DNA from: Candidatus Rhabdochlamydia oedothoracis
GTDB taxonomy: Bacteria; Chlamydiota; Chlamydiia; Chlamydiales; Rhabdochlamydiaceae
Reading direction: 5' to 3'
DNA length: 64,000 nucleotides
Assembly: GCF_019453995.1 (NCBI RefSeq)
Contig: NZ_CP075587.1
Coordinates: 248,001-312,000, forward strand
The notes under the pieces were generated by a model. The model saw only the letters and a program-made list of their open reading frames with translations. It was not told the DNA's origin and made no database searches. The translations under genes and the position numbers were made by a program. The number at the start of each line of letters is the position of its first letter. Position 1 is the stretch's first letter. Of this stretch, positions 1-64,000 are shown one piece after another.

Positions 1-698
1 GAGACACTCTCTAGATCTCCAAAAAACACAAGATGAATCTTTTCGTTTTGTAATAACTTATGGGCCACTTCCACGAATCTCTCAGGGAACCAACATTTAG
101 CCGAACCATACGTAGCAGCTGGGTTAATACCGATTAAGATATCACCCTCTTGCACTCCTTGCTGCTTGACTAGCTCTTGCGCTGCTTTTATTTCTTGATT
201 AGCAAGATACAACCGAGGGTTTGTTTTTGAAACAGGAATTCCCAATACAGACAATAACATTTTATATGTCTTGACGAGATGTTGCTTTTTTAATTGAGAG
301 GGAGGATGAATAGGATGGGTTAATAAAAAACTTCTAAAATTACCCCCGTATCCTATCCGATAGGACACATGCCCTCGATAAAACCACCAGGAAGAAGAAA
401 ATGAATTGGTCAATAAAATGCCTAAGTCATACTTCCCTTGCCGTATTTTTTCCATAAGATCTCGGTGATTATCTCTACGATTAAATCCACTAGCCTTACT
501 AAAACAAAATATCTCATTAATATCGGGATCCGTCTCTAATAACTGACAAACGCCTATACGACACATTGCTGTAATGGAAGCTTTTGGAAAAGAGCTGCGT
601 ACATCGGAAAGAATAGGAGTTGCCATGACAAAATCCCCTATCCAATTAGGCATGCGTATGATGATACTCTTAGGATCTATGTGTTTAATTGATTTCAT
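1..698 (-). CDS. waaF: ADP-heptose:LPS heptosyltransferase (WaaF-like), 3' end outside window
   Basis: The minus strand is open from an ATG at 698 to the window edge, giving about 232 codons. The N-terminus carries the heptosyltransferase signature PNWIGDFVMATP, and a later segment reads GINPAATYGSAKCW, typical of the second Rossmann half of GT9 enzymes. The family adds heptose from ADP-heptose to the LPS inner core on the cytoplasmic face of the inner membrane. ATGs at 706 and 709 are in other frames and close quickly, so 698 is chosen. The C-terminus is missing only because the window ends. A Tnp4-type element end lies about 100 bp upstream. The heptosyltransferase family is secure; WaaF rather than WaaC is inferred from the PNWIGD motif. 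Confidence 0.85.
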   Translation of the reverse strand, partial: MKSIKHIDPKSIIIRMPNWIGDFVMATPILSDVRSSFPKASITAMCRIGVCQLLETDPDINEIFCFSKASGFNRRDNHRDLMEKIRQGKYDLGILLTNSFSSSWWFYRGHVSYRIGYGGNFRSFLLTHPIHPPSQLKKQHLVKTYKMLLSVLGIPVSKTNPRLYLANQEIKAAQELVKQQGVQEGDILIGINPAATYGSAKCWFPERFVEVAHKLLQNEKIHLVFFGDLESV

Positions 699-855
699 GG
701 GTTCATCATAATAATAATCAGCAAAAACTCACAAAACAATTCGTTTTAATAATTGTGGTAAGCACCTCATCAGGTGTAATTTTACGAATACAATTCATTA
801 GATCTCTTGCATAACCAATAAGCAATCTAAAATTTTAAAGTATTTTAATCCATGA

Positions 856-1672
856 GAGCTGGAAGTAGCCCTCGAGGCGGTAGCAAATCAAAACTTTCAC
901 AAGACCAAAAAGAGTCTCTACTAAAACACCTACATGAAAAGACCTATCTTAAAGTCAAAGGGATCATAGCTTATGTGCATGAGCAATATGGGATAAAATA
1001 TTCCCGAAGTGGCATGACAGATTGGCTCATACAGCACGGATTTGTTTATAAACGTCCTAAAAAGATTCCTGGGAAATTAGATCCTGAAAAACAACGAATT
1101 TTCATAGAACCTTAAACCCTGATTAAGAGATCTATTTCATAGATGCTGTGCATCCTGAACATCAGTCCCAAGCCGTATGTGGATAGATCAAAAAAGGCGT
1201 TCAAAAGACTTTGCAGACATCCGGGAAACAATTGCGATTGCATTTTGCTGCAGCTCTTTGCCTGACAGGAATGAAGATTTTTACAGAGGAATATAAGACA
1301 GTTGATGCCGATGCAATGCTCGATTTTTTCAAGAAGCTAGAAAAACAGACAGAGGCTCGAATTATTCATGTAATTTTGGATAATGCGAGATCAAACAAAA
1401 ATAAGAAACTAGAAGAGTTTCTGATGTCTTCTAGGATTAAAGTGCACTATCTCCCTCCTTATTCGCCGAATTTGAATCCTATTGAACGCTTGTGGAAGAT
1501 CTTAAAGGAAAAGACGGTATACAATCGATATTACGAAACGTCGGTGACTTTTTTTCAGGCAATTAGAGGATTCTTCTTAGAAGAGATACCGAAAATAACA
1601 GATATTTTGAAATGTAGGATAAACGACAAGTTTCAAGTCGTTGACTTAAATCCCATTAAGCTAGCCGTTTGA
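856..1672 (+). pseudogene. IS630-A transposase relic with 22-nt deletion
   Basis: This is colinear with the intact IS630-A transposase (37539-38573) from about residue 75 to the C-terminus. Compared with it, 22 nt are missing near 1113, a stop replaces a Glu codon shortly after, and a TAG replaces the Trp codon in GWIKKGVQ. The DDE end survives, with VILDNARSNK and YSPNLNPIERLWKIL. The same 22-nt deletion is present in the relic at 26985-27925, so the two descend from one defective copy. It cannot encode an active transposase. Confidence 0.85.
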
Positions 1673-1680
1673 ATCGGCAC

Positions 1681-1935
1681 TAGTATAGAAGCATTTTCAC
1701 TACATAAAAACCATTGGAGGATATTCTGGAAAAAAATTTGCAAAGAGTGTGCAGGAGATATTAGGATGTATATTAGAAATAGCCAAAAGAAATACACTTC
1801 ATACTTTTACAGTTATTCCCAAAAGATGGGTTGTAGAGCGTTCTTTTGCGTGGATAGAAAAATGTCGCAGGCTATGGAAAAATTGCGAAAGAAAACTACA
1901 TACAAGCCTGAATATGGTGGTTCTTGCTTTAAAAG
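1681..1935 (+). mobile_element. IS5 (IS1031-like) 3' fragment
   Basis: This matches the 3' part of the reference copy at 33305-34171, from the sequence around ITDRNG to RKLHTSLNMVVLA. An internal deletion after ACCATT removes the LFGAKNVLADG segment. The fragment abuts the IS630-A right end at a TA, as expected if IS630-A inserted into this IS5. Confidence 0.75.
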
Positions 1936-2023
1936 TTGGCAAAAAAAACCAAAAAGTTTTAAAATTAATCCACTCCATCACACTAATGAAAGCTTTAAAA
2001 TAAGGGGTTATGCAAGAAATCTA

Positions 2024-2665
2024 ATGATAGGCCCTGACCCAAACGCCATCTACCCCATTAAGGACTATACGAAGCTCGTCTTCCTAAAAAACTTCGTCAA
2101 GGCCACCAATATTATCGTAGGTGAATATACCTATTTCGATGACAGGCGCCATGGTCCAGAGAAATTTGAAGAATATAACGTCCTCTATAACTACGATTTC
2201 TCAAAAGTTAAACTCATCATCGGGAAATTCTGCGCCATTGCAGCAGAAACAAAATTCATCATGACGGGAGATCACAAGCTCGATGCGATCAGTACATATC
2301 CATTTCCCATCTTTCAGAAAGGGTGGGAAAACGTTTTCAATATATTTGATCTTCCTGTAAAAGGGGACATCGTTGTTGGGAACGATGTTTGGTTTGGATA
2401 TGATGTGCTTGTCAAGGGGGGTGTAAAGATCGGAAATGGAGCGATTATCGCTACGCGCGCAGTCGTCGTCAAAGATGTTCCTCCCTATGCAATCGTAGCA
2501 GGCAACCCTGCAAAAATTGTCAAAATGCGCTTCGATGACAAGACCATCGAACGACTTCTACGCATCTCTTGGTGGAACTGGGATATTGAAAAAATTAATC
2601 GTCACCTTTCCTTGATCTGCAATCTTGATGTGGATCGATTAGAAGCGGCTGGCTTGGAGGAGTAG
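2024..2665 (+). CDS. Vat/xenobiotic O-acetyltransferase (left-handed beta-helix)
   Basis: This 213-residue protein starts MIGPDPNAIYPI and has the family's landmarks in order: IIVGEYTYFDD (about 30-40), IIGKFCAIA, the catalytic-region MTGDHKLDAISTYPF, then hexapeptide repeats such as VVGNDVWFGYDVLVKGGVKI and the closing IVAGNPAKIV. The family transfers acetyl from acetyl-CoA to a hydroxyl of streptogramin A, chloramphenicol or similar compounds, and its length of about 210 residues fits. The frame is open further upstream, but that part is transposon sequence. The ATG at 2024 follows the IS end TGCAAGAAATCTA directly. The gene looks richer in G+C than its neighbours, which suggests acquisition. 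The family is sure; the substrate is not known. Confidence 0.87.
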   Translation: MIGPDPNAIYPIKDYTKLVFLKNFVKATNIIVGEYTYFDDRRHGPEKFEEYNVLYNYDFSKVKLIIGKFCAIAAETKFIMTGDHKLDAISTYPFPIFQKGWENVFNIFDLPVKGDIVVGNDVWFGYDVLVKGGVKIGNGAIIATRAVVVKDVPPYAIVAGNPAKIVKMRFDDKTIERLLRISWWNWDIEKINRHLSLICNLDVDRLEAAGLEE

Positions 2666-2900
2666 AATGATTGACATCAAAAGAGCAAGCTTTTGGTTGT
2701 ACAATAGAGGCTTTTTCTAAAAGTGTTTTTGCAGTTGTTGTCTCTGCTATATGTGTTATGCATTTTTCGGCGATTGAAATAGTTTTTTTTAAGACTAATT
2801 GAGTAGAAATATCTGGAAAAGGGTGATTTTTTCCTGCCGTTTTCCGTGGTACTTTCGAATGCGAAATTACAGAGCCTACTACATGCATAGTGCAAGACAT
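2595..2900 (-). CDS. Possible small hypothetical protein or relic
   Basis: An open frame of 101 codons begins with ATG at 2900, preceded by an AAGGA at short spacing. It overlaps the 3' end of the convergent acetyltransferase gene by about 70 bp. No domain is recognised and there is no signal peptide. The composition is plausible for a real protein in its first 75 residues. The overlap and the surrounding IS debris make a gene relic as likely as a functional gene. Confidence 0.25.
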   Translation of the reverse strand: MSCTMHVVGSVISHSKVPRKTAGKNHPFPDISTQLVLKKTISIAEKCITHIAETTTAKTLLEKASIVQPKACSFDVNHSTPPSQPLLIDPHQDCRSRKGDD

Positions 2901-3035
2901 TCATTCCTTGTATTTTTTTTATCAATTAATAAATTTATGGAAATACAAGGACTATTGCAACCTAATATTTTGAATCGACCGCAATTAAAAGAGGGAATTT
3001 AGCTAGTTTTTGCAAACCTGCACTTAAATCGTATA

Positions 3036-3139
3036 TAGTGGTTCCGATTCAATCGCATAAAAAAATATAGGATTAACGACAAGTTTCAAGTCGTTGACTT
3101 GAACCCCATTAAGCTAGCCGTTTGCATTAGCACTACTAT
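3036..3139. repeat. MITE-1 copy (IS630-A derived, about 105 bp)
   Basis: The left 30 bp match the IS630-A left end (AGTGGTTCCGATTCAATCG) and the right 70 bp match the transposase C-terminal/right end, with the middle deleted. It is flanked by TA-rich target sequence as in IS630. It contains the hairpin TTCAAGTC-GTT-GACTTGAA. Other copies are at 51991, 59196 and 59585. Confidence 0.8.
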
Positions 3140-3144
3140 ATACT

Positions 3145-3465
3145 GAAATGCATTAGAAAAAAGACTTTTCAAACACTAAATTCATTGAAATTTTCTAATG
3201 GATTGAGATATGAGTTTTGCTCATATGCAACTAAAAGAGAACTTTTTAACAAGAAACCAAAAAGACCTCCTCAAGGCTCGTCATCGCCATGAACGGGATA
3301 AAAGGCTATGCGATAGAATCAAATCTATTTTATTGTTAGATGAAGGGTGGACATACCCACAATTAGCACATGCTTTACTCCTAGATGAGGATACGATAAG
3401 GCGTTACTATAAAACTTATTTAGAAGGTGGCAAAGAAGCATTGCTGAATTTGAACTATGCAGGAT
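3145..3465 (+). pseudogene. IS630-B left end and transposase N-terminus
   Basis: The end sequence CTGAAATGCATTAGAAAAAAG recurs inverted near 16111. From 3210 an open frame encodes an IS630-type helix-turn-helix N-terminus, with HERDKRLCDRIKSILLLDEG and DEDTIRRYYKTYLEGG. It breaks at about 3466, where the sequence switches to inverted IS630-A, so the DDE domain is absent. Confidence 0.7.
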
Positions 3466-3713
3466 CGGAATCATATTCTCTGAGGTATTTCTGAACAGTG
3501 ATAGGGCTTATCCGGAGTGCTTTAGCAAGATTTTTTGTTGAGATACCCTCATCATAGCCCAAAATTACACAAAGCCTATTCCGTTCAGAGTAGTCTTTTG
3601 GATGCTTTAACTTGTGTTCTAAGTCAGCTATCTGGCTAGGGGTCAGTTTTTTCATACTCAATAGCTTAACACAAAACAAAATATTTTTCTATACGATTGA
3701 ATCGGAACCACTA
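3466..3713 (-). pseudogene. IS630-A left end and transposase N-terminal fragment
   Basis: This equals the first ~250 bp of IS630-A on the minus strand, encoding MKKLTPSQIADLEHKLKHPK and the HTH segment. It is cut at 3466 by a junction with IS630-B. Its outer end, ACCACTATATA, abuts the IS110 copy directly. Confidence 0.8.
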
Positions 3714-3844
3714 TATACATGCCATAATTGCACACAAAGAAGGGGTTGCTCCTTAAACGGAGTAGGTTAAACTCTCCAATATAAACGAGATTTTTTCAAA
3801 TCTCAAAACCGCTCATTAAAGAGCAAAAAAATGAGGAGCAACCC

Positions 3845-4876
3845 ATGAAGCATTATATTGGATTAGATGTATCAATGAAAAGAACTTTTATCTGTGTATT
3901 AAATGAACAAGGTAAGATTGTCCATGAAGGTTCAGAAAAAACAGATCCTGATTTACTAGCAGATGATTTTTCCAAAAGAGATTTTCAAGAAATCGTTGTT
4001 GGCTTTGAAAGTGGATGTTTATCTCATTACCTAGTCACAGGATTTAGAAAAAGAGCTATAGATCCCCTATGTATGGATGCAAGGAAGCTGAGTACGATTC
4101 TTGCTTTGAAAATAAATAAGACAGACAAAAATGATGCACGAGGAATCGCAGAAGCTCTTCGATCAGGTATGTATACACGAGTACACTGTAAGCCCCAAGA
4201 TTCAGTAGAAAAAAGCATTTTGTTAGTTTCCAGAAGAGCGCTAATTAAACAGCAAACGCAGTTAAAAAATACTGTAAGGGGCTTGCTTAAAAGTTACGGA
4301 ATACGATTGGGATCTGTGGGATCCAAAAGATTTTCGTCTGTGGTTGTAAAGCAGATAGAAAAACAGGAAAAAAGTATTGTTCTGAGCATAACCTCTCTAT
4401 TAAATACCTTTGATAAGGTAGTTGAGGAAGTAGAAAAACTGGATAAAGAAATGCTTAAGCTGGTCAGTCAAGATAAAGAAGTACAACGGCTTATGACAAT
4501 CCCTGGCGTAGGACCTGTAACAGCATTAACCTATAAAACAGAAATTTTTGATCCCACTCGTTTTAACGATTCTAAATCAGTAGGAGCCTATCTTGGTATG
4601 ACGCCTAAACAGTATGCCTCCGGAGAGGTGCAAAGACAGGGAAGAATTTCAAAATGTGGATCCAGTGAACTTAGATCTCTATTAGTTGAAGCCGGAATAG
4701 TAATGCTGACACGAAGTAAGAAATGGAGCAAGCTAAAAGCTTGGGGATTAAAAATCATGAGAAAAAAAGGAATGAAGAAAGCCGCCTTAGCAGTAGGTAG
4801 AAAGTTATCCGTAATTATGCATAAGATGCTGATTGAACAAAAAGAATTTATTTACGGTGAGCCAAAGGCAGCTTAA
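3845..4876 (+). CDS. IS110 family transposase (DEDD recombinase)
   Basis: The protein has 343 residues. The N-terminal RuvC-like DEDD domain starts MKHYIGLDVSMK and continues with GFESGCLSHYLV and KTDKNDARGIAEALRSG. The C-terminal Transposase_20 domain has the helix-hairpin-helix RLMTIPGVGPVTALT and the serine-region GRISKCGSSELRSLLVEAG. The family excises and integrates its element through a circular intermediate, guided in characterised members by an element-encoded bridge RNA. The start follows a good GAGGAGCAACCC leader. The gene is intact and near-identical to the second copy, so it may be active. Confidence 0.93.
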   Translation: MKHYIGLDVSMKRTFICVLNEQGKIVHEGSEKTDPDLLADDFSKRDFQEIVVGFESGCLSHYLVTGFRKRAIDPLCMDARKLSTILALKINKTDKNDARGIAEALRSGMYTRVHCKPQDSVEKSILLVSRRALIKQQTQLKNTVRGLLKSYGIRLGSVGSKRFSSVVVKQIEKQEKSIVLSITSLLNTFDKVVEEVEKLDKEMLKLVSQDKEVQRLMTIPGVGPVTALTYKTEIFDPTRFNDSKSVGAYLGMTPKQYASGEVQRQGRISKCGSSELRSLLVEAGIVMLTRSKKWSKLKAWGLKIMRKKGMKKAALAVGRKLSVIMHKMLIEQKEFIYGEPKAA

Positions 4877-5197
4877 AAACGCATTTTTTTAGAAATAAAA
4901 ACATTAGGAAAAGTGACTAAAATTTTTTGCAGGAGAAAAACGAAGAAATAGGTAAAGACGACAAATGAGTTGGCTCTTAGAAGCCGTAATATACATTGTC
5001 TTGCCCATTTCATTTCGGATAGCATAATGGAGCGAAGAATCTAAAATAGTTTTCTTCAAAAAGACTCCGCAGAGAACCCTGGACTTATCTCCCGCATTAA
5101 ACTTTGCTGTCCTAAGATCTTAAAAAACGCCTTTTATTTTGCAAGCAAAATATCGGCTCGGAGAGCTTATGAAGAATTAAGAGAATTTATATTCCCC
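4877..5197 (+). ncRNA. Candidate IS110 bridge RNA region (3' non-coding end)
   Basis: About 320 nt separate the transposase stop from the right sub-terminal repeat. No reading frame is sensible here, yet the two copies are almost identical across it. In IS1111-type elements the bridge RNA is known to lie in this 3' position. I have not folded it or identified the target- and donor-binding loops. The claim rests on position, length and conservation. Confidence 0.4.
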
Positions 5198-5215
5198 TTG
5201 TGTGCAATTAGAGAA

Positions 5216-5345
5216 CTCGTTTACATTCAAATTAAGAGTTTGAGTGTATAAACATTTTTATACAAAAGATAACATCTTCTTGCAAAATAGAGCAGTTTTT
5301 TCAAAAAAAACTAGTTATGCAATTCTTAATTTGAAATCAAACTAG
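5216..5345. repeat. MITE-2 copy a (130 bp)
   Basis: The 130-bp element has imperfect inverted termini (CTCGTTTACATTCAAATTAAGA against CTAGTTTGATTTCAAATTAAGA read from the other end) and is followed by a TA. Inside is a perfect hairpin, TGTATAAA-CATT-TTTATACA. Copies of the same length lie at 27930-28059 and 39699-39828, with a truncated one at 42969-43074. One terminus resembles the IS630-B right end. Confidence 0.8.
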
Positions 5346-5372
5346 TATAGATTGATTATTGACATCTTAAAG

Positions 5373-6059
5373 TTATTCTCGGAAACGATATCCTACACCG
5401 CGCACTGTTTCAATCCAATCAAAGTTAGGACCTAGTTTTTTGCGTAAGGATGCGATGTGTACATCTATGTTCCGATCGACGATAAAAGCATCGTCATTAT
5501 GGATATCATCCAGTAATTGATTGCGTGTTAAAACTTTGCCGCGGTTTGTTAGAAGGCGGCGTAGAATGCCGAATTCAGATAAGGTAATGGTAATTACTTT
5601 ATCTCCTTTGCGGAGCAAATAACGATCTACTTCTAAGGAAAATTCGCCAAAGGTAATGATTTTTGGCGCCTTTTCAGGTTCTTTAGCACGGCGTAAAACA
5701 GCTTTAATGCGAGAGAAGAGCACTTTAGGAGAAAAGGGTTTAGGTACATAATCATCAGCGCCTAGTTCTAAACCTAAAATCATGTCTAACTCTTCTGATT
5801 TAGCTGTTAGAATGATGACGGGAATGCCACGTAGATCGGGGTTTGCTTTCATTTTACGGCATACGTCAAAACCGTTTTGTCCGGGTAACATAATATCGAG
5901 AATGACCAAATCTGGTTTTTCTCTTTCAATAGCGCGATAACCATTTATGCCATCTACTTCAACATGCATCTTGTATCCAGATGCTTCTGCTTGTAATTTG
6001 ATTAGCGCTGCAATATCTTCTTCGTCTTCGATTAGCAAGATTCTTTTTTTATGACTCAT
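5373..6059 (-). CDS. OmpR/PhoB-type response regulator (ChxR-like)
   Basis: The 228-residue protein has an N-terminal receiver domain (about 5-120) and a C-terminal winged-helix DNA-binding domain (about 130-228, with NIDVHIASLRKKLG and IETVRGVGYRFRE). The receiver keeps the full phosphorylation site: E11/D12, phospho-acceptor D55 in LVILDIMLPG, T85 and K107. Chlamydia ChxR is known as an atypical, phosphorylation-independent member, so this version looks more conventional. The start overlaps the murI stop by 4 nt, making it the last gene of the minus-strand operon. No histidine kinase is nearby, so the partner is unknown. Confidence 0.88.
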   Translation of the reverse strand: MSHKKRILLIEDEEDIAALIKLQAEASGYKMHVEVDGINGYRAIEREKPDLVILDIMLPGQNGFDVCRKMKANPDLRGIPVIILTAKSEELDMILGLELGADDYVPKPFSPKVLFSRIKAVLRRAKEPEKAPKIITFGEFSLEVDRYLLRKGDKVITITLSEFGILRRLLTNRGKVLTRNQLLDDIHNDDAFIVDRNIDVHIASLRKKLGPNFDWIETVRGVGYRFRE

Positions 6060-6961
6060 CTATGACCTCGTTTAGCAATGGATAAATTAAGTTTGTTTTT
6101 TAATTCAAGCAGAGAAATTAAATTTTTTTCACGCTTTTTGTGTACTTGTGTCATGATGAGGGGCGATGTTTTTTCGATGGGATGGTGGAAAAATCGTTTG
6201 CTTAGTGTGGAAAATCTCTCTGGATCTTGCGATACAAAAAATTGGTATTTGGCAGGATCTGTTTGCTGGTTTAATAAATCTAGTTTAGATAAGAACTGTC
6301 TTGTTGTTTGGGCGCATCTGCTTGCTGGATCTAATAAGGGAATTTTATTCCCCATACACTGTCGAATGAGAGACTGAATGAGAGGATAATGCGTGCATCC
6401 AAGCAATATCGCATCAATCGATTCTTCTGTAAGGGGGGATAGATACTCCGTCACTGCTAATTGAATGATTGGATGATCAAAATATCCTTCTTCGATTAAG
6501 GGAACAAACAGAGGGCATGCAATACAAGATAGGGAAACATCAGGCAATTTGGTGTATAATTGTTTTTGATAAGTTCCAGATGCAATTGTAGCTCGTGTTC
6601 CTAAAACAACAATAGATTCATTAGGTTTAGTCTCCATAATTTCTTCTATGGCCTGCTCTATTATGGCTATAATGGGTACATTGATAATACTACGAATAAT
6701 CTCTAAGCAAGCAGCACAAGCTGTATGACAAGCAATGATTAATAATTTGATATCTTGAGATAGTAAAAAATCTATGCTTTCTAAGACGTAAGTAGTAATT
6801 AACTCAATGCTTTTATTCCCATAGGGAAGATGTGCGGTATCTCCGAAATATGTGATATTTTCGTGTGGCAAGCAAGTAGAAATTGCTTGCATTACGTTAA
6901 GACCTCCTAATCCAGAGTCAAAAATGCCTATTTTTTTTTGACTGATATCACTCTGTGTCAT
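6056..6961 (-). CDS. murI: Glutamate racemase
   Basis: The enzyme makes D-glutamate for peptidoglycan precursors in the cytoplasm. The 301-residue protein shows IGIFDSGLGGLNVM (11-24), YFGDTAHLPYG (38-48), a first catalytic cysteine C78 in IIACHTACA and a second, C189, in LLGCTHYPL. Most racemases have CNT at the first site; here it is CHT, an Asn-to-His change. The gene overlaps its upstream LysM neighbour by 14 bp and its downstream regulator by 4 bp, so translation is probably coupled. The family is certain; whether the His79 variant changes activity is open. Confidence 0.9.
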   Translation of the reverse strand: MTQSDISQKKIGIFDSGLGGLNVMQAISTCLPHENITYFGDTAHLPYGNKSIELITTYVLESIDFLLSQDIKLLIIACHTACAACLEIIRSIINVPIIAIIEQAIEEIMETKPNESIVVLGTRATIASGTYQKQLYTKLPDVSLSCIACPLFVPLIEEGYFDHPIIQLAVTEYLSPLTEESIDAILLGCTHYPLIQSLIRQCMGNKIPLLDPASRCAQTTRQFLSKLDLLNQQTDPAKYQFFVSQDPERFSTLSKRFFHHPIEKTSPLIMTQVHKKREKNLISLLELKNKLNLSIAKRGHR

Positions 6962-7517
6962 GGGGAATTTTTAGCTCCTGTCCGGGGAATATGGTATCTT
7001 TAATCAGTTTATTATTTGCTTTAAGCTCTTCAACCGATACATGATGAAGCCTAGCGATTTTTTCTAAAGAATCTCCTGCTCGAACCTTATAAGATTTTAC
7101 TCTTGTTTTTGTTGTAGAGGGATGTATTTTTTTAAGTAGGTCTGCTATTGTGTTTTTTAGCTCAGAGACATTTTGCAAGCCCTTTTCATGAGCGATTAAT
7201 TGTGTGTTCATTTTGTTTAGATGTTCTAAGAGTTGCTCTATATCTTTTTTCAGGTTTTTTATCTCAGAAGAGAGTTTATCTATTGTATTTTCTTGCATTT
7301 GCATACGTGATTGAAGTTCTTTGCATTCAATGAATACAGGAGTTTTTTGTGCATCTATTTTTTCTTCCATTAATTGCATATCGACTTCAAATGTACGGAT
7401 TTGATGCTTTAAATCTGCTATTTCTAATTGCAGCTCGTAAGAAGAGGGAATATATTCGCGTGTTTTCCCATAGCAAAAAGTGGTTATGAGCATGCATGTA
7501 AGAAAAAGGGTACTCAT
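6948..7517 (-). CDS. Secreted coiled-coil protein with C-terminal LysM domain
   Basis: The 189-residue protein begins with a short hydrophobic signal (LFLTCMLITTFCYG). A coiled coil follows (about 25-125, rich in E, K, L and Q heptads). A C-terminal LysM domain (about 143-186) reads YKVRAGDSLEKIARLHHVSV and ends with FPGQELKIP. LysM binds peptidoglycan glycan strands, so the protein likely sits in the periplasm beside Pal. It starts 3 nt after the pal stop. In Chlamydia a LysM protein follows pal in the same place (CT601 position), which supports orthology. Confidence 0.82.
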   Translation of the reverse strand: MSTLFLTCMLITTFCYGKTREYIPSSYELQLEIADLKHQIRTFEVDMQLMEEKIDAQKTPVFIECKELQSRMQMQENTIDKLSSEIKNLKKDIEQLLEHLNKMNTQLIAHEKGLQNVSELKNTIADLLKKIHPSTTKTRVKSYKVRAGDSLEKIARLHHVSVEELKANNKLIKDTIFPGQELKIPHDTE

Positions 7518-7520
7518 TAT

Positions 7521-8174
7521 TTAAGAGGGATTGTAAATTTTGAATTCTGCACGTCTATTTTTGGCCCAAGCCCCTCTGCTGCATTCTCGAATAGCGGGTT
7601 TTTCTTTTCCATAGGAAACGGTGTGGACTCTTTCTGGATGGACTCCTTTTTGGACAAGCATAGAACGGATATAGTTAGCTCGTCTAGCTCCAAGAGAGAG
7701 GTTGTATTGCTCTGGCCCTCTTTCATCGCAGTGTCCTTCAACAAAAATAAACAACTGGGGATTTTTCTTGAGGTATTGTGAAATTTGATCGATGATTTGG
7801 TAGTAGTTTTTCCCCTCAATTGTATCTTTATCTGTATGGAAATAAAGGGTTCTAAAAATCTCTGCTTCAAATCCTTTAGGACAGCTAAATCCTTCAATTC
7901 CAGGCAGCCTTCCTCCTCCAGGGTCGTTTTTAGGAGGGGGAATAGCTGCTTCGCTAAACTGTTGCTGCAGGTCTTCTTCATTTAATGCAATAAACTCTTC
8001 TTCCATAGGACCTAGAAGATGGTCATAAGGGTCATTTGCATAATCCCATAAATCATTTGCCTTTTTATAATTACTAGATGTCAAGCTGTCTTTCCAGACA
8101 GAGAATCTATTTCCCATACACCCTGTTAAAAAACAGGTGCAGCTCAAAATTCCTATAATGGTTTTTTTATTCAT
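7521..8174 (-). CDS. pal: Peptidoglycan-associated lipoprotein Pal
   Basis: The 217-residue protein has a lipoprotein signal with lipobox LTGC near residue 19. Its C-terminal OmpA-like domain (about 105-215) carries the peptidoglycan-binding core FVEGHCDERGPEQYNLSLGA, then RRANYIRSMLV and VSYGKEKP. Pal anchors the outer membrane to peptidoglycan and works with TolB and the inner-membrane TolQRA motor. The middle (about 30-100) is a charged linker. It lies between tolB (12-nt gap) and the LysM gene in one operon. Confidence 0.93.
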   Translation of the reverse strand: MNKKTIIGILSCTCFLTGCMGNRFSVWKDSLTSSNYKKANDLWDYANDPYDHLLGPMEEEFIALNEEDLQQQFSEAAIPPPKNDPGGGRLPGIEGFSCPKGFEAEIFRTLYFHTDKDTIEGKNYYQIIDQISQYLKKNPQLFIFVEGHCDERGPEQYNLSLGARRANYIRSMLVQKGVHPERVHTVSYGKEKPAIRECSRGAWAKNRRAEFKIYNPS

Positions 8175-8186
8175 TTTTTTCCTCTC

Positions 8187-9560
8187 TTAAAGTCCCCAAT
8201 TAGGGTAGTGTTTTTTCCCAAGGCCTCGACTGATTTTAATAACTTGGGGTTGGTTTAAATTAACAACGTAAATTTCAGAGTTGCAATCTTGTGTAGAGTT
8301 AAAAATAATATGGTTGCTATTTGGAGCCCAAAAAGGATTTTCTTTATTACCAGGCCCTGAGGTTAGTTGCCACTCTTCGTTTTTTTCAAAATCGTAAATC
8401 CATATTTGCCGTATACCATTTGTTTTAGCACTATAAGCTAATTTTGTGCCATCAGAGGACCAAGATGGACAAGAGTTTTCTCGGTTTTTTTTAGTAATCA
8501 TAACAGCAGGGGGGCGTTTTTTATCAGAGTTTATAGAGATAATGAAAATCCGCGTTCCTCCATCTTTATTGGAAGCGAAAGCAATTTTAGAACCATCGGG
8601 GCTAAATGCAGGAGAAGCTTGTACTGCATGTGGGTGTGAATAGATTTGAATGGGTTTTTCCATTTTACCCGTTTCGGGTGAAAATGCTTGGAGAAATAGA
8701 TCTACACGGCCACTTGCATCAGAGATAAAGGCAATTTTATTTCTTTGGCTAGAAACAGCAGGTAGTAATTGATTTCCTCTTAAATGACTAACTCGTTTAG
8801 CTTTATCTGTTTTTGAAGCTTGAAAATAAATTTTAGGTTGACCTGTTTTATAGGATACAAAAAAGAAGCCTTCTTTAGAAGAGTTTTCTCTTTTAGGTAA
8901 TAAAACAGGGCTGATGCAATAAGTTTTTTCTGAAGTGACTTGACATGCATTAGCTCCATCCCAATCGCATTCCCAAATTTCAGAAATCCATTTTCCTGAT
9001 TCGTTATGTGGAATTTTTTGAGAGAATAAAATTCTGGTGCTAGCAACGCCTTCTATAGAAAACAAGGCTTTATGAAGAGCATCTGCTAATTTATGAATTT
9101 TTTTTCGGTCTTGCGATAAATTACCGCTAAGCAAAATAGGGCCGAATGTTTTCAAGCAAGACTTGCTGACATTAAAAAGATATAGGGTTAACTGCTTTTG
9201 GTTAACACAACATTTCAGTATATAAGGAATCCCAAATTTTTGCCAGTTTTGGATTTGAAAAGCTGCTGTTAGATCTTTGTTGCGGAGTAATTGTTCTTTA
9301 TCAGACGTTCTTTGACAAACCTTTGTAGATCCATTATAGTCCAGATCGTAGCAAAGAATAGCTTCTAATTGATTTAAATAATGGACATCAAAAACCGCTT
9401 TTTGAGAAAAGATTTTGCCTAAGTAGATCGGTTGTAGCTGACTTATAGTTGGTAAATGGACTCTAATTTCCTCTTCTATTTTCTCCGCACAAACCACCGA
9501 GGAGAAAAGGGTAATAAAAAGATAGACGCTGATAAAATAGATATAGATTTTAGAGAGCAT
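8187..9560 (-). CDS. tolB: Tol-Pal system protein TolB
   Basis: The 457-residue protein has a signal peptide (about 1-25, ending VVCA). An N-terminal alpha/beta domain comes next, then a beta-propeller made of WD40-like PD40 repeats. The repeats show as QASPAFSPDGSKIAFASNKD, CPSWSSDGTKLAYS and NPFWAPNSNHIIF. TolB sits in the periplasm and relays between Pal and TolA. It overlaps the end of the upstream TonB/TolA-like gene by 11 bp. It is somewhat longer than enterobacterial TolB, mainly in the N-terminal part. Confidence 0.92.
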   Translation of the reverse strand: MLSKIYIYFISVYLFITLFSSVVCAEKIEEEIRVHLPTISQLQPIYLGKIFSQKAVFDVHYLNQLEAILCYDLDYNGSTKVCQRTSDKEQLLRNKDLTAAFQIQNWQKFGIPYILKCCVNQKQLTLYLFNVSKSCLKTFGPILLSGNLSQDRKKIHKLADALHKALFSIEGVASTRILFSQKIPHNESGKWISEIWECDWDGANACQVTSEKTYCISPVLLPKRENSSKEGFFFVSYKTGQPKIYFQASKTDKAKRVSHLRGNQLLPAVSSQRNKIAFISDASGRVDLFLQAFSPETGKMEKPIQIYSHPHAVQASPAFSPDGSKIAFASNKDGGTRIFIISINSDKKRPPAVMITKKNRENSCPSWSSDGTKLAYSAKTNGIRQIWIYDFEKNEEWQLTSGPGNKENPFWAPNSNHIIFNSTQDCNSEIYVVNLNQPQVIKISRGLGKKHYPNWGL

Positions 9561-10236
9561 TGCAAAAAGTTAGGGTAAAAGTTTGTTCGTTATTAAGTGT
9601 GACTTTTTCATTGTATTTAGGTAATACAATGTTAGGTAAGCACTTTTCTAAATACAGTTTATTTGCTTTACTTTCTGCTTGAAGGACCAATAGCTCAATT
9701 ATTTTACCAGCTGGGCTGACTGTTATTTTTACCTTTACTTCTCCATATTCAGGAAGCTGTAGTATCTGAGTGAGCTCTTTAACCAATGATGCTGTATAGC
9801 TAGGTAATGTAGGCTCTTCTTGTGCAGGAGCCACAGCTACTTTAGAAGGTAAAGATGCTGTAACAATTGTACTGCTTTTGCATTGTTTATCATCTTTTTG
9901 TTCAATTTTCGCAATACTTTCTTCTAATTGTTTGAGAATAGAAGGAGGAATATCAAATTCTTGAAGTGGGGGTTTTGGAGTAGGGATTCTTCTTTTCCTC
10001 TGTTTTATAACAGAGGAACTCTTTTTAACTAACGGTTTTATGGGTTTTGGAATGGGTGTTTTTTTTGGGGTTAGACTTGTTGTTTGTGCATTAGGGTAAG
10101 AGGATTTTAAAGAGATGGTTTTTACAACAAGATTCTGCGGTTTTTTACTTTGTTTCTGCGGCTTTGATCCCATTAACATGCCCACAAACCCTATGTGGGC
10201 GCTTATCAACAAAAAGAGAAGAATCTTCTGATCCAT
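9550..10236 (-). CDS. TonB/TolA-like energy-transducing protein
   Basis: The 228-residue protein has one N-terminal membrane helix (LLFLLISAHIGFVGMLMG). A basic, proline- and lysine-rich periplasmic stretch follows (about 25-100, with TPKKTPIPKPIKP). The C-terminal TonB-like domain (about 145-228) contains VKVKITVSPAGKIIELLV and ends with TFTLTF. Between exbD and tolB it is placed to act as TolA, coupling the ExbB/ExbD proton motor to TolB-Pal. Chlamydia has a hypothetical protein (CT598) at the same place. The role is inferred from architecture and context. Confidence 0.75.
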   Translation of the reverse strand: MDQKILLFLLISAHIGFVGMLMGSKPQKQSKKPQNLVVKTISLKSSYPNAQTTSLTPKKTPIPKPIKPLVKKSSSVIKQRKRRIPTPKPPLQEFDIPPSILKQLEESIAKIEQKDDKQCKSSTIVTASLPSKVAVAPAQEEPTLPSYTASLVKELTQILQLPEYGEVKVKITVSPAGKIIELLVLQAESKANKLYLEKCLPNIVLPKYNEKVTLNNEQTFTLTFCNAL

Positions 10237-10240
10237 ACTC

Positions 10241-10663
10241 TCATCCAGATTTTACGATGACATCAAGCTGCTCAAATCCTGCTAATTCTGCTGCATTCTT
10301 AACAGATTGATAAACTCCAAATTGTGCTCTTTTATCGTGAAAAAGCTGCAGAGGGATATTGCCTTGTTTTTGATGAAGGTCTTTTAGGCAGTGCATTAAT
10401 TGTGCTTCAGAGATTCTTGTTTGATTTAACCAAATAGAATTATCTTCATGCACATAGATAGTAGCTATTGCATTTTCATAAACAGGGTAGGTTAATTCAG
10501 AAGAAAAAAAAGAGAGCTGTACACGATCTACTTCTACCATAGGGGCAATAAGAATAAATAAAATTAACACAACAAAAACGACATCAATTAGTGGGGTTAA
10601 ATTGACCAGGTTTTCTTCAGAGGAAATCTCTTGATAAGAGAACTGTCTTTTTTGACGCATCAA
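10241..10663 (-). CDS. exbD: ExbD/TolR biopolymer transport protein
   Basis: The 140-residue protein has a single membrane helix near residues 20-45, containing the family sequence LVNLTPLIDVVFVVLILFIL. The conserved Asp in PLID is the proton-motive residue of ExbD/TolR. A periplasmic domain follows. Its ATG overlaps the exbB stop (ATGA at 10660-10663), so translation is coupled. With exbB it forms the proton-driven motor of the Tol-Pal system. Confidence 0.9.
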   Translation of the reverse strand: MMRQKRQFSYQEISSEENLVNLTPLIDVVFVVLILFILIAPMVEVDRVQLSFFSSELTYPVYENAIATIYVHEDNSIWLNQTRISEAQLMHCLKDLHQKQGNIPLQLFHDKRAQFGVYQSVKNAAELAGFEQLDVIVKSG

Positions 10664-11409
10664 TCCAGATCCACCCTGCGATATTGTAGTTCTAAATAAG
10701 AAAGAAGCTCATATAAAAAATCCTGCATTTCTGAGGAATAATTGGAAATTCTATGTTTTAAGTAATTATAAGCAATTAAAGCGGGGATTGCAATAACAAG
10801 GCCTAAAACAGTGGTTGCCAAAGCTGTAGAAAGACCTCCTATAATCACACTATTAGAACCAATGGAGCTACTGTTTTGCAAACCTGAAAAAGTCACTAAA
10901 ATGCCCCAAACCGTTCCTAATAAACCTAAAAAAGGAGCAAGTGATACAATAGTTGGTAGAATAAATAGGTTTTTTTCGAGTTGTTTTACATGATAAGAAA
11001 TCGTGGTCAGTACATGGCTTTCCACAGCCTCTAAATCAGTAGAGGATAGATAGATCTTAGGCTTTTCCAAATCTTGTGTAGAAAAATACAAATTCTTGTT
11101 GAGAATTTCTCCTGTTTTTACTTTAAGAGATCCGAGAATATGAGCAAAAGGGTGCAGATCTTTACAAGCGTTTACCTCTTGTAAATCTATTTGTAGCATT
11201 CTTTCCTTTTGACTTGTGTAGTTTTTATAGAAAATTTGAGATAAACGAGCGGTTCTATGGGTAACTTTAATTTTCTGGATCAGTATAATCCAACAGATCA
11301 GAGAAAGGCCGATTAAGGCCAACATAATTGCTTTGCCAAAAACATCGGACTGGGCATAAGCATTGATAAATGTAGTAAAACTAGCTATTGGGATTTCAGG
11401 CATGATCAT
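10660..11409 (-). CDS. exbB: ExbB/TolQ proton channel protein
   Basis: The 249-residue protein has three membrane segments (about 25-45, 145-170 and 190-215). The MotA/TolQ/ExbB domain includes LAPFLGLLGTVWGILVTF and GGLSTALATTVLGLVIAIPA. It forms the inner-membrane pentamer around ExbD/TolR. It is the first gene of an eight-gene minus-strand run down to 5373 with only overlaps or gaps under 15 bp. The promoter must lie in the short space before the divergent gene at 11436, or within that gene's start. Confidence 0.92.
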   Translation of the reverse strand: MIMPEIPIASFTTFINAYAQSDVFGKAIMLALIGLSLICWIILIQKIKVTHRTARLSQIFYKNYTSQKERMLQIDLQEVNACKDLHPFAHILGSLKVKTGEILNKNLYFSTQDLEKPKIYLSSTDLEAVESHVLTTISYHVKQLEKNLFILPTIVSLAPFLGLLGTVWGILVTFSGLQNSSSIGSNSVIIGGLSTALATTVLGLVIAIPALIAYNYLKHRISNYSSEMQDFLYELLSYLELQYRRVDLD

Positions 11410-11435
11410 ACGAAGGGTTCTTCCCTAAAGAGATA

Positions 11436-12353
11436 ATGGGAAAAAAGAAATTTGTCAATCTTAAACATTCGATAGGAACGATTATCAACTTTTGTAGTTA
11501 TGACTTTGCTTTTCTATCTCTTTGTATACAGGCTGCTCAAGAGTTTTCCACACAAATTATTGTGCCTGTCTGTGATCATATGTTTAGCGGGGAAAAAGAA
11601 GATTCTCTTTTTTTACAAAAGGTTTATGCGCTTTTTCCTGATGTGCAATTCATTGAATTTCCTTTCAATATCTCTAAGAAACACGACCCTCATTATTGGC
11701 ATAATTTATCCCGTTTGATAGGTAGTTTTTTTTTACAAAAAGAGATTCAATATGTGCTCTTTCTCGATTGTGATGAAATTGTAGACACAAGCCATTTTAT
11801 AAAATGGCTAGAGCATTTTAACTATACTCAATACACAGCAATACGGCTTGCTAATTACTGGTATTTCCGCAGTAGCTCTTACCAGGCGACGAATTGGGAA
11901 GACACGCCTCTTTTCTTAAAAAAAACCAGAGAGAATCTACAAGCTCTTATGCATCCACAAGAAAGAGCGGGTACCTATTTCTCTGTGCAGTCAGAGAAAA
12001 AACGGATGTGCTTAAGCTTGGACAAAAAGCCCATGGTTCATCATTTTAGCTGGGTTCGGACAAAAGAACAGATGCTAAAAAAAGTATCTAATTGGGGCCA
12101 TCGTAAAGAGCGTAATTGGAAGCATTTAGTAGAGCAGGAGTTTTGTTCTTCTTTTCAAGGAACCGACTTTGTCCACGGTTACTGTTTTGAAACCGTGGAT
12201 CCTTTTACTATTGATTTATCAGCTCAACCTCTAGAAGTAGCCTCTAATGCTAGCATAGTGAGGCTTAAAGCTCATGAGGTACATTGTATCGATCTTTCTA
12301 TACATTTTGAAATTGATTTGCCTCAAATCGCTCATCTTTTAAAGCATTTTTAG
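11436..12353 (+). CDS. Predicted glycosyltransferase-like protein
   Basis: The 305-residue cytoplasmic protein lacks a signal peptide. An N-terminal GT-A-like region has alternating beta-strands and a DxD-type metal site in VLFLDCDEIVD (about residue 105). Later segments RLANYWYFRSSSYQATNW and KPMVHHFSWVRTKEQMLKKV resemble chlamydial conserved proteins and GT2/GT92-like enzymes. The ATG follows AAAGAGAT at good spacing. It is divergent from exbB with only 26 bp between. Its donor and acceptor are unknown. Confidence 0.6.
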   Translation: MGKKKFVNLKHSIGTIINFCSYDFAFLSLCIQAAQEFSTQIIVPVCDHMFSGEKEDSLFLQKVYALFPDVQFIEFPFNISKKHDPHYWHNLSRLIGSFFLQKEIQYVLFLDCDEIVDTSHFIKWLEHFNYTQYTAIRLANYWYFRSSSYQATNWEDTPLFLKKTRENLQALMHPQERAGTYFSVQSEKKRMCLSLDKKPMVHHFSWVRTKEQMLKKVSNWGHRKERNWKHLVEQEFCSSFQGTDFVHGYCFETVDPFTIDLSAQPLEVASNASIVRLKAHEVHCIDLSIHFEIDLPQIAHLLKHF

Positions 12354-12392
12354 TTCTAAAATAGTTAGTGAATTTTTATAAAAGTAGTATTA

Positions 12393-12687
12393 GAGCCTGT
12401 TTAAAATCTTCTCATTAAGGTATAATGATAGTTTTCATAAAACCTTTGGAGGTAGTTATGACCTGCTCTTATCCAAGCGATATTTCTCGTAAACAATTTA
12501 GCAAAATCCATCTAAGCGCCTGTTTAAAATCTTTTCATTAAGGTATAATGATAGTTTTCATAAAACCTTTGGAGGTAATTATGACCCGCTCTTATCCAAG
12601 CGATATCTCTCGTAAGCAATTTAACAAAATCCATCTAATACTTGAGTCTACACGCAAAAAAACACGTCCACGAATAGTTGATCTATA
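12393..12687 (+). mobile_element. Two stacked IS5 left-end fragments
   Basis: The IS5 left end (GAGCCTGTTTAAAATC) begins at 12393 and is cut at CATCTAA, where a second left end (GCGCCTGTTTAAAATC) starts at 12515. The cut is at a TAA, the normal target, so one IS5 inserted into another. The second is truncated at 12687 by the IS630-A copy, which entered at a TA. Confidence 0.75.
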
Positions 12688-13791
12688 CTAGTGCCGATTC
12701 AAACGGCTAGCTTAATGGGATTTAAGTCAACGACTTGAAACTTGTCGTTTATCCTACATTTCAAAATATCTGTTATTTTCGGTATCTCTTCTAAGAAGAA
12801 TCCTCTAATTGCCTGAAAAAAAGTCACCGACGTTTCGTAATATCGATTGTATACCGTCTTTTCCTTTAAGATCTTCCACAAGCGTTCAATAGGATTCAAA
12901 TTCGGCGAATAAGGAGGGAGATAGTGCACTTTAATCCTAGAAGACATCAGAAACTCTTCTAGTTTCTTATTTTTGTTTGATCTCGCATTATCCAAAATTA
13001 CATGAATAATTCGAGCCTCTGTCTGTTTTTCTAGCTTCTTGAAAAAATCGAGCATTGCATCGGCATCAACTGTCTTATATTCCTCTGTAAAAATCTTCAT
13101 TCCTGTCAGGCAAAGAGCTGCAGCAAAATGCAATCGCAATTGTTTCCCGGATGTCTGCAAAGTCTTTTGAACGCCTTTTTTGATCCATCCACATACGGCT
13201 TGGGACTGATGTTCAGGATGCACAGCATCTATGAAATAGATCTCTTCATCAGGGTTTAAGGTCTCCTTTAAAGCCCTATATTGTTCTATGAAAATTCGTT
13301 GTTTTTCAGGATCTAATTTCCCAGGAATCTTTTTAGGACGTTTATAAGCAAATCCGTGCTGTATGAGCCAATCTGTCATGCCACTTTGGGAATATTTTAT
13401 CCCATATTGCTCATGCACATAAGCTATGATCCCTTTGACTTTAAGATAGGTCTTTTCCTGTAGGTGTTTTAGTAGAGACTCTGTTTGGTCTTGTGAAGGT
13501 TTTGATTTGCTACCGCCTCGAGGGCTACTTCCAGTTTTATTTTCGGAATCATATTCTCTGAGGTATTCCTGAACAGTGATAGGGCTTATCCGGAGTGTTT
13601 TAGCAAGATTTTTTGTTGAGATACCCTCATCATAGCCCAAAATTACACAAAGCCTATTCCGTTCAGAATAGTCTTTTGGATGCTTTAACTTGTGTTCTAA
13701 GTCAGCTATCTGGCTAGGGATCAGTTTTTTCATGCTCAATAGCTTAACACAAAACAAAATATTTTTCTATACGATTGAATCGGAACCACTA
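12688..13791 (-). mobile_element. IS630-A, full-length copy (1104 bp)
   Basis: It is bounded by the inverted termini CTAGTGCCGATTCAAACGG and, at the other end, AGTGGTTCCGATTCAATCG read inward. Its length equals the tandem copies at 37481 and 38589. It inserted at a TA inside an IS5 fragment. Confidence 0.88.
12699..13733 (-). CDS. IS630-A transposase
   Basis: Starting at the ATG at 13733 the protein has 344 residues. An N-terminal HTH (RNRLCVILGYDEGISTKNLA) is followed by a winged-helix part, then the DDE domain: first Asp in EIYFIDAVHPEH, second in VILDNARSNK, Glu in YSPNLNPIERLWKIL. This is the Tc1/mariner-like IS630 family, which targets TA. A TTG 24 nt upstream also opens the frame but has no ribosome-binding site. 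The gene is intact and may be active. Confidence 0.9.
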   Translation of the reverse strand: MKKLIPSQIADLEHKLKHPKDYSERNRLCVILGYDEGISTKNLAKTLRISPITVQEYLREYDSENKTGSSPRGGSKSKPSQDQTESLLKHLQEKTYLKVKGIIAYVHEQYGIKYSQSGMTDWLIQHGFAYKRPKKIPGKLDPEKQRIFIEQYRALKETLNPDEEIYFIDAVHPEHQSQAVCGWIKKGVQKTLQTSGKQLRLHFAAALCLTGMKIFTEEYKTVDADAMLDFFKKLEKQTEARIIHVILDNARSNKNKKLEEFLMSSRIKVHYLPPYSPNLNPIERLWKILKEKTVYNRYYETSVTFFQAIRGFFLEEIPKITDILKCRINDKFQVVDLNPIKLAV

Positions 13792-13922
13792 TATACATGC
13801 CATAATTGCACACAAAGAAGGGGTTGCTCCTTAAACGGAGTAGGTTAAACTCTCCAATATAAACGAGATTTTTTCAAATCTCAAAACCGCTCATTAAAGA
13901 GCAAAAAAATGAGGAGCAACCT

Positions 13923-14954
13923 ATGAAGCATTATATTGGATTAGATGTATCAATGAAAAGAACTTTTATCTGTATATTAAATGAACAAGGTAAGATTGTC
14001 CATGAAGGTTCAGAAAAAACAGATCCTGATTTACTAGCAGATTATTTTTCCAAAAGAGATTTTCAAGAAATCGTTGTTGGCTTTGAAAGTGGATGTTTAT
14101 CTCATTACCTAGTCACAGGATTTAGAAAAAGAGCTATAGATCCCCTATGTATGGATGCAAGGAAGCTGAGTACGATTCTTGCTTTGAAAATAAATAAGAC
14201 AGACAAAAATGATGCACGAGGAATCGCAGAAGCCCTTCGATCAGGTATGTATACACGAGTACACTGTAAGCCCCAAGATTCAGTAGAAAAAAGCATTTTG
14301 TTAGTTTCCAGAAGAGCGCTAATTAAACAGCAAACGCAGTTAAAAAATACTGTAAGGGGCTTGCTTAAAAGTTACGGAATACGATTGGGATCTGTGGGAT
14401 CCAAAAGATTTTCGTCTGTGGTTGTAAAGCAGATAGAAAAACAGGAAAAAAGTATTGTTCTGAGCATAACCTCTCTATTAAATACCTTTGATAAGGTAGT
14501 TGAGGAAGTAGAAAAACTGGATAAAGAAATGCTTAAGCTGGTCAGTCAAGATAAAGAAGTACAACGGCTTATGACAATCCCTGGCGTAGGACCTGTAACA
14601 GCATTAACCTATAAAACAGAAATTTTTGATCCCACTCGTTTTAACGATTCTAAATCAGTAGGAGCCTATCTTGGTATGACGCCTAAACAGTATGCCTCCG
14701 GAGAGGTGCAAAGACAGGGAAGAATTTCAAAATGTGGATCCAGTGAACTTAGATCTCTATTAGTTGAAGCCGGAATAGTAATGCTGACACGAAGTAAGAA
14801 ATGGAGCAAGCTAAAAGCTTGGGGATTAAAAATCATGAGAAAAAAAGGAATGAAGAAAGCCGCCTTAGCAGTAGGTAGAAAGTTATCCGTAATTATGCAT
14901 AAGATGCTGATTGAACAAAAAGAATTTATTTACGGTGAGCCAAAGGCAGCTTAA
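13923..14954 (+). CDS. IS110 family transposase, copy 2
   Basis: The 343-residue protein is identical to the one at 3845-4876 except for Ile instead of Val in FICILNEQG and Tyr instead of Asp in LLADYFSKRD. All DEDD and C-terminal motifs are retained, with GLDVS, KNDARG, IPGVGPVTA and SKCGSSELR. It is intact and potentially active. Confidence 0.92.
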   Translation: MKHYIGLDVSMKRTFICILNEQGKIVHEGSEKTDPDLLADYFSKRDFQEIVVGFESGCLSHYLVTGFRKRAIDPLCMDARKLSTILALKINKTDKNDARGIAEALRSGMYTRVHCKPQDSVEKSILLVSRRALIKQQTQLKNTVRGLLKSYGIRLGSVGSKRFSSVVVKQIEKQEKSIVLSITSLLNTFDKVVEEVEKLDKEMLKLVSQDKEVQRLMTIPGVGPVTALTYKTEIFDPTRFNDSKSVGAYLGMTPKQYASGEVQRQGRISKCGSSELRSLLVEAGIVMLTRSKKWSKLKAWGLKIMRKKGMKKAALAVGRKLSVIMHKMLIEQKEFIYGEPKAA

Positions 14955-15275
14955 AAACGCATTTTTTTAGAAATAAAAACATTAGGAAAAGTGACTAAAA
15001 TTTTTTGCAGGAGAAAACCGAAGAAATAGGTAAAGACGACAAATGAGTTGGCTCTTAGAAGCCGTAATATACATTGTCTTGCCCATTTCATTTCGGATAG
15101 CATAATGGAGCGAAGAATCTAAAATAGTTTTCTTCAAAAAGACTCCGCAGAGAACCCTGGACTTATCTCCCGCATTAAACTTTGCTGTCCTAAGATCTTA
15201 AAAAACGCCTTTTATTTTGCAAGCAAAATATCGGCTCGGAGAGCTTATGAAGAATTAAGAGAATTTATATTCCCC
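14955..15275 (+). ncRNA. Candidate IS110 bridge RNA region, copy 2
   Basis: This is the same ~320-nt non-coding 3' region as at 4877-5197, with almost no changes (one seen is AAAACCG for AAAAACG). It is non-coding, conserved, and in the position where IS1111-type elements carry the bridge RNA. It is not verified by folding. Confidence 0.38.
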
Positions 15276-15293
15276 TTGTGTGCAATTAGAGAA

Positions 15294-16111
15294 CTCGTTT
15301 GTTTTTAAATTAAGATTTAACTAAGCAAAATTTCCTAGATAAAAGAGGTTGCAGTTCTTCCCGATATTTAGGAATATTTTCAAAAAAAGCACAAATTGCC
15401 TTCTTAAAATCTAAGAATTTTTCATAATATCGATTATTGCGGACTTTTTTATTCATGAATCGCCAAAGGCGTTCAATCAGATTGAGATCGGGAGAATAAG
15501 GAGGCAAGAATTTGATTTCTACTCTGGATGTTTTTAGGTAATTTGCAACGATTTTTGACCTATAGTAGGCAGCGTTATCGCATATAACCACGATTCTTTG
15601 TGCAAAAGGATACTTTTCTTCCAATTTTTTAAACAAATCAAGAGTAGATTGCGCATTGATAGAGTCGGAAGAAAGAGTTGTAACTTCTAAGCGCTTTACA
15701 TCTAAGGCTCCATTGATATTGATACGTTTACGTCCTGTATTTGTTAGCAATATAGCCTTAGATCCTTTTTCATACCATCCATAAGAGGGTTTGGAATTGT
15801 GTTGAGGATGAACCCCATCTAAATAAAGCAGTTGATCTGTTTGAGCGAGTTCTTTTTCTAGATTTTGCAATTCTTGTGAAAAAAGCTCTTTAGCTTCCTC
15901 ATTCACTTTTCCAGGAATCAGCTTAGGCTTTTTATAGGTAAAGTTTAACCGATGCAATAAAGAAACCATAGCTGATGGTGTATAACATATTCCAAAGTGG
16001 TCTTTGGCAAAATTGACAACTTGTTTAGCTGAACTGGGAGCTTCTTCTTTTACATATAGAAAATTTCAATGAATTTAGTGTTTGAAAAGTCTTTTTTCTA
16101 ATGCATTTCAG
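15294..16111 (-). pseudogene. IS630-B copy with internal deletion
   Basis: On the minus strand an open region (down to 15310) encodes the DDE part of a second IS630-type transposase: LLYLDGVHPQHN, IVVICDNAAYYRSK and LPPYSPDLNLIERLWRFMNK. The N-terminal HTH is missing. At about 16062 the sequence jumps straight from the left-end non-coding DNA into VKEEAPSSAKQV. The element end at 15294 abuts IS110 copy 2. Confidence 0.8.
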
Positions 16112-16344
16112 TATATCGATTATTGCGGACTTTTTTATTCATGAATCGCCAAAGGCGTTCAATCAGATTGAGATCGGGAGAATAAGGAGGCAAGAATTTG
16201 ATTTCTACTCTGGATGTTTTTAGGTAATTTGCAACGATTTTTGACCTATAGTAGGCAGCGTTATCGCATATAACCACGATTCTTTGTGCAAAAGGATACT
16301 TTTCTTCCAATTTTTTAAACAAAAAAGATTTTAAACAGGCTCTA
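16112..16344 (-). mobile_element. IS630-B internal fragment plus 19-bp IS5 end
   Basis: 16115-16324 repeats the IS630-B segment from KKLEEKYPF to NKKVRNNRY. 16326-16344 is the IS5 right end (GATTTTAAACAGGCTC), whose flanking TTA overlaps the hemB stop codon. Both are recombination leftovers. Confidence 0.7.
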
Positions 16345-17304
16345 AGGGAATAATAGAGGAACCGCATAGCTGAAAATAAAATCAGCTCCTGCTCGTTTAA
16401 TACTGAGCATGGCTTCTTGAAAGACCTCTTTTGCTTGTAAAATCCCTTTTTCTTCAGCAGCCATGATCATAGCATATTCTCCGCTGACGTGATAGGCACA
16501 AATAGGCAGAGAAAGCGCTGCTTTCATTTTAGTAATGATATCTAAATAGTAAAGCGCGGGTTTTACCATAAGAATATCAGCTCCTTGTTCTTCGTCTAAT
16601 AGAGCTTGGCGGATTGCTTCTCGAGCATTTGCTGGATTCATTTGATAGCTTTTTTTGTCTCCGTGTTGCAAATGAGAACCTACTGCACCGCGAAAGGGAG
16701 AATAGAGACAAGAAGCGTACTTGGCTGTATAAGCTAAAATTCCAATTTGATGAAAAAAGTGTTTGTCTAACACGGTTCGGATTGCTCTGATACGACCATC
16801 CATCATATCGCTAGGAGCTACTAAATCAGCGCCGAATTGGGCGTGTAAAAGAGCCATTTGGGAAAGAATGGAAACCGTCTTATCGTTAAGGATTTCTTTC
16901 TGTTCATTGATAATACCATCGTGTCCATGAGAGGTGAAAGGATCCAATGCGATATCGGTAATTACACATAAAGAAGGGATTTCTTTTTTTAATTTCTGTA
17001 GAGCTTGGGGTATTAATCCTTTTTCTTGGAGCGCATAAGTAGCATTTGGGTCTTTATATTCATGGGGAATAGTAGGAAATAAAGCGATTGCTAAAATTCC
17101 TTTACCATGCCAGGTTTCTGCTTCTTTAGTGAGTTTTTCTAGGGGCCAAGCAAATATACCTGGCATATTGAAAATGCTCTTTTTTTCCTTTTCTGTTGTA
17201 ACAAAAACAGGTAAGACAAAGTCACTGGGAAGCAATACCGTTTCTGCTAGAAGAGAGCGGATGGCTACGGTTTTTCGATTGCGGTGAGGTCTTTTAATCA
17301 ACAT
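16342..17304 (-). CDS. hemB: Delta-aminolevulinic acid dehydratase
   Basis: The 320-residue enzyme condenses two aminolevulinates to porphobilinogen in heme synthesis. It shows the two active-site lysine regions, ILAYTAKYASCLYSPFR (with RGAVGS after it) and DILMVKPALYYLDI. The metal-site loop reads ITDIALDPFTSHGHDG, with Asp and Ala in place of the zinc-binding cysteines, so it is the Mg-type rather than the Zn-type. The stop codon overlaps an IS5 target triplet, but the C-terminus (SYAVPLLFP) looks complete. It is divergent from the thyX gene. Confidence 0.94.
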   Translation of the reverse strand: MLIKRPHRNRKTVAIRSLLAETVLLPSDFVLPVFVTTEKEKKSIFNMPGIFAWPLEKLTKEAETWHGKGILAIALFPTIPHEYKDPNATYALQEKGLIPQALQKLKKEIPSLCVITDIALDPFTSHGHDGIINEQKEILNDKTVSILSQMALLHAQFGADLVAPSDMMDGRIRAIRTVLDKHFFHQIGILAYTAKYASCLYSPFRGAVGSHLQHGDKKSYQMNPANAREAIRQALLDEEQGADILMVKPALYYLDIITKMKAALSLPICAYHVSGEYAMIMAAEEKGILQAKEVFQEAMLSIKRAGADFIFSYAVPLLFP

Positions 17305-17493
17305 GAGGCCACCTTTTAAGAAAACGCATATTGATCAAAGCACACCAAAGGCTATTTATGCAAATGTTGAGCTTTAAATTCTTAATTTGTAAGGGATGGT
17401 TTTTTTCTTGATTGTGCCCAAAGAATGTGTCACTCTATTAATGTTTAAGGCAAATCATTAAATGAAAGAAACAAGGATTAAAAGGAAGATTTC

Positions 17494-19137
17494 ATGACCG
17501 AAGGTTACGAAGAATTCACAGATAGTCAAATTAAAATCCTTCAAAGATATGTAACTCATACTACAAGTAATATTTTTTGTTTACGAAATTTACCAGAAGT
17601 AATTAAAGGAGCTTTATTTTCTCGCTATTCTAGATCTAGTTTAGGGCTGAGATCTTTATTGCTTAAAGATTTTATCCTTAATGAGGAAACTGCCTTTGTA
17701 GCGATTACAGGGACTCAAGTGGATTTAGATCAGAAACAAGTAGAAGATCAGATCATAGGAATCAAAAAAGCGCAAAACTTTTACGATCGGATTTTAGATG
17801 GCTATGGTGATGATTCTATTGGAGAATTAGGTGGGGGACATCTTGCTATTGAAAATATTTCTATGATTTCAGCTAAGATTATAGAAGATGCTCGAATTGG
17901 TGGATCTCCTTTAGAAAAATCTACTCGTTATATTTATTTTGATCAAAAAATAGACGGAAAATATTTGTTTTATCGAGAGCCTATTCTACTAGCATCAGCA
18001 TTTCGTGAAACGTATTTGCAAACTTGTAACTCGTTATTTGAAACCTATTCTTCTTTAATACCTCCTTTAATGGGGCAAATGGAAAAAAAATTCCCTAAGG
18101 AGCACGATGTTTCCAAAGTGGCCTATGCAGCTGCTTTGCGTGCTAAGGTTCTTGATTGTTTGAGAGGACTTTTGCCTGTAAGCACACTGACAAATATGGG
18201 GATATATGGAAATGGGAGATTTTTTGAATATTTAATCCAGAAATTAAATAGCCATAATTTGGCTGAAGTACAAGATATCGGTAGAAAAAGCTTTCAGGAG
18301 CTGAATAAAATCCTTCCCTCCTTTGTTCGAAGGGCTGACCTTAATCATAAATATCAGCTTAGCTTTACACAGTTTCGTGAGCAGATGGGCAATACATTAA
18401 AACTGCTAGCTTCTAGGCACTCTGTTGGTTTAGATAAAATGGAGCATGCAGGGGTGAGATTGATTGGTTATGAAGAAGAATCTCCTATAAAAGTAGCAGC
18501 GGCTTTATTATTTGAGCATTGTCATGCAGGATTATTTGAGTTACAAGAGCACTGTAAAAATCTTTCTACAGAGGAATTAAATCACATTTTAGATTCAGCC
18601 TCTAATTTCCGTGAGAATAGAAGACATAAATCTCCTAGAGCTTTGGAACATGCAACATTTACTTTTGAAATAGTAGCTGATTTTGGTGTATATCGCGATC
18701 TTCAACGCCATCGAATGCTCACTCAAGAAAGACAAATTATTACCTGTGATTTTGGTTATTTTATTCCCCATGAAATTTTAGATACAGAGATGGAAAAACC
18801 CTATAGAGAAGCGATGGAAAGAGCTAAAAAAGTTTATGATAAAATTGCAGAAGAATTTTCTGAAGAAGCGCAGTATGTAGCTCCTATGGCTTTTAATATG
18901 CATTGGTATTTTCATGTAAATCTGCGCTTGCTTCAATGGCTTTGCGAACTGCGTTCTGCTCCAGCAGGTCATCCTACCTATCGATTTATTGCGCAAGAGA
19001 TGGCAAAACAAGTATGTCATGTCTTGCCTATTTTTGAGCGTTTTTTCAAATTTGTGGATTATGAAGGATATGAACTAGGTCGTTTAGATCAAGAGATTCG
19101 AATTATTGAGAAGAAGACGGCTAAAGGCTCTGGATGA
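17494..19137 (+). CDS. thyX: Chlamydial double-length flavin-dependent thymidylate synthase
   Basis: The 547-residue protein is about twice a normal ThyX and appears to hold two ThyX-like halves (about 40-280 and 310-530). The second half carries the substrate/FAD motif as R405-H406-R407 in RHRMLTQERQI, where the usual serine is absent. Chlamydia trachomatis CT632 is a characterised ThyX of this long type, also adjacent to hemB, so context and length agree. ThyX methylates dUMP using methylene-THF and reduced FAD. The stop overlaps the tyrP start (ATGA). Confidence 0.85.
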   Translation: MTEGYEEFTDSQIKILQRYVTHTTSNIFCLRNLPEVIKGALFSRYSRSSLGLRSLLLKDFILNEETAFVAITGTQVDLDQKQVEDQIIGIKKAQNFYDRILDGYGDDSIGELGGGHLAIENISMISAKIIEDARIGGSPLEKSTRYIYFDQKIDGKYLFYREPILLASAFRETYLQTCNSLFETYSSLIPPLMGQMEKKFPKEHDVSKVAYAAALRAKVLDCLRGLLPVSTLTNMGIYGNGRFFEYLIQKLNSHNLAEVQDIGRKSFQELNKILPSFVRRADLNHKYQLSFTQFREQMGNTLKLLASRHSVGLDKMEHAGVRLIGYEEESPIKVAAALLFEHCHAGLFELQEHCKNLSTEELNHILDSASNFRENRRHKSPRALEHATFTFEIVADFGVYRDLQRHRMLTQERQIITCDFGYFIPHEILDTEMEKPYREAMERAKKVYDKIAEEFSEEAQYVAPMAFNMHWYFHVNLRLLQWLCELRSAPAGHPTYRFIAQEMAKQVCHVLPIFERFFKFVDYEGYELGRLDQEIRIIEKKTAKGSG

Positions 19138-20333
19138 AACAAGGCAGTGTTCTGGGAGGGGCTTTGCTCGTTGCGGGAAGCTGTATTGGAGCTGGTATGT
19201 TAGCCTTGCCTATAGTGACGGGAATGGCTGGTTTTTTCTACTCCACTATTTTGTTTTTCCTCGCTTGGAGTTTTATGACTTCTACAGCTTTATTACTTGT
19301 AGAAACAAATAGTTGGTTTCATGAGCGAATGAATTTTTTATCCCTTTTGGATCGAATCATCGGAAAATCTTTTAAGGCAATCGGTTGGGTTACTTATCTT
19401 TTTCTCTTTTATGCATTACTAGTTGCCTATATTTCTGGTACTGGCACATTATTTGCTTCTTTTTTTTATTCCTTTTTTAATCTGCAGATTCCCGATTGGA
19501 CAGGATCTGTAGCATTAATTGTATTGTTTGGATGGGTTGTCTATTTAGGAACAAGAAGTGTTGATTTGTGCAACCGTTTTCTTATGTCAATTAAAATTAT
19601 TTTTTTTGGGCTTCTTGTATTATTTAGCATAAACTATGTCAACCCTCAGTTACTTTTGCATGTAGATTTTATGTATGCGCCGAAGTCTTTTCCTTTACTC
19701 ATTATTGCATTTGGATTTCAAAATATGGTTCCCTCTCTTACCAATTATATGAAAGGAGACTTAAAGCGTGTTCGTCTTTCTATTGTTATGGGCAGCTTAA
19801 TAGCATTTGCAGTCTACTTAATTTGGGAATTTATTGTGTTAGGCATTCTTCCTTTAGATCAAATTATGGAGTCTTTACAAACAGGAAGAGACTCTTCACA
19901 GGGGCTTTCTTTATTTTTGAATCTTACTCAAGTTAAAATATGGGCTGGAGGGCTAGCCTTTTTTGCTATTCTAACTTCTTTTTTTTCTCAGGCATTGAGC
20001 TTAGTGCATTTTTTATCTGATGGGTTTAAGGTTAGGTGTAAAAAGCACGAGTCTTTAAGCCTTTGCCTGCTTGCTTTCTCTCCTCCTTTACTTTTTGCTC
20101 TTTGCTATCCGCAGTTTTTTTTTAGAGCTTTGAGTTTTGCAGGGGGGATTTGTGCAGTGATCCTTTATGGGATTTTACCAGTGATTATGGTATGGGTTGG
20201 TCGCTATCATAAGGCAATGAAAGGGGCTTATCAATTTCCTTTTGGTAAACTTTCTTTGGTTTTAGTATTTATTGTTGCTGTTTCTGTTCTTCTTTTACAG
20301 ATAGTGAATATGCTAGGATCAAACAGCGTTTAA
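19134..20333 (+). CDS. tyrP: Aromatic amino acid (tyrosine) permease
   Basis: The 399-residue inner-membrane protein has about 11 hydrophobic helices. It opens with GALLVAGSCIGAGMLALPIV, the hallmark of the HAAAP family (TyrP/Mtr). A conserved central segment FGFQNMVPSLTNYMKGD is also visible. It imports tyrosine or tryptophan by proton symport. It overlaps thyX by 4 bp and precedes uvrB by 12 bp, so the three probably form one transcript. The substrate is inferred. Confidence 0.85.
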   Translation: MKQGSVLGGALLVAGSCIGAGMLALPIVTGMAGFFYSTILFFLAWSFMTSTALLLVETNSWFHERMNFLSLLDRIIGKSFKAIGWVTYLFLFYALLVAYISGTGTLFASFFYSFFNLQIPDWTGSVALIVLFGWVVYLGTRSVDLCNRFLMSIKIIFFGLLVLFSINYVNPQLLLHVDFMYAPKSFPLLIIAFGFQNMVPSLTNYMKGDLKRVRLSIVMGSLIAFAVYLIWEFIVLGILPLDQIMESLQTGRDSSQGLSLFLNLTQVKIWAGGLAFFAILTSFFSQALSLVHFLSDGFKVRCKKHESLSLCLLAFSPPLLFALCYPQFFFRALSFAGGICAVILYGILPVIMVWVGRYHKAMKGAYQFPFGKLSLVLVFIVAVSVLLLQIVNMLGSNSV

Positions 20334-20345
20334 TTTGGATTTTTT

Positions 20346-22334
20346 ATGATGTTTTCCCTAGACAGTGCATTCATTCCTTGCGGGGATCAACCACAAGCTA
20401 TTGATCAGTTAGTAAAAAGAGTGCAGGAAGGAAAAAAAGCCCAAGTCCTTTTAGGAGTAACAGGATCGGGAAAAACATTTACTATGGCTAATGTAATCCA
20501 GAGATTAAACAGGCCTTCTTTAGTGATTGCACACAATAAAACTTTGGCTGCTCAACTATATCAAGAGTTCAAAGGATTTTTTCCAAATAATGCAGTTGAG
20601 TACTTTGTTTCTTATTATGATTACTATCAACCAGAAGCATATATTGCCCGAACCGATACCTATATTGAAAAGGATTTGGCGATTAATGATCAAATCGATC
20701 GGATGCGCTTGAGTGCTACACGATCTTTGATCGAAAGAGAAGATGTCATTATCATTGCTTCTGTCTCTTGTATTTATGGCTTGGGATTGCCTGAATATTA
20801 TAGACAGATGCTATTAACAATTACAGTGACAGAGAAGCGTCGTCGTGATGATATATTATTGCATTTGGTCGAAATGCATTATAAGCGCAATGATTATGAT
20901 CTTGTGCGCGCTAGTTTTCGCGCTCGGGGAGATGTATTAGAAATTGTTCCAGCCTATGAAGAGAGCCTAGCTTATCGTATAGAATTTTTTGGAGATGAAA
21001 TTGAACGTATTTGTGAGATTGATCCTTTAACAGGCAAAGTTTGCACCGTTTTAGAAAAAATTACTATTTATCCAGGCTCTCACCATGTAACTCCTGAAGG
21101 CGTGCGTTTTAAAGCAATAGATGCCATTAAAAAGGAATTAGAACAAACAACTGCTTTTTTAACGGCAGAAGATAAAATGTTGGAAAAGCAAAGGTTGTGG
21201 CAGAGAACAACGTATGACTTAGAGATGATACGAGAAATAGGCTTTTGTAAAGGAATTGAAAACTATTCTCGTCATTTTAGTGGTAGAATGCCTGGTGATC
21301 CTCCTCCTTGTTTATTAGATTATTTTCCAGAAGACTTCCTGGTCTTTATCGATGAGTCTCATCAAACCCTTCCACAATTACACGCGATGTACAATGGAGA
21401 TAGAGCACGTAAAAAATCTTTGGTGGAATATGGATTTCGCCTGCCTTCTGCATTTGATAATCGTCCTTTAAAATTTGAAGAGGTTCACCAAAGGATCAAT
21501 CAAGTGATTTATGTTTCTGCAACTCCTTCTGAATGGGAAGTAAAGGAAGCAGAAGGGGAAATTATACAGCAGATCATTCGCCCTACGGGACTATTGGATC
21601 CTATTATTGAAATTAAGCCAGCTACTGGTCAAGTCGATGATTGCTTAGAGCTTATTCGTCAAGAAACAGAAAAAAACAGAAGGGTTTTAGTAACTACTTT
21701 AACTAAAAAGCTAGCAGAGGATCTATCTAAATATTTAACAGAAATTGGAATTAAGGCAAAATATCTGCATTCAGATATAGATACTTTAGAGCGTGTGCAG
21801 ATCATCAATGACTTGCGTAAAGGGACTTTTGATGTTCTAGTTGGTATTAATTTGCTACGAGAAGGTCTAGATATTCCAGAAGTATCTCTTGTTTGCATTC
21901 TCGATGCTGATAAAGAAGGTTTCTTACGTAGCCAGACGGCTTTGATTCAAACCTGCGGAAGAGCAGCGCGCAACATAGATGGTCGAGTTGTGATGTATGC
22001 AGATAAGATCACAAAATCGATTCAAGGTGCGCTTGATACTACAAAGGCAAGACGAAGCACACAGCAAGAATATAATGAAAAACACGGCATTATTCCTCAA
22101 ACGATTCAAAAGAGAAAAATAGAAGACCTTGCTCAAACATTTGCAAATGTCGTGGACACTTTAGAAGAGAAAAAAATCACTCACATGACAACTAAAGAAA
22201 TTGAGCAAAAAATTAAAGAATATGAGAAGAAAATGAAAATAGCAGCTAAAGAAATGCGATTTGAAGAAGCAGCAGCTTTTCGCGATCAACTCCAATCTTA
22301 TAAAGATTTGCGTTTGCTAGAAGAAGAGGTATAA
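20346..22334 (+). CDS. uvrB: Excinuclease ABC subunit B
   Basis: The 662-residue helicase-like damage-recognition subunit of nucleotide excision repair. Walker A is [10 protein letters not shown], the beta-hairpin is [11 protein letters not shown], and [12 protein letters not shown] is the DEAD-like box. The helicase C-terminal part includes [18 protein letters not shown] and QTCGRAARN, and a UVR domain ends the protein ([20 protein letters not shown]). The length is normal. Its stop codon (22332-22334) lies inside the 8-bp target duplication of the downstream IS481, and the protein end is unaffected. Confidence 0.96.
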
Positions 22335-22390
22335 AAATGTAATAGACAAGACTTAAATTGACACTTAGTGGTAAATAGCAAAGAAAAACA

Positions 22391-22429
22391 GCTTTTGCAA
22401 CTAAGGCATCATGCCTTAGTTGCAAAAGC
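22391..22429. promoter_or_regulatory. Perfect 19-bp palindrome in the IS481 leader
   Basis: The arm GCTTTTGCAACTAAGGCAT is followed by one base and its exact reverse complement, 20 nt before the transposase start. The degenerate IS481 copy at 32895-33214 keeps the hairpin, with two paired changes that preserve base pairing. This suggests a selected structure, for example an RNA hairpin that blocks read-through expression, or a protein-binding site. Confidence 0.65.
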
Positions 22430-22448
22430 AGAACCAAAGTGGTAATTT

Positions 22449-23543
22449 ATGAATATAGCAATAGAGAGAAAAGTGATAAAAAATAAACTAGGTCTTTTAA
22501 AATTAGCAAAAACGCTAGGAAATGTATCTCAAGCATGTAAGCACATGGGATATTCAAGAGAAAGCTTTTATACATACAAAGAGCTTTATGAAAAAGGCGG
22601 AGAAGCCGCATTACAAGAAATCTCTAGAAGGAAACCCTGCCCTAAAAATAGAGTGGAAGAAAAAATAGAAACTAGCGTAGTTGCATTTGCTATAGAAAAA
22701 CCTGCATATGGACAGCTCCGAGTTTCCAATGAGATGAAAAAGAAGGGAATTCTTGTTTCTCCTGGAGGGGTCAGATCGATATGGCTAAGGCATGATCTAG
22801 AAACATGTAAGAAGAGACTAAAGGCGTTAGAAGCAAAAGCAGCTCAAGATCACTTGATCTTTACAGAAGATTAATTAAGAGCGCTTGAAAAAGCTAAAGA
22901 AGAAAAAGAAGCGCATGGTGAAATAGAAACACAACACCCTGGCTATCTTGTTGCACAAGACACCTATTATGTAGGCACTATTAAAGGTGTGGGAAGGATC
23001 TATCAGCAAACAGTGATTGACACCTATAGTAAAGTTGCTTTTACTAAGTTGTATGACAGAAAAAATGCACTAGTAGCAGCAGAAGTATTAAATGATAAAA
23101 CAATACCCTGGTTTGAAGAACAAGAGTTAAGAGTGTTAAGAATACTTAACCGTAGAGGGACAGAGTACTGTGGGAGTCGGGAATACCATGAATATGAGCT
23201 CTATCTTACAATAGAAGATATTGAACATACTCGAACAAAGGCAAGGCATCCTCAAACCAACGGAATCTGTGAGAAGTTTCCTCAGACGATTCAAAATGAA
23301 TTTTCTGCATCAGCATTTAGGCAAAAAGTGTATCATAGTCTAGAAGAACTGCAAATGGATTTGGATAAATGGGTAAAAGAGTACAATGAAGAGCGAGTCC
23401 ATTCTGGGAAATATTGTTATGGGAAGACACCATGGCAAACATTTCAGGATGCAAAGCATCTAGCACAAATGAAAAAGCTAGACACATTACACCAAATTGA
23501 CACTGTCAATGAAGTGCTGTCTGTCAACTCAAGTTCTGTCTAG
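22449..23543 (+). pseudogene. IS481 transposase with in-frame stop
   Basis: One continuous frame is interrupted only by TAA at 22872-22874, where LIFTED should continue into LRALEKA. The N-terminal HTH ([20 protein letters not shown]) and rve integrase domain are recognisable. The first catalytic Asp is in VAQDTYYVG and the Glu in QTNGICEKF. The second catalytic Asp, normally in a DRGTEYCG-type motif, is replaced (NRRGTEYCG). Two independent lesions make this copy inactive. Confidence 0.85.
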
Positions 23544-23557
23544 GACATATAAAAAAT

Positions 23558-25018
23558 ATGCTTATTCAAAAACCATTTTATTTTTGGATCCAGAGATTGC
23601 TCTATTTATTCTCTAATGCTGTGTTGATTCTTTTATTTTTGCTTCTTCCTTTTCAAAAAAGATTCCGCGCTTTTTTAAGTGCGTTTTCTGATCGAATGAT
23701 CCCTGCTGATCTGGTTTTACCCGATTTTTTTTATCGTCATATTGAATTTTTTCCAGGTGACTTAGTGATTTTTGTACTTGTGCTACTTGTTCTTTTACAA
23801 GCGCCAAAAACCTTGGGCGGCAGATTACTTACGACACCTGTTCGATGGTTGGTTTTATTTTGTTTAACGGCTTTTTTCTCGATTGTTTTCTCTTCCGCAC
23901 GGTGTTACTTGTTGCAGTATATTCGTCTTGTACAGTTCTCAACGATGATTTTGCTTTTTTGTGCTATTGAATATATCGTAGCTCAAAATAGAACCCGTCA
24001 ACTCATCAAATGGATTGCTTGGACAGTTGTAATTACGGCAAGCGTGCAATGTATCATTGCTTGTATGCAGTATTTTTCTCAAAGCTCTCTAGGGTTTCAT
24101 AAAATAGGAGAGCCTCCTTTACATTGGTTTAGTTTTTCCAACCCAGGAAAACAGCGTTGGATTTTTGATCAAATCTCTCATTTTCAGCTGCCCTTAAATG
24201 TGCTTTATCGAGCAACAGGGCTATTTTCTCACCCTAATGTATTCGGAGGATTTTTATTTTTCTCTCTCTTGAATGCATCTTATTTATATGTAATCCATCA
24301 GGAAAAGTGGATTAAATGGGTATTAACGCCGCTTATTTTCCTGCATTTTCTAGCTTTAAGCATTTCTTTTTGTAGAGCCGCGATGATTGCTTGTGTTGTA
24401 GGGATGATCATTTGGACGATTATTCAATATTTTTGGATAGAAGATCTTACTTATAGAAAAGAGATTAAAAAAGTTTGGCTACTTTTTTTTGTCAGTAGCG
24501 TTATTTGCTTAGCTCTTTTTTATCAGCAGTTTTTTAATAGGGGAGGGATTGTAAACTATAACCAGATGGTACAATACGCGGATGGGGAAAGAATTGTTTA
24601 TCAAGAAATAGCTTTAAAAATGATCAAAGCAAATCCTTGGTTTGGTATAGGGTTTAATAATTTTCAACTCTGTAATGATCCCGTTCAATTTGGGCTTTTT
24701 CTCTGTGCAAAAGTGCACAATATTTATTTGTTGATTGCTGTTGAAACAGGGATTATCGGATTTATATTCTTTGGTGCCTTTTTACTTTCTATCTTAAAAA
24801 AAGCTATTCAAAAACCTTTTTCTCAAGAACAAGCGTTATTTTTGAGTATATTTATAGGGTTCTTATGGGTTGGATGTTGTGATTATTATTTTGTAGAACA
24901 GATGTATGGAAAAGTCTTGTTTTTTACTTCTTTAGCATTACTTAATGCTATTGCTCAGAAGACGACTATTTCACAACTTCGTCATTTGAAAAAGAGAGCT
25001 TTTTTATCGAGATCATGA
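23558..25018 (+). CDS. O-antigen ligase/polymerase-like membrane protein
   Basis: The 486-residue inner-membrane protein has about 10-12 hydrophobic helices. The Wzy_C/WaaL landmark RATGLFSHPNVFGGFL (about residue 222) is followed by a helix with a conserved Arg (SISFCRAAM). A large periplasmic loop has NPWFGIGFNNFQ and VHNIYLLIAVETGIIGF. Such proteins join or polymerise glycans on the periplasmic side. The start lies in the region just after the IS481 target duplication, so its old promoter region was probably displaced. It overlaps the flippase gene by 4 bp. Confidence 0.75.
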   Translation: MLIQKPFYFWIQRLLYLFSNAVLILLFLLLPFQKRFRAFLSAFSDRMIPADLVLPDFFYRHIEFFPGDLVIFVLVLLVLLQAPKTLGGRLLTTPVRWLVLFCLTAFFSIVFSSARCYLLQYIRLVQFSTMILLFCAIEYIVAQNRTRQLIKWIAWTVVITASVQCIIACMQYFSQSSLGFHKIGEPPLHWFSFSNPGKQRWIFDQISHFQLPLNVLYRATGLFSHPNVFGGFLFFSLLNASYLYVIHQEKWIKWVLTPLIFLHFLALSISFCRAAMIACVVGMIIWTIIQYFWIEDLTYRKEIKKVWLLFFVSSVICLALFYQQFFNRGGIVNYNQMVQYADGERIVYQEIALKMIKANPWFGIGFNNFQLCNDPVQFGLFLCAKVHNIYLLIAVETGIIGFIFFGAFLLSILKKAIQKPFSQEQALFLSIFIGFLWVGCCDYYFVEQMYGKVLFFTSLALLNAIAQKTTISQLRHLKKRAFLSRS

Positions 25019-26532
25019 GTAAAAATCATTCTAAAATCAATTTAATAGCAAATTTCTGCAATAAAGCTTGTTCAGGGCTAATTTTATTGATTTGTGTGCC
25101 TTTTTACTTGGAATACCTGGGAATAGAAGCCTATGGGATCACCGGTTTTTATCTTCTACTAAGTTTTCTGCTGGTTCCCATTGAAGCAGCAATTGGTACA
25201 ACAATTAATCGTCAAATGGCTCAGCTTACAGTAGTAGAAAATACAAGAATAGAAGCAGCCGATCTATTGCGATCCTTAGAAGGAGTATATTGGTTTATTT
25301 GCGTATTAGTGGGTCTTAGCATTAGTTGTTTATCAAGCTCGATCGCCAATAACTGGGTGCAGCCTGTGCATCTTTCTTCACAAGAGGTTGCTCAAGCGGT
25401 TATTTTAATGGGAATCTGCTTGAGTTTTCAGTGGCCAAATTCTCTGTATTCTAACGGTTTGATGGGCTTGCAGAAACAATTGATCGTAAATTCTATCCAA
25501 ATATTTTTCACATTTTTTAAATCAATAGGAGTCATTGCAGTACTTGCCTTTATTAATCATTCTTTACGCGCTTTTTTTATTTGGCATTTAAGTATTCTCA
25601 TCTTACATACACTAACCCTTGCTATTCTGTTATGGAAATACATGCCTCAAAATAGGGGGTTTTTTAGAGCGCGTTTTTGTAGAAAGCTTTTAGAGCAATC
25701 ATGGCCTTTTATTTCTCAGACTTTTTTTTTAACACTAACAAGTACATGTATTGTTTCCTTGGATAAGCTTTTTATAAGTAGATACGCTCCTTTAGAAGTA
25801 TATGGGTGCTATATACTCGCCTATAATCTATCCAATGGACTTTACTTAATGATTCAACCTTTTTTTCGTTCTCTATTCCCTAGGTTTGCTCAGTTGATTG
25901 CACAAAAAAAACTAGTGGACCTCTATAAATTATATGAAAACGCTTCTCAAGTAGTAGCTGTTTTGGTTTTGTCTTTAGCCGTTTTATGTGTTTGTTTTGC
26001 TAATGAACTTGTTTTTATTTGGATTCGTAATCATCAAATAGCAGAAAAAGCAGTTCCTATTCTCCGCCTTTTTATTTTAGGAACAGCCTGTAATGGATTG
26101 ATGAGCTTGCCTTTAGCCTTGCAGTACTCCTTTGGATGGTTAAAAGCACTAATTTGGCAAAATGTCATCACATTAATTCTTTTGTTTCCGATGGCGTTCT
26201 TATTTTATGAAAGGTTAGGAGTGCTTGCAGTTGCTTCAATTTGGTTTATTCATAACTTATGTTCTATTTTGATTCTTCCCATTATTCATCGCAAATTGAT
26301 ACCAGAAAGTAGTAATCGTTGGATAAAAGATCTATGTATTCTGCCTCTACTTGCACCGCTTGTTTTAAATATTTTAGCGATGAATTTTTTGCCAAAGATC
26401 GAATCTATATATCTTTTAATGACTATTTTAAGTTGCCTAGGGATAGGATCTATAGGTTTTTCTTTTTGTTTAACCTCGATTTTTAGAGATTGGGTAAGAA
26501 AAAAATTTTCTCCAGAACTTTTAATAAAGTAG
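25015..26532 (+). CDS. Polysaccharide flippase (MOP/Wzx-like)
   Basis: The 505-residue protein has 12-14 predicted membrane helices and the layout of MOP-superfamily lipid-linked glycan flippases. The N-terminal sequence FCNKACSGLILLICVPFYLEYLGIEAYGITGFY is the typical opening of this family. Its start overlaps the ligase stop (ATGA), which suggests coupled work in moving and attaching a surface glycan. The IS debris that follows does not cut its C-terminus obviously. The exact cargo is unknown. Confidence 0.75.
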   Translation: MSKNHSKINLIANFCNKACSGLILLICVPFYLEYLGIEAYGITGFYLLLSFLLVPIEAAIGTTINRQMAQLTVVENTRIEAADLLRSLEGVYWFICVLVGLSISCLSSSIANNWVQPVHLSSQEVAQAVILMGICLSFQWPNSLYSNGLMGLQKQLIVNSIQIFFTFFKSIGVIAVLAFINHSLRAFFIWHLSILILHTLTLAILLWKYMPQNRGFFRARFCRKLLEQSWPFISQTFFLTLTSTCIVSLDKLFISRYAPLEVYGCYILAYNLSNGLYLMIQPFFRSLFPRFAQLIAQKKLVDLYKLYENASQVVAVLVLSLAVLCVCFANELVFIWIRNHQIAEKAVPILRLFILGTACNGLMSLPLALQYSFGWLKALIWQNVITLILLFPMAFLFYERLGVLAVASIWFIHNLCSILILPIIHRKLIPESSNRWIKDLCILPLLAPLVLNILAMNFLPKIESIYLLMTILSCLGIGSIGFSFCLTSIFRDWVRKKFSPELLIK

Positions 26533-26554
26533 AATGGAAAAAATATGAAAACAA

Positions 26555-26984
26555 TTTGTTATGATATTTTTTGTGGAATTTTGTACATTTTAAAAAGTGG
26601 TTGCCAGTGTCGTATGTTATCCATAGAATATCCTAAATGGGAATGATGTGATTATTATTTCCATCTTTGGAATAAAAAAGATCATAAAAATTCTAAGATC
26701 CTGTTTAAAATCTTTTCAAAAGTAGAGCAATAAAAGCAAGAACCACCATATTCAGGCTTGTATGTAGTTTTCTTTCGCAATTTTTCCATAGCCTGCGACA
26801 TTTTTCTATCCACGCAAAAGAACGCTCTACAACCCATCTTTTGGGAATAACTGTAAAAGTATGAAGTGTATTTCTTTTGGCTATTTCTACTATACATCCT
26901 AATATCTCCTGCACACTCTTTGCAAATTTTTTTCCAGAATATCCTCCAATGGTTTTTATGTAGTGAAAATGCTTCTATACTAGT
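26555..26984. mobile_element. IS5 fragments, one inserted in another
   Basis: 26555-26696 is an internal IS5 piece (plus strand, DIFCGILYILKSGCQ). At TTCTAA it is interrupted by an inverted IS5 right end (GATCCTGTTTAAAATC) running to about 26984 on the minus strand, with IPKRWVVERSFAWIEKCRR. The second piece carries the same internal deletion after ACCATT as the fragment at 1681. Confidence 0.75.
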
Positions 26985-27925
26985 GCCGATTCAAACGGCT
27001 AGCTTAATGGGATTTAAGTCAACGACTTGAAACTTGTCGTTTATCCTACATTTCAAAATATCTGTTATTTTCGGTATCTCTTCTAAGAAGAATCCTCTAA
27101 TTGCCTGAAAAAAAGTCACCGACGTTTCGTAATATCGATTGTATACCGTCTTTTCCTTTAAGATCTTCCACAAGCGTTCAATAGGATTCAAATTCGGCGA
27201 ATAAGGAGGGAGATAGTGCACTTTAATCCTAGAAGACATCAGAAACTCTTCTAGTTTCTTATTTTTGTTTGATCTCGCATTATCCAAAATTACATAAATA
27301 ATTCGAGCCTCTGTCTGTTTTTCTAGCTTCTTGAAAAAATCGAGCATTGCATCGGCATCAACTGTCTTATATTCCTCTGTAAAAATCTTCATTCCTGTCA
27401 GGCAAAGAGCTCCAGCAAAATGCAATCGCAATTGTTTCCCGGATGTCTGCAAAGTCTTTTGAACGCCTTTTTTGATCCATCCACATACGGCTTGGGACTG
27501 ATGTTCAGGATGCACAGCATCTATGAAATAGATCTCTTCATCAGGGTTTAAGGTTCTATGAAAATTCGTTGTTTTTCAGGATCTAATTTCCCAGGAATCT
27601 TTTTAGGACGTTTATAAACAAATCCGTGCTGTATGAGCCAATCTGTCATGCCACTTCGGGAATATTTTATCCCATATTGCTCATGCACATAAGCTATGAT
27701 CCCTTTGACTTTAAGATAGGTCTTTTCCTGTAGGTGTTTTAGTAGAGACTCTGTTTGGTCTTGTGAAGGTTTTGATTTGCTACCGCCTCGAGGGCTACTT
27801 CCAGTTTTATTTTCGGAATCATATTCTCTGAGGTATTCACTGAACAGTGATAGGGCTTATCCGAAGTGCTTTAGCAAGATTTTTTGTTGAGATACCCTCA
27901 TCATAGCCCAAAATTACACAAAGCC
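26985..27925 (-). pseudogene. IS630-A relic with the same 22-nt deletion
   Basis: This is colinear with IS630-A on the minus strand. The 22 nt between the codons for FIEQ and TLNPDE are missing exactly as at 856-1672. An extra base in the HTH region (TATTCACTGAAC for TATTCCTGAAC) shifts the frame again. The 5' end is removed at the junction with MITE-2b. Confidence 0.85.
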
Positions 27926-27929
27926 TATA

Positions 27930-28059
27930 CTTATTTGCATTCAAATTAAGAGTTTGAGTGTATAAACATTTTTATACAAAAGATAACATATTCTTGCAAA
28001 ATAGAGCAGTTTTTTCAAAAAAAACTAGTTATGCAATTCTTAATTTGAAATCAAACTAG
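27930..28059. repeat. MITE-2 copy b (130 bp)
   Basis: It is near-identical in sequence and equal in length to 5216-5345, flanked by TA on both sides. It truncates the IS630-A relic on its left. Confidence 0.8.
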
Positions 28060-28090
28060 TATAGATTGGAAAAAACTTCCATAATCAGGT

Positions 28091-28127
28091 ACCATCCTTT
28101 GAATTAGATTTCAAGGATGGTTTTTTT
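28091..28127 (+). terminator. Terminator-like hairpin abutting the tatD start codon
   Basis: ACCATCCTTTGAA and TTCAAGGATGGT form a 12-bp stem with one bulged T and a 6-nt loop. It is followed by seven Ts running straight into the tatD ATG at 28128. It has the form of an intrinsic terminator, either the end of a lost upstream gene or an attenuator in the tatD leader. Confidence 0.6.
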
Positions 28128-28877
28128 ATGTTTATAGATACTCATGCACATCTTACAAGTGACACGCTTGTAAATGATACACAGCAGATTTTGGCGCGTG
28201 CTCAAACCAATCAAATCGATAAGATCGTCAACATTTGCACAGATGAGAGAAGTCTAAAAGCAGGGCTACTTTTAAGAGAAAAAACCTCTTGGGTATTTAA
28301 TGCTGCAGCTACTACTCCGCATGATGTAGAAAAGGAGGGAGAGAGCTTCTTTACTCTTGTAAAACAAGCAGCATATCACAAACAGCTTATCGCTATTGGA
28401 GAAACCGGTTTAGACTATCACTATCAATATTCTCCTAAAGAGATGCAAAAAAGATATCTAGAGCTTTGTTTAGATTTACGTCGCAAGGTGGATCTTCCGA
28501 TCATTTTTCATTGTCGCGATGCCTTTGCTGATTTGTTTACTATAGCAGGTAAAGTGCCTGCGGTATTGCATTGTTTCACGGGATCTCTAGAAGAGGCAAA
28601 AAAAGCACTAGAGCTTGGATGGTACTTATCGATCAGTGGAATTGTCACTTTTAAAAAGTCTCAAGCATTGCAAGAGATCGTGAAATATGTGCCTTTAGAA
28701 CATGTATTCATAGAGACAGATGCTCCTTATCTAGCACCAGTGCCTTATCGTGGGAAAGTCAATGAACCTGGGTTTCTTACAGAAACAGCTAAGATGATCG
28801 CTCACTTAAAACAAACGAGCATAGAGGAAGTAGCTAGAAAAACCAAACAGAATGCGGAAATTTTTTTTCGTTTTTGA
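28128..28877 (+). CDS. tatD: TatD family metal-dependent deoxyribonuclease
   Basis: The 249-residue TIM-barrel protein starts MFIDTHAHLT with the metal-binding HxH. It continues with AIGETGLDYHYQ (Glu ligand), PIIFHCRDA, AVLHCFTGS and IETDAPYLAPVPYRG (Asp and the substrate loop). The family has 3'-5' exonuclease or RNase-type activity in DNA repair and RNA quality control. It precedes sdhC, the order seen in Chlamydia (CT594-CT593). The T-run of a hairpin touches its start codon, leaving no usual ribosome-binding site outside the stem. Confidence 0.92.
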   Translation: MFIDTHAHLTSDTLVNDTQQILARAQTNQIDKIVNICTDERSLKAGLLLREKTSWVFNAAATTPHDVEKEGESFFTLVKQAAYHKQLIAIGETGLDYHYQYSPKEMQKRYLELCLDLRRKVDLPIIFHCRDAFADLFTIAGKVPAVLHCFTGSLEEAKKALELGWYLSISGIVTFKKSQALQEIVKYVPLEHVFIETDAPYLAPVPYRGKVNEPGFLTETAKMIAHLKQTSIEEVARKTKQNAEIFFRF

Positions 28878-28953
28878 GGAATTTTTCCTTTTGTAAAAGT
28901 TACTCGATCTATTTAATACAATCTTTGATGTTGGACATCAGGAGATTGTAACA

Positions 28954-29955
28954 GTGGTACCTAAATCTTTTATTTGGCGCAGACTTCACTCTTTAATGGG
29001 TCTTTGGCTCGTCTTATTTCTATTAGAACATTTATTGACTAACTCGCAGGCAGCTCTTTGGGTAGGAGAGGATGGGCGTGGGTTTGTGAAGATGGTAAAT
29101 AGTCTCCACAATCTGCCCTACCTTCAAGTGATTGAATTAGGATTATTAGCGGTTCCTTTTGCTATCCATATGTTTTGGGGTGTTAGGTATTTAATGACTT
29201 CTAAGGCGAACTCTTATTCTACTAAAGAACAGAATCCCCATTTGAATTATGGGAGAAATAGAGCCTATACCTGGCAAAGAATTACCTCTTGGATCTTATT
29301 GGTAGGGATCATTTTACACGTAGCTAAATTCCGTTTTATAGAATATCCAACTTCTGTGCGCTTAGGATCGCAAACTTTTTATTTGGTAAATGTCACGCTA
29401 GACAAAGGATTATATACACTAGCAGATCGTTTGCAAGTGGCTTTGTATGATGAAAAGCAGATTTTAGAAGAACAAGCTTTGTTAGAAAATTGCAACGCTG
29501 AAGAAAGAGTTATGCAGGCTGCTCAAGAGCTAAAGCAGCAGCATAGTTTATGGAAAGGGCCTTTTGTCGATCAGTACAATGAACAAGAAGCTCTTTTGCT
29601 AAACGCAGCACAAAGCTATCAACAACGACTAGATTGGGCACTTACCCTAAAAAAACAAAAACTCTTAAAAACAGAATTGGTAGCCGTGGCTAAAAATTTT
29701 GGTACAGCTACCTTGCTTACCGTACGTGATACTTTCAAAAGCCCGGTTTATGTAGGTCTCTATACTATTTTTGTGCTAGCTGCTTGCTTTCATGCCTTTA
29801 ATGGCTTTTGGACTTTTCTGATCACCTGGGGGTGGGTTTTAAAAATGGCTGCGCAAAAATTTTGGGTATGTGTTGCTATTAGCCTGATGACTGTTGTTGC
29901 CTTTTTAGGATTAGCTGCGGTTTGGGGAACGTACTGGTTTAATTTAACATCTTAA
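28954..29955 (+). CDS. sdhC: Succinate dehydrogenase cytochrome b subunit
   Basis: The 333-residue membrane anchor starts with GTG at 28954, preceded by AGGAG at good spacing. Five hydrophobic helices and conserved histidines (RRLHSLMGLW, LLEHLLTNS, IHMFWGVRYL, ILHVAKF, CFHAFNGFW) fit a diheme type-B cytochrome b558. There is no separate SdhD. A long hydrophilic stretch (about 160-245) separates the helices and makes it longer than the Bacillus protein, as in Chlamydia. It forms complex II with the next two genes. Confidence 0.9.
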   Translation: MVPKSFIWRRLHSLMGLWLVLFLLEHLLTNSQAALWVGEDGRGFVKMVNSLHNLPYLQVIELGLLAVPFAIHMFWGVRYLMTSKANSYSTKEQNPHLNYGRNRAYTWQRITSWILLVGIILHVAKFRFIEYPTSVRLGSQTFYLVNVTLDKGLYTLADRLQVALYDEKQILEEQALLENCNAEERVMQAAQELKQQHSLWKGPFVDQYNEQEALLLNAAQSYQQRLDWALTLKKQKLLKTELVAVAKNFGTATLLTVRDTFKSPVYVGLYTIFVLAACFHAFNGFWTFLITWGWVLKMAAQKFWVCVAISLMTVVAFLGLAAVWGTYWFNLTS

Positions 29956-29961
29956 AAAGAT

Positions 29962-31854
29962 ATGTCGAAGCGAAAAATGGGAAAAGAAGTCATTGTTGTT
30001 GGAGGAGGTCTAGCTGGTTTATCCGCTGCTATGAAACTAGCAGAAAAAGACTGTCATGTCAAAATTATCTCTGTGACAAAAGTCAAACGCTCGCATTCTG
30101 TTTGTGCTCAAGGTGGAATTAATGCGGCAATGAACTTAAAAAATGAAGAGGATTCTCCTTTCATTCATGCCTACGATACGATTAAGGGAGGGGATTTCTT
30201 AGCGGACCAACCTCCTGTTTTAGAGATGTGTTTAGCGGCACCGGGCATTATCCGTATGATGGAGCGCTTCGGATGCCCATTTAATCGAACTCTAGAAGGA
30301 AATCTCGATTTTAGACGTTTTGGTGGGACTTTATATCACCGAACAGCTTTTTGCGGCGCTTCTACAGGGCAACAACTGCTCTATGCTTTAGATGAGCAAG
30401 TGCGTCGCTATGAAGTACAAGGCAGAGTAGAAAAGTTTGAAAATCACGAGTTCATGCGTCTTGTCCTTGATAGCGAAGGCAAGGCACGCGGCATTGTGCT
30501 GATGGACTTATTTAATTTAGAGCTTAGTGTATTAAAAGCAGATGCAGTGGTTTTTGGAACAGGAGGACCAGGATTGATTTTTAAAAAGTCCACAAATTCT
30601 ACTTTTTGTAGCGGAGCTGCTAACGGTAGATTATTCAAGCAGGGAATGTACTATGCAAATGGAGAATTTATTCAAATTCATCCCACTGCGATCCCTGCGG
30701 AGGATAAAATGCGTTTGATTTCAGAATCCTCTCGTGGAGAAGGAGGAAGAATTTGGGTTTGGGGGAACAGCTCTAAGACAATTACAAATTCAGAGGGAAA
30801 AACCCTTCCTTGCGGCGAAACGGGAAAACCTTGGTATTTTTTAGAAGAGCTCTATCCTGCTTTTGGGAACTTAGTACCCCGAGATATTGGTGCAAGAGAG
30901 ATCTTGCGTGTTTGTGAAATGGGATTAGGGGTCGATAGAAAAATGCAAGTGTATTTAGATGTGTCGCATCTTTCAGAGAAAACCCAGCATAAAATTGCCT
31001 CTGTTTTGGATATCTATCAAAAATTTACCGGAGATAATCCGCATAAAGTACCTATGCGTATTTTCCCTGCAGTGCATTATTCCATGGGAGGTGCCTGGGT
31101 GGATTGGCCCGCTGCTGCTGATCCCGATCGTTGGCAGAGATTTAGGCAAATGACGAACATCCCCGGTTGTTTTAATGTAGGGGAATCAGAATTTCAATAT
31201 CATGGGGCAAACCGTTTAGGGGCTAATTCGCTACTCTCTTGCATTTTTTCTGGACTAGTGTCTGGAATAGAAGTGCCTCGTTATTTAGATACGTTAGAAC
31301 ATAGTTATGGCAACATACCCAATGCTATTTTTTCACAAGCGCTGCGGAAAGAAGAGGATTTCAAACAAGATCTCATGCAACGCAATGGATCGGAGAATGT
31401 GCATCAATTGCATGAGGAATTATCGGATGTATTGATTAAATACGTTACGGTTAAACGTAATAATAGAGATCTGATAAGAGCAATAGATGTGATAAAAGAG
31501 ATTCGTGAGCGTTATCAAAATATCTGTTTAGATGATAAGGGAACTGTTTTGAATCAAACTTATGTATTTGCCAATCAATTTTCTTATATGTTAGAGATTG
31601 CTTTGGTGATTACAAAAGGAGCTCTTTTGCGCAATGAGTTTAGAGGAGCTCATTACAAGCCTGAATTTCCTCATCGAGATGATGAGAATTGGTTAAAAAC
31701 AACGATGGCTACCTATCAAGAGATAGAGCCAAAAATTAACTATAGAGCGGTTGACTTGCGTTATTTAAAACCCATAGGGCGCGATTACAGCAAAGCTAAA
31801 AAAGTCATTCCTCAATTTGAGAACGTTCCTGTAAACATCATATTGCCTTTGTGA
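29962..31854 (+). CDS. sdhA: Succinate dehydrogenase flavoprotein subunit
   Basis: The 630-residue subunit oxidises succinate to fumarate. The dinucleotide-binding site is VVGGGLAGLSAA (12-23), and covalent FAD attaches at H45 in RSHSVCAQGGINAA. The active-site loops appear as FIQIHPTAIP and SESSRGEGGRIW, and the C-terminal catalytic region as HYSMGGAWVDW and GANRLGANSLLSC. The gene is 6 bp after sdhC and 6 bp before sdhB. Length and motifs are complete. Confidence 0.96.
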   Translation: MSKRKMGKEVIVVGGGLAGLSAAMKLAEKDCHVKIISVTKVKRSHSVCAQGGINAAMNLKNEEDSPFIHAYDTIKGGDFLADQPPVLEMCLAAPGIIRMMERFGCPFNRTLEGNLDFRRFGGTLYHRTAFCGASTGQQLLYALDEQVRRYEVQGRVEKFENHEFMRLVLDSEGKARGIVLMDLFNLELSVLKADAVVFGTGGPGLIFKKSTNSTFCSGAANGRLFKQGMYYANGEFIQIHPTAIPAEDKMRLISESSRGEGGRIWVWGNSSKTITNSEGKTLPCGETGKPWYFLEELYPAFGNLVPRDIGAREILRVCEMGLGVDRKMQVYLDVSHLSEKTQHKIASVLDIYQKFTGDNPHKVPMRIFPAVHYSMGGAWVDWPAAADPDRWQRFRQMTNIPGCFNVGESEFQYHGANRLGANSLLSCIFSGLVSGIEVPRYLDTLEHSYGNIPNAIFSQALRKEEDFKQDLMQRNGSENVHQLHEELSDVLIKYVTVKRNNRDLIRAIDVIKEIRERYQNICLDDKGTVLNQTYVFANQFSYMLEIALVITKGALLRNEFRGAHYKPEFPHRDDENWLKTTMATYQEIEPKINYRAVDLRYLKPIGRDYSKAKKVIPQFENVPVNIILPL

Positions 31855-31860
31855 GATATC

Positions 31861-32625
31861 ATGGAAAAAACATTCACTTTAAAAGTATACCGCGGGGTTG
31901 CTAATCAGCAATATTGGGAAGAATTTGAATTGGAATTGAAGCCTTTTTTGAACATCACATCAGCGTTAATGCAGATACAAAAATGTCCTATTACTAAAAA
32001 AGGAGAAAAAGTCACTCCAATTGCTTGGGAACAGGGATGTTTAGAAGAGGTGTGTGGTTCTTGTTCTATGTTAATCAATGCCCGTCCTCGTCAAGGGTGC
32101 ACAGCTCTTGCCCATCAATTATTACAATCTACAGGTAGTTCTTGCATTACATTAGCTCCTTTAACAAAATTTCCTCTTATGAAGGATTTAGTCGTAGATC
32201 GTACAAGTATGTTTGAAAACTTAAAAAAAGTACGTGCTTGGATAGACGTAGATGATGCTCTAGATCGAGGCTTTGGACCTAAAATCAGTCCTGAATTGCA
32301 AGAGGCGATATATGTTTTATCTACGTGTATGACTTGTGGTTGTTGTACAGAAGCCTGTCCTCAAGTCAATCCCCATTCGCCATTCATGGGTCCAGCACCT
32401 CTATCCCAAGCGCGTCTTTTTAATGCGCACCCCGTTGGAAAACTAGCAAAAGCAGATAGGCTTCGACCTTTAATGGATGAGTCGGGTATCAGCGGTTGTG
32501 GGAATGCGCAAAATTGCGTGAGGGTATGTCCCAAGAACATACCCTTAACAGAATCCATTTCCGTCATTGGTAGAGAGGTAAGCAAACAAGCCTTAAGAGA
32601 TGTGGTAAGTTTGCCCGATGTGTAA
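31861..32625 (+). CDS. sdhB: Succinate dehydrogenase iron-sulfur subunit
   Basis: The 254-residue protein passes electrons from SdhA to the membrane. The [2Fe-2S] cysteines are in GCLEEVCGSCSMLINARPRQ followed by GC. The [4Fe-4S] set is CMTCGCCTEACP and the [3Fe-4S] set CGNAQNCVRVCPKNIP. This completes an intact sdhCAB operon. IS481 debris begins about 270 bp later, and 32626-32894 shows no convincing gene. Confidence 0.95.
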   Translation: MEKTFTLKVYRGVANQQYWEEFELELKPFLNITSALMQIQKCPITKKGEKVTPIAWEQGCLEEVCGSCSMLINARPRQGCTALAHQLLQSTGSSCITLAPLTKFPLMKDLVVDRTSMFENLKKVRAWIDVDDALDRGFGPKISPELQEAIYVLSTCMTCGCCTEACPQVNPHSPFMGPAPLSQARLFNAHPVGKLAKADRLRPLMDESGISGCGNAQNCVRVCPKNIPLTESISVIGREVSKQALRDVVSLPDV

Positions 32626-32894
32626 TTTAACCTTTTCTTAAATAACACCTGTTGTTACAATCTTTTTCAAAGATTCTCCGCTGTTGGGGATATCCGAGCA
32701 AATGAAATGCGCATTAACGATAAGTAGATGTTATTAAGGGTTCATGACGCTAAATCACTTTTACAGTTTTTTAGGAAATGATCCCACCTGTTGAGAACAA
32801 GGTTATTGCAGCCATTGCTCGAACCCCAAACGGCGGTTTTTTTCTTTGCTTAGCGTCAAAAAATAGTACTCCAATTTTCCTTTCTTGCCATTTA

Positions 32895-33214
32895 AGCGAC
32901 TTTTCTTAGGGCAGGGTTTCCTTCTAGAGATTTCTTGTAATGCGGCTTATCCGCCTTTTTCATAAAGCTCTTTGTATGTATAAAAGCTTTCTCTTGAATA
33001 TCCCATGTGCTTACATGCTTGAGATACATTTCCTAACGTTTTTGCTAATTTTAAAAGACCTAGTTTATTTTTTATCACTTTTCTCTCTATTGCTATATTC
33101 AAAATTACCACTTTGCTATTTGTTTATGCAACTACGGCATCACGTCGCAGTTGCATAAGCTGTTTTTCTTTGCTATTTACCACTAAGTGTCAATTTAAGT
33201 CTTGTCTATTACAA
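32895..33214 (-). mobile_element. IS481 5' remnant
   Basis: The minus-strand left terminus (near 33214), leader hairpin (about 33122-33160) and transposase N-terminus of IS481 are present. They match the copy at 22338 up to about the codons for ISRRKPCPK. The hairpin differs by compensatory changes. The rest of the element is gone. Confidence 0.75.
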
Positions 33215-33304
33215 TTTTGCCAAAGACCGCTTTGGAATATATTATACGCCATCAGCTATGGTTTCTTTACTGCACCGCTTAAACTTCACCTATAAAAAGC
33301 CTAA

Positions 33305-34171
33305 GAGCCTGTTTAAAATCTTCTCATTAAGGTATAATGATAGTTTTCATAAAACCTTTGGAGGTAGTTATGACCCGCTCTTATCCAAGCGATATTTCTC
33401 GTAAACAATTTAGCAAAATCCATCTAATACTTGAGTCTACACGCAAAAAAACACGTCCACGAAGAGTTGATCTATATGATATTTTTTGTGGAATTTTGTA
33501 CATTTTAAAAAGTGGTTGCCAGTGGCGTATGTTACCCATAGATTATCCTAAATGGGAATTATGTGATTATTATTTCCCTCTTTGGAATAAAAAAGATGAT
33601 AAAAATTCTAAGAGTATTCTTGAAATAGTTTTAAAAAAAATTGGTTGGCGAGGTCAGAAAAAGCAGTGGTCGGAAAGAGAAAACAAGCTTTGTAATTATT
33701 GATGCTCAAAGTGTTAAAAATACTGATACAGCGGAGAAGATAAGGATATGATGCAGGGAAAAAAATATCAGGAATAAAAAGACATATAGCAGTCGATACC
33801 CAAGGGCTTCCTCATGCGATTCACATTACCACCGCTAATATCACTGACAGAAATGGGTGTATAGAAGCATTTTCACTACATAAAAACCATTTGTTCGGTG
33901 CAAAAAATGTTTTAGCAGATGGAGGATATTCTGGAGAAAAATTTGCAAAGAGTGTGCAGGAGATATTAGGATGTATAGTAGAAATAGCCAAAAGAAATAC
34001 ACTTCATACTTTTACAGTTATTCCCAAAAGATGGGTTGTAGAGCGTTCTTTTGCGTGGATAGAAAAATGTCGCAGGCTATGGAAAAATTGCGAAAGAAAA
34101 CTACATACAAGCCTGAATATGGTGGTTCTTGCTTTTATTGCTCTACTTTTGAAAAGATTTTAAACAGGATC
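33305..34171 (+). mobile_element. IS5 family (IS1031-like) element, full length (867 bp)
   Basis: The ends are GAGCCTGTTTAAAATC and, reversed, GATCCTGTTTAAAATC. TAA is duplicated on both sides (33302-33304 and 34172-34174), fitting the TNA target of the IS1031 group. It splits an IS630-B transposase gene, and joining the flanks restores that frame. Confidence 0.88.
33370..34163 (+). pseudogene. IS5 transposase, two frameshifts
   Basis: The ATG at 33370 follows a strong GGAGG. The N-terminal DUF4096-like part (RRVDLYDIFCGILYILKSGC) runs until a frame change near 33685, before FVIIDAQSVKNTDTA. A second shift lies near 33745, before KISGIKRHIAVDTQG. The C-terminus has VLADGGYSG and RSFAWIEKCRRLWKNCE. 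A programmed frameshift occurs in some IS5 members, but two shifts suggest decay. Confidence 0.75.
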
Positions 34172-34775
34172 TAAGCTGATTCCCGGAAAAGTGCATGAGG
34201 AAGCAAAAAAGCTTTTTTCACAAGAATTACAAAAACTAGAAAAAGAACTCGCTCAAACAGATCAACTGCTTTATCTAGATGGGGTTCATCCTCAACACAA
34301 TTCCAAACCCTCATTGCTAACGAACACAGGACGTAAACGTATTAATATCAATGGAGCCTTAGATGTAAAGCGCTTAGAAGTTACAACTCTTTCTTCCGAC
34401 TCTATCAATGCGCAATCTACTCTTGATTTGTTTAAAAAATGGGAAGAAAAGTATCCTTTTGCACAAAGAATCGTGGTTATATGCGATAATGCTGCCTACT
34501 ACAGGTCAAAAATCGTTGCAAATTACCTAAAAATATCCAGAGTAGAAATCAAATTCTTGCCTCCTTATTCTCCCGATCTCAATCTGATTGAACGCCTTTG
34601 GCGATTCATGAATAAAAAAGTTCGCAATAATCGATATTATGAAAAATTCTTAGATTTCAAGACGGCAATTTATGCCTTTTTTGAAAACATTCGTAAATAT
34701 CGGGAGGAACTGCAGCCTCTTTTATCTAGGAAATTTTGCTTAGTTAAATCTTAATTTAAAAACAAACGAGTATAC

Positions 34776-34850
34776 CATGAATATGAGTTCTATCTTACAA
34801 TAGAAGATATTGAACATACTCGAACAAAGGCAAGGCATCCTCAAACCAAT
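34776..34850 (+). mobile_element. IS481 internal fragment
   Basis: About 75 bp match the IS481 transposase segment YHEYEFYLTIEDIEHTRTK and on to HPQTN. Nothing of either terminus remains. Confidence 0.7.
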
Positions 34851-34871
34851 TTTGATCTTAAAGACACATGT

Positions 34872-35088
34872 TTATAAAGGAAAACAATGTGTTTCTTCAG
34901 TGGCTTTCCTACATACTGTTTTGGAATTAGGATGTTGATTTTTAGGTCCTCGTTGAGGAAGCTCAACCCAACTAAAATTATCCCTATTAAAATATGGCGG
35001 AGTACTTTAGCTCTTTCTTTTCTTCAAGTAGAAGGATTTCTTTATTTCTGGGATTTACAGGTATTCTTTCTGAGATTGACGAGTGCAT
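34872..35088 (-). pseudogene. Gene relic, unknown
   Basis: The minus strand reads MHSSISERIPVNPRNKEILL and then LLEEKKELKYSA. After one frame change near 34998 it continues as PYFNRDNFSWVELPQRGPKN and ends CFPL-stop at 34872. The composition is protein-like, but no family is recognised. Confidence 0.35.
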
Positions 35089-35180
35089 AAAACATCTCTT
35101 GTGTGTCAAGTACATGCTTTTCCTAAAATACTAGTCAGGGTTTCGATCGCCTACTTTAACCCCGGGTATCTAAATTCTAG

Positions 35181-35383
35181 TTAGCAATAAGGTTCTCTCC
35201 CTTTTAGTTCTTTTAAACACTTAGAGTTGTTAAGTTTTTTCATCCGCACCTTGATTTTTTGGAGGATCTTGGTAGTATAACTAGATTTAAAAACTAAAGA
35301 TTTTTGTTTCTCCAACTCCTCTTGTTCAAAAGAAATGTATGTTAATAATAAAAAAAAGATAAGTCAACAAGAAGTTTTTTTAT
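35181..35383 (-). pseudogene. Relic of a small secreted protein
   Basis: If one frame change is allowed at the T8 run near 35350-35357, the minus strand encodes KKLLVDLSFFLLLTYISFEQ, a signal-peptide-like start. A basic tail follows to REPYC-stop at 35181. The expected start codon is ATA, so it is probably dead. The function is unknown. Confidence 0.35.
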
Positions 35384-35567
35384 TTCGGATAATTATTTTG
35401 AAATATCTGAATGTCAAAAACTTCCAAACTCATTTTATATTGTAAATTCATTTTTTTTAATAAGGGTTTTTCTAGGAAATATAGAAGAGTTTATTATGTT
35501 AAAATTTAAGCTATTATTTTTTTAACCTTATTAGGTTATTTGAATAAAAACTAAAGAGTTTTAAAGC

Positions 35568-35695
35568 CTACATTCCTAGACCTACAGCGCAATTTTTTTG
35601 AATTAGTCCATATATTTGAGCCGCTGTTTTCCCAAATAATAAAATGATTTTTTCCCGAAGCTCGTTGAGATTAGTAATAACTTCTCGAATATTAT
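35568..35695 (-). pseudogene. C-terminal gene fragment, unknown
   Basis: About 41 codons read NIREVITNLNELREKIILLF and then GKTAAQIYGLIQKNCAVGLG before a stop at 35568. The 5' part is cut off by a MITE-1 fragment at about 35697. It looks like real coding sequence. 35384-35567 between relics shows nothing I can assign. Confidence 0.35.
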
Positions 35696-35696
35696 A

Positions 35697-35795
35697 TAGT
35701 AGTGCCAATTCAAACGGCTAGCTTAATGGGGTTCAAGTCAACGACTTGAAACTTGTCGTTAATCCTAATGATATTTTTTGTGGGGTTTTGTACTT
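35697..35795. mobile_element. MITE-1/IS630-A right-end fragment and IS5 sliver
   Basis: 35697-35767 is the IS630-A right end (GTGCCAATTCAAACGGCTAG). 35768-35795 is an internal IS5 sliver (ATGATATTTTTTGTGG). IS30 copy A follows directly. Confidence 0.65.
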
Positions 35796-36935
35796 AGTCT
35801 TTTCAAGTTTGAAGTGCACAGAAGAATTAAAAAAAGAATAGGCAGGCGATGAAAGAATCTCTATTGTGATTTTTAACAATCAAACACAAGGAGAGACCTT
35901 GCCTAAAGGCTACCATCACCTAACCTATGACCAAAGATGTCAGATTTATATTTTAAAAGCTAGAGGAGATACATCTAGCTCAATAGCAAACATTCTAAAA
36001 GTTCATCATAGCACTATTAGTAGGGAACTTAAGAGAAATAAAGGGCAACGAGGATACCGTCATCAGCAAGCTCAAGAAAAAGCATTTCTTAGAAAAAATT
36101 CTCAGCCCAATAAAAAAATGACTCCTCAAATAGTTACCCGTATTGAAGAAAAAATCAAGTTGCAATGGAGCCCTATACAAATATCCGGATGGCTTAAAAG
36201 ACATGGTAAAGAACATGTTAGTCATGAGACCATCTATAATCATATCTGGAAAGATAAACGACAGGGAGGACAGCTTTATAGAGAGCTCCGTCATCGAGGG
36301 AAAAAATATAACAAGCAGAGAAAGGGAGCTTCTGGAAGAGGGAACATGCCTGGTCGTATAGATATTAAGCAACGGCCTTGTATTGTAGAAAAAAAGACTC
36401 GTTTAGGAGACTGGGAACTAGATACAGTCATAGGGGCAGGACATAAAGGCGTAATTGTATCAATGGTAGAAAGAACTTCCAAGCTAACTAAGCTCGCCAA
36501 AGTTTCTCATAAAACTGCAGAGGAAGTAAGTCAAGCGTTAATTGAACAACTTAAACCTATCAAAGATTTTGTACACACATTAACAGCAGACAACGGAAAA
36601 GAATTTGCCTATCACCAAATGGTTAGTTTCGAGCTAGAGACAGACTTCTACTTTGCAACGCCCTACCATTCTTGGGAAAGAGGCTTAAATGAGCATACAA
36701 ACGGACTAGTTAGGCAATATTTTCCTAAAACACAAAGCTTTTTAGATACGACTTCCAAGGATATAGAAAGGGTGGAAACTTTACTAAATAACAGACCTAG
36801 AAAGGCTCTCAACTTCGAAACTCCACTAGAAGTGTTTACGAGATTATCTACAAACATGCTATGCTCGGGTGCACAATAGATGTTTTTTCAAGTATTTATA
36901 TGTTCTTTTTTGTGCACTTCAAGGTTGAAAGGGCC
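35796..36935 (+). mobile_element. IS30 family element, copy A (1140 bp)
   Basis: The inverted ends TTTCAAGTTTGAAGTGCACA and, from the other side, TTTCAACCTTGAAGTGCACA bound an intact transposase. The other two copies (41827-42966 and 46651-47790) encode the same protein, so they are recent. The right end lies in IS5 sequence (ATTCCCAAAAGATGG). Confidence 0.85.
35899..36879 (+). CDS. IS30 family transposase, copy A
   Basis: A GTG at 35866 opens the frame, but a TTG at 35899 has AAGGAGAG at ideal spacing and gives the usual IS30 start, PKGYHHLTYDQRCQIYILKA. The protein has 326 residues from there. The HTH is SSSIANILKVHHSTISRELK. The DDE domain has GDWELDTVIGAG (Asp), TADNGKEFA (Asp), PYHSWERGLNEHTNGLVRQY (Glu). 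It is intact and probably active. Confidence 0.88.
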   Translation: MPKGYHHLTYDQRCQIYILKARGDTSSSIANILKVHHSTISRELKRNKGQRGYRHQQAQEKAFLRKNSQPNKKMTPQIVTRIEEKIKLQWSPIQISGWLKRHGKEHVSHETIYNHIWKDKRQGGQLYRELRHRGKKYNKQRKGASGRGNMPGRIDIKQRPCIVEKKTRLGDWELDTVIGAGHKGVIVSMVERTSKLTKLAKVSHKTAEEVSQALIEQLKPIKDFVHTLTADNGKEFAYHQMVSFELETDFYFATPYHSWERGLNEHTNGLVRQYFPKTQSFLDTTSKDIERVETLLNNRPRKALNFETPLEVFTRLSTNMLCSGAQ

Positions 36936-37480
36936 GTTATTCCCAAAAGATGGGTTGTAGAGCGTTCTTTTGCGTGGATAGAAAAATGTCGCAGGATACA
37001 AGCCTGAATATGGTGGTTCTTGCTTTTATTGCGCTACTTTTGAAAAGATTTTAAACAGGCTCTTAGAATTTTTATCATCTTTTTTATTCCAAAGAGGGAA
37101 ATAATAATAACATAATTCCCATTTAGGATATTCTATGGGTAACATACGCCACTGGCAACCACTTTTTAAAATGTACAAAATTCCACAAAAAATATCATAT
37201 AGATGAACTCTTCGTGGACGTGTTTTTTTGCGTGTAGACTCAAGTATTAGATGGATTTTGCTAAATTATTTACGAGAAATATCGCTTGGATAAGAGCGGG
37301 TCATAACTACCTCCAAAGGTTTTATGAAAACTATCATTATACCTTAATGAAAAGATTTTAAACAGGCTCTTAGAAGAGATACCGAAAATAACAGATATTT
37401 TGAAATGTAGGATTAACGACAAGTTTCAAGTCGTTGACTTAAATCCCATTAAGCTAACCGTTTGAATTGGCACTACTATA
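36936..37480. mobile_element. Nested IS5 and IS630-A fragments
   Basis: 36936-37060 is an IS5 right end with a small internal loss. At CTTAGAATT it enters an inverted IS5 left half (37061-37367). That IS5 end sits at a TTA inside an IS630-A 3' fragment (37368-37480, EEIPKITDILKC and on). So IS5 inserted into both IS5 and IS630-A. Confidence 0.75.
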
Positions 37481-38584
37481 TAGTGGTTCCGATTCAATCG
37501 TATAGAAAAATATTTTGTTTTGTGTTAAGCTATTGAGTATGAAAAAACTGATCCCTAGCCAGAGAGCTGACTTAGAACACAAGTTAAAGCATCCAAAAGA
37601 CTATTCTGAACGGAATAGGCTTTGTGTAATTTTGGGCTATGATGAGGGTATCTCAACAAAAAATCTTGCTAAAACACTCCGGATAAGCCCTATCACTGTT
37701 CAGAAATACCTCAGAGAATATGATTCCGAAAATAAAACTGGAAGTAGCCCTCGAGGCGGTAGCAAATCAAAACTTTCACAAGACCAAAAAGAGTCTCTAC
37801 TAAAACACCTACATGAAAAGACCTATCTTAAAGTCAAAGGGATCATAGCTTATGTGCATGAGCAATATGGGATAAAATATTCCCGAAGTGGCATGACAGA
37901 TTGGCTCATACAGCACGGATTTGTTTATAAACGTCCTAAAAAGATTCCTGGGAAATTAGATCCTGAAAAACAACGAATTTTCATAGAACAATATAGGGCT
38001 TTAAAGGAGACCTTAAACCCTGATGAAGAGATCTATTTCATAGATGCTGTGCATCCTGAACATCAGTCCCAAGCCGTATGTGGATGGATCAAAAAAGGCG
38101 TTCAAAAGACTTTGCAGACATCCGGGAAACAATTGCGATTGCATTTTGCTGGAGCTCTTTGCCTGACAGGAATGAAGATTTTTACAGAGGAATATAAGAC
38201 AGTTGATGCCGATGCAATGCTCGATTTTTTCAAGAAGCTAGAAAAACAGACAGAGGCTCGAATTATTCATGTAATTTTGGATAATGCAAGATCAAACAAA
38301 AATAAGAAACTAGAAGAGTTTCTGATGTCTTCTAGGATTAAAGTGCACTATCTCCCTCCTTATTCGCCGAATTTGAATCCTATTGAACGCTTGTGGAAGA
38401 TCTTAAAGGAAAAGAAGGTATACAATCGATATTACGAAACGTCGGTGACTTTTTTTCAGGCAATTAGAGGATTCTTCTTAGAAGAGATACCGAAAATAAC
38501 AGATATTTTGAAATGTAGGATAAACGACAAGTTTCAAGTCGTTGACTTAAATCCCATTAAGCTAGCCGTTTGAATCGGCACTAG
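37481..38584 (+). mobile_element. IS630-A, tandem array 1, first copy
   Basis: A full-length 1104-bp element with both termini, directly followed by a TATA and the next copy in the same orientation. Confidence 0.88.
37539..38573 (+). CDS. IS630-A transposase (array 1, first copy)
   Basis: The 344-residue intact transposase starts at the ATG at 37539. It carries Asp in the GKLDPEKQ segment and the three DDE motifs FIDAVHPEH, VILDNARSNK and LNPIERLWKIL. It differs from the 12699 copy at a few residues (for example KEKK for KEKT). Confidence 0.9.
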   Translation: MKKLIPSQRADLEHKLKHPKDYSERNRLCVILGYDEGISTKNLAKTLRISPITVQKYLREYDSENKTGSSPRGGSKSKLSQDQKESLLKHLHEKTYLKVKGIIAYVHEQYGIKYSRSGMTDWLIQHGFVYKRPKKIPGKLDPEKQRIFIEQYRALKETLNPDEEIYFIDAVHPEHQSQAVCGWIKKGVQKTLQTSGKQLRLHFAGALCLTGMKIFTEEYKTVDADAMLDFFKKLEKQTEARIIHVILDNARSNKNKKLEEFLMSSRIKVHYLPPYSPNLNPIERLWKILKEKKVYNRYYETSVTFFQAIRGFFLEEIPKITDILKCRINDKFQVVDLNPIKLAV

Positions 38585-38588
38585 TATA

Positions 38589-39692
38589 TAGTGGTTCCGA
38601 TTCAATCGTATAGAAAAATATTTTGTTTTGTGTTAAGCTATTGAGTATGAAAAAACTGATCCCTAGCCAGAGAGCTGACTTAGAACACAAGTTAAAGCAT
38701 CCAAAAGACTATTCTGAACGGAATAGGCTTTGTGTAATTTTGGGCTATGATGAGGGTATCTCAACAAAAAATCTTGCTAAAACACTCCGGATAAGCCCTA
38801 TCACTGTTCAGAAATACCTCAGAGAATATGATTCCGAAAATAAAACTGGAAGTAGCCCTCGAGGCGGTAGCAAATCAAAACTTTCACAAGACCAAAAAGA
38901 GTCTCTACTAAAACACCTACATGAAAAGACCTATCTTAAAGTCAAAGGGATCATAGCTTATGTGCATGAGCAATATGGGATAAAATATTCCCGAAGTGGC
39001 ATGACAGATTGGCTCATACAGCACGGATTTGTTTATAAACGTCCTAAAAAGATTCCTGGGAAATTAGCTCCTGAAAAACAACGAATTTTCATAGAACAAT
39101 ATAGGGCTTTAAAGGAGACCTTAAACCCTGATGAAGAGATCTATTTCATAGATGCTGTGCATCCTGAACATCAGTCCCAAGCCGTATGTGGATGGATCAA
39201 AAAAGGCGTTCAAAAGACTTTGCAGACATCCGGGAAACAATTGCGATTGCATTTTGCTGGAGCTCTTTGCCTGACAGGAATGAAGATTTTTACAGAGGAA
39301 TATAAGACAGTTGATGCCGATGCAATGCTCGATTTTTTCAAGAAGCTAGAAAAACAGACAGAGGCTCGAATTATTCATGTAATTTTGGATAATGCAAGAT
39401 CAAACAAAAATAAGAAACTAGAAGAGTTTCTGATGTCTTCTAGGATTAAAGTGCACTATCTCCCTCCTTATTCGCCGAATTTGAATCCTATTGAACGCTT
39501 GTGGAAGATCTTAAAGGAAAAGAAGGTATACAATCGATATTACGAAACGTCGGTGACTTTTTTTCAGGCAATTAGAGGATTCTTCTTAGAAGAGATACCG
39601 AAAATAACAGATATTTTGAAATGTAGGATAAACGACAAGTTTCAAGTCGTTGACTTAAATCCCATTAAGCTAGCCGTTTGAATCGGCACTAG
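38589..39692 (+). mobile_element. IS630-A, tandem array 1, second copy
   Basis: Full-length and head-to-tail with the previous copy. The right end abuts MITE-2c through TATA. Confidence 0.88.
38647..39681 (+). CDS. IS630-A transposase (array 1, second copy)
   Basis: This is identical in protein to the first copy except Ala for Asp in GKLAPEKQ. That mark is shared with the second unit of array 2 (43880-44855) and so traces the duplication of the array. It is intact. Confidence 0.9.
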   Translation: MKKLIPSQRADLEHKLKHPKDYSERNRLCVILGYDEGISTKNLAKTLRISPITVQKYLREYDSENKTGSSPRGGSKSKLSQDQKESLLKHLHEKTYLKVKGIIAYVHEQYGIKYSRSGMTDWLIQHGFVYKRPKKIPGKLAPEKQRIFIEQYRALKETLNPDEEIYFIDAVHPEHQSQAVCGWIKKGVQKTLQTSGKQLRLHFAGALCLTGMKIFTEEYKTVDADAMLDFFKKLEKQTEARIIHVILDNARSNKNKKLEEFLMSSRIKVHYLPPYSPNLNPIERLWKILKEKKVYNRYYETSVTFFQAIRGFFLEEIPKITDILKCRINDKFQVVDLNPIKLAV

Positions 39693-39698
39693 TATATA

Positions 39699-39828
39699 CT
39701 CGTTTACATTCAAATTAAGAGGTTGAATATATAAATGTTTTTATAAAAAGAATAACCTCTTCTTGCAAGATAGAGCAGCTTTTTCAAAAAAAACCAGTTA
39801 TGTAATTCTTAATTTGAAATCAAACTAG
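39699..39828. repeat. MITE-2 copy c (130 bp)
   Basis: The same length and termini as copies a and b, with several base changes (GGTTGAATATATAAATG in place of AGTTTGAGTGTATAAAC). From 39829 to 40185 there is no clear gene. The first ~60 bp encode a possible gene tail (HFLYFFRNNWENSKVPLFGL, then a stop), and the rest is A+T-rich leader of the next gene. Confidence 0.75.
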
Positions 39829-40185
39829 TATAGTTCATTTTCTCTACTTTTTTAGGAATAACTGGGAAAATAGCAAAGTCCCATTATTTGGCCTTAAAAA
39901 ACTTTATCTCTAAAGTAGAAGTTTTTATAAACCCTGGATAGGATTTAATAAACTAAATAAAGAAGCCTAAAGCATACGATGCAAAAATGATCAAATTTCT
40001 ACGACTAAAATCTTAAGTCGAGCAATTTAGTGTTGAACTTCTCTACAGCTCTAGCTTCCTCTACAAAAAAACTATGTTTTTTATTTTCTGCTTCTATTCT
40101 TGGAAAGATATTTTTTTGAACTGTCCTTGAAAAACACATAAAAGTACTATTTAGATGAAAAGAACTAAATTTTCCACATAAATAT

Positions 40186-41430
40186 ATGCGTAACTTTGCA
40201 CTTGCTAAACAGATCGTACAAACTCTTGTAAAAGCGGGATTTACCACCTATTTTGCAGGGGGATGGGTACGAGATTACTTGATGAACCACCCCTCTGATG
40301 ATATAGATATCGCAACTCAGGCTCCAGTAGACGTCATTCAAAGACTTTTTCCTAAAACGATCCCAGTTGGACTAACTTTTGGCATTGTGATTGTAGTTGT
40401 TGAAGGACATCAATTTGAAGTAGCTACTTTTCGCAAAGAAAAAGATTATGTAGATGGAAGACGTCCTACTCATATCGAATCTGCCACCCCAGAACAAGAC
40501 GCACTCCGTCGGGATTTTACTATTAACGGCTTGTTTTGGGACCCTCTTACAAAAACGTTATACGATTACGTAGAAGGCCAAAAAGATCTCAGATCAGGAA
40601 TCATTCGCGCTATTGGAGATCCGCATGCTCGTTTTTTAGAAGATCGATTGCGTATGATACGAGCTGTGCGCTACTCTACTCGCTTTAATTTCTCTATTGA
40701 GGTAGAAACTTATCAAGCCATTCTCACTCATGCAAAGAGCTTATTTCCTTCTGTTGCTATTGAACGTGTATGGCAAGAGTTTCATAAAATGGCGCAATTT
40801 GGCAAATTAGATACCAGTTTTTTAGAACTATATAGACTGGGTTTATTAACGACCATTTTTCCGGAATTTCAGGGTCTCAACATACAAGAGCTAGAAAAAA
40901 AAGTAGAACCCTTTAAAAGATTTTCTAAAAAAACCCCTGTCATTGCTTATGTATTAGAGCTATTTCCCGATCGATCTTTAGAAGAGCTCCTATCTATTTG
41001 CGAATATCTCAAATTATCTCGCATAGAAAAAAATTTCACTCTGTTTTTTCACCATGCAAAAAAACTGTTATCTATGCCTAAAGACTGGCTTGATAAATTA
41101 GAGCTTGTTGAATGGGCGCATTTTTACGCAGATCCTCAATCCTACGTTTGTCTGCAGATTTTTGGAAATGGTTTACCCAGTAAAGACAGAAACGAGTTTT
41201 TCGACTTTCATCAGAAGAAACAACACCTATTGAAAAAAGCTATTGAAAGAATCCAAAAAAAACAACCCCTTGTTACCTCCAGCTCTCTTAAAGCAGCAGG
41301 GATAGTCCCGGGTAAGCAGATGGGTCTTTTACTACAAGAGGCTGAAAATATTTCTATTAACCAAGAAATTGAAGATCCTCAAGAGATTATTTCGCAGCTG
41401 AAAAAAATGCCCATTTGGAATCATTCATGA
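40186..41430 (+). CDS. CCA-adding enzyme / poly(A) polymerase family nucleotidyltransferase
   Basis: The 414-residue class II nucleotidyltransferase starts with an N-terminal catalytic head: YFAGGWVRDYLM (GG motif), DDIDIATQA (the metal-binding DxD) and LRRDFTINGLFWDP. The neck motif is FLEDRLRMIRAVRYSTRFNF. The C-terminal half is helical. The family adds CCA to tRNA 3' ends or polyadenylates RNA, and sequence alone does not separate the two reliably. Its stop overlaps the start of a truncated downstream gene. Confidence 0.88.
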   Translation: MRNFALAKQIVQTLVKAGFTTYFAGGWVRDYLMNHPSDDIDIATQAPVDVIQRLFPKTIPVGLTFGIVIVVVEGHQFEVATFRKEKDYVDGRRPTHIESATPEQDALRRDFTINGLFWDPLTKTLYDYVEGQKDLRSGIIRAIGDPHARFLEDRLRMIRAVRYSTRFNFSIEVETYQAILTHAKSLFPSVAIERVWQEFHKMAQFGKLDTSFLELYRLGLLTTIFPEFQGLNIQELEKKVEPFKRFSKKTPVIAYVLELFPDRSLEELLSICEYLKLSRIEKNFTLFFHHAKKLLSMPKDWLDKLELVEWAHFYADPQSYVCLQIFGNGLPSKDRNEFFDFHQKKQHLLKKAIERIQKKQPLVTSSSLKAAGIVPGKQMGLLLQEAENISINQEIEDPQEIISQLKKMPIWNHS

Positions 41431-41537
41431 ATCTTTTTTATCTTCTTATCGCCTTTTTGCTCTTTGTTAATCAAGAATTAACATCTACTCCATTCTTTGC
41501 ACTCAAAAATCTTATACTTTCTTTAGAGCCTGTTTAA
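41427..41537 (+). pseudogene. Gene start truncated by IS5
   Basis: The ATG overlaps the stop of the CCA enzyme (ATGA), so this was the next gene of an operon. It encodes MNLFYLLIAFLLFVNQELTS and PFFALKNLILSL before reading into the IS5 end (GAGCCTGTTTAA), which supplies a stop after 36 codons. The opening resembles a signal peptide or membrane helix. The remainder of the gene is lost. Confidence 0.6.
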
Positions 41538-41826
41538 AATCTTTTCAAAAGTAGAGCAATAAAAGCAAGAACCAGCATATTCAGGCTTGTATGTAGTTTT
41601 CTTTCGCAATTTTTCCATAGCCTGCGACATTATTTCTATCCACGCAAAAGAACGCTCTACAACCCATCTTTTGGGAATAACTGTAAAAGTATGAAGTGTA
41701 TTTCTTTTGGCTATTTCTAATATACATCCTAATATCTCCTGCACACTCTTTGCAAATTTTTCTCCAGAATATTCTCCAATGGTTTTTATGTAGTGAAAAT
41801 GCTTCTATACACCCATTTCTGTCAGT
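41526..41826 (-). mobile_element. IS5 3' fragment
   Basis: The minus-strand IS5 right end from GAGCCTGTTTAAAATC (41526) continues inward to the ITDRNG region. It has the ACCATT deletion and an extra AT in AWIE that breaks the frame. It is cut by IS30 copy B. Confidence 0.75.
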
Positions 41827-42966
41827 AGTCTTTTCAAGTTTGAAGTGCACAGAAGAATTAAAAAAAGAATAGGCAGGCGATGAAAGAATCTCTATTGTGA
41901 TTTTTAACAATCAAACACAAGGAGAGACCTTGCCTAAAGGCTACCATCACCTAACCTATGACCAAAGATGTCAGATTTATATTTTAAAAGCTAGAGGAGA
42001 TACATCTAGCTCAATAGCAAACATTCTAAAAGTTCATCATAGCACTATTAGTAGGGAACTTAAGAGAAATAAAGGGCAACGAGGATACCGTCATCAGCAA
42101 GCTCAAGAAAAAGCATTTCTTAGAAAAAATTCTCAGCCCAATAAAAAAATGACTCCTCAAATAGTTACCCGTATTGAAGAAAAAATCAAGTTGCAATGGA
42201 GCCCTATACAAATATCCGGATGGCTTAAAAGACATGGTAAAGAACATGTTAGTCATGAGACCATCTATAATCATATCTGGAAAGATAAACGACAGGGAGG
42301 ACAGCTTTATAGAGAGCTCCGTCATCGAGGGAAAAAATATAACAAGCAGAGAAAGGGAGCTTCTGGAAGAGGGAACATGCCTGGTCGTATAGATATTAAG
42401 CAACGGCCTTGTATTGTAGAAAAAAAGACTCGTTTAGGAGACTGGGAACTAGATACAGTCATAGGGGCAGGACATAAAGGCGTAATTGTATCAATGGTAG
42501 AAAGAACTTCCAAGCTAACTAAGCTCGCCAAAGTTTCTCATAAAACTGCAGAGGAAGTAAGTCAAGCGTTAATTGAACAACTTAAACCTATCAAAGATTT
42601 TGTACACACATTAACAGCAGACAACGGAAAAGAATTTGCCTATCACCAAATGGTTAGTTTCGAGCTAGAGACAGACTTCTACTTTGCAACGCCCTACCAT
42701 TCTTGGGAAAGAGGCTTAAATGAGCATACAAACGGACTAGTTAGGCAATATTTTCCTAAAACACAAAGCTTTTTAGATACGACTTCCAAGGATATAGAAA
42801 GGGTGGAAACTTTACTAAATAACAGACCTAGAAAGGCTCTCAACTTCGAAACTCCACTAGAAGTGTTTACGAGATTATCTACAAACATGCTATGCTCGGG
42901 TGCACAATAGATGTTTTTTCAAGTATTTATATGTTCTTTTTTGTGCACTTCAAGGTTGAAAGGGCC
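41827..42966 (+). mobile_element. IS30 family element, copy B
   Basis: Equal in length to copy A and apparently identical. The left flank is IS5 and the right flank is MITE-2d, so it inserted between or across two older elements. Confidence 0.85.
41930..42910 (+). CDS. IS30 family transposase, copy B
   Basis: The protein is identical to copy A, with the same SD-preceded TTG start and intact HTH and DDE motifs (SSSIANILKVHHS, ELDTVIGAG, TADNGKEFA). Confidence 0.88.
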   Translation: MPKGYHHLTYDQRCQIYILKARGDTSSSIANILKVHHSTISRELKRNKGQRGYRHQQAQEKAFLRKNSQPNKKMTPQIVTRIEEKIKLQWSPIQISGWLKRHGKEHVSHETIYNHIWKDKRQGGQLYRELRHRGKKYNKQRKGASGRGNMPGRIDIKQRPCIVEKKTRLGDWELDTVIGAGHKGVIVSMVERTSKLTKLAKVSHKTAEEVSQALIEQLKPIKDFVHTLTADNGKEFAYHQMVSFELETDFYFATPYHSWERGLNEHTNGLVRQYFPKTQSFLDTTSKDIERVETLLNNRPRKALNFETPLEVFTRLSTNMLCSGAQ

Positions 42967-42968
42967 GT

Positions 42969-43074
42969 TTTAATATATAAACATTTTTATACAAAAGATA
43001 ACATCTCCTTGCAAGATAGAGCGGTTTTTTCAAAAAAACCTAGTTATGCAATTCTTAATTTGAAATCAAACTAG
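42969..43074. repeat. MITE-2 copy d, left end lost
   Basis: It begins inside the element (AATATATAAACATTTTTATAC) because IS30 copy B removed the first ~25 bp. The right terminus, ending CAAACTAG, is intact and abuts IS630-A. Confidence 0.75.
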
Positions 43075-43136
43075 TATATAGTGGTTCCGATTCAATCGTA
43101 TAGAAAAATATTTTGTTTTGTGTTAAGCTATTGAGT

Positions 43137-43889
43137 ATGAAAAAACTGATCCCTAGCCAGAGAGCTGACTTAGAACACAAGTTAAAGCATCCAAAAGACT
43201 ATTCTGAACGGAATAGGCTTTGTGTAATTTTGGGCTATGATGAGGGTATCTCAACAAAAAATCTTGCTAAAACACTCCGGATAAGCCCTATCACTGTTCA
43301 GAAATACCTCAGAGAATATGATTCCGAAAATAAAACTGGAAGTAGCCCTCGAGGCGGTAGCAAATCAAAACTTTCACAAGACCAAAAAGAGTCTCTACTA
43401 AAACACCTACAGGAAAAGACCTATCTTAAAGTCAAAGGGATCATAGCTTATGTGCATGAGCAATATGGGATAAAATATTCCCGAAGTGGCATGACAGATT
43501 GGCTCATACAGCACGGATTTGTTTATAAACGTCCTAAAAAGATTCCTGGGAAATTAGATCCTGAAAAACAACGAATTTTCATAGAACAATATAGGGCTTT
43601 AAAGGAGACCTTAAACCCTGATGAAGAGATCTATTTCATAGATGCTGTGCATCCTGAACATCAGTCCCAAGCCGTATGTGGATGGATCAAAAAAGGCGTT
43701 CAAAAGACTTTGCAGACATCCGGGAAACAATTGCGATTGCATTTTGCTGGAGCTCTTTGCCTGACAGGAATGAAGATTTTTACAGAGGAATATAAGACAG
43801 TTGATGCCGATGCAATGCTCGATTTTTTCAAGAAGCTAGAAAAACAGACAGAGGCTCGAATTATTCATGTAATTTTGGATACGGAATAG
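43137..43889 (+). pseudogene. IS630-A transposase, C-terminus lost
   Basis: From the ATG at 43137 the frame carries the HTH and first DDE aspartate. It ends after IIHVILDTE, where the second copy begins. It lacks the second Asp and the Glu, so it is inactive. Confidence 0.8.
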
Positions 43890-43902
43890 GCTTTGTGTAA
43901 TT

Positions 43903-44844
43903 TTGGGCTATGATGAGGGTATCTCAACAAAAAATCTTGCTAAAACACTCCGGATAAGCCCTATCACTGTTCAGAAATACCTCAGAGAATATGATTCCGA
44001 AAATAAAACTGGAAGTAGCCCTCGAGGCGGTAGCAAATCAAAACTTTCACAAGACCAAAAAGAGTCTCTACTAAAACACCTACAGGAAAAGACCTATCTT
44101 AAAGTCAAAGGGATCATAGCTTATGTGCATGAGCAATATGGGATAAAATATTCCCGAAGTGGCATGACAGATTGGCTCATACAGCACGGATTTGTTTATA
44201 AACGTCCTAAAAAGATTCCTGGGAAATTAGCTCCTGAAAAACAACGAATTTTCATAGAACAATATAGGGCTTTAAAGGAGACATTAAACCCTGATGAAGA
44301 GATCTATTTCATAGATGCTGTGCATCCTGAACATCAGTCCCAAGCCGTATGTGGATGGATCAAAAAAGGCGTTCAAAAGACTTTGCAGACATCCGGGAAA
44401 CAATTGCGATTGCATTTTGCTGGAGCTCTTTGCCTGACAGGAATGAAGATTGTTACAGAGGAATATAAGACAGTTGATGCCGATGCAATGCTCGATTTTT
44501 TCAAGAAGCTAGAAAAACAGACAGAGGCTCGAATTATTCATGTAATTTTGGATAATGCAAGATCAAACAAAAATAAGAAACTAGAAGAGTTTCTGATGTC
44601 TTCTAGGATTAAAGTGCACTATCTCCCTCCTTATTCGCCGAATTTGAATCCTATTGAACGCTTGTGGAAGATCTTAAAGGAAAAGAAGGTATACAATCGA
44701 TATTACGAAACGTCGGTGACTTTTTTTCAGGCAATTAGAGGATTCTTCTTAGAAGAGATACCGAAAATAACAGATATTTTGAAATGTAGGATAAACGACA
44801 AGTTTCAAGTCGTTGACTTAAATCCCATTAAGCTAGCCGTTTGA
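43903..44844 (+). pseudogene. IS630-A transposase, N-terminus lost
   Basis: The frame starts inside the HTH (GYDEGISTKNLAKTL) and has all three catalytic residues, with MKIVTEEY in place of MKIFTEEY. The first ~30 residues are missing, so function is doubtful. Confidence 0.7.
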
Positions 44845-44859
44845 ATCGGCACTAGTATA

Positions 44860-45058
44860 TATAGTAGAAATAGCAAAAAGAAATGCACTTCATACTTTTA
44901 CAGTCATTTCTAGAAGATGGATTGTAAAGCGTTCTTTTGCGTGGATAGAAAAATGTCGCAAGCTATGGAAAAATTGAGAAAGAAAACTACATACAAGCCT
45001 GAATATGGTGGTTCTCGCTTTTATTGATCTACTTTTGAAAAGATTTTAAACAGGCTCT
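44860..45058 (+). mobile_element. Diverged IS5 3' fragment
   Basis: It matches the IS5 C-terminal region (EIAKRNALHTFTV, then RSFAWIEKCRKLWKN and a stop) and the right end TTTTAAACAGGCTC. It is more diverged than the other fragments, so older. Confidence 0.7.
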
Positions 45059-45060
45059 TA

Positions 45061-45581
45061 TAGATGCATTAGAAACACCTAATAGAGCGTCCCAAAAAAA
45101 AGTCAAAGATAAAAAGAGGATAAAAAATCGCAATAATAGAAAGAAGCATTTTTAATCCGGAAAAAAGAAAAAGCATACGATCAAAATAGTCGTAGATAAG
45201 AAAACGAAAAAAGTTGTCAGAATAAACTTTTGTAATGGCAAAAAACATGATGTTAGACTGTTTAAAGAGAGTAGGGTGCGGAGGACAAATCAACGTTGTG
45301 GTATGACCGACAGTGGTTATACAGGCATAAAAAAGATTCAAAAAAACTCAAGACTTCCAAAAAAATCCATTAATAAGAAGCCGTTAACAAAAGAAGAGAA
45401 AAAGCAGAATCAAGAGATTTCCTCTGAGCGAGTTGTTAATGAAAACGTGATTGGCAGTCTAAAAAGATGTAAAATTTTCAGTGGCAAATATAGGAACAGA
45501 AGAAAAAGGTTTGGTTTACGGTTCAATCTTATTGCTGGAATCTACAATTATGAAATTTTTATTTAACTAAGCAAGAGGTCT
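45061..45581 (+). pseudogene. IS5-type Tnp4 transposase C-terminal fragment with right end
   Basis: In two or three frames the segments KKKHTIKIVVDKKTKKVVRI, NFCNGKKHDVRLFKES, DSGYTGIKKIQKNSR and SERVVNENVIGSLKRCKIF, then FGLRFNLIAGIYNYE, match the DDE_Tnp_4 family. The end GCAAGAGGTCTA at 45570-45581 is the Tnp4-type terminus. The N-terminus is lost and frames are broken. Confidence 0.75.
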
Positions 45582-45607
45582 ATTCCCCTTGTGTGCAATT
45601 AGAGAAC
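45582..45607 (+). mobile_element. IS110 right-end fragment
   Basis: TTCCCCTTGTGTGCAATTAG and then AGAACT equal the extreme right end of the two IS110 copies. The next bases (ACCCAAA) differ from their flanks. This leaves the element boundary at or just after GAGAA-CT. Confidence 0.7.
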
Positions 45608-45626
45608 TACCCAAAAAAGTATCATA

Positions 45627-46553
45627 TTATTCAGGCTCTGCACATCTTTCATAACGTTCACTCAATAAAATGACAGGAATATCGGGCTGAAAATAGGTAG
45701 ACCATAAGCTGAGATTTGAACTTGTACGAATGAGCAGATCACATTTTGAAAGTAGTAGGGAATCAACCAGAGCTTGTTTTCCCAATTTATAAGGAGGATG
45801 CCCAGAAAAGTGAACGCCTTCCGATCCAGTAGACCGATACACATTCCTTGCAATCACTTGAGAAGGAAACTCTCTTTCCATTGCTTCCACAAACTGTTTT
45901 TCATCACTTGCAACAAAAATTTGATAGGGTCTTTGAGAAGGAATTTGATCCTTTACCGCAGCAATCACAACACTATAGTCAATACGTGGCGCCTCAGAAT
46001 GTTTATCAGTTCCTCGATAATGCACACCAATTGTATAGATTCCATGAAAATACGTTTCAACAAATTCGCAAACTTTTTTTTGAATATGGGGTTGAAGGTG
46101 AATATATTTTTTGACTAATGCTAGAGCTTCTTTGCGAGGTAAAGCACTTTTTGCACGAAATGCATCGCATCCCTCTTCCCAAGAGATGTGAAAGGGAGAA
46201 GCAGATTGCACACCAATAGAAATCGGTTCAAAAAAGTAGGCCCACCAATTCAGACCACGAGTCGGTTCGTAATAAAGACCATGTGGGCCAAAATCTACGA
46301 CTAAACCTTGGTAATCAGGTAAATCACCCCTTTCGTAGAGATGGATCTGTCCTATAATTAAATTCGCAGCAGCAAACATCCCAATTGTTGGAAAATGCTC
46401 TGTATCAATTACACAAGACTTTGCTTGGATCTCTGAGATGTTGCAAAGGAAAAAGCATCTGCAAAAGAAAGACCAAAGATAAAGAGGAAAACGTACTTGA
46501 AAGGGAATGATCGCTTTACTTTTCTCTACCAAGCGTTTAAAAAAGAAAAACAT
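45627..46553 (-). CDS. Fucosyltransferase-like protein (GT23/NodZ-POFUT type)
   Basis: The 308-residue protein shows the GDP-fucose-binding signature TIGVHYRGTDKHSEAPRIDY (compare HxRRTDK). It also has QIFVASDEKQFVEAM and a C-terminal LLSKCDLLIRTSSNLSLWS. A hydrophobic stretch near residues 25-37 could be a membrane or signal anchor. It lies two genes from a GDP-fucose-synthase-like epimerase, which supports fucose as donor. Its ATG directly follows a Tnp4-type IS end (AAGAGGTCTA-ATG), so the native 5' region is gone. The acceptor is unknown. Confidence 0.68.
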   Translation of the reverse strand: MFFFFKRLVEKSKAIIPFQVRFPLYLWSFFCRCFFLCNISEIQAKSCVIDTEHFPTIGMFAAANLIIGQIHLYERGDLPDYQGLVVDFGPHGLYYEPTRGLNWWAYFFEPISIGVQSASPFHISWEEGCDAFRAKSALPRKEALALVKKYIHLQPHIQKKVCEFVETYFHGIYTIGVHYRGTDKHSEAPRIDYSVVIAAVKDQIPSQRPYQIFVASDEKQFVEAMEREFPSQVIARNVYRSTGSEGVHFSGHPPYKLGKQALVDSLLLSKCDLLIRTSSNLSLWSTYFQPDIPVILLSERYERCAEPE

Positions 46554-46650
46554 TAGACCTCTTGCATAACCTGAATTTTAAAGATTCGAATTATAGATTC
46601 CTACTATAAGATATAAGTCTTAGAGCCTGTTTAAAATCTTCTCATTAAGG

Positions 46651-47790
46651 GGCCCTTTCAACCTTGAAGTGCACAAAAAAGAACATATAAATACTTGAAA
46701 AAACATCTATTGTGCACCCGAGCATAGCATGTTTGTAGATAATCTCGTAAACACTTCTAGTGGAGTTTCGAAGTTGAGAGCCTTTCTAGGTCTGTTATTT
46801 AGTAAAGTTTCCACCCTTTCTATATCCTTGGAAGTCGTATCTAAAAAGCTTTGTGTTTTAGGAAAATATTGCCTAACTAGTCCGTTTGTATGCTCATTTA
46901 AGCCTCTTTCCCAAGAATGGTAGGGCGTTGCAAAGTAGAAGTCTGTCTCTAGCTCGAAACTAACCATTTGGTGATAGGCAAATTCTTTTCCGTTGTCTGC
47001 TGTTAATGTGTGTACAAAATCTTTGATAGGTTTAAGTTGTTCAATTAACGCTTGACTTACTTCCTCTGCAGTTTTATGAGAAACTTTGGCGAGCTTAGTT
47101 AGCTTGGAAGTTCTTTCTACCATTGATACAATTACGCCTTTATGTCCTGCCCCTATGACTGTATCTAGTTCCCAGTCTCCTAAACGAGTCTTTTTTTCTA
47201 CAATACAAGGCCGTTGCTTAATATCTATACGACCAGGCATGTTCCCTCTTCCAGAAGCTCCCTTTCTCTGCTTGTTATATTTTTTCCCTCGATGACGGAG
47301 CTCTCTATAAAGCTGTCCTCCCTGTCGTTTATCTTTCCAGATATGATTATAGATGGTCTCATGACTAACATGTTCTTTACCATGTCTTTTAAGCCATCCG
47401 GATATTTGTATAGGGCTCCATTGCAACTTGATTTTTTCTTCAATACGGGTAACTATTTGAGGAGTCATTTTTTTATTGGGCTGAGAATTTTTTCTAAGAA
47501 ATGCTTTTTCTTGAGCTTGCTGATGACGGTATCCTCGTTGCCCTTTATTTCTCTTAAGTTCCCTACTAATAGTGCTATGATGAACTTTTAGAATGTTTGC
47601 TATTGAGCTAGATGTATCTCCTCTAGCTTTTAAAATATAAATCTGACATCTTTGGTCATAGGTTAGGTGATGGTAGCCTTTAGGCAAGGTCTCTCCTTGT
47701 GTTTGATTGTTAAAAATCACAATAGAGATTCTTTCATCGCCTGCCTATTCTTTTTTTAATTCTTCTGTGCACTTCAAACTTGAAAAGACT
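46651..47790 (-). mobile_element. IS30 family element, copy C
   Basis: The same 1140-bp length and encoded protein as copies A and B, in inverted orientation. Confidence 0.85.
46707..47687 (-). CDS. IS30 family transposase, copy C
   Basis: The protein is identical to copies A and B, with the TTG start at 47687 preceded by AAGGAGAG. It is intact. Confidence 0.88.
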   Translation of the reverse strand: MPKGYHHLTYDQRCQIYILKARGDTSSSIANILKVHHSTISRELKRNKGQRGYRHQQAQEKAFLRKNSQPNKKMTPQIVTRIEEKIKLQWSPIQISGWLKRHGKEHVSHETIYNHIWKDKRQGGQLYRELRHRGKKYNKQRKGASGRGNMPGRIDIKQRPCIVEKKTRLGDWELDTVIGAGHKGVIVSMVERTSKLTKLAKVSHKTAEEVSQALIEQLKPIKDFVHTLTADNGKEFAYHQMVSFELETDFYFATPYHSWERGLNEHTNGLVRQYFPKTQSFLDTTSKDIERVETLLNNRPRKALNFETPLEVFTRLSTNMLCSGAQ

Positions 47791-47914
47791 TGAATTTTTG
47801 TTTTAGATTCTTTAAATAATCGAAAGTCATGACGCTTACCATTAGTAAATGCAGTGCAAAATAACCTTCTGACTCTTTTTGTCTACTATCACTTGACTTT
47901 TTAACGTATGCCTT

Positions 47915-48073
47915 TCAATTATAGATAATCTTATGGGATCTTCCTCCAAACCTTTTTTTAAAAGATTCTGCTTCTTTTAAGATATCTACCATCTTTTCAA
48001 ATGTGGCTCTTTTTACTCCTGTTAATCGACGAAACTCTTCGTTCTTAAAATCCTTTAAACAATCGTATTTCAT
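47915..48073 (-). pseudogene. Tnp4-type transposase N-terminal relic
   Basis: From ATG at 48073 the minus strand encodes MKYDCLKDFKNEEFRRLTGV and KRATFEKMVDILKEAESFKK, the HTH_Tnp_4 opening. A stop follows after about 52 codons. The sequence from there to 47791 is decayed. Confidence 0.65.
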
Positions 48074-48113
48074 GACAAATACTTTTTAAAAGTTTAATCA
48101 TTTTATAGATTAT

Positions 48114-49400
48114 CTACAAGTTATGCAAGAGATCTATTAATTCGACCAGAGGAGGAGCTATTTCATTTTTGCTATTTTCAATAGCGGTTTTCCCAGATAT
48201 TTGAAATAGTTGTTTATAAAGATTTATACTTGTATTTATGTTATATTTTTTGTGATATTCCATCAAATAGGGTGAATAATCAGTTTTTTTATAACGCATA
48301 ATTGTATGAGCAAGTTCTATAGGATTACCTATTGTAAACATTTGTAAGCAATTAGGAGCATATTTTGCTAATTCAAAAAAAGCTAAGTTTTGAGAAAAAA
48401 TTGTATTGGAATTAGTTTCTAGAGATAGTGAAGCAATAGCTGAGCCCCCTTGATTCACTTCTAAATAGGGGAGTACATTAAAGTCACAGGCTAATAATGC
48501 TTTTAAAAAAGATTCGTCATTTAACATTCCGCAAAATTTTACTCTATCCTGAAAATCGTAATGCCTGATTAGGCTTATCAAGGAATGTACATATTCATTG
48601 ATAGACTCACTATTTTTTATTGTATGGGGGTGCTGTCCTCCAAAAATAAGCACTTCATAATTAGAAGGTAAATAAGATAGAGCTTTTATAACTGTTTTAT
48701 GTCCTTTGTATTTATTGAGAAACCCAAAGATACCTATATAGATCTTATCCTCATCAAGATTATGGGCTTGGCAAAAGCTCTTCTTTGTTACTGTTTTAGC
48801 TAAAGATTCAATATATTCTTGTGTATAAAAACATAAGGGATGATCAAAAATAGCATGATAATTATACTTAATAGCAATTAAGTTTCTATCTCTTTGAGTG
48901 TGAACAATAATGGGAATATTATTTTCTTTACATAGCTTAATGATCCGGTGATAAAGCGATGCATGATAGTTATTGGCTAGAACTTTTAAGTAATTAGAAA
49001 ATAGTAATTTAATATTTCCTGAAAGAATGCATTTTCCTATAAAGGCAAGATTAGGTAATGTTTGGATTGCATCATAACGGTGCATGGTTATAACGATTCT
49101 TTTACAAGCTTTAGTAATTGCAATAAATCGCTTCCAGATCAATGCAGTACTGGAACCAAACAACCCCGCTTCAAATTGAATATTTACGTAGTCATAATTT
49201 TTGAGCTTTTCACACAGGATTTTTATATAAGCACTTGCGCCTTTAGGGTCTGCCTTTCTAAGAAGGTCTACGTTTAAAGAAATTACTGAAACATTAAAAT
49301 GGTCGGAAAATGCTGCCACTAAAGCTTTTGTATAACTAGCATTTCCACATGTTTCATTATAGCTACTTATAATGCAAAGTTTTGATTTAGTATCTTCCAT
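48114..49400 (-). CDS. GT4-type glycosyltransferase, C-terminus altered by IS end
   Basis: The 429-residue protein is cytoplasmic with two Rossmann domains. The N-terminal CIISSYNETCGNASYTKALV and C-terminal IYIGIFGFLNKYKGHKTVIK and VLPYLEVNQGGSAIASLSLE fit GT4 enzymes, the last being the E-rich donor-binding loop. The ATG at 49400 is preferred over one at 49430 because AGAGG lies 8 nt before it and it clears the upstream stop. The final residues LIDLLHNL are encoded by the Tnp4-type IS terminus, so the native C-terminus was replaced. Confidence 0.75.
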   Translation of the reverse strand: MEDTKSKLCIISSYNETCGNASYTKALVAAFSDHFNVSVISLNVDLLRKADPKGASAYIKILCEKLKNYDYVNIQFEAGLFGSSTALIWKRFIAITKACKRIVITMHRYDAIQTLPNLAFIGKCILSGNIKLLFSNYLKVLANNYHASLYHRIIKLCKENNIPIIVHTQRDRNLIAIKYNYHAIFDHPLCFYTQEYIESLAKTVTKKSFCQAHNLDEDKIYIGIFGFLNKYKGHKTVIKALSYLPSNYEVLIFGGQHPHTIKNSESINEYVHSLISLIRHYDFQDRVKFCGMLNDESFLKALLACDFNVLPYLEVNQGGSAIASLSLETNSNTIFSQNLAFFELAKYAPNCLQMFTIGNPIELAHTIMRYKKTDYSPYLMEYHKKYNINTSINLYKQLFQISGKTAIENSKNEIAPPLVELIDLLHNL

Positions 49401-49401
49401 T

Positions 49402-50340
49402 TTAATAGCCTCTAATTGCATTTTTTTCATGCATTGATGTAAACCAGTCCAGGGTTTCTAATAGACCCTTTTCCATAGAATAAATAGGCTCATAGCCTAG
49501 AGTTTTTAAATAAGTTAGATCTATTTCGTAAAACTTTCTTCCATTAGGCATCGCAGCATCCCATATAACCTTATCTTGCATTTCAAAGTGGTTTGCTAAT
49601 AAATCTACTACTTCTTTTATGGAAGCGCTTCTTCCAGAGGCTACGTTAATAGGCCCTGTATACCTATTCATGATTAAAATTAAAGCCCGTGCCATGTCTT
49701 TAGAATATAAGAAATCTCTCTCTGCTGAACCATCTCCCCAAATGGTTACTTGCTCATGGCTTTTTTTAGCTTCGTAAAACTTTCGTACTAATGAAGGAAC
49801 TACATGGCCAAATTTGCTATCAAATTTATCATTTGGTCCAAAAAGATTTGTAGAGATAACATATGCAAAATCAAGCCCATAATTTTCTTGATAAGCTAAC
49901 AAGTGCGCAAGCATTGTGCGTTTTGCATGACCATAGCTATTCTCGGATTGGTGAGGAGGTCCGTTCCAAATGTTGTTTTCTTTCAATGGAATCTCTGTTG
50001 GCTCTGGATAGGCAGCAATTGTTCCCATTGCAACAATTTTTCTCACACCAGAAAGTCTACTAGCTTCAATTACATGAGTGTTGAGCAAAACATTATCAAG
50101 AAAAATAGAGCCTTTTTTTTTCGCGTTCCCTCCAATACCGTAGACAGCCGCTGCTGTGTGAAAAACCACTTCAGGCTTAGTATTTTGGAAAAACAATTTT
50201 ACTTCTTGGTAGTTTGTGAGATCGCATTGCTCTCTTGTTAAAGAGATAAGATTTGTATAACCCTGCTGATATAATTCTTCTATTAATGAGGTTCCTACAA
50301 GACCTTGCGCACCTGTTATTAATATTCTGCTATTTAACAT
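49402..50340 (-). CDS. NAD-dependent epimerase, GDP-L-fucose synthase-like
   Basis: The 312-residue short-chain dehydrogenase has the nucleotide-binding ILITGAQGLVGTSLIEELY. It also has the fucose-synthase-type GIGGNAKKKGSIFLDNVLLN, the YxxxK active site in ENSYGHAKRTMLA, and the substrate region STNLFGPNDKFD. GDP-fucose synthase makes GDP-L-fucose from GDP-4-keto-6-deoxymannose. A fucosyltransferase-like gene lies downstream. No GDP-mannose 4,6-dehydratase is in the window. Fucose is the best guess; other NDP-sugars are possible. Confidence 0.75.
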   Translation of the reverse strand: MLNSRILITGAQGLVGTSLIEELYQQGYTNLISLTREQCDLTNYQEVKLFFQNTKPEVVFHTAAAVYGIGGNAKKKGSIFLDNVLLNTHVIEASRLSGVRKIVAMGTIAAYPEPTEIPLKENNIWNGPPHQSENSYGHAKRTMLAHLLAYQENYGLDFAYVISTNLFGPNDKFDSKFGHVVPSLVRKFYEAKKSHEQVTIWGDGSAERDFLYSKDMARALILIMNRYTGPINVASGRSASIKEVVDLLANHFEMQDKVIWDAAMPNGRKFYEIDLTYLKTLGYEPIYSMEKGLLETLDWFTSMHEKNAIRGY

Positions 50341-51052
50341 GATTTACCTCTTCAAATGATATAATAGATCCTTTTTCGAGTCGGATGACCTTATTGCAAA
50401 ATTCTTTAATCATTTGATGATCATGTGTAGAAAGCACTACGATATCTGTTTGGTGGATTAGGCTTGTAATGCGAGCTTTAGCTTTTTCTATGAATCGGGA
50501 ATCTCCAACACTCACTACTTCGTCTATTAATAGAATGTCAGAACGAATGCTTGTGATAATACCAAAAGCTAAACGCACTAGCATTCCAGAAGAGTAGCTT
50601 TTAAGAGGTATATTTAAAAATTCTCCCAACTCTGAAAATTCTTCAATACTTGGTATGATATGTTCTATTTCTTGTTTAGAAAGACCTAGGAGAAGTCCGC
50701 GGATTATAATATTTTCATAGCCAGTAAGTCCTTGATCTATTCCTGTCATGATGTCAAAAAGACAGTTAGCCCTGCCCAAAATCCTTAGATGACCTTCTGT
50801 AGGTTCATAAATTTGTGCTAAAACTTTTAAGAGGGTTGTTTTCCCTGCTCCATTATGTCCGACTAAACCCAGACGATCTCCTGCTTTTAACTTTAAATCT
50901 ATATTCTTTAATGCTTCGATTTTTACAATCCTTTCATTTTTATTAAGCCGTCCTCCTGTTGCTAAATTAATTATACTATTTTTTAAAGAACGAGAATTTG
51001 TTCCATAAACAGGATAGGTCAATGCTACTTTTTCTAATTCGATAGTAGTCAT
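50330..51052 (-). CDS. Polysaccharide ABC exporter ATP-binding protein (Wzt-like)
   Basis: The 240-residue ATPase has Walker A LVGHNGAGKTTLL, Q-loop region, signature YSSGMLVRLAFG, Walker B DILLIDEVVSVGD and the switch His in STHDHQM. The form matches O-antigen and teichoic-acid exporters (Wzt, TagH), without the extra C-terminal carbohydrate-binding domain. It overlaps the next gene by 11 bp and follows the permease after 2 bp. Confidence 0.88.
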   Translation of the reverse strand: MTTIELEKVALTYPVYGTNSRSLKNSIINLATGGRLNKNERIVKIEALKNIDLKLKAGDRLGLVGHNGAGKTTLLKVLAQIYEPTEGHLRILGRANCLFDIMTGIDQGLTGYENIIIRGLLLGLSKQEIEHIIPSIEEFSELGEFLNIPLKSYSSGMLVRLAFGIITSIRSDILLIDEVVSVGDSRFIEKAKARITSLIHQTDIVVLSTHDHQMIKEFCNKVIRLEKGSIISFEEVNHVK

Positions 51053-51054
51053 AT

Positions 51055-51846
51055 TTAATCAACCCAAAATGATATACGAGATTTTACGCGTCCAAAAAGG
51101 TTTAGGCTAAATAATATACCAATGAGAGCTATGCTCACATTGATTAGCCAAACATGAACAGTGGAATTTATGCCTAAAAGAGGTTGGCGTATAAGCTCAA
51201 TGAAATAAACAAACGGATTAAACTTTACTATGGAAGAATCTTGCCCTAGTAATTTAGGCATCCATGTAATAGGAGTAATAAAAAAAAGAATCTGTATACA
51301 ACTATTAATGATTTGCGTCATATCTCGATAACGCGTACTGATTAAAGCTACGAGCAAGCATATCCAATACAGATTGATAGTTAGTAGGAGCATCCCAGGA
51401 ATCACCCATAAAATATTCCATCCAGGGTTGATTTTAAAAAACCACATAACCAGACAATAAACGATTAAATTATGAGCTAAAATAATCAGATTTCTGCTTA
51501 AAAATTTCAAAACATATAAACTATATGGCAATTGCATTTGTTTAATGTATCCGCTATTGGATCTAAACAGGTCTGTTGATTCATTAATACTACTAGAAAT
51601 AAAAGACCACAGTAAAAAACCTGTCGTGAAGAAAGGAATATAATCGGCTAAGCTTTGATTCAGCAATTGACTAAAAATTTTTCCCATAGCAACGATGAAG
51701 ATTAACATGCTGATGCTAATCCACCAGGGCCCGAGAACAGAGCGTCGATAGCGCTGTTTGACTTCTAATAATCCCAAGTGAAGCCAGATGCTATATTGAA
51801 GACTAGCTTTTTTCAAGTCCAACATGGCTATATCTAAATACTTCAT
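51055..51846 (-). CDS. Polysaccharide ABC exporter permease (Wzm-like)
   Basis: The 263-residue ABC-2 membrane protein has six hydrophobic segments and the family sequence KQRYRRSVLGPWWISISMLI near residue 32. A GTG at 51852 also opens the frame, but the ATG at 51846 has AAGAG at a better distance. With Wzt it exports a lipid-linked glycan across the inner membrane. It heads a minus-strand operon of exporter, epimerase and glycosyltransferase genes. Confidence 0.85.
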   Translation of the reverse strand: MKYLDIAMLDLKKASLQYSIWLHLGLLEVKQRYRRSVLGPWWISISMLIFIVAMGKIFSQLLNQSLADYIPFFTTGFLLWSFISSSINESTDLFRSNSGYIKQMQLPYSLYVLKFLSRNLIILAHNLIVYCLVMWFFKINPGWNILWVIPGMLLLTINLYWICLLVALISTRYRDMTQIINSCIQILFFITPITWMPKLLGQDSSIVKFNPFVYFIELIRQPLLGINSTVHVWLINVSIALIGILFSLNLFGRVKSRISFWVD

Positions 51847-51990
51847 TTGCACCGCTCTTAAAACTTACAAATGTTTTTAAAAAAAAATTTACCAATTAGG
51901 TTGAATAATGGCGTTATAAGCTCTTTTATCTATATAAATTAAGTTATAATTTAGTAAAAGTCAATAGAGAAAGAGAAAATGTGTAGAATA

Positions 51991-52128
51991 TAGTGGTTCC
52001 GATTCAATCGCATAGAAAAATATAGGATTAACGACAAGTTTCAAGTCGTTGACTTGAATCTCATTAAGCTAGCCGTTTGAATTGGCACGACTATATACGA
52101 TTGAATCGGAACCACTATATATTTATTG
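51991..52128. repeat. MITE-1 copy b plus extra left-end fragment
   Basis: 51991-52094 is the compact IS630-A derivative. It is followed directly by an inverted left end (CGATTGAATCGGAACCACTA, to about 52126). The 51853-52163 gap otherwise holds only the leader of the exporter operon and the tail region of pbp2. Confidence 0.75.
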
Positions 52129-52163
52129 CTAGTCTGTGGATCAACAGGAGTCATGACGATTAG

Positions 52164-55100
52164 TTACTTGAGAAGCGGTTCTTTTTGTATAAAATTTTGT
52201 GCACAACCATGGTTTTTTTGAATATCCCGCCATTTTTTAATCATTTCTGCAGCAATGGGAGCAGCTTCTTTACCACCGGATTTGCTAAATGGTAAGTACA
52301 CTATAACGACAAGTTCTGCTCTATCTCTCATCTTTTGATGTTTTGGAAGAAAAGAGATACCTGCGAACCAACTATGGTCTACTTTAAAAGCAGAGGTTTC
52401 TGCATCAATGGTAGATTTATAAAGAATCTCTGCTGTGCCTGTTTTCCCAATAAGTTGCCCTCCTTGCAGCTCTAAGTAGGTTTTTTTCCATTCAGGATGG
52501 CGATTAAGGCAGCGAATGATAGAGGGCCTAGCGCTGCCTTTTTCTCCATTAACCACTTTATACATTCCTTCAAGAAGCATGTTCCGTACTGGGTCTGGTA
52601 AAGGGATTTGTTGTTTGGCACATGTACTATTCATCCAAATATGCGGCTTTTGTTCTTCTTTTAAACAAGAGGTGAATAAAGGAAAATGAATACCAATCAG
52701 TTTTAAATGTTCTTGTAAGGGAAATTGTTGGATAGAAAAAGGATCGCTATATTCACGTAAACGTTCTTGTCCCGCTATTAATTGCACGATTTTTGGTTTA
52801 ATAACATAGCCTTTATTGGCGATTGTAGAAAGCATAACGGCTGTTTGCAGAGGAGTTACTGTTAAAGAGTGTTGCCCAATTGCAAAGGCATACAATCCTG
52901 TGCGATTGAATGAAAGATCATTGGGTAGCTGCCCAGCAAATTCTCCTGTTAGCTCAATCCCTGTCTTCTCTCCAAATAGAAAATTTTTTGAGGTCTGAAT
53001 CAGAGTTTCTGGGTCTTGAATATGTTCGCTTGCTAGTAGAGAAAAATAAATGTTACTTGAGCTTTCAATCGCTCTTAATAAATCTGTTTTTCCTATATTG
53101 GGGTTACTACTGCGTGCAAGCCTACCTTGTTTATATAGGCGATTAATAGGCAAACCTTCTTGTGTGTAACCTAAGATTTGTTCATTACTATTGGGATTGG
53201 CGTGCCACTGAATTTGATCGGTTAAAGTAAGCGGATTTAGATCCTTGTCTTGTTCTAAACGCTCCATTAAAGTTTGATAGGCAACGAGTAGTTTGAACAC
53301 CGAGCCAAGTGGAGTTGCTTGACGGTATGCATAAGATTTCCCATACCCATATCCATTAGCAGGATAAAAAGCTGCGGCTAAGTGTTTTTCTAGCTGTTGT
53401 TTATTACTTGTCCTAAGGCCTCTATAGCGCCCTAGTAGAGGGCGATTGAGCTCATTAAAACTACGCATTGTTTTTAAAAATTCAGATTGCAGAGTAAGCG
53501 GTAAAGAAGAAAGGGTTTTTTTGAACTCCTCTCTACATTTCTGAATAAGGAGGTTCTTTTCTCCCTCTTTGGTTGCGCGCTCTAAGTAGGGAATTAAATG
53601 AGCTTCTGTTGTTTCTATAGATTCAAGAAGAATACTTTGGAAAATGAAAAAACGGTTTTTTTTCCAAAAGGTAGTAAAGAGATTTTTTTCTGCTAGGTCT
53701 AAGTATTCGGTATAAGGTTTTGCCCACTTTTTTTGACTCCTTTCCTCTTGTCTTTTTTGTTTCAGAAAACTAGCAAAGTGTTGTTCACGCCAAACAGAAA
53801 AATCTAATTCGTGAAACCATTGTTTAGCTTGCGGTAACAAAAAACGTTGAATTTGAGAAGAGAGCTGGTTCAGCGTGTAATAATCGGATACTTTCAGATG
53901 GCCAATTGCTTGTAATAATTCAGGAGAAAAAGCTTCTTCATTGACCAATAGGCGACATAAATCTAAAAGGAGAAGTTTATCATCATTATGTTTTATCTCT
54001 ACTAAAAAAGAGTCTAATGTTGTTTTTAGTTGTTGTAGAAGAAGGGTTTTTTGGATTTTTATTTTCGCATCAAGTGGAAACCTAGAAGCTCTATGAGGAA
54101 TTGTGTTATATAATGTTGCAAGTAGATGGGGATAACTTGTTTGTTGCGATAATTCTAGTAGCTGTTTAGTTGTTTTTTGAAGGGTACATGCTGCATGTAA
54201 ACTATCAACTTGATTAAAACAATTTTTAATTTCGCTTTTGGAATCTAGAATTGCATTTAAATAGTGATCAAGGCACAGGTGTAACTTCTCTTGATAAAAC
54301 CGACTGGTGAGAGGGTCTATTCTTTCTCTTTCAAGATCTTGACAACCGTCCCATATATCGGCGATTAAACTTTCATTTTCCAACCATTTTAAAACAGCAG
54401 ATGATCCGCTAACAAAGTCATTGGGATCAAACCTAGGATAAGAAGCAAAAGCCAAAAGCTCTCCTGTGTTTGGTTCGATAGCTACGATTGCTCCCCCTTT
54501 AATCCACGGTTGTTGCAGTGTGATTTCCTCTACTGAATCGCGCTCTTTTTCATAAATTGTTAATAAGCTTTCTGCAAATTGTTGTAGTTCTTGAGAAATT
54601 GTTAGTATAATTCTTTGTCCTGGGGTAGCTTCTCTACCATTAGGAAGAGAGCGTAATAGATTTCCTTTAGTGTCAACTTCATAGGTTTTTTCTCCAATAT
54701 AACCCCTTAGTTCGGCGTCATACACAGCTTCTATTCCTGTTTTCCCTATCAAATCGTTAATCGTATACGCTTTTTCTTGAAGGATTTGCAATCGTTCTCG
54801 AACCTGCAAAGGATTAGTAAATCCTTTAGGAAGAATGCAAATTTCATCCGATTCTCTTAAAAAGAGATACTCTTTTAAATATTTTAATTCTTCCGCTATG
54901 TTATAATATTCTTTTTGGTTAATTGCGCTCATATAACCAATGACATCGCAGGCGGTTTTCCCGTGGGGGTAAAACCTTTTTGATCTTTTTTCTGCATAGA
55001 TCCCAGCCCAGTCTTTTTCTAAAAGTTTAAGTCGGTAGTACGCTTGCTCTGAAATGTTTTTTTTAATAACGAATGGCGTATGTGGAAAAAGAGAAGCTTT

Positions 55101-55496
55101 GCCATGGATAATATCTTCAATTTGCAAGGCATCCATTTGCAGCTCTTTTGCCAAAAGTAAAGAAAGTTCTTTAATAAATAACAGACGTTTATATACACGA
55201 ACTAGTTTACCTTCTTTGTTTTTCTCCCATTTAAGACGGGGAACTTGGCGAATATCGGCATAGCGAATAGAAGCGTCGTATTGGATTTTATTAGTTGCTA
55301 GGGGAATATTAAACCGATCTCGAATGGTAGCGCGTTCAACTCTTTCAATGACAAGTTTTTGTTTTGGTTTAAGCGCTTCTAGCTTTTTTTCCTCATGCTG
55401 AATAATAGCTAAGTACCAGACTCTAACGAAGATCAGAAATAAAGCTAAAATAATTATATTTAAAACGCGGTTTACTTTTTCCGGTATTGTATACAT
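52164..55496 (-). CDS. mrdA: Penicillin-binding protein 2, chlamydial long form
   Basis: The 1110-residue transpeptidase has one N-terminal membrane helix (about 10-30) and the PBP dimerisation domain (AEKRSKRFYPHGKTACDVIG). In the transpeptidase domain the catalytic serine is S732 in TPLGSVFKLL, the second motif is SSN in IESSSNIYFSLL, and K1018 lies in IGKTGTAE. Between IVAIEPNTGELLAFASYPRF (about 340-360) and the SxxK there is an extra ~340-residue helical, charged insertion absent from ordinary PBP2. Chlamydia PBP2 is similarly large. It cross-links peptidoglycan in elongation or division. Confidence 0.93.
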   Translation of the reverse strand: MYTIPEKVNRVLNIIILALFLIFVRVWYLAIIQHEEKKLEALKPKQKLVIERVERATIRDRFNIPLATNKIQYDASIRYADIRQVPRLKWEKNKEGKLVRVYKRLLFIKELSLLLAKELQMDALQIEDIIHGKASLFPHTPFVIKKNISEQAYYRLKLLEKDWAGIYAEKRSKRFYPHGKTACDVIGYMSAINQKEYYNIAEELKYLKEYLFLRESDEICILPKGFTNPLQVRERLQILQEKAYTINDLIGKTGIEAVYDAELRGYIGEKTYEVDTKGNLLRSLPNGREATPGQRIILTISQELQQFAESLLTIYEKERDSVEEITLQQPWIKGGAIVAIEPNTGELLAFASYPRFDPNDFVSGSSAVLKWLENESLIADIWDGCQDLERERIDPLTSRFYQEKLHLCLDHYLNAILDSKSEIKNCFNQVDSLHAACTLQKTTKQLLELSQQTSYPHLLATLYNTIPHRASRFPLDAKIKIQKTLLLQQLKTTLDSFLVEIKHNDDKLLLLDLCRLLVNEEAFSPELLQAIGHLKVSDYYTLNQLSSQIQRFLLPQAKQWFHELDFSVWREQHFASFLKQKRQEERSQKKWAKPYTEYLDLAEKNLFTTFWKKNRFFIFQSILLESIETTEAHLIPYLERATKEGEKNLLIQKCREEFKKTLSSLPLTLQSEFLKTMRSFNELNRPLLGRYRGLRTSNKQQLEKHLAAAFYPANGYGYGKSYAYRQATPLGSVFKLLVAYQTLMERLEQDKDLNPLTLTDQIQWHANPNSNEQILGYTQEGLPINRLYKQGRLARSSNPNIGKTDLLRAIESSSNIYFSLLASEHIQDPETLIQTSKNFLFGEKTGIELTGEFAGQLPNDLSFNRTGLYAFAIGQHSLTVTPLQTAVMLSTIANKGYVIKPKIVQLIAGQERLREYSDPFSIQQFPLQEHLKLIGIHFPLFTSCLKEEQKPHIWMNSTCAKQQIPLPDPVRNMLLEGMYKVVNGEKGSARPSIIRCLNRHPEWKKTYLELQGGQLIGKTGTAEILYKSTIDAETSAFKVDHSWFAGISFLPKHQKMRDRAELVVIVYLPFSKSGGKEAAPIAAEMIKKWRDIQKNHGCAQNFIQKEPLLK

Positions 55497-55637
55497 AAAA
55501 TACTCTAGCTCTTGCTAGCTTGAATCATACTCAATCTTAAGACTTGTCGCAAAGAAAAGGATGCGTTTTTTTATGGTCTTCAACTTTTAGTTGAAAAAAA
55601 AAAGACTTCTGGGGAGAATTACAGTCGTAAACTTTAA

Positions 55638-55708
55638 GCGCCTGTAGTTCAATGGTAGAACAGTAGCCTTCCAAGCTACTTGTGTCAGTTCGATTCTGAT
55701 CAGGCGCT
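55638..55708 (+). tRNA. tRNA-Gly (UCC)
   Basis: The cloverleaf closes fully: acceptor GCGCCTG/CAGGCGC, D-stem GTTC/GAAC, anticodon stem GTAGC/GCTAC with loop CTTCCAA (anticodon TCC), and T-stem GTCAG/CTGAT with TTCGATT. CCA is not encoded. It lies just before rpsB. Confidence 0.97.
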
Positions 55709-55758
55709 TTCTTATTTTCAATTTAAATTTTAACCAAGACTGAAATTCTTTTAAAAGA

Positions 55759-56556
55759 ATGCCGTCGTCACACAAGGGACAAAGCTTGGAACAGCAAGAA
55801 CAATATAAAGAAGTTACTATTAAAACACTTCTAGAAAGTGGCGCTCATTTTGGGCACCAAAGACATCGTTGGAATCCGAAGATGAAGAGGTTTATCTTCG
55901 AAGAGAGAAATGGGATCTATATCATAGATCTTTCTAAAACACTGCAACAGATCCGCAATGCAATTCAAGTTGTCATGAATACGGTAAGCAAGCGCAAATC
56001 TATTTTGTTTGTAGGTACAAAAAAGCAAGCTAAAAACCTTATTCGTGAATGTGCAAAGCAGTGTGGAGAATTTTATGTTTGTGAGCGTTGGCTAGGCGGA
56101 ACACTAACCAATTTAACAACTATCCGTCAATCTATTAAGAAACTAGAGCGCATTGAGAAGAAAATCGCGCTTAGTGCAGATGATCTGACCAAGAAAGAGC
56201 TTTCCTTATTAACAAAGGACCAGATTAAGCTGGATCGAAACTTCTCAGGAGTTCGCTCTATGAGAAAGCCTCCTGGATTATTAATCGTAGTAGATCCAAG
56301 TCGTGAGCATATTGCAGTAGCAGAGGCTAAAAAATTAGGCGTTCCGGTTATGGCCTTAGTGGATACAAACTGTAACCCAGATCCAATTGATTATATCATT
56401 GCTTGTAACGATGATGCTTTAAAGAGCATTAAACTCATTTTAGAAGCATTAACACAAGCTATTTTGCAACGCAAACAAGAATTAAAACTCACTACAGCTA
56501 AAGAAGATGTAGAAGAAGAAATTCCTTCTAAAGAAGAACAAGAAGGAGCTAAGTAA
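55759..56556 (+). CDS. rpsB: 30S ribosomal protein S2
   Basis: The 265-residue protein shows LLESGAHFGHQRHRWNPKMK, FVGTKKQAKNLIRECAKQCG, YVCERWLGGTLTNLTTI and the C-terminal VMALVDTNCNPDPIDYIIAC. A ~16-residue N-terminal extension precedes the usual start and an acidic tail ends the protein. It leads the rpsB-tsf-pyrH-frr operon, which is common to many bacteria and conserved in Chlamydia. Confidence 0.97.
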   Translation: MPSSHKGQSLEQQEQYKEVTIKTLLESGAHFGHQRHRWNPKMKRFIFEERNGIYIIDLSKTLQQIRNAIQVVMNTVSKRKSILFVGTKKQAKNLIRECAKQCGEFYVCERWLGGTLTNLTTIRQSIKKLERIEKKIALSADDLTKKELSLLTKDQIKLDRNFSGVRSMRKPPGLLIVVDPSREHIAVAEAKKLGVPVMALVDTNCNPDPIDYIIACNDDALKSIKLILEALTQAILQRKQELKLTTAKEDVEEEIPSKEEQEGAK

Positions 56557-56561
56557 TAACT

Positions 56562-57410
56562 ATGAGTAAAATAGCTGCTGAATTAGTAAAACAATTGCGC
56601 GATCGTACAGGCGTAAGCATGAGCAAATGCAAGGAGGCGCTTGAGAGTGCCAATAGCGATATGGATAAAGCGATTGAATTCTTGCGTAAAGCAGGTATAG
56701 CTTCTGCTGTCAAGAAAGAAGGTCGCGATGCAAACGAGGGCTTAATTGAAGTTGATGAAGAAGAAAATGCGTTGGTTTTGGTTGAAGTAAATGCCGAAAC
56801 GGATTTTGTTGCACAAAATGCCAAGTTTAAGCAATTCGTTCAAGAGTTAATACATCAAGCGATTCTAACAAAACCAGTTTCTGTAGCGGAGCTGATGCAG
56901 TTATCTTATGTGAAAGATCCTTCGCTTACTTTAGATCAATATAGATCTTTAATAGTGCAAAGCTTGGGGGAAAATATCCAAGTAAGGCGCCTATTAATTA
57001 TACCCAAATCCTCAGATGTTTCTGTAGGATTCTATAGCCATATGAGAGGAAAGATTGTCTCCGTAGTTGTGCTTACAGGAGGAAAAGGGCACGAAATTTT
57101 AGCTCGTGATATTGCTATGCACGTAGCGGCGGAAGCTCCTGAATATTTATCTCCCGAAGAAGTTCCGGATAAAGTTAAAGCAAAAGAAAAAGAGATAGCG
57201 CGTAGTCAAGTGCAAAATAAACCTCCTCACATTATTGATAAAATTGTCGAAGGAAAATTGGAAGCATATTATATGGAAATGTGCTTAACTCGTCAAAAGT
57301 ATGTTAAGGACAGCTCTATGACAATTGCTATGTTGCTCGATAAAGAGAGCAAAGAATTGAAGCACCCTATAGGGGTTCAATCATTTTATCGCTGGAAAGT
57401 AGGAAACTAA
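56562..57410 (+). CDS. tsf: Elongation factor Ts
   Basis: The 282-residue nucleotide-exchange factor for EF-Tu has the N-terminal AAELVKQLRDRTGVSMSKCK, then NEGLIEVDEEENALVLVEVN and AETDFVAQN. The C-terminal part has EGKLEAYYMEMCLTRQ. It starts 5 bp after rpsB and ends exactly where pyrH begins. Confidence 0.97.
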   Translation: MSKIAAELVKQLRDRTGVSMSKCKEALESANSDMDKAIEFLRKAGIASAVKKEGRDANEGLIEVDEEENALVLVEVNAETDFVAQNAKFKQFVQELIHQAILTKPVSVAELMQLSYVKDPSLTLDQYRSLIVQSLGENIQVRRLLIIPKSSDVSVGFYSHMRGKIVSVVVLTGGKGHEILARDIAMHVAAEAPEYLSPEEVPDKVKAKEKEIARSQVQNKPPHIIDKIVEGKLEAYYMEMCLTRQKYVKDSSMTIAMLLDKESKELKHPIGVQSFYRWKVGN

Positions 57411-58136
57411 ATGCATAGGCCCGCTTACAAAAGAGTTCTACTTAAATTATCAGGAGAAGCTCTGATGGGTGGGCAAACATTTGGTGTTGAACCGGCGGCA
57501 TCTTCCCTGATTGCACAAATGATTAAACAAGCTTATGATCTCAAATTGCAATTGGGGATTGTAATTGGTGGAGGCAACATATTTCGAGGAGCCCAGGCTA
57601 AAGCTTTTAATTTTGAAAGAACTCCAGCTGACCACATTGGAATGTTATCCACTACAATCAATGGACTGGTTTTACAACAATCTTTAAAGAGCATTGGAAT
57701 TGATACTCATGTTATGAGTGCTCTTAATACAGATGTTATCGTTGAAAAATATAACTGGAAACAAGCTTTGGCTTATTTAGAGAACAACATACCGGTAATT
57801 TTTGTTGGCGGAACAGGCAATCCTTATTTTACTACAGATTCTGCAGCTGCTTTGCGCGCTATTGAGATGAAGTCAGAGATTTTGCTTAAAGCAACAAAAG
57901 TTGATGGAATTTATGACTGCGATCCAAAAAAGAGCGCTAAAGCCAAAAAATTTAATCGATTAACCTATGCAGAAGTTTTGGTAAAAAACTTAAAAGTAAT
58001 GGACTCTACAGCAATTGCGTTATGTGCTGAAAATAAAATTCCTATTTGCGTATTTGATTTATTTGACCCAACCGCCCTACTAAATATTGTGTGTGGCGAA
58101 TCTTTAGGTACATTAGTAACAGGAGACAAGTCATGA
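57411..58136 (+). CDS. pyrH: UMP kinase
   Basis: The 241-residue amino-acid-kinase-fold enzyme phosphorylates UMP to UDP. Motifs are RVLLKLSGEALMG, IVIGGGNIFRGAQAK, NNIPVIFVGGTGNPYFTTDS and KVDGIYDCDPKK. Its stop overlaps the frr start (ATGA at 58133-58136). Confidence 0.97.
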   Translation: MHRPAYKRVLLKLSGEALMGGQTFGVEPAASSLIAQMIKQAYDLKLQLGIVIGGGNIFRGAQAKAFNFERTPADHIGMLSTTINGLVLQQSLKSIGIDTHVMSALNTDVIVEKYNWKQALAYLENNIPVIFVGGTGNPYFTTDSAAALRAIEMKSEILLKATKVDGIYDCDPKKSAKAKKFNRLTYAEVLVKNLKVMDSTAIALCAENKIPICVFDLFDPTALLNIVCGESLGTLVTGDKS

Positions 58137-58687
58137 GTATAGTTAAGCAGACTGAATCAAAAATGAAAACCTCATTAGAGCACTTCAAAGATGACTTAAA
58201 AAGTCTGCGTTCTAATCGTGCAAATCCTGCTATGCTAGATAGTGTTTTTGTGGAAGCCTATGGCTCAAAAATGCGCATCAAAGAGTTAGCTTCTATCACA
58301 ACTTCAGAAAGCAGACAAATCTTGATTTCTCCTTTTGATCCACAGATTCTGCAATCGATTGCAAAAGCGATTGAAAAAGATCATTCCTTGAATTTAAGAC
58401 CTGTCATAGAAGGAGAGCAGATTCGAATAAACATTCCTCCTATGGATGGATCAATGCGTGAAAAACTTGCTAAGCAGGTTGATACAAAAACCGAGGAACA
58501 GAAAATTACTATTCGTGGTTTTAGACAAAGCGGTAATGAATCTATTCGTAAGCAAAAAGTAGAAGGATTAATTACCGAAGATCAAATGAAAAAAGATGAG
58601 AAAGAAATACAAAAACTGACCGATACTTTCTGCAAAGATATCGAAAGCATTGCTAAAGCTAAAAAGCAAGAATTGATGACAGTTTAG
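58133..58687 (+). CDS. frr: Ribosome recycling factor
   Basis: The 184-residue protein releases ribosomes after termination. It has LKSLRSNRANPAMLDSVFVE, IRINIPPMDGSMREKLAKQV and the C-terminal helix with EKEIQKLTDTFCKDIE. The true start is the ATG at 58133, overlapping the pyrH stop, not the longer frame from 58091. Confidence 0.97.
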   Translation: MSIVKQTESKMKTSLEHFKDDLKSLRSNRANPAMLDSVFVEAYGSKMRIKELASITTSESRQILISPFDPQILQSIAKAIEKDHSLNLRPVIEGEQIRINIPPMDGSMREKLAKQVDTKTEEQKITIRGFRQSGNESIRKQKVEGLITEDQMKKDEKEIQKLTDTFCKDIESIAKAKKQELMTV

Positions 58688-58732
58688 TGTTGCAAGAAAT
58701 AAATGCGGTTAGTAAAATGACTGCTTTTCTAG

Positions 58733-58807
58733 GGCCCCATCGTCTAGCCCGGTCTAGGACATCAGGTTTTCATCCTGGTAACAGGGGTTCGAATCCCCTT
58801 GGGGTCA
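58733..58807 (+). tRNA. tRNA-Glu (UUC)
   Basis: Acceptor GGCCCCA/TGGGGTC, anticodon stem TCAGG/CCTGG with loop TTTTCAT (anticodon TTC), and T-arm AGGGG-TTCGAAT-CCCCT. It is followed 11 bp later by tRNA-Lys. Confidence 0.96.
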
Positions 58808-58818
58808 ACACGTTATTT

Positions 58819-58891
58819 GAGACTTTAGCTCAGTTGGTAGAGCATCTCACTTTTAATGAGAGGGTCGATGGTTCGAGTCCATCAAGTCTCA
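58819..58891 (+). tRNA. tRNA-Lys (UUU)
   Basis: Acceptor GAGACTT/AAGTCTC, D-arm with GCTCAGTTGGTAGAGC, anticodon stem TCTCA/TGAGA with loop CTTTTAA (anticodon TTT), and T-arm GATGG-TTCGAGT-CCATC. A degenerate copy of its 3' half lies at 60974-61021. Confidence 0.96.
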
Positions 58892-58919
58892 ATTCCTTAA
58901 CTAGTTATCCTGTTCAACC

Positions 58920-59195
58920 AAGAACTCCAAAACGCAAGATTGGGAACATGTTTACTATCTGCAAATGCAAGAATAAAAACGGTACAGTGTATGCTGTGTT
59001 ATTATTGGCATCAAAAGCTATCATACAGTCTGCAATCACTTCGAGCGTGAGCAAGAAGCTGACGGCTGGGCAAAAGAAACAGAACACCGCATCAAGCTTA
59101 GTCAATGCTGATCTCCTCCAGCGCATGGAGATCGACGACGCTCTTTCTATGCTGCTGCGCTATTCTAATCTCGATGCCAAGAACAGTAAAAAATA
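58920..59195 (+). pseudogene. Frameshifted gene relic after tRNA-Lys
   Basis: A G+C-richer stretch shows protein-like segments in two frames: HTVCNHFEREQEADGWAKET then EHRIKLSQ, and after a shift ADLLQRMEIDDALSMLLRYS then NLDAKNSKK. A MITE-1 cuts the 3' end. Joining its flanks would give a stop a few codons later. No family is recognised. Confidence 0.35.
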
Positions 59196-59300
59196 TAGTA
59201 GTGCCAATTCAAACGGCTAGCTTAATAGGGTTCAAGTCAACGACTTGAAACTTGTCGTTAATCCTATATTTTTCTATACGATTGAATCGGAACCAATATA
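59196..59300. repeat. MITE-1 copy c
   Basis: An inverted MITE-1 with both IS630-A-type termini (GTGCCAATTCAAACGGCTAG and CGATTGAATCGGAACC), flanked by TA. Confidence 0.8.
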
Positions 59301-59330
59301 TACCGATCTTATTGCTGAGAGAATTGCAAA

Positions 59331-60150
59331 ATGAAAGACAGTGAAGAAAGGGCATGTTTACTAATAGAAGAATTTTATAAAAATATCGATGAAGTTTTTC
59401 TCGGATATTTTGTCTCTTTAATAGCCCCAGAAACATGGCGCTCAAAGTTAGACCAAGAAGCTAAGGAATATAAGCACCTATGGATAGCTGAGATAGGTTT
59501 GAATGACGAAGAAGCAGAAGAAGCGGCCCATATATTGAGCGATGGTGAGTTTCACATATATAGTGATTCCGATTCAATCGTATATAGTAGTGCCAGTTCA
59601 AAAGGCTAGCTTAATAAGTTTAAAATCAATGACTTGAAACTTATTATTAATCCTATATTTTTCTATGTGATTGAATCGAAACCACTATATACAACGACCT
59701 CAAAGATGCAGAAAATACTTAGTCCAGGCATTTCAAGCAAAGAACGCAATTAAGATCATATATGACAGTTGGGAGAATACATATCGCCCCCAACTGAATG
59801 AGCTACTTGGCAAAAAAATCAAAGGGAATATTTGGGGCGATCTGCGTTATTTGCGCAATTCAATAGTTCATCGAGATTCGCGAGCGATCAAGGATATAAA
59901 AAAGGCGGAGCTCATTACAAATTTTGCGCCTGACCAAAAAATCACTTTGACACACGAGATCATGGCTAAAATTTGGCATGAGATTGAAAATTGGTATACA
60001 GAATTTCAGCTAAAATATCGAACAGATCTCAAGAGAGGGAGTATAATATGCAGAATCGACATCCCCGGTGGGAGAGTCAGAACCTTCGGTTTATCTGATC
60101 TAAAACATGCTATCCGAGTGTTCGGTATCAGGTGCTCAAAAAAGAATTAG
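59331..60150 (+). pseudogene. HEPN-domain gene broken by a MITE and a frameshift
   Basis: The first part starts ATG at 59331 (MKDSEERACLLIEEFYKNID) and runs to EEAAHILSDGEFHIY. Removing the MITE at 59561-59690 restores the frame for nine more codons (NDLKDAENT). A change of frame then gives YLVQAFQAKNAIKIIYDSWE. The second part holds WGDLRYLRNSIVHRDSRAI, whose R-x4-H (RNSIVH) is the HEPN ribonuclease motif, and continues for about 100 residues to SKKN. HEPN proteins are often toxins or abortive-infection factors. One gene with a frameshift, or two adjacent genes, both remain possible. Confidence 0.5.
59561..59690. repeat. MITE-1 copy d with partial left-end duplicate
   Basis: 59561-59584 is a lone left end (TAGTGATTCCGATTCAATCG). 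59585-59690 is a diverged full MITE-1. Together they split the HEPN-type gene. Confidence 0.75.
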
Positions 60151-60188
60151 GTTTAGCCATCTCAGAGAAATGATCTTGTCACCTTTTT

Positions 60189-60516
60189 TTAGACAGCAAG
60201 AACACGAATACTTTGCTGATTCATCCATCTTGTTTCAAATTCTTGAGGAGGCATATACCCTAAAGTAGAATGAGACCTCTTTTTGTTGTAAAACACTTCT
60301 ATATTCAAATAAGCTATCCATAGCTTCTTCTTTTGTTTTAAATTTACAAAAGTTAGCATGCTCTGTTTTTAAGCTGTGAAAAAAGCTTTCTACAACAGTA
60401 TTATCGTAACAGTTTCCTTTACCACTCATACTTAAAATAATTTCATGTTAATCGGTTTTTCTCTTGAAATCTTCACTTATATATTGAGAACCACGATCAG
60501 AATGGTGAATCAAGCC
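60189..60516 (-). pseudogene. IS3 family OrfB C-terminal fragment
   Basis: The minus strand encodes IHHSDRGSQYISEDF, then MSGKGNCYDNTVVESFFHSL and KTEHANFCKFKTKEEAMDSL. After a frameshift it reads VFYNKKRSHSTLGYMPPQEF. These are the typical D, D(35)E-region and C-terminal motifs of IS3 OrfB. The N-terminal half is absent, and a stop precedes MSGKG. Confidence 0.8.
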
Positions 60517-60517
60517 A

Positions 60518-60792
60518 AAATAAAGGTGGCAGTAGATACTAGCTATCAAGGCTTGCAAAAGGTGCATACTCAAACGATGTTACCCAAAAAGAAAGGTAAA
60601 AAACAGCCTCTGACAAAGGAAGATAAAAATGGGAATACGGCTCTGGCTAAAGAACGTGTTCTTGTAGAGAACGTGATAGGAATGTTAAAGCGGTTCAAAA
60701 TAATTTCAGACAGCTATCGGAATAGGAAAAAAAGATTTAGATTACGCTTCAGTCTTTTGGCAGGATTGTACAACTATGAATTTAAAATTTAG
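60518..60792 (+). pseudogene. Tnp4-type transposase C-terminal fragment
   Basis: It encodes KIKVAVDTSYQGLQKVHTQT, PKKKGKKQPLTKEDKNGNTA and ERVLVENVIGMLKRFKIISD, then RLRFSLLAGLYNYEFKI and a stop. It is homologous to 45061-45566 but from a different family member. The catalytic Glu region survives and the rest is lost. Confidence 0.75.
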
Positions 60793-60913
60793 GTTTCAGA
60801 AGAACTCTAATGACATCATACTCTGGGGCAGTGGCATATTTTGGTACATTAGCGATACACTGATTTTCAATTTTTTCCGTTTTTAACACGCAAAAACCGG
60901 TAGTATTCTTCAT
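60783..60913 (-). pseudogene. Truncated gene start, unknown
   Basis: ATG at 60913 is preceded by AGGA at 7-nt spacing. It encodes MKNTTGFCVLKTEKIENQCI and then ANVPKYATAPEYDVIRVLLK before a stop in the adjoining Tnp4 fragment. The opening faintly recalls plasmid mobilisation relaxases, which I cannot confirm. 60914-60973 holds nothing else I can assign. Confidence 0.35.
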
Positions 60914-60973
60914 CGAATTTTCCTATATTAATACCCATAAAGGTTGACTGTAGCCAGTTAAAGGGAATATCGT

Positions 60974-61021
60974 CCTCATTTTTAATAAGAGGGTCATTGG
61001 TTCAAATCCAACAAATCTCAA
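60974..61021 (+). repeat. Degenerate copy of the tRNA-Lys 3' half
   Basis: By eye, 39 of 48 bases match 58845-58892, covering the anticodon-stem 3' side through the T-arm and discriminator. It lacks the 5' half, so it is not a tRNA gene. It looks like an old att site or duplication scar. Confidence 0.65.
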
Positions 61022-61101
61022 CGGTTCTTTTTAAGGCAACTTCTAGCATATTTATTCAAAACATAATAAACTTAAGCTTTGATTTCTTAAGGAAAATAGA
61101 T

Positions 61102-61554
61102 ATGTATATTTCCGCTTTTCCACCTGAGAACTTTCTTCCCAGTGTTCAAGTAGTTGCTTGTTTTTGCTGTTGGCAAGAACGCTTTCTTTTTCTTTTGCGT
61201 CAGCCAGATAAGTTACAAGGGAGTACTTGGTGTTTACCTGGAGGTAAGGTAGAACAAGAAGAAACCCTGCAAAAAGCCATTTATCGAGAAGTATATGAAG
61301 AAGTAGGAATTACGCTTATCCAAGAACATAGTTTTTTTTGGAAAAGCTTATTTGTGTGTGTGCCTCATATGGAATATACACTGCATCTTTTTCACGCAGA
61401 TCTTAATCAAAAAAATTTTTGTATTAACTTAAACCTAACCGAGCATAGTAAATATCGTTGGTTATCTTTAGAGCAAGCTAAGAAGCTTCCTTTAATTGAA
61501 ACGGGTCAAGAACTTATAGCAATCTTTGAAAAAGATTTTAAAAGAAGCTGCTAA
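61102..61554 (+). CDS. Nudix hydrolase
   Basis: The 150-residue protein contains the full Nudix box: GGKVEQEETLQKAIYREVYE followed by EVGI (G-x5-E-x7-REVYEEVG). The ATG at 61102 with AAGGA upstream is chosen. Longer readings run into the tRNA-like scar. Nudix enzymes cleave nucleoside diphosphates linked to another group, such as oxidised dGTP or NDP-sugars. The substrate is not predictable here, though the size is like MutT. Confidence 0.85.
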   Translation: MYISAFPPENFLPSVQVVACFCCWQERFLFLLRQPDKLQGSTWCLPGGKVEQEETLQKAIYREVYEEVGITLIQEHSFFWKSLFVCVPHMEYTLHLFHADLNQKNFCINLNLTEHSKYRWLSLEQAKKLPLIETGQELIAIFEKDFKRSC

Positions 61555-61578
61555 TTTCCGTAGAAAATAGTGTTTTTT

Positions 61579-61995
61579 ATGTTTAAATTCTTTTGTATTT
61601 TTCTAATTAATGGATCTATTGTTTTTTCTTGCTTACAAGAAGAATCTCCAGATGCTTCGCTGATTACAGAATATGTCGAAGACATTATGATATCTATTGA
61701 TAAAACCGTAGAAGAAATCATAGCTATCCCTTCTTATCAACAGACGTTTGAAAACACCATAAAACCGTGTGTTGTTTTAACCGAAGATCTATTTCATGCC
61801 TTTATGTTGCTTTATACGTTAAGAGAGGAAAGGACTCTACAAACAGTAGTCGATTGGGAATTAAAAAAATTAAATAGTTTTCTTAAGACAGAAGTTTTTG
61901 ATAATCCTAAATTTCAGCAGTCTTTACTTATCTATCTAGCAACTATGTTAGATGAGAATGGGACTCTAAATGCTTATAAAAGATGCTTAATCTAA
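61579..61995 (+). CDS. Small lipoprotein resembling an M3-peptidase N-terminus
   Basis: The 138-residue protein has a hydrophobic signal ending IVFSC, a possible lipobox. Residues 25-110 (IDKTVEEIIAIPSYQQTFEN, then TIKPCVVLTED) resemble the N-terminal helical part of M3 oligopeptidases. The HExxH catalytic region is absent. It may be a truncated paralogue or an independent secreted protein. Confidence in function is low. Confidence 0.5.
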   Translation: MFKFFCIFLINGSIVFSCLQEESPDASLITEYVEDIMISIDKTVEEIIAIPSYQQTFENTIKPCVVLTEDLFHAFMLLYTLREERTLQTVVDWELKKLNSFLKTEVFDNPKFQQSLLIYLATMLDENGTLNAYKRCLI

Positions 61996-62096
61996 CTTAG
62001 CAACAAGATTAAAAAATTATATGTTTAAACTAAATTTTTTTATATATCTATTGTTAGAGACTGAAAAATAAAATATTTTTTAAGGAAGTTGTTTTG

Positions 62097-62834
62097 ATGG
62101 TAAAACGAATTTTGACTATTTTAATTTTTTTTTCAATAAGTTGTTATGCAGATTTCTCTTATGATTTAGCAATTCTAACTATACCAAAATCTGGTACCCA
62201 TCTTTTAGAAAAATCACTTGGTTTAATCACTAGACAAGAATTTAAGCTTGGTCAAACTGTATTAATAAATGGAAAACTCGTGCTTTTTAATCATTTGTGG
62301 CCAGAAATGAATTCAGTAATATACAACCAGAACAAATTTAAAGTTATTTTATTTCGAGATCCAAGAGATGCACTCATCTCACAGATGTTTTGGATGGAAA
62401 AACAAAAAACATGGCCAGGCGCAACTAAAAATCAAATAGATGCATTTCTTTCTATGCCAGAGTATGAGAAGATCAATTTTCTCATAGATATACCAGTAGG
62501 GATGTTTTATTATTTTAATCTTTGCTCTGAATTGCTTGATGATTCTCAAGTTATAGCTTTTCGTTTTGAGGATTTAGTTGGTCCAGAGGGTGGTGGTTGT
62601 CGATTACGGCAAGAAGAAACTTTGAAAAAGCTGGCTTTAATCCTTGGACAGGCAATAACCACAAACGAAATTACAGAAATTGCATTACAGCTATTTGGTA
62701 ATACAAAAACCTTTCGAAAAGGGCAAATTGACATTTGGAAACAGTATTTTAGCGATGAACATAAAAGTCTATTTAAAAAAAAGATGGGAGAGTATCTCAT
62801 TAAGCTAGGATATGAAAAAGATAATCAATGGTAG
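62097..62834 (+). CDS. Sulfotransferase-like protein with signal peptide
   Basis: The 245-residue protein starts at the ATG at 62097 with AAGGA upstream. An N-terminal signal (ILTILIFFSISCYA) precedes the sulfotransferase fold. The PAPS 5'-phosphosulfate loop is TIPKSGTHLLEKSL (about 29-42), the 3'-phosphate-binding region is VILFRDPRDALISQMFW, and the C-terminal FRKGQIDIWKQYF matches the RKGxxGxWK motif. Known enzymes move sulfate from PAPS to a hydroxyl or amine. A secreted form raises the question of where PAPS comes from, perhaps the host. The target is unknown. Confidence 0.75.
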   Translation: MVKRILTILIFFSISCYADFSYDLAILTIPKSGTHLLEKSLGLITRQEFKLGQTVLINGKLVLFNHLWPEMNSVIYNQNKFKVILFRDPRDALISQMFWMEKQKTWPGATKNQIDAFLSMPEYEKINFLIDIPVGMFYYFNLCSELLDDSQVIAFRFEDLVGPEGGGCRLRQEETLKKLALILGQAITTNEITEIALQLFGNTKTFRKGQIDIWKQYFSDEHKSLFKKKMGEYLIKLGYEKDNQW

Positions 62835-62837
62835 ATT

Positions 62838-63551
62838 CTATTTAGATCTCTGTAAAGTAGGGAATTTATCGAATATCTTCCATTTTTCATTCCACTCTTG
62901 CCATTTAGTAAAAATAGGTTGAATGCAACCTTTCCATAGCCCTCCTGCGACACAACACTTGATTGCCTTGTTTGTTAGTCGATTTACCAATGCATTTAAA
63001 ACAAACCGAGCAGCGGGGTGAGACTTATCAATAAGAATTCTGGCGTATTTAGCTGTGTTATTTGCTCTTTCTATACAGGCTTCTACAGAAATGCGTTCTG
63101 GTTCGGGAGTATCGGAAACCAAAAGCCTTTTTAATGCATAAGAACAAAGCTTTACTGAATAATGCTTTTCTGAGCACCCTGTGCATTTATGGGCATCTAA
63201 GAACTCCTCTATAGAATTTACAACTGCATTAAAATTTTCTAATTGATCGATATTTGCATAAACAATAGCTAATCCAAAAAGAGAGCGAAAGTGTAGATTG
63301 ATATTATCTTCTGCATTTTGTGAAAGTTGATAACCTACTTCTAAATCATTTAATGCAAGATCATAATTTTGGCATAGTAGATAACTTTCTGCACGATTAA
63401 TGTAGCAATCTGCTGAGCCAAGATCGGCAATTTGTGCTGTTTCAAAATCAAGGACCTCTTGGACCGAATTAAAATCAGCGAGAGTTTGAGCATAGATCAG
63501 CTGCCATAAAACTGACAAAAGAAAGATCAAGATAAATTTTGGTGTTTTCAT
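62838..63551 (-). CDS. Secreted TPR-like hypothetical protein
   Basis: The 237-residue protein has a signal peptide (ILIFLLSVLWQLIYA). It also has helical, tetratricopeptide-like pairs (ADCYINRAESYLLCQNYDLA, LNDLEVGYQLSQNAED, RSLFGLAIVYANIDQLENF). Several cysteines (CTGC, KCC) may form disulfides outside the cytoplasm. It is convergent with the sulfotransferase gene, with 3 bp between stops. The function is unknown. Confidence 0.65.
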   Translation of the reverse strand: MKTPKFILIFLLSVLWQLIYAQTLADFNSVQEVLDFETAQIADLGSADCYINRAESYLLCQNYDLALNDLEVGYQLSQNAEDNINLHFRSLFGLAIVYANIDQLENFNAVVNSIEEFLDAHKCTGCSEKHYSVKLCSYALKRLLVSDTPEPERISVEACIERANNTAKYARILIDKSHPAARFVLNALVNRLTNKAIKCCVAGGLWKGCIQPIFTKWQEWNEKWKIFDKFPTLQRSK

Positions 63552-63623
63552 AAAACGAGCTTCTTTTTATTAGAAGAGTGAATTTTTCCTTGTAGGGTAA
63601 CGCTATAAAATTTTTTAGATCAA

Positions 63624-63776
63624 TAGATTTCTTGCATAACCCCTTATTTTAAAGCTTTCATTTATAGATTCCTATCTTAACAAAAGCATTTCCAGCTATA
63701 TCGCTTAAACAATCATATCTCATGGATTAAAATACTTTAAAATTTTAGATTGCTTATTGGTTATGCAAGAGATCTA
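63624..63776. repeat. MITE-3 (153 bp, Tnp4-type derived)
   Basis: The termini TAGATTTCTTGCATAACC and, reversed, TAGATCTCTTGCATAACC enclose a remnant that reads MRYDCLSDIAGNAF on the minus strand. Its opening matches the Tnp4 transposase start (MKYDCL). It is an internal-deletion derivative, and the disrupted copy at 799-2023 has the same ends. Confidence 0.75.
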
Positions 63777-63815
63777 ATATCTAAAGAGTCAAAAGGCGTT
63801 TAAAATCAGTGCTTA

Positions 63816-63858
63816 TATATTATTCATTTTATTTTTAAAAAATAAAATGAATAATATA
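63816..63858. terminator. Perfect 21-bp A+T palindrome
   Basis: TATATTATTCATTTTATTTTT, one central A, and its exact reverse complement lie between two divergent secreted-protein genes. A T-rich arm on each strand makes a bidirectional terminator possible, but it stands upstream of both genes, so a regulatory or structural role is equally likely. The remaining 63552-63883 bases hold only MITE-3 and leaders. Confidence 0.4.
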
Positions 63859-63883
63859 ACTCGAGAATACACAGGAGTTGTTT

Positions 63884-64000
63884 ATGTCCAAAAAGAAAAT
63901 ATATTGGATTTGGAAGATTTTAAGTTTTGCTTTTTTTTGTTATTTACTTTCTGTTCATGGGCAGGTAGATGATAAAATGCTCGAAATAGCAACCTTTGCT
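63884..64000 (+). CDS. Secreted protein, 3' end outside window
   Basis: ATG at 63884 with AGGAG about 8 nt upstream opens 39 codons to the window edge. The start is a signal peptide (IWKILSFAFFCYLLSVHG). Nothing more can be said from the fragment. Confidence 0.6.
   Translation, partial: MSKKKIYWIWKILSFAFFCYLLSVHGQVDDKMLEIATFA

What the first reader, a model, noticed from the sequence alone, without database searches (positions are those of the whole stretch)
22391..22429. IS481 leader hairpin kept by compensatory changes
The 19-bp perfect palindrome is also present in the decayed copy (33122-33160), where T:A became A:T and A:T became C:G at paired positions. Paired changes suggest selection on structure, perhaps an RNA hairpin stopping read-through expression of the transposase.
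Basis: seen in the sequence. Interest (0 to 1): 0.55.

Follow-up and report, generated by a model that had tools for sequence, protein, structure and literature searches.

The report
Transposon leader RNA hides ribosome site
The palindrome is the tip of a predicted RNA fold in front of a jumping gene's transposase, whose base pairs the element's own end with the ribosome-binding site; a good share of distant relatives show similar folds built from different letters, which probably helps to keep the jumping gene quiet.

Summary
The palindrome is real: 19-nt perfect arms with one centre base at 22391-22429, in the leader of a broken IS481-family element (about 22338-23547). The copy at 33122-33160 carries both named paired changes but is not a perfect palindrome (15 Watson-Crick pairs, 2 G:U, 2 mismatches). 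In 14 copies of the same genome, paired changes exceed chance. That alone does not prove selection: template switching gives the same pattern, and the centre base flips C to G as it predicts. The stronger evidence lies outside the finding. In the predicted fold the terminal inverted repeat pairs with the transposase ribosome-binding site, and the palindrome is the apical part. Of 32 leaders (window included), with mostly unrelated sequences, 13 show significant end-to-RBS pairing and 27 fold at z below -2; of 29 control gene starts, 2 and 5 do. An ISSod13-like subgroup shows basal-stem covariation abutting the start codon. No sense-strand terminator in 24 leaders, so translational masking fits better than transcription stopping. 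Rfam's 'sRNA' psRNA2 matches the antisense of that leader in 17 of 20 loci. A known kind of control in a variant I found no paper on; function untested.

The parts
22338..23547 (+). IS481-family element with broken transposase; ends TGTAATAGACAA... and ...CTAGGACA, 3 nt after the stop of the gene before it
   Evidence: alignments used 22338-23546
22338..22363 (+). left terminal inverted repeat, core GACTTAAATTGACA (GACTTAATCTGACA in many relatives)
22354..22372 (+). 5' arm of the basal stem, starting inside the terminal repeat
   Evidence: RNAfold pairs; 13-nt inverted repeat 22354-22366 / 22437-22449, 85% complementary
22391..22429 (+). apical hairpin: the palindrome of the finding
22433..22449 (+). 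3' arm of the basal stem: region of the ribosome-binding site up to the A of the start codon
22449..22874 (+). transposase N-terminal part (helix-turn-helix), ends at a stop codon
22989..23543 (+). transposase C-terminal part (integrase core), open frame after the stop
22381..22429 (-). the same hairpin read on the minus strand, followed by TGTTTTTCTT: terminator-like for antisense transcripts
   Evidence: 1 found, 0.1 expected in shuffles
22452..22479 (-). weak promoter-like match TTATCA-16-TATATT with TG before the second hexamer; would start an antisense RNA over the leader
   Evidence: 1 found, 0.5 expected; p=0.03
33122..33160 (-). homologous hairpin in the decayed copy; both named paired changes, plus 2 G:U and 2 mismatches

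Best explanation
The palindrome is the apical hairpin of a leader RNA that keeps the transposase poorly translated. In a transcript that enters the element from outside, the inner part of the left terminal inverted repeat and the letters just after it (22354-22372) pair with the ribosome-binding region up to the start codon (22433-22449); the 19-bp hairpin between them brings the two arms together. A transcript that begins downstream of the repeat would lack the 5' arm and leave the ribosome site open. Shown by computation: the fold, its excess over shuffles, and its recurrence with different letters in a share of distant relatives. Inferred: that it lowers translation, and that read-through transcripts are the target. 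The element's own start site is unknown. The paired changes in the hairpin probably arose partly by template switching and survived because the fold was useful while the element was active.
For: Window leader: MFE -37.6, z -6.8; RBS (-14..+3) unpaired 0.21 against 0.50 in shuffles (p 0.007); pairing mass between the first 24 nt and the RBS 13.3 against 1.5 (p 0.003); unpaired rises to 0.65 without the first 24 nt. In 32 leaders (window and L049 from the own genome, 30 from relatives): first-24-nt:RBS pairing p<=0.05 in 13 of 32 (11 of 25 hand-picked dissimilar ones, Fisher 2e-9), RBS masking p<=0.05 in 9 of 32, z below -2 in 27 of 32, median z -3.20; in the 25, mean RBS unpaired goes from 0.33 to 0.53 without the first 24 nt. 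Control gene starts of the window, two IS110 transposases removed: arm p<=0.05 in 2 of 29, RBS masking in 0 of 29, z below -2 in 5 of 29, median -0.16. Short leaders can keep the basal stem without a long hairpin: in L084 all 9 letters of CTGACACTT pair with AAGTGTCAG before ATG. ISSod13-like group: 34 leaders give 9 distinct basal arm pairs abutting the start codon, 64 of 72 cells paired against 51.1 mean, 61 maximum in 5000 shuffles, with compensatory types at several positions. Own-genome covariation.
Against: No sense promoter was found in the window copy, so that native transcripts lack the 5' arm is unproven; a plausible promoter starting after the arm appears only in L084 (TAGACA-17-TATAAT) and weakly in L058 of 24 leaders. 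No significant first-24-nt:RBS pairing in 19 of 32 leaders, among them L049 (p 0.116, same clade as the 33-kb copy), L101, L085, L096, L100; the whole leader of the 33-kb copy folds only at z -1.50. In the ISSod13-like group the 5' arm lies inside the repeat, not in it. An RNAduplex test alone is weaker: p 0.060 for the window leader, p<=0.05 in 13 of 28 representatives. RNAalifold found no consensus on the raw alignment A2. In one search the arm register was fitted to the observed data and not to the shuffles, 19 of 34 leaders share one arm pair, and L179, L210 and L201 fit poorly. The own-genome basal stem hardly varies: no compensatory pair. The number of double-changed pairs (3) is not unusual in its shuffles (180 of 500). 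Two ordinary gene starts of 29 also reach arm p<=0.05.
Confidence: 0.58

Rival explanations
1. Mutation only: template switching between the palindrome arms keeps the arms complementary and flips the centre; in this genus the hairpin has no function.
For: 4 complementary double events in a near-perfect palindrome with a 1-nt spacer; centre base G instead of C in L002, L015 and the sub-clade of L006/L009/L011/L008; the mechanism is published (PMC8794818; PMC8604942, start of abstract).
Against: Does not explain the element-end:RBS stem, relatives with unrelated hairpins at the same place, or shared changes never breaking pairs while private ones do (0 of 6 against 6 of 10; small numbers).
Confidence: 0.2
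2. Antisense control: the minus strand makes a short RNA across the RBS, ending at the hairpin's U-run, which pairs with the transposase mRNA, as RNA-OUT does in IS10 (recalled).
For: Terminator-like site on the minus strand and a weak promoter-like match inside the first codons; Rfam psRNA2, called an sRNA, lies antisense to the ISSod13-like leader in 17 of 20 loci.
Against: The promoter-like match is near chance (1 against 0.5); a strong antisense terminator in only 1 of 24 leaders, weak ones in 3 more; a structured leader scores on both strands, so psRNA2's strand is not proof.
Confidence: 0.14
3. Transcription stop: the hairpin is an intrinsic terminator or attenuator for read-through transcripts.
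For: Very stable stem.
Against: No U-run after the stem on the sense strand; sense terminators in 0 of 24 leaders.
Confidence: 0.04
4. DNA-level site: a palindromic operator or transposase-binding site read by a dimer.
For: Perfect symmetry in the window copy; several relatives' RBS regions resemble an inverted piece of the terminal repeat (TGTCAG).
Against: Relatives have unrelated hairpin sequences, many with larger loops, not a shared operator; in L058, L061 and the ISSod13-like group pairing extends into letters outside the repeat.
Confidence: 0.04

Closest known systems
Translational masking of IS10, IS50 and IS200 transposase against transcripts from outside
   Same: A leader structure masks the ribosome site of a transposase; in IS10/IS50 the element end supplies the masking strand (recalled, no call). 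The IS200 case, one stem-loop stopping impinging transcripts and one hiding the RBS, is stated in PMC3196728 (passages).
   Different: Other transposase families; here an IS481 subgroup, often with a long apical hairpin, and no terminator on the sense strand in the leaders checked.
ISPpu9 5'-UTR control (PMC8450116, passages)
   Same: Transposase translation limited by 5'-UTR secondary structure in an IS.
   Different: Different element with a long leader and two small RNAs; no masking by the terminal repeat described in the passages read.
Rfam RF02349 psRNA2 ('Proteobacterial sRNA')
   Same: Its outer and inner stems are the basal and apical stems of ISSod13-like leaders, read on the opposite strand, and it includes the terminal repeat (alignment to L109).
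   Different: Filed as a free sRNA on the antisense strand. The window's own leader does not match it (in one search none of the 14 control genomes rang either).
ISSod13 (name from the annotation of Escherichia phage RCS47)
   Same: Its transposase is 87% identical to L108's, and its leader carries the same GAGAGTTACC / GGTAACTCTC arms before the ATG.
   Different: About 60% identical to the Neochlamydia protein; basal arm inside the repeat instead of in it.
ISCaa12, IS481 element of Amoebophilus asiaticus (PMC3196728, table passage)
   Same: IS481 family, 1210 bp, in an amoeba symbiont.
   Different: Its leader was not examined here; no leader structure for it appears in the passages read.

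Membership tests
IS481 family | transposase matches the IS481 model over its length | tested here: inconclusive
   The two halves of the broken gene match NF033577 at 1.6e-25 and 3.3e-42, 90.2 and 144.9 bits, each below the whole-protein cut-off of 224; IS481 is the best family for both. Many relatives are annotated IS481.
IS481 family | terminal inverted repeats beginning TGT and ending ACA | tested here: met
   Left TGTAATAGACAA..., right ...CTAGGACA; that this defines the family is recalled.
Translational masking against read-through (IS10/IS50 type) | element-end sequence pairs with the transposase ribosome site | tested here: met
   Window leader p 0.003; 13 of 32 leaders p<=0.05 against 2 of 29 control gene starts, by prediction only.
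Translational masking against read-through (IS10/IS50 type) | native transcript starts after the masking arm | tested here: inconclusive
   No sense promoter in the window copy; suitable ones in L084 and weakly L058 of 24 leaders.
Translational masking against read-through (IS10/IS50 type) | translation measured to fall in transcripts that carry the arm | not testable with these tools
   Needs reporter assays.
Intrinsic terminator on the sense strand | G+C stem followed by a U-run | tested here: not met
   Only a minus-strand site; 0 of 24 leaders.
Rfam psRNA2 | score over the gathering cut-off | tested here: not met
   Window leader: no match at E<=1; own genome none. Relatives L109, L192, L194 and L197 pass 65 bits, 4 of 20 loci scanned.

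The most novel reading that the evidence does not exclude
A whole IS481 subgroup, from Chlamydiota to Alpha-, Beta- and Gammaproteobacteria, uses its own terminal repeat, or an arm just inside it, as an anti-ribosome-site strand closed by a fast-changing hairpin. The end that the transposase cuts would thus double as the switch that silences transcripts arriving from outside, and Rfam's psRNA2 would be the mirror image of this leader, not a free-standing host sRNA.
Probability: 0.45. Interest if true: 0.55.

Novelty: new variant of a known kind. Interest (0 to 1): 0.42.

Why it matters
IS481 is a large family (recalled), and the paper listings that I saw showed no paper on RNA control of its transposase leader. 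If true, a general [12 protein letters not shown] mechanism of insertion sequences would extend to it, with a testable two-arm design. An Rfam family annotated as a bacterial sRNA would be re-read as a transposon leader, which matters for anyone who annotates sRNAs with Rfam. The case also separates two causes of 'compensatory' changes, template switching and selection, which sequence readers easily confuse.

Tried and rejected
Rejected: sense-strand terminator. Rejected: an Rfam family for the window leader (the only hit at E<=1, a microRNA model at E 0.18, is the palindrome itself). Considered: the hairpin as an inserted element with a target duplication, because L010/L021/L053 lack it exactly between AAATAGCAAAG repeats. 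I prefer a deletion, since those repeats flank the hairpin in L006, L009 and L011, and L010 shares the LAQALG variant with L011 of that clade; L006, L008 and L009 read LAKTLG. No transposase frame open along the whole gene was seen in the own-genome copies: one search listed frames holding marker peptides in 22 loci, and L005 and L002 were listed again. So these copies look like fossils, and private changes in them carry little information on selection.

What led nowhere: RNAalifold on the raw 34-row alignment gave no pair; a first register of the basal arms was wrong and was replaced (then 90); a viral-contig scan with the Mycetohabitans protein found no relative and one with the Neochlamydia protein 2; genome contigs gave 6 loci; antisense promoters (Fisher 0.044, 3 of 24) and sense promoters (Fisher 0.19, 2 of 24) are not convincing; the origin of psRNA2 in print was not found (PMC6337395 only lists the name in a table).

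Rows dropped and choices made by hand. One search kept candidates with a left repeat (at least 11 of 14 letters): 43 loci; 15 loci were printed as 'no IR' and left out, and weak or late-starting matches were skipped. I took 32 of the 43; the 11 left out are eight other own-genome loci (among them L053 without hairpin and L051, the 33-kb copy), L056, L090 and L040. Start codons were set by hand. Representatives (25 of 32, 28 of 40, 24) were chosen by eye for dissimilarity after one search had been seen. A1 holds 14 of 18 own-genome left ends; L010, L018, L020 and L022 have the hairpin deleted, interrupted or cut off; one search scored 40 of 64 candidates, so more copies may exist. A2 holds 34 of 36 distinct leaders (without L170 and L113); one search kept 80 of 91. 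One search scanned 20 of the 34. The events were counted by hand without L008, whose leader is rearranged. The control genes are 31 of the 51 frames (ATG starts, one overlapping frame left out).

Full report
What was claimed and what is there. The window position 22391-22429 is a 39-nt palindrome, 19-nt arms around a single C. It lies 53 nt inside the left end of an IS481-family element (about 22338-23547), and 19 nt separate it from the ATG of the transposase. The gene is broken by a stop after codon 141; both halves match the IS481 model best. The genome is one of the phylum Chlamydiota: genome G044 of the same genus has contigs of the same lengths (40,122 and 37,231) as records titled Chlamydiae bacterium.

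Are the paired changes more than chance? The own genome holds at least 18 places with the element's left end, by my count; 14 keep all or most of the hairpin. On their alignment the structure gives a covariation score of 0.131 against 0.073 in shuffles (0 of 500 reach it); sliding the partners drops it to 0.036 or less. Three pairs of columns change on both sides: U-A to A-U, G-C to U-A and to A-U, A-U to C-G. The number of such pairs alone is not unusual in the shuffles (3 against 2.2, 180 of 500); the number of cells (11 against 3.0) and the score are. My hand count, without L008, is 4 complementary double events and about 12 one-sided ones; random placement of these substitutions gave 4 or more doubles once in 300,000 trials.

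Selection or mutation? Template switching between palindrome arms restores complementarity in one event and can invert the spacer (PMC8794818, abstract and start of introduction; PMC8604942, start of abstract). The single centre base is C or G in all 14 rows: G in L002, L015, L006, L009, L011 and L008. So a mutational share is likely. For selection speaks that changes shared by two or more copies never break a pair (0 of 6), whereas private ones do in 6 of 10 (p 0.026); the numbers are small and the sorting is mine.

The larger structure. Folding the leader from the terminal repeat to the first codons pairs 22354-22372 with 22433-22449, the ribosome-binding region up to the start codon; the palindrome forms the apical stem. 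Repeat finding independently reports the inverted pair 22354-22366 / 22437-22449. The ribosome region is 0.21 unpaired in the full leader, 0.50 in shuffles, and 0.65 when the first 24 nt are cut off.

Relatives. IS481 transposases at about 64-73% identity over the N-terminal part occur in Neochlamydia and in Alpha-, Beta- and Gammaproteobacteria. I took 32 of 43 leaders with a recognisable left repeat, the window's and L049 included. In the folds the longer ones carry a hairpin between repeat and ribosome site, with different letters: Scalindua (L088), Bradyrhizobium (L094, L098), Microvirga (L099, L103), Cupriavidus (L092) and Mycetohabitans (L091) are examples. Shorter ones have no long hairpin but can keep the basal stem, most plainly L084, CTGACACTT with AAGTGTCAG directly before ATG. 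Element-end:RBS pairing has p<=0.05 in 13 of 32, RBS masking in 9 of 32, and fold z is below -2 in 27 of 32. The other 19 of 32 have no significant end pairing, L049 and L101 among them. A cruder duplex test gives p<=0.05 in 13 of 28 representatives but 0.060 for the window leader.

Control. The same test on 31 gene starts of the window gave arm pairing p<=0.05 in 4, RBS masking in 0 and a median z of -0.23. Two of them, at 3845 and 13923, are IS110 transposases with strongly folded leaders (z -6.2); without these two the counts are 2 of 29, 0 of 29, z below -2 in 5 of 29 and median -0.16. At least one more, at 15969, is an IS630 transposase, and 21 of the 31 proteins were not checked.

The ISSod13-like group. 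A scan of viral contigs with the Klebsiella relative L108 kept 80 loci of 91. The annotated ISSod13 transposase of Escherichia phage RCS47 is 87% identical to L108's and has the same leader arms, hence the name. Thirty-four distinct leaders (without L170 and L113) have a basal arm abutting the start codon: GAGAGTTA/TAACTCTC in 19 of them, then GAAAGTTA/TAACTTTC, GAGAGTTT/AAACTCTC, CGGGGTTA/TAACCCCG, TGGGGTTA/TAACCCCA and others. Nine distinct arm pairs: 64 of 72 cells paired, against a mean of 51.1 and a maximum of 61 in 5000 shuffles (the register was fitted to the observed pairs only). L179, L210 and L201 fit poorly.

Rfam. psRNA2 (RF02349) matches the antisense of these leaders: 144.6 bits in L109 (cut-off 65), its outer stem being the basal stem, its inner stem the apical one, and its middle the terminal repeat. 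Of 20 ISSod13-like loci scanned (of the 34), 17 match at E<=0.01 just upstream of the start codon, 4 of them over the cut-off; L107, L201 and L179 do not. So psRNA2 looks like an IS481 leader seen from the other strand. The window's leader and genome show no match.

Which mechanism? There is no terminator on the sense strand in the window leader or in any of 24 leaders. Masking of translation is therefore the better reading. That it acts chiefly on transcripts from outside, as recalled for IS10 and IS50, is an inference: only L084 and, weakly, L058 show a sense promoter that would start after the arm. An antisense RNA is a real rival in this genus, because the minus strand has a terminator-like hairpin with a T-run and a weak promoter-like match inside the first codons.

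Literature. PMC3196728 (passages) describes IS200's two stem-loops, one ending impinging transcripts and one hiding the ribosome site; PMC8450116 (passages) describes 5'-UTR control in ISPpu9; PMC4265352 and PMC5006887 (passages) concern IS50 and IS10 under Hfq. Two papers on IS481 in Bordetella, PMC3053399 and PMC11774165 (the second on an antisense RNA driven by an IS element), were seen only in listings. Searches for IS481 with leader or translation terms returned none or listings, cut at 20 papers, without one whose title or abstract start names an IS481 leader structure; most subscription papers are not held there.

Verdict. A real palindrome, a partly right interpretation, and a larger, better supported structure around it. 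A variant of a known kind of transposon self-control; the function is untested.

Noticed in passing
L109:490-687 and 16 other ISSod13-like loci: Rfam psRNA2 (RF02349), annotated as a proteobacterial sRNA, lies antisense over the transposase leader and contains the IS terminal repeat; 17 of 20 loci match.
   Followed up: partly
window 3746-3845 and 13824-13923: Two IS110-family transposase genes share a strongly folded leader (z -6.2), whose first letters TTGCTCCT pair with AGGAGCAA at the ribosome site; it may hold the element's bridge RNA (recalled).
   Followed up: no
L010 / L021 / L053 (own genome, C1 about 1524329): A copy lacks the whole hairpin, cleanly between AAATAGCAAAG repeats, probably a deletion.
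   Followed up: partly
window 22381-22479, minus strand: Promoter-like match and terminator-like hairpin that could make a short antisense RNA over the transposase ribosome site.
   Followed up: partly
L198, L184, L109 and others, apical loop of ISSod13-like leaders: The apical loop keeps a GGTGTCGAATC-like stretch, in part complementary to the terminal repeat GACAC in some rows; could be a pseudoknot or a protein site.
   Followed up: no
window 22989-23543 and L002: The window and L003 copies read NRRGTE and EKFPQ where L002 reads TDRGTE and ERFHQ, so dead copies seem to have been multiplied by another copy's transposase.
   Followed up: no
L018, L020, L046: Three left ends stop or are interrupted inside the hairpin near CAACTAAG; in L020 the letters that follow resemble the end of the element at window 33308.
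   Followed up: no
window 1766-2665: The frame resembles Vat-type streptogramin acetyltransferases in NCBIfam (254.5 bits, below the cut-off of 300); probably a related xenobiotic acetyltransferase, function not shown.
   Followed up: no
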